Shown in pieces: positions 1 through 11,929 of a stretch of DNA of 11,929 nucleotides. Numbering within the stretch: the stretch's first letter is position 1; the number at the start of each line of letters is the position of its first letter. Location of the stretch: contig JALOPK010000072.1 in assembly GCA_025453925.1 (NCBI GenBank), forward strand, positions 1 to 11,929, in the 5' to 3' direction. This DNA comes from Candidatus Eiseniibacteriota bacterium. GTDB lineage: Bacteria > JAFGKV01. Below the pieces are notes generated by a model. The model had not been told where the DNA came from and ran no database searches. It worked only from the letters and a program-made list of their open reading frames with translations. The translations under genes and the position numbers were made by a program.

Positions 1-1
1 C

Positions 2-1837
2 GGATCTCCGCCTCCCGGACCCGAGGTGGAGGAGGACAGGGGATTTACTCTGGGCCTGGTCAAGGTCCCCGGCACGGGGGCGCGCCCCGTCCGGCACGAC
101 GAGAACGATGTGTACTTGTGTGCCCGGCAGTCTCAGGGATTCGCCTCGACGTTCGGGGCAGGCCTTCTCTACGATGGAGCGGGCAACGATGTCTACCGGG
201 CCGGCGGCAGGTACCTCCACCGACCGCTCCTTCCGGACGACTTCCAATCCTTGTCCCAAGGCTTCTCCATCGGTTTCAGACCCAGGGCGGGCGGAGGGAT
301 CGGGATCTTGGTGGACGAGGAGGGCAATGACTTCTACGCCGCCGAGGTCTACGCCCAGGGAGCCAGCTACTGGTACTCGATGGGCCTCCTATTCGACGGT
401 GGGGGAAACGACCGGTACATGGCCACGCAGTACGCCCAAGGGGCGGGAATCCACCTGTCAGTCGGATCACTGTGGGATCGTGGCGGCGATGACCACTATG
501 TGTGCAAGTTCGGTGTGACCCAGGGGACCGCCCATGATCTCTCGGTGGGGATGCTCCTGGAAGAAGGCGGCAATGACTACTACGTGGTGAGCGACGGCCA
601 GGGCATGAGCATCTCCAATTCTACGGCCGTGTTCATCGACACTCAGGGAAACGACGTCTATGCGACGCCGGGCAGCGGGCAGGGTTCGCTGACCTGGGCA
701 CGGGGATTCTGCGGGGGAGGCGTGTTCCTCGACTTGGAAGGGCACGACACCTACCGTCGCAACGCGGACGGGGGGGACTCTACGGTCTGGTCGTCCGACC
801 TGTATGCCCTCGGCATCGACTTGCCGCGGGATGTCATGCTCCCCGCGGAAACCATTTCAGAGCCCGTGCTCACTGCCGCGGATTCCGCGCGCCCGGTGGA
901 GGAGTTGTTCGCGACCGCCTCCCTCTGGGAGGTTGGCAGTGCACGAGAGAAGGTGCGTCGGGCCCGGGCCGCCCTCCTGACCAAGGCGGAGGAAGCGCTG
1001 CGCTACGCCCTCGATAACAAGCTCGGCACACGGGATGGTCTGGAGTACCGTACGCTTGAGGAGATCGCCAAGGCAATCCCGGAGTCGTGCGCTGCGCACA
1101 TCCTGCCGCGCCTCCACGATGGCCACCGCCACGTGGTGGGCAATGTCATTGCGCTGTTGGGCACGATGAAGCAGCGGGAAGCTCGTGGTCCGATGGAAGC
1201 TCTACTGAAGGACGACCGGCAATCGCTCCACTGGGCGCGGCTCCTGCAGGCGCTCGGCAGTATCGGCGATGGCGCCGCGGCTCCGGCCATTCGCCCGTTC
1301 CTCGATGATCCGGGGGAGCGCCGACGCATCCAGGCGGCGGTGGCGCTTGCGGCCCTGAATGATTCTCTCGCAATCCCTTCCCTGGTGGATCTGCTCGATG
1401 ACGATATCCTGACGGTGAGATCCGCGGCGTCCCGCGCCCTTGTTGCCTTCGGTGCCGCGGCGGTAGCGCCGCTGGCGTCAAGGGTGGTTGCCCGGCAGCC
1501 ATCGATTTTGCCCCCGAGGGCCGTGCCCGGTGTCGCCCATTGCGCGTTACATCTTCGGACCATGGGGCAGATCGCTGCCGCCATCCCTGATAGCGCGGAT
1601 GCGGCATCTCGGCAGGCGAGAGGCGTCGCTCGCCGTGCGTTGATGCAGGCTCTGGATGCGTTCAGCGGTCCCTTCCCCGCTGAGCGTGCCGCCGCGGCCG
1701 AGGGTCTCCTGAGACTGGCCGACAGTGAGACCCAGGCCTTCGTCCGGCTCCGCATGCTCGACGAGACCGATGCACTGGTGCGTGGCGTGTTTCAGAGGGG
1801 CCTGAGGGAGCATCGGGTCGGGAATGCGTTTCGTTAA
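2..1837 (+). CDS. GNDxY-repeat / HEAT-repeat protein, 5' end missing
   Basis: The frame is open from base 2 and ends at TAA (1835-1837), so the gene probably begins outside the window; the first internal start is a GTG at 26. Numbering from that GTG (603 residues), residues 26-243 hold eight boxes of the form G-N/D/H-D-x-Y, each usually followed 6-8 residues later by Gln-Gly. Residues about 290-345 look like a charged helical linker. Residues about 350-490 show helix-pair repeats with LLxDD, AAxALxAL and VRxAAxxAL patterns, as in HEAT / PBS-lyase-like repeats, with less regular helices to the end. HEAT repeats normally serve as protein-binding scaffolds. The GNDxY part resembles glycine/aspartate-rich beta-solenoid repeats, but no catalytic motif is visible and I do not know its function. 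The missing N-terminus prevents judging secretion. It converges with the EF-G gene. Confidence 0.75.
   Translation, partial: GSPPPGPEVEEDRGFTLGLVKVPGTGARPVRHDENDVYLCARQSQGFASTFGAGLLYDGAGNDVYRAGGRYLHRPLLPDDFQSLSQGFSIGFRPRAGGGIGILVDEEGNDFYAAEVYAQGASYWYSMGLLFDGGGNDRYMATQYAQGAGIHLSVGSLWDRGGDDHYVCKFGVTQGTAHDLSVGMLLEEGGNDYYVVSDGQGMSISNSTAVFIDTQGNDVYATPGSGQGSLTWARGFCGGGVFLDLEGHDTYRRNADGGDSTVWSSDLYALGIDLPRDVMLPAETISEPVLTAADSARPVEELFATASLWEVGSAREKVRRARAALLTKAEEALRYALDNKLGTRDGLEYRTLEEIAKAIPESCAAHILPRLHDGHRHVVGNVIALLGTMKQREARGPMEALLKDDRQSLHWARLLQALGSIGDGAAAPAIRPFLDDPGERRRIQAAVALAALNDSLAIPSLVDLLDDDILTVRSAASRALVAFGAAAVAPLASRVVARQPSILPPRAVPGVAHCALHLRTMGQIAAAIPDSADAASRQARGVARRALMQALDAFSGPFPAERAAAAEGLLRLADSETQAFVRLRMLDETDALVRGVFQRGLREHRVGNAFR
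101..754 (+). repeat. Tandem GNDxY...QG protein repeats (8 boxes)
   Basis: Eight boxes (ENDVY, GNDVY, GNDFY, GNDRY, GDDHY, GNDYY, GNDVY, GHDTY) begin at residues 26, 53, 100, 127, 154, 182, 208 and 239, counted from the GTG at 26. The intervals are 27, 47, 27, 27, 28, 26 and 31 residues. The one long interval contains an insertion (around residues 60-72). Between boxes each unit has a Gln-Gly and then a hydrophobic strand such as GxLxDxG. The regular spacing and Asp/Asn/Gly turns suggest a beta-solenoid, possibly metal-binding like RTX repeats; that is inference. DNA identity between units is low, so the repeats are old. Confidence 0.8.
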
Positions 1838-1858
1838 GCCAGACCTACTCTCAGATCT

Positions 1859-1872
1859 CCGGGAGTTCCCGG
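1859..1872. terminator. Small hairpin in convergent gap (weak terminator candidate)
   Basis: CCGGGA and TCCCGG form a perfect inverted repeat 22 bp beyond the TAA of the HEAT-repeat gene. No T-tract follows on either strand, so an intrinsic terminator is only a possibility. Confidence 0.25.
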
Positions 1873-1925
1873 CGGGCTGAACCGTGCGCAGGAGTGGCGT
1901 GGGCGCCGGGGTAGGCGGCGCGTGT

Positions 1926-1945
1926 CCCGATGCGTCCCCATCGGG
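1926..1945. terminator. Hairpin in convergent gap (bidirectional terminator candidate)
   Basis: CCCGATG (1926-1932) pairs perfectly with CATCGGG (1939-1945) around a 6-nt loop. It lies 16 bp past the stop of the leftward EF-G gene and 89 bp past the stop of the rightward HEAT-repeat gene, where a two-way terminator would be expected. There is no T-tract on either side. The rest of the 1838-1960 gap shows nothing else. Confidence 0.35.
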
Positions 1946-1960
1946 CCGAGCGCCGACGGT

Positions 1961-4000
1961 CTACCTGCTGGATTTCGCGTAGTGGCTGAATTTCATGAAC
2001 AGTGACGCGCGACCCTGGCTAAGGGAGCGAAGCTCGGTGGCGTAACCGAACATGGTCGACATCGGGGCCGTGCACCGAATAGTGTGGCCTCTGGGGGTCG
2101 TCTCGATCCCGCTCACCCGTCCGCCGCGGGCGTTCAGCGAATCGACCACTCCACCCAAGGCCTCGGGGGGCAACACGATCTCGACCCAGACCTGGGGCTC
2201 GAGGAGCACGGGTCCCGCCTGCGCGCATGCATCCTGGAATGCCTTCGACGCGGCGCCAGCCACCGCGATGGCGCTCACGCTGTCCTCGGCGTATTCGATG
2301 CGATCCAGCCTGATCTGGACATCGATCATCGGATAGCCGAGGAGTACGCCGGAGCTCGCCGATGACCGCACTGTGCCTTCGGCGGCGTTCCTGAGGTCGG
2401 CGGGGACCATCGAAAGACTGGGCGACACCTCCACCACGACACCCGTCCGCGGTTCGCCACGGGAGACCCCGATCACCACCGTGGCGGCATGCAGTCGCCC
2501 ACCCAGTTGCTTCTCGTAGCGAGAGGCAGCCTGGGAGGTCGACTCGACAGTCTCTTTGTAGGCGACCTGAGGCTTGCCTGTCCGGGCTTCGACCTGGAAG
2601 TTATCCGCGAGACGTTGCACGATGACCTCCAGGTGGAGTTCGCCCATGGCGGATATGACGGTCTGGCCGGTGTCCCGATCCTCCCGCACCGTGAAGGTCG
2701 GGTCTTCGACGCCCAGCTTTTCCAGGGCCCTGGTGAGGCGCTCCTCATCTTTCTTCGTGCGAGGCTCGATGGCTGCTGACACCACGGGTACCGGGAAGTC
2801 CATGGTCTGCGACAGGATGACGGGGCTCGTGGGCGTGCACAAGGTGTCGCCCGTCGCGGCTTCTCCCAACCCCGCCACCGCACACACGTCACCCGCCGTC
2901 AGACGGTCGAGCTTGAGACGTTTGTCGGCATACATGCGGTAGAATCGCTTCGGGCGCTCAGTCGCGTCGCGGATCGGATTATACACATCCTCTCCCGGCT
3001 CCAGAGTGCCGGAGTAGACGCGTACATACGTGAGCCGTGACTGGCTCTCCTGGTACATGACTTTGAAGGCGAGCGCGCAGAACGCCTCCTTCTCGTCAGG
3101 CACGAGATCGATCTCCCGATTGTCCGCCAAGGTCTTTGCCCGCACGGGCCTCCGGTCCTGGGGTGAAGGGAGGTAGGCGACGACGGCCTCGAGCAGCGGC
3201 TGGATGCCGATGTTGCGCAGGGCTGCCCCGCAGAGGACGGGCACTGCCGCACGGGCGCATGTGACCCGCCGCAGAGCGGCCTGGATGTCATCCGGTTCCG
3301 GGTTGCCGCGTTCGATCATGATGGTGAGCAGAGTGTCATCGCGATCGGCAATGGACTCCAGCATGGCCAGCCGGGCCGCCTCAGCCTCCTCGCGGTCGGC
3401 GTCACGTATCGGCTCCCGCCGGAAAGAGACCCCCTGGGTCCCCGGATCCCATGCCATCATCTCCATGGTCACCAGATCCACGATGCCGGCAAAGGAGTTG
3501 CCCGAGCCCACGGGCATCTGGGTCACCACCGTATCCTGGCCGAGCCGGTCACGAACCATGGAGACCGCGCGGGCGAAATCGGCGCCAACCCGATCCATCT
3601 TGTTGACGAACACGATGCTTGGGAGCTCGTAGCGCACCGCCCTCCGCCAGACGTTCTCGGTTTGGGGCTCCACGCCGCCGACGCCGCACACCACCGTGAT
3701 CGCCCCATCGATGGCCATCAGCGAACGTTCAACCTCCACGGTGAAGTCCACATGCCCCGGCGTATCAACGAGGTTGATGATGTGGGCGCCCCACTGGAGC
3801 GTGGCGGCGGCGGAGGTAATGGTGATGCCGCGCTCGCGTTCCTGCTCGAGGTAGTCCAGCACGGTGGACCCATCGTCCACGCTGCCGATTCGATGGGTGG
3901 TCCCGGAGTAGAAAAGGAACCGCTCGCTTGTGGTTGTCTTGCCTGCATCAATGTGGGCGATGATGCCGATGTTGCGGATCATTCCTATGCGGCGGCTCAT
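1961..4000 (-). CDS. fusA: Elongation factor G family GTPase, EF-G2-like paralogue
   Basis: This 679-residue translational GTPase acts on the ribosome in translocation and/or recycling. G1 is AHIDAGKT (15-22), G2 RGIT (57-60), G3 DTPGH (79-83), G4 NKMD (133-136), and the G5 region is CGAA (257-260). Domain II follows (about 300-390), then domains III-V, ending in TELRSLSQGRASLFMKFSHY. The start is set by ATG 3998-4000 with a strong GGGAGGAGT; the frame runs on to a GTG at 4042, but those extra residues are unlike EF-G. The segment VDDGSTVLDY...QERERGIT matches the EF-G2 type (mitochondrial EFG2, spirochaete spdEFG2) better than the canonical VHDGAATMD...QEQERGIT, and domain IV has QLGGRLHAATV where canonical EF-G has a conserved RQSGGRGQYGHV-like stretch. 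There are no rpsL, rpsG or tuf neighbours, so this is probably a second copy outside the str operon. Family membership is near certain; the subtype, and therefore the symbol fusA, is tentative. Confidence 0.93.
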   Translation of the reverse strand: MSRRIGMIRNIGIIAHIDAGKTTTSERFLFYSGTTHRIGSVDDGSTVLDYLEQERERGITITSAAATLQWGAHIINLVDTPGHVDFTVEVERSLMAIDGAITVVCGVGGVEPQTENVWRRAVRYELPSIVFVNKMDRVGADFARAVSMVRDRLGQDTVVTQMPVGSGNSFAGIVDLVTMEMMAWDPGTQGVSFRREPIRDADREEAEAARLAMLESIADRDDTLLTIMIERGNPEPDDIQAALRRVTCARAAVPVLCGAALRNIGIQPLLEAVVAYLPSPQDRRPVRAKTLADNREIDLVPDEKEAFCALAFKVMYQESQSRLTYVRVYSGTLEPGEDVYNPIRDATERPKRFYRMYADKRLKLDRLTAGDVCAVAGLGEAATGDTLCTPTSPVILSQTMDFPVPVVSAAIEPRTKKDEERLTRALEKLGVEDPTFTVREDRDTGQTVISAMGELHLEVIVQRLADNFQVEARTGKPQVAYKETVESTSQAASRYEKQLGGRLHAATVVIGVSRGEPRTGVVVEVSPSLSMVPADLRNAAEGTVRSSASSGVLLGYPMIDVQIRLDRIEYAEDSVSAIAVAGAASKAFQDACAQAGPVLLEPQVWVEIVLPPEALGGVVDSLNARGGRVSGIETTPRGHTIRCTAPMSTMFGYATELRSLSQGRASLFMKFSHYAKSSR

Positions 4001-4003
4001 CGT

Positions 4004-4012
4004 ACTCCTCCC
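4004..4012 (-). promoter_or_regulatory. Ribosome binding site fixing the EF-G start
   Basis: On the minus strand GGGAGGAGT lies 3-4 nt upstream of the ATG at 4000, with GGAGG ending 6 nt away. It selects the ATG that gives MSRRIGMIRNIG over the upstream GTG at 4042. Confidence 0.75.
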
Positions 4013-4034
4013 ATGTTCCGGGCATCCACGATAG

Positions 4035-4064
4035 CGGGGCACCCCCGGCCTTGGGGGCGCCCCG
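4035..4064 (-). terminator. Strong GC hairpin between the ompA-like and EF-G genes
   Basis: On the minus strand CGGGGCGCCCCC and GGGGGTGCCCCG form a 12-bp stem with one G-U pair and an AAGGCC loop. The mismatch is A/C on the plus strand but G-U on the minus strand, so the fold favours leftward transcripts. It starts 17 bp after the TAG of the OmpA-like gene and ends 34 bp before the EF-G start. No U-tract follows. It may terminate, attenuate or protect the ompA-like mRNA. Confidence 0.5.
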
Positions 4065-4081
4065 GTCTACGTTGCGTGGGG

Positions 4082-6196
4082 CTACTCGAGTATCACGAAC
4101 TCCACACGCCTGTTCAACGCTTTGCCTTCGGGCGTGTCATTGCTGGCAATGGGGACCGACTCTCCGAACCCCCGCGCGTCCACGCGCAGCGGATCGATGT
4201 TGAACCTTCGGAGTAGGTAGGTGCGCACCGATTCGGCGCGACGCTGACTCAGGTTCACGTTGTAGGAATCGGACCCGTCGGCATCCGTGTGGCCCTCGAT
4301 CCGCACTTTCATCTCGGGAACGTCCGCCAACAACTGGCCAGCCGTATCGAGTACCGGCAGTGATTCGGGCAACAGCTCGGCGCTATTGTAGGCGAAATTC
4401 ACTCCTTCCAGACGGGTACGTTCGGGGCAACCCCACTTGTTCACCTTGATGCCGGGTGTCGTCCCGGGGCACTTGTCCAGTCCATCGAACACGCCGTCAC
4501 CGTCGGAATCCAGCGGGCATCCATTGCGATCAACCGTGGCGCCGTAGGGTGTCCCGGGGCAACGGTCAGTGCCATCGGGCACACCGTCGAGATCCTCGTC
4601 CACGGGGCAGCCAAGACTATCGACGACCGCGCGAACCGGCGTGTCCGGACACTTGTCCAACCCGTCGAAGACGCCATCGCCGTCAGAATCGGTCGGGCAG
4701 CCATTGGCATCGACCCTGGCGCCGTATCGTGTGTCGGGGCAGCGATCCACGCCGTCGGGCACGCCGTCGGAATCCTGGTCGATGGGGCATCCTCGCTCAT
4801 CCACCACCGTGTTCGGGCGGGTGCCGGGGCATTTGTCGAGGCCATCGGCAACGCCGTCTCCATCGGAGTCCAGCGGGCACCCGGCCCGGTCCACGGGCAC
4901 CTGCGGCGGCGTGTCGGGGCAGCGATCCACGCCGTCGGGTACCCCGTCGCCGTCGCTGTCCTCTGAGCATCCGGCTTCGTCCACTCGAGCGCCTCGCGGC
5001 GTGTCGGGGCACCGATCCACGCCATCGGGTACCCCGTCACCGTCGCTATCCTGGGTGCAGCCCGTCCGATCGACCACCGCCCCGGCGGGCGTGTCGGGGC
5101 ACTTGTCGAGGCCATCGGGCACGCCGTCACTGTCACCGTCCGACGGGCATCCCCACACGTCGACGGCCGCGCCGCGGGGCGTACCCGGGCACCTGTCCAG
5201 GCCGTCGTAGACACCATCAAAATCAGAGTCGGTCGGGCATCCGTTGGCGTCGACCATTGCCCCTGCGGGCGTGCTCGGGCACACATCAGCATCATCCGAG
5301 ACCCCGTCGCCATCACGGTCTCGCTTCGCCATCAGCGATGGAGCACCGAGCGACACCACCAGTTCCCAATCCGGCGCCTTGTAGCGCGCATCGTCGTCGT
5401 TGAGGCCGATGCGCACGCCGATGTCCAGGTAAGATTCACCTTGACCTCCGAAGCGAGCGCCGGGCGTCAGCCGGATGGGAGAATCCGAGAAGTCCAACCC
5501 CTCTTGCTGATACCACTGATCGGTGGAGACCTCCACGAAGAACGACATGGCCGGTGTCGGCAGCTCGATGGCGGCGGAGATCCGCATGAGGTCGTTCTCG
5601 GCGTCCGGGTGGACGTCCTCGTACTGCTCGACTCCGACATTCCCGTGGATCCGGAAGGGTGCCGTTCCGGGGATATCGGCGAGGTCGAGAGTGAGAAGGC
5701 CCATGCCTCCCCTGACGGGATCTCCCGCACTGAACCCCTTGTCCTCATCTCCCGTGGCGATGCGGTAGAAACCCATGCCGCCGATCCGGACGGCCTGATT
5801 GGGGCCGAAGGGAATGGTGAGTTTGCCGCGGATCTCCACGTCACCGAACCCGCTCTCGAAATCCTTGGCGTCCGTGCTGGCATCGTCGCGGCCCGAGAGG
5901 TAGGTCATATGATATGGTGCGTAGCCGCCCAACTCCAGATAGTTGGCCAGTGCATACGTCACGCTGAGCCTGGCCTGGCCGATGTGATACCGTTCCTCTC
6001 CGCTCATGAGCGTGAGCTTCTCGGACCGGTATAGACCGTGAAAACCCAGGGTCAACGTGCCCGTGCCGTCATTCCCGGCATCGAGGGTTTCGATCAGACC
6101 CCTCAGTCCCCCGGGAGTCACGCCGGCGGACGACCGCCCGGCAAGAATGCCGAGGAGAAGGAACACGCCACACAGAGAAAATGCGGTCCAACGCAT
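4082..6196 (-). CDS. OmpA-family outer-membrane protein with ten TSP3 repeats
   Basis: This 704-residue protein probably links the outer membrane to peptidoglycan. Residues 1-24 (MRWTAFSLCG...RSSA) form a signal peptide with likely cleavage after SSA; no lipobox Cys is placed for a lipoprotein. Residues about 25-285 alternate polar and hydrophobic strands (for example GFGDVEIRGKLTIPFG) like a beta-barrel. Residues 293-592 are ten 30-residue thrombospondin-type-3 repeats rich in Asp, each with two Cys, expected to bind calcium. Residues 593-704 are an OmpA C-terminal domain with RIEGHTDADGSDSYN, LSQRRAESV and NRRVEF, the diaminopimelate-contacting region. The ATG at 6196 is chosen for its GGAGGTG upstream and because it opens the signal peptide; ATGs at 6208 and 6229 are weaker. 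The stop is TAG at the natural domain end. It is like OprF/OmpA proteins with calcium-binding linkers. Confidence 0.92.
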   Translation of the reverse strand: MRWTAFSLCGVFLLLGILAGRSSAGVTPGGLRGLIETLDAGNDGTGTLTLGFHGLYRSEKLTLMSGEERYHIGQARLSVTYALANYLELGGYAPYHMTYLSGRDDASTDAKDFESGFGDVEIRGKLTIPFGPNQAVRIGGMGFYRIATGDEDKGFSAGDPVRGGMGLLTLDLADIPGTAPFRIHGNVGVEQYEDVHPDAENDLMRISAAIELPTPAMSFFVEVSTDQWYQQEGLDFSDSPIRLTPGARFGGQGESYLDIGVRIGLNDDDARYKAPDWELVVSLGAPSLMAKRDRDGDGVSDDADVCPSTPAGAMVDANGCPTDSDFDGVYDGLDRCPGTPRGAAVDVWGCPSDGDSDGVPDGLDKCPDTPAGAVVDRTGCTQDSDGDGVPDGVDRCPDTPRGARVDEAGCSEDSDGDGVPDGVDRCPDTPPQVPVDRAGCPLDSDGDGVADGLDKCPGTRPNTVVDERGCPIDQDSDGVPDGVDRCPDTRYGARVDANGCPTDSDGDGVFDGLDKCPDTPVRAVVDSLGCPVDEDLDGVPDGTDRCPGTPYGATVDRNGCPLDSDGDGVFDGLDKCPGTTPGIKVNKWGCPERTRLEGVNFAYNSAELLPESLPVLDTAGQLLADVPEMKVRIEGHTDADGSDSYNVNLSQRRAESVRTYLLRRFNIDPLRVDARGFGESVPIASNDTPEGKALNRRVEFVILE
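4421..5320 (-). repeat. Ten tandem 90-bp TSP3 repeats
   Basis: Ten units of exactly 30 codons with no indels follow the pattern DxDxDGVxDGxDxCPxTxxxxxVDxxGCPx. From unit 5 on, the motif alternates DRCP (5, 7, 9) and DKCP (6, 8, 10). DRCP units 7 and 9 open with a variable DQD/DED, and DKCP units with DSDGDGV, which gives a 180-bp higher-order period. Unit 1 is the most divergent (DDADVCP) and unit 10 ends KVNKWGCPE. Confidence 0.95.
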
Positions 6197-6239
6197 GCGC
6201 ACCTCCATCAGAGAGTTGGCGATAGTCACCTAGTGAACC

Positions 6240-6268
6240 TATGTAGAAGGGTTGGCCCCGTGCGTCAA
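6240..6268 (-). promoter_or_regulatory. Candidate sigma-70-type promoter for the ompA-like gene
   Basis: On the minus strand TTGACG (6268-6263, five of six to TTGACA) and TACATA (6245-6240, a poor -10) are separated by 17 nt. A start near 6233 would leave a leader of about 35-40 nt before the ATG. The -35 box overlaps the last codons and stop of the upstream methionine gene. The weak -10 keeps this tentative. Confidence 0.3.
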
Positions 6269-6273
6269 CCCTT
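6247..6273 (-). terminator. Hairpin over the stop codon of the methionine gene
   Basis: On the minus strand AAGGGTTG (6273-6266) pairs with CAACCCTT (6254-6247) around an 11-nt loop, followed by CTACAT. The TGA at 6267-6265 lies in the end of the first arm and the loop. It is a terminator candidate with only a poor T-run. Confidence 0.4.
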
Positions 6274-6492
6274 GTCGCATGAGACAGGAAAACCGAGCAC
6301 GCCCAGAGCGAGATCAATCCTGCCGAAGGGGGCGGCGACCTGCACTCCCCGGATGAACGGTCTGATGCGCGCGAGGACCTCACGAGCGATGGCGACACCC
6401 TCTTCCGCCGCCACGCCTCGGGCCTCGGCGGCGGCCATGCGTGCCATGACCGAGGGAGGAACCTTGGCGCCGGGGACCTCGTTGTTCATGAA
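6265..6492 (-). pseudogene. C-terminal remainder of the methyltransferase/MTHFR gene beyond an in-frame TAG
   Basis: These 75 codons plus TGA continue the upstream frame directly after the TAG at 6493-6495, beginning FMNNEVPGAKVPPSV and ending APFGRIDLALGVLGF...CDKG. This is the expected C-terminal end of the MTHFR barrel in bifunctional YitJ-type enzymes, which have RNAEF...NEVPG at this place. An ATG at 6489 could allow restart 4 nt after the stop and yield 74 residues, but no Shine-Dalgarno precedes it. Alone it could not form a domain. Most likely it is part of one 619-codon gene interrupted by a point change. Confidence 0.75.
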
Positions 6493-6495
6493 CTA
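6493..6495 (-). other. In-frame amber codon (TAG where GAG is expected)
   Basis: Codon 544, counting from the ATG at 8124, is TAG. The codons before it read LRNA and those after it read FMNNEVPG, with no frame change. Family members have Glu here (RNAEF), which GAG would give, so one base (position 6495, A instead of C on the plus strand) accounts for the stop. Confidence 0.85.
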
Positions 6496-8124
6496 GGCGT
6501 TTCGAAGGGAAACCAGAGGCCAGATTCCGGCGACGAGGTCGACGCCGAAGCCGCCGATGCGGCGCACGAAATCCTCCAGGATGTCGGGATCATAGATCGG
6601 CTGTGTCACGGCGAACTCGGCCCCTGCCTCGGCCTTATAGGCGAATCGCCGGAGCTCGTACTCCATGTTCACCGCGCCGGGATTCACCCCGACTCCAATG
6701 TGGAAGCCGGTCGGATCTCCGATGGAGTTGCCCCCGAGGTCCAGCCCCTGATTGAGGTGTTTTACCATGTTGGTCAGCCCGATGGAATCGACGTCGAAGA
6801 CCGCTGTGGCGTCGGGATAGTCGCCCAGCTTGGGGGGATCGCCGGTCACCACTAGGAGATTGCGGAGGCCCAGCGCATAGGCGCCGATGAGATCCGACTG
6901 CATTCCCACCAGGTTTCGGTCGCGGCAGGCGTAGTGCAGAACGGTCTCCATGCCGACGGTGGTTTCGAGCAATACGGCGAGAGCCAAGGGAGCCATGCGC
7001 GCCGATGCGCGCGGCCCGTCGGGTATGTTGACGGCATCGACGCCCGCCTCCCGAAGCATCCCGGCACGGGCGATGAGCTTGGACAGCGCGTGGCCCCGGG
7101 GCGGCACGAGCTCAACGCAGGTGACGAAATCGCCCTTGACGAGCTTCGCCGCCAAGGGGCTTTTGCGCGCGCGCGGCACCTCGGCCGCTGCTGCGCTCTC
7201 CGCCTCGCGGGCCGTCTGGAGAAACGAGACATTGGTCACGTTGCGGGGTCTCAGCGCGCGGACGGCATTTGCGATTGCGCGAATGTGGGCGGGAGTGGTC
7301 CCACAACATCCGCCGACAATGCGGGCGCCGGCGAGAATGAAGCGGCGGGCATACTCGGCCATGTACTCCGGCGAGGCAAGATAGATGTTGCGGCCCTCCA
7401 CATTGCGCGGGATGCCGGCATTGGGCTGCAATGAAAGCGTGCGGCTCGTCGCTTTCACCATGCGCTCCAGCGTCTGCAGCATGACGTGAGGGCCTACCGA
7501 GCAGTTGATGCCGATGACGTCCGCTCCCCACGCGTCGAGTCGCTGGGTGAAGACCTCCGGAGTCGTACCATAGAGACTGGTGCAATCCTCCTGCACCGTC
7601 ATCTGCGAGATCACGGGAAGGGCGCAGACATCCCGAACGGCCTGGAGGGCCTGATGAATCTCATTCAAGTCGCTGAATGTCTCCAGCACGAACAGGTCGA
7701 CTCCTCCCGCCAGCAGCGCTTCCGCCTGTTCCCTGAACGCCGAGCGCGCTTCGTCCACGCTGGTGGGGCCCCATGGCTCGATCTTGAGTCCCAGCGGCCC
7801 TATGGCTCCCGCAACCAGCGCCGTGCGGCCGTTCTCCTGGCAGGCCAGCTCCGCGGCCCTGCGGTTGATGGACGCCACCTTGTCGGACAGTTCGTGTCTC
7901 GCCAACTTGTAGCGGTTCGCTCCAAATGTGTTCGTCTCGATGATCTGCGCTCCCGCGCGTACGTACTGCGCGTGGATCTCGCATACGAGCGCCGGGTTCG
8001 ACAGACTGAGTTCGTCGTAGCAGTGATTGAGGGGTACGCCCTTTGCGTACAGCATAGTGCCCATGGCACCATCAAACACCACGACTTGATCATCATCCAG
8101 AAGCTGCATGAGTGGAGACTGCAT
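6493..8124 (-). CDS. Bifunctional homocysteine S-methyltransferase / methylenetetrahydrofolate reductase, interrupted
   Basis: This is a cytosolic one-carbon/methionine enzyme like Bacillus YitJ: an N-terminal zinc-dependent homocysteine methyltransferase (about 1-290) joined to a C-terminal MetF-type FAD-dependent methylenetetrahydrofolate reductase (about 320 to the end). The zinc ligands are C208 (GINCSVGP) and C273-C274 (GGCCGTTP); FDGAMGTML (17-25) and ETNTFGAN (63-70) are methyltransferase motifs. In the reductase, VELVPPRG (E338 at the catalytic Glu position), VTGDPPK (426-432) and TQPIYDP (507-513) are seen. The start ATG 8124 has AGAGGAG five nt upstream; an ATG at 8244 adds a sequence unlike the family. 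The frame stops at TAG after 543 codons (WPLVSLRNA), but homology goes on in the same frame to 6265; the whole would be 619 codons, the usual length. The truncated product lacks the last strand and helix of the reductase barrel, so reductase activity is doubtful while the methyltransferase half is complete. Confidence 0.9.
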   Translation of the reverse strand: MQSPLMQLLDDDQVVVFDGAMGTMLYAKGVPLNHCYDELSLSNPALVCEIHAQYVRAGAQIIETNTFGANRYKLARHELSDKVASINRRAAELACQENGRTALVAGAIGPLGLKIEPWGPTSVDEARSAFREQAEALLAGGVDLFVLETFSDLNEIHQALQAVRDVCALPVISQMTVQEDCTSLYGTTPEVFTQRLDAWGADVIGINCSVGPHVMLQTLERMVKATSRTLSLQPNAGIPRNVEGRNIYLASPEYMAEYARRFILAGARIVGGCCGTTPAHIRAIANAVRALRPRNVTNVSFLQTAREAESAAAAEVPRARKSPLAAKLVKGDFVTCVELVPPRGHALSKLIARAGMLREAGVDAVNIPDGPRASARMAPLALAVLLETTVGMETVLHYACRDRNLVGMQSDLIGAYALGLRNLLVVTGDPPKLGDYPDATAVFDVDSIGLTNMVKHLNQGLDLGGNSIGDPTGFHIGVGVNPGAVNMEYELRRFAYKAEAGAEFAVTQPIYDPDILEDFVRRIGGFGVDLVAGIWPLVSLRNA

Positions 8125-9406
8125 GAGGGCTCCTCTGATCGAGCTGACCAGCACTGAACATGCCCCGGGTGACGCATCCGCGTCAAGTGGCGAGGGTTCC
8201 ACGTTCGTGATGGACCTCGCGCTGGGGGGATACGGGGTTGCCAAAGCGGCGGGGAAGGTGATGTTTCTTCCTCTGACGGCGCCGGGTGACCTGGTCGCCT
8301 ACCGGGTCGAACGCGACCACTCGCGCTACGCATTCGGCTCGGTGGTCGAGGTGCTGCGCCCCGGGGAGAGCCGTGTCCAACCCTTCTGCCCTGTGTTCGG
8401 CGTGTGTGGCGGGTGCCAGCTTCAGCATGTCGCCTACGAGGTGCAGCTTGCTGCAAAGCGCGCCTGGGTGCATGACGCCCTTCGTCGGATAGCGGGCGTG
8501 GAGGTTGAGGTCTCGCCGCCCGTTGCCAGCCCCCTGCTGCAAGGCTATCGCAACAAGGCGGTCCTCCATGTACACGCGGGGGGGGCAGGGTTCCTTCGTT
8601 CGCAGTCGCACCGGATCGTGGAAGTTGAATCGTGCCCGGTGCTGGTGCCTTCCCTCAGGGATGCCCACCGGATGGTGGGGGAGTGGGCGAGGACTCTGCC
8701 CGCAGATGCGGCGTTCCGGGTGTTGCTGCGATCGGGCAGCGATGGAGGAGTCATGGCCGTGGTGCACCATCGAACGTCGCCGGAGTCCCTGCAGCGTCTG
8801 GCGGCGGCGCTGCCTGAGGCGCAGGTGGCCCGTGGGGGATCGCGCGCCACGGTGACTTTCATCTGCGGCGGTATCCACTTCGACGCGGAGGCCGAGTCGT
8901 TCTTCCAGGTGAACACGAGCCAGCATGAAAGCATGGTGGAGACGATCGGAGGGATGTTGAGCGGGGGCGTGTTGGTTGACGCGCACGCGGGTGTCGGCTG
9001 GCCCTCGCTGTGTCTGGCATCCAGGTTTCGGGAAATCGCCTGCGTGGAGATCGCTCGCCGGTCATGTGACCTGGGCGAAGCGAACGCCCTTCGGGCAGGG
9101 CTGAACCGCGTCAGGTTCATCAGGGGCTCTCTTGCGTCGGCCCACAGGCAGGGGGCACTGCCCGAGCGACCGGATGCCATGGTGGTCGACCCCCCCCGGG
9201 CGGGAATCCTGCCGCACGATCTGGCGGCGCTTAAGGAAATCCGTGCCCCGACGGTGGTGTATGTATCCTGCAATCCTGCCACCCTGGCCCGCGACCTGAA
9301 GCATCTGGGGTTGGCAGGGTATGTCCCGCGGCGAGTGATTCCATTTGACCTCTTCCCCCACACTGCCCACGTTGAGTGCATTGTCCTGCTCAACCTGCGG
9401 AGGTAG
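8123..9406 (+). CDS. rlmD: RlmD-type 23S rRNA uracil-C5 methyltransferase (TrmA/RumA family)
   Basis: It transfers a methyl group from SAM to C5 of a uracil in RNA, in this family usually 23S rRNA. Numbered from the ATG at 8108, a TRAM RNA-binding domain (about 28-85, GGYGVAKAAGKVMFLP) is followed by the [4Fe-4S] cysteines C94, C100, C103 (CPVFGVCGGC) and C176 (ESCPVL). Then come FFQVN (265-269), the SAM-binding DAHAGVGW (291-298), DPPRAG (361-366), the catalytic C388 in VSCNPATLARDL, and the base E423 in PHTAHVE. The start is uncertain: ATG 8123 has GGAG five nt upstream and is preferred; ATG 8108 has less support; GTG 8207 and ATG 8210 would avoid the divergent promoter region but cut the first TRAM strand. 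It lies 5 bp upstream of radC, with radC's binding site inside its last codons. RlmD rather than TrmA is favoured by the TRAM domain and the iron-sulfur cysteines; the exact target uracil is not shown. Confidence 0.9.
   Translation: MRAPLIELTSTEHAPGDASASSGEGSTFVMDLALGGYGVAKAAGKVMFLPLTAPGDLVAYRVERDHSRYAFGSVVEVLRPGESRVQPFCPVFGVCGGCQLQHVAYEVQLAAKRAWVHDALRRIAGVEVEVSPPVASPLLQGYRNKAVLHVHAGGAGFLRSQSHRIVEVESCPVLVPSLRDAHRMVGEWARTLPADAAFRVLLRSGSDGGVMAVVHHRTSPESLQRLAAALPEAQVARGGSRATVTFICGGIHFDAEAESFFQVNTSQHESMVETIGGMLSGGVLVDAHAGVGWPSLCLASRFREIACVEIARRSCDLGEANALRAGLNRVRFIRGSLASAHRQGALPERPDAMVVDPPRAGILPHDLAALKEIRAPTVVYVSCNPATLARDLKHLGLAGYVPRRVIPFDLFPHTAHVECIVLLNLRR
8130..8136 (-). promoter_or_regulatory. 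Ribosome binding site of the methyltransferase/MTHFR gene
   Basis: Minus-strand AGAGGAG is followed by CCCTC and ATG. The 5-nt spacing makes the ATG at 8124 the preferred start over the ATG at 8244. Confidence 0.65.
8157..8186 (-). promoter_or_regulatory. Candidate promoter for the methyltransferase/MTHFR gene
   Basis: Minus-strand TTGACG (8186-8181) and CATGTT (8162-8157) are 18 nt apart, about 33 nt upstream of the ATG at 8124. The -10 is weak. The site lies within the first codons of the divergent methyltransferase gene if that begins at 8123, which is an argument for a later start there. No riboswitch-like fold was recognised in this short leader. Confidence 0.25.
9399..9404 (+). promoter_or_regulatory. 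Ribosome binding site of radC inside the rlmD 3' end
   Basis: GGAGGT overlaps the last codons and the TAG of the methyltransferase gene and is 7 nt from the ATG at 9412. It favours that start over the in-frame ATG at 9376 and suggests translational coupling. Confidence 0.7.
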
Positions 9407-9411
9407 ATGGC

Positions 9412-10089
9412 ATGGATACTATTCTGGCGAAGGGGCATCGGCGACGGCTGCGCTGCCGGTTCCTGCATGGCGGAGGAGCGGACTTTGCGCCACACGAACT
9501 CCTGGAACTCGCCTTGTCCTTCGCCGTTCCCAGGAAGGACACGAAGGTGCCTGCGAAGCTTCTGATGCGCCGTTTCGGGAGCATTGCTGCAGTACTAGAG
9601 GCCGAACCGGGTGAACTTCGCAGCGTCGAGGGGGTGGGGGAGTGCGGTGTAACACTCCTCAAGCTGATGCATGCCCTGGCGCTGACCACCATGGATCCGG
9701 TGGAACGACACACAGACTTCATGCGGAGCCCGAATGAGGTGGCGGTGTACTTCCGAGCCCGGCTCCGCGGCCTGCGGGAAGAACGCTTCGTCGTTGCCTG
9801 CCTCGACGCCAAGAACCGCATCCGGGAAGTGCGCGAGCTCCAGCAGGGGACGGTCGACCAGGCGGTTGTGTACCCACGCCGGGTTGCCGAGGCTGCACTC
9901 GAATCGAAGGCCAAGAGCGTGGTGGTCGTACACAATCACCCCAGCGGAGACGCAGAACCCTCCGAGGATGACGTGCGCCTTACCCGGGAGCTGAAGGTGA
10001 CTCTCTCTGCCGTCGGTGTGGCGCTTCTTGACCACCTCGTGATAGGTGCCGGCGCACATTTCAGCTTTCGAGAAGCGGGGCTGGTCTGA
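9412..10089 (+). CDS. radC: RadC family JAB/MPN-domain protein (UPF0758)
   Basis: This 226-residue protein has the two-part RadC layout: an N-terminal helix-hairpin-helix region (RRFGSIAAVLEAEPGELRSV then EGVGECGV) and a C-terminal JAB/MPN domain with the metal-binding HNHPSGDAEPSEDD motif, a preceding REERFVV that probably supplies the JAMM Glu, and the late LLDHLVIG. The opening GHRRRLRCRF and ELLELALSFAVPRKD are typical of the family. RadC was once linked to DNA repair, but its biochemical role remains unsettled. ATG 9412 is selected by GGAGGT at 9399-9404. The common PREV after the first JAB strands is PRRV here. It is 5 bp after the methyltransferase stop and 40 bp before ftsK, so probably in one transcript. 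Confidence 0.93.
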   Translation: MDTILAKGHRRRLRCRFLHGGGADFAPHELLELALSFAVPRKDTKVPAKLLMRRFGSIAAVLEAEPGELRSVEGVGECGVTLLKLMHALALTTMDPVERHTDFMRSPNEVAVYFRARLRGLREERFVVACLDAKNRIREVRELQQGTVDQAVVYPRRVAEAALESKAKSVVVVHNHPSGDAEPSEDDVRLTRELKVTLSAVGVALLDHLVIGAGAHFSFREAGLV

Positions 10090-10129
10090 TGCGGAAAAGG
10101 CCGATGTCGTGTGACGAGACTGGACGGCC

Positions 10130-11929
10130 ATGAAGGCGGGTAAGTCGGTGACAGGCGCCGCCTTGGTGCGCGCCGTGCTCACGCTGACCTTGGCGGTCTT
10201 GGTGGGGACGAGTCTCGCCACCCACAAGGCCGGCGATTGGTTCAAGATGAGCCAGGCGGCCGAGCGCGGCCTCACGGCGGTTCTCGACGTGCGGGTGGAG
10301 AACACCTGTGGCATCGTGGGGGCGGCGACATCCCACGCAGTCTGCGCCGCCGTGGGACGTCTGCCGGCATGGTCGGCAGTGGCGGTCATCGCCCTGTGCG
10401 GCCTGGCGCCGCTGTGGGACACGCTCCGGCGGCGGCTTTTGTACTGGGTGGCGATGACGATCTCTCTGGGCAGTGTCTTCGCGACTGCATTGGCACTTCA
10501 GCCCCTCCGGTCTGTTCCCCTCCAAGCCGGTGGGAGGTTGGGAGTATCGATTGCCGCAGCGGGTGTACGTTTTGTCGGTTCCACGGGGACCGCGGCCGTA
10601 CTCGGTCTCGCCGCCCTCCTCATCCCGTTCCACGCGATGGGTGGCTTCTCCCGGCACATCGTGCTTTCGATCCGAAGGCCGCGTCGGCGCCCCCGCGTCG
10701 CGGGGGCCCTCCCCCACCCGTCTTCTCCCGAAGAGGTCGTTGTCCAGGTGCTGCCCGAACCGCTCCCCGTGCATAATGCCGCTCCGGCTGCGGCAGAGAT
10801 CCCGGCGGAGGCGTCGCCGGTGCGCGTCGTGAAGAATCCGGGGCCCTACAGCCTCCCCCCCCAGTCGCTGCTTCGAGCCGACGGGCCGATGCAGTCCTTT
10901 GTCGACCCGAAGGAGATCGAACGGCGCCGGGTCAAGTTGGAGGAGGCGCTGGGGAGCTTTGGGGTGACGGCCAAGGTGGTCCGTGCGGTGCCCGGGCCGG
11001 TTATCACTCGATTCGAGGTCGAGCCAGCTCCCGGTATCAAAGTCTCCCGCATCGAAAGCCTGGCCGACGACATCTCGTTGGCTCTGAAAGCACTGCAGAC
11101 ACGCGTGGTCGCACCAATCCCAGGGACCGGCGTGGTCGGAGTTGAAGTTCCCAACAAACGGGCGGCCGTGGTGCGGATCGGCGATCTCATGCGAGCGCCC
11201 GTGTTTCAGTCGTCGCAATCCCCTCTGCTCCTGCCGATCGGCAGGGATGCAGTCGGAGAGCCAGTGGCGTGTGATCTGTCTACCCTCCCTCATCTTCTGA
11301 TTGGGGGAACGACCGGATCGGGCAAGAGCAGCTGCATCAACTCCTTCCTGTGCGGACTGTTGATGCGGGTGACGCCTGTCGACGTGCGCTTCATCCTCAT
11401 CGATCCAAAGCGGGTCGAACTGACAACGTATGAACGGATTCCGCATCTGTTCTTTCCCGTGGTGACCGACCCCAAGATTGCGCTTCGGGCGCTCACGTGG
11501 ACCGCCCAGGAGATGGAGAGACGGTACGAGTACCTGTCGTCCCACGGTCTGAGGGACATCGGCGAATTCCACGGAACTCAACCGGGAAATGGCAGCATGC
11601 CGTACGTCGTCGTGGTGATCGACGAACTCGCTGATCTGATGATGAGTGCGCCGGCCGAGATGGAGGCGGTGATCATACGGATCGCACAGAAGGCGAGGGC
11701 GGTCGGCATCCATCTGGTTGTGGCGACCCAACGGCCCTCGAAGGAGATAGTGACGGGCGTGCTGAAATCCAACTTTCCCGGCAGAATCGCCTTCCAGGTC
11801 ATGCAACGTGTGAACTCGACCATCATCCTGGATTCCCCGGGCGCCGAGCGGCTGCTCGGCAAGGGTGACATGTTGTTCCTCCCTCCCGGCGCCCCGGGTC
11901 CCCAGCGCGTGCACGGGGCATTCATCACG
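10130..11929 (+). CDS. ftsK: DNA translocase FtsK/SpoIIIE, 3' end cut by the window
   Basis: FtsK anchors in the septal membrane and pumps chromosomal DNA during division. The frame is open for 600 codons to the edge. Residues about 8-170 contain four likely membrane segments (about 11-30, 75-95, 103-123, 152-170), followed by an Arg-rich turn (182-190) and a short Ala/Pro linker to about 235. The translocase alpha domain starts near YSLPPQSLL (240-248). Walker A is GGTTGSGKS (392-400; common form GGATGSGKS), Walker B is VVVVIDELADL with D498-E499, then ATQRPSKEIVTGVLKSN and the LLGKGDMLFLPPG loop. The gamma domain that reads polar sequences would lie beyond the edge. An in-frame TGA at 10112-10114 excludes an earlier start; only a weak Shine-Dalgarno precedes the ATG. 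It follows radC by 40 bp. The linker is much shorter than that of E. coli FtsK. Confidence 0.95.
   Translation, partial: MKAGKSVTGAALVRAVLTLTLAVLVGTSLATHKAGDWFKMSQAAERGLTAVLDVRVENTCGIVGAATSHAVCAAVGRLPAWSAVAVIALCGLAPLWDTLRRRLLYWVAMTISLGSVFATALALQPLRSVPLQAGGRLGVSIAAAGVRFVGSTGTAAVLGLAALLIPFHAMGGFSRHIVLSIRRPRRRPRVAGALPHPSSPEEVVVQVLPEPLPVHNAAPAAAEIPAEASPVRVVKNPGPYSLPPQSLLRADGPMQSFVDPKEIERRRVKLEEALGSFGVTAKVVRAVPGPVITRFEVEPAPGIKVSRIESLADDISLALKALQTRVVAPIPGTGVVGVEVPNKRAAVVRIGDLMRAPVFQSSQSPLLLPIGRDAVGEPVACDLSTLPHLLIGGTTGSGKSSCINSFLCGLLMRVTPVDVRFILIDPKRVELTTYERIPHLFFPVVTDPKIALRALTWTAQEMERRYEYLSSHGLRDIGEFHGTQPGNGSMPYVVVVIDELADLMMSAPAEMEAVIIRIAQKARAVGIHLVVATQRPSKEIVTGVLKSNFPGRIAFQVMQRVNSTIILDSPGAERLLGKGDMLFLPPGAPGPQRVHGAFIT

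Follow-up and report, generated by a model that had tools for sequence, protein, structure and literature searches.

A lone in-frame TAG in the only MTHFR gene found in a draft Eiseniibacteriota genome is probably a single-base error or minority variant

Introduction

In the window, an 11,929-nucleotide stretch of DNA from a draft genome of a Candidatus Eiseniibacteriota bacterium, the frame of a bifunctional homocysteine S-methyltransferase/MTHFR (HMT/MTHFR) halts at a TAG and then continues, unshifted, to a TGA. Is this TAG a stop that the living cell obeys, a codon that it reads through, or a wrong base in the assembly? The original prediction, made from the letters of the window, offered three options: a very recent event, a sequence error or a site of readthrough. 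The first two fit what we report below, and readthrough found no support.

Results

The HMT/MTHFR frame is interrupted once and continues as family sequence

Read from the TTG at 8244, the truncated product is 583 amino acids long and ends ...IWPLVSLRNA, directly before the TAG (6495..6493, minus strand) that interrupts the frame at codon 584. Past the TAG the same frame resumes with FMNNEVPG... and runs for 75 family-like codons to the TGA (6267..6265; Table 1). The truncated frame matches NF006396 (PRK08645) with an E-value of 7.3e-197 and 655.2 bits (cut-off 453), covering profile positions 6-532 of 611, and a PF02219 match to the frame reads through one TAG. The window gene thus shares domain order, length and sequence with the NF006396 enzymes, but differs from them in that the TAG breaks its frame.

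Table 1. Positions in the window of the interrupted HMT/MTHFR frame and its parts
Feature	Position	Strand	Basis or remark
HMT/MTHFR frame, open part (bifunctional homocysteine S-methyltransferase/MTHFR)	6496..8244	-	583 codons from the listed TTG
In-frame TAG	6493..6495	-	The same-genus gene has GAG, and almost every relative has Glu
MTHFR C-terminus past the TAG, 75 codons (helices, barrel strand 8, last helix)	6268..6492	-	Homology to relatives
Natural TGA stop of the full-length HMT/MTHFR frame	6265..6267	-	Direct reading
In-frame ATG one codon past the TAG, possible reinitiation start	6487..6489	-	Direct reading

The listed starts of HMT/MTHFR (8244, minus strand) and rlmD (8108, plus strand) overlap head to head at 8107-8210 of the window. 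The true starts of both genes probably lie further inside, with a short divergent promoter region between them, and HMT/MTHFR probably begins at an ATG near 8124 or 8109 rather than at the listed TTG. At 4082-6229 on the minus strand the window also holds an OmpA-like gene that is strongly repetitive in DNA and encodes many calcium-binding repeats of a thrombospondin-type-3-like kind (DSDGDGV...).

Relatives carry a sense codon at the site

Every one of the 105 relatives read across this position encodes a residue there. A script tally of the 97 that lie on the forward strand of their loci gave Glu in 91, Gln in five and Asp in one. The corresponding gene of a same-genus genome (L147 in G001, hereafter the sister) is 80% identical and has GAG, and a same-family genome (G002) has GAA; a single G-to-T change converts the GAG of the sister to TAG. 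L147 aligns across the site ungapped and in frame, which rules out a frameshift in place of a nonsense codon. The tail past the site is 67 to 108 codons long in the tallied relatives other than two, L060, which runs off the end of its contig, and L044, whose frame is broken by a separate lone stop. None of the 105 relatives read ends naturally at LRNA, which rules out a natural gene end at this point and, because such homologues were what the original prediction had named as its refutation, confirms the interruption. The prediction was also right that the frame halts after LRNA and then runs on unshifted for 75 codons of family sequence, and that GAG would restore a conserved Glu. Beyond the two genomes, relatives of the genome studied here (G000) are listed merely as 'same domain', and the lineage appears to be thinly sampled in the searched set.

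Constraint past the stop is not relaxed

Comparison of G000 with the sister gave a pN/pS of 0.22 for the codons past the stop, 0.12 for the MTHFR part preceding it and 0.19 for the methyltransferase part. Equal-sized segments along the gene gave values of 0.05-0.43, a range that holds the post-stop value, and the protein encoded past the stop is 80% identical to that of the sister. Because constraint after the stop is not relaxed, the change is recent or non-biological, and an old pseudogene is ruled out; synonymous sites between the two genomes are near saturation, which limits the power of the comparison for events far more recent than the genome split. With the frame open past the stop and no decay in pN/pS, the earlier observation that no other damage to the gene is visible holds. 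The lack of decay and the single G-to-T step from the sister both argue for an error. A one-base difference in an otherwise undamaged gene also speaks for a true, very recent nonsense mutation, since a newly broken gene would look identical, and the unrelaxed codons count against such a mutation merely by limiting its age.

A single MTHFR gene was found in each of three genomes

The assembly of G000 (3.9 Mb in 502 contigs) is 82% complete, and in the whole of it this gene is the sole match to PF02219. G001 (94% complete) and G002 (98%) each have one MTHFR, the corresponding gene, without the stop. No second MTHFR that would make this copy dispensable was found in G000, G001 or G002. Lasting loss would be costly because each of the three genomes has only this MTHFR, a point in favour of an error. 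Against a true mutation, methionine synthesis from folate would fail with the sole MTHFR broken, yet the assembly lacks about 18% of the genome. The search for a separate metF or metH proposed in the original prediction had a divided outcome, since no other MTHFR was found in G000 but a MetH-like gene is present. This gene and another methyltransferase-like gene, on contigs C394 and C447, are other candidates for the methyltransferase step, which favours a true mutation.

TAG is an ordinary stop in this genome

We surveyed the terminators of 318 genes in approximately 520 kb of sampled contigs of G000. TGA ends 187 of these genes, TAG 104 and TAA 27, and in the window EF-G, the OmpA-like gene and rlmD all end in TAG, as first noted. 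RF1 is present and intact (481.7 bits against a cut-off of 423.25), as is RF2. A CUA anticodon is absent from all 39 tRNA hits in this 82%-complete genome (ARAGORN typed 38 of them, and C324, which lies at a contig end, was read by eye), and the best PylS hit reached 21.5 bits, below the cut-off of 178.15, so the suggested check for an amber-suppressor tRNA or PylS came back negative. TAG reassignment would be marked by a TAG that is rare or absent as a terminator and by loss of RF1, neither of which was seen here. The 104 TAG ends in 318 genes, RF1, the absence of a CUA tRNA among the hits and the low PylS score together lead us to reject a recoded TAG, a pyrrolysine system or an amber suppressor, and considerably strengthen the earlier argument against genome-wide recoding.

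Predicted folding of the RNA downstream of the stop is no stronger than that of shuffled sequences (z -0.12), which argues against a readthrough signal of this kind, and the stop is not conserved as programmed readthrough would have it, since members of the same genus and family have sense codons. It is true that the frame is open and constrained past the stop and that the gene is probably important, as would be expected if the full protein were made through a suppressor tRNA, recoding or a programmed signal. However, with intact RF1 and RF2, TAG at the end of so many genes, no CUA anticodon among the tRNA hits, PylS under its cut-off, an unremarkable RNA fold, a stop that is unconserved even within the genus and a second interrupted gene that uses TGA (see below), we regard readthrough as very unlikely.

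Termination would remove the end of the MTHFR barrel

We modelled the read-through domain with AlphaFold2, reading the TAG as Glu and using a 53-sequence alignment. The model has a mean pLDDT of 92.3 and forms a complete 8-strand MTHFR barrel, which superimposes on Thermus MTHFR (1v93) over 272 residues with a Z of 30.5 and an rmsd of 2.6. The likeness to the MTHFR catalytic barrel (MetF; PDB 1v93/3apt from Thermus, 1b5t from E. coli) thus lies in the predicted fold of this domain; unlike the 1v93-type barrel, to which it is 22% identical, the window gene is fused behind a methyltransferase and, as sequenced, lacks strand 8. In the model the site is domain residue 220, in the helix (216-225) that follows strand 7. 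Termination would take away most of this helix and all that follows: helices 233-245 and 248-266, strand 269-273 (strand 8) and helix 279-286. As sequenced, the C-terminal barrel ends after strand 7, and it is whole only with a residue in place of the TAG. The original prediction was correct in seeing the end of the reductase lost, but 'last barrel strand and helix' was too little, as everything after strand 7 goes.

In the human MTHFR structure, Leu323 is among the residues likely to touch both NAD(P)H and CH3-THF (PMC5995969). Our profile alignment ends one residue short of human Leu323, and we infer that its equivalent falls in the lost part. Because strand 8, the last helices and the Leu323 region would be removed, the truncated protein would be expected to lose reductase activity.

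The TAG is followed directly by TTC ATG, placing a start codon three bases past the stop. This arrangement could allow termination at the TAG and reinitiation one codon later, with the 583- and 74-residue parts forming a split MTHFR barrel. However, the Met is common in the family and thus inherited rather than newly gained, a Shine-Dalgarno-like sequence is absent before the ATG on direct reading, and no relative is split at the site. We therefore give reinitiation very little weight.

Lone nonsense codons occur at a low background

A first survey, of arbitrary contigs of G000 against the sister, covered 27 shared genes, in which the HMT/MTHFR TAG was the only internal stop. Because of this small yield, we added a scan of the 318 sampled genes for coding sequence continuing past the stop. 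The dozen top candidates were by eye mostly neighbouring genes sharing a frame, such as pairs that resemble tpiA-secG and ffh-rpsP, and one, L227, was confirmed against the sister. L227 (2651-4147, plus strand, contig C240) is a repeat-rich, propeller-like ORF with a lone in-frame TGA at codon 308. The sister has a Gly codon (GGT) and no stop at this site, aligns across it at 61% identity, and the frame resumes past the TGA.

A third case came from the relatives. In L044, from a MAG of the Acidobacteria gp4 AA26 lineage (QHXG01000145.1, 4592-4594, plus strand), HMT/MTHFR is interrupted by a lone TAA that lies 17 codons past the site in the window, at a codon that is Glu in relatives, and the frame is intact beyond it. 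The two cases are alike in having a single in-frame stop in the same C-terminal region of HMT/MTHFR with family sequence continuing past it, but the L044 stop is TAA, lies at another codon and belongs to an unrelated lineage, so it is not shared by descent. Because L227 has TGA and L044 has TAA, lone nonsense codons form a low background that is not specific to amber, and the TAG emphasised in the original prediction looks like background noise.

No two of the three lone stops are of one kind, and a single coding-strand G-to-T change could account for each: GAG to TAG, GAA to TAA and, assuming that the ancestral Gly codon of L227 was GGA, GGA to TGA. This common direction in three cases is only suggestive. 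Stops make up approximately 4% of single-base changes in sense codons (23 of 549 in the code table). With two lone nonsense codons seen in G000, this rate would translate, as a rough estimate from two events, into some 50 stray bases in roughly half a megabase, or about one per 10 kb. A further hint of imperfect assembly is a single frame on contig C297 (L161, 104-1243, minus strand) in which a TonB-dependent-receptor-like N-terminus is followed by the C-terminal portion of ArfB, a ribosome-rescue factor; this frame is probably a chimeric join. A known source of G-to-T sequencing artefacts is oxidised guanine (PMC12390751), and a tie to the lone stops described here is possible.

Discussion

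The TAG in this HMT/MTHFR gene is probably either a G-to-T error at one base of the consensus or a minority variant, in a draft that is fragmented and 82% complete. The living population would then most likely carry a sense codon at the site, and the gene would be an ordinary, otherwise intact HMT/MTHFR in which one codon reads TAG in place of Glu, the wrong base having come from a consensus error or from a minority variant picked by the assembler. Besides the evidence given above, the state of the assembly points this way, with its 502 contigs, the lone TGA of L227 and the chimeric-looking frame on C297, as does the lone TAA of L044 in another draft. Against an error, just two lone nonsense codons were noticed in the approximately 318 sampled genes, a count too low for a grossly error-rich assembly.

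A true, very recent nonsense mutation is distinctly possible, though we do not consider it probable. The 583-residue protein would then keep its methyltransferase intact but have a broken reductase, and either methionine or 5-methyl-THF would be needed from outside or the lineage would be in the course of being lost. Least likely of all, in our judgement, is a TAG that is real and fixed and coexists with a working enzyme, either as a split barrel made by TAG-TTC-ATG reinitiation or through readthrough that works efficiently with no dedicated suppressor.

For draft metagenome assemblies this case is mostly a warning: a conserved gene with a lone in-frame stop gives weak evidence of recoding or gene loss, and most of the question can be answered by quickly surveying terminators, RF1, tRNAs and further lone nonsense codons. 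The TAG does stand in the deposited sequence, and if it is real, it would be a nonsense mutation of an ordinary kind within a known family; the organism would then be unable to form 5-methyl-THF through the one MTHFR known in it and would rely on an outside supply of methionine.
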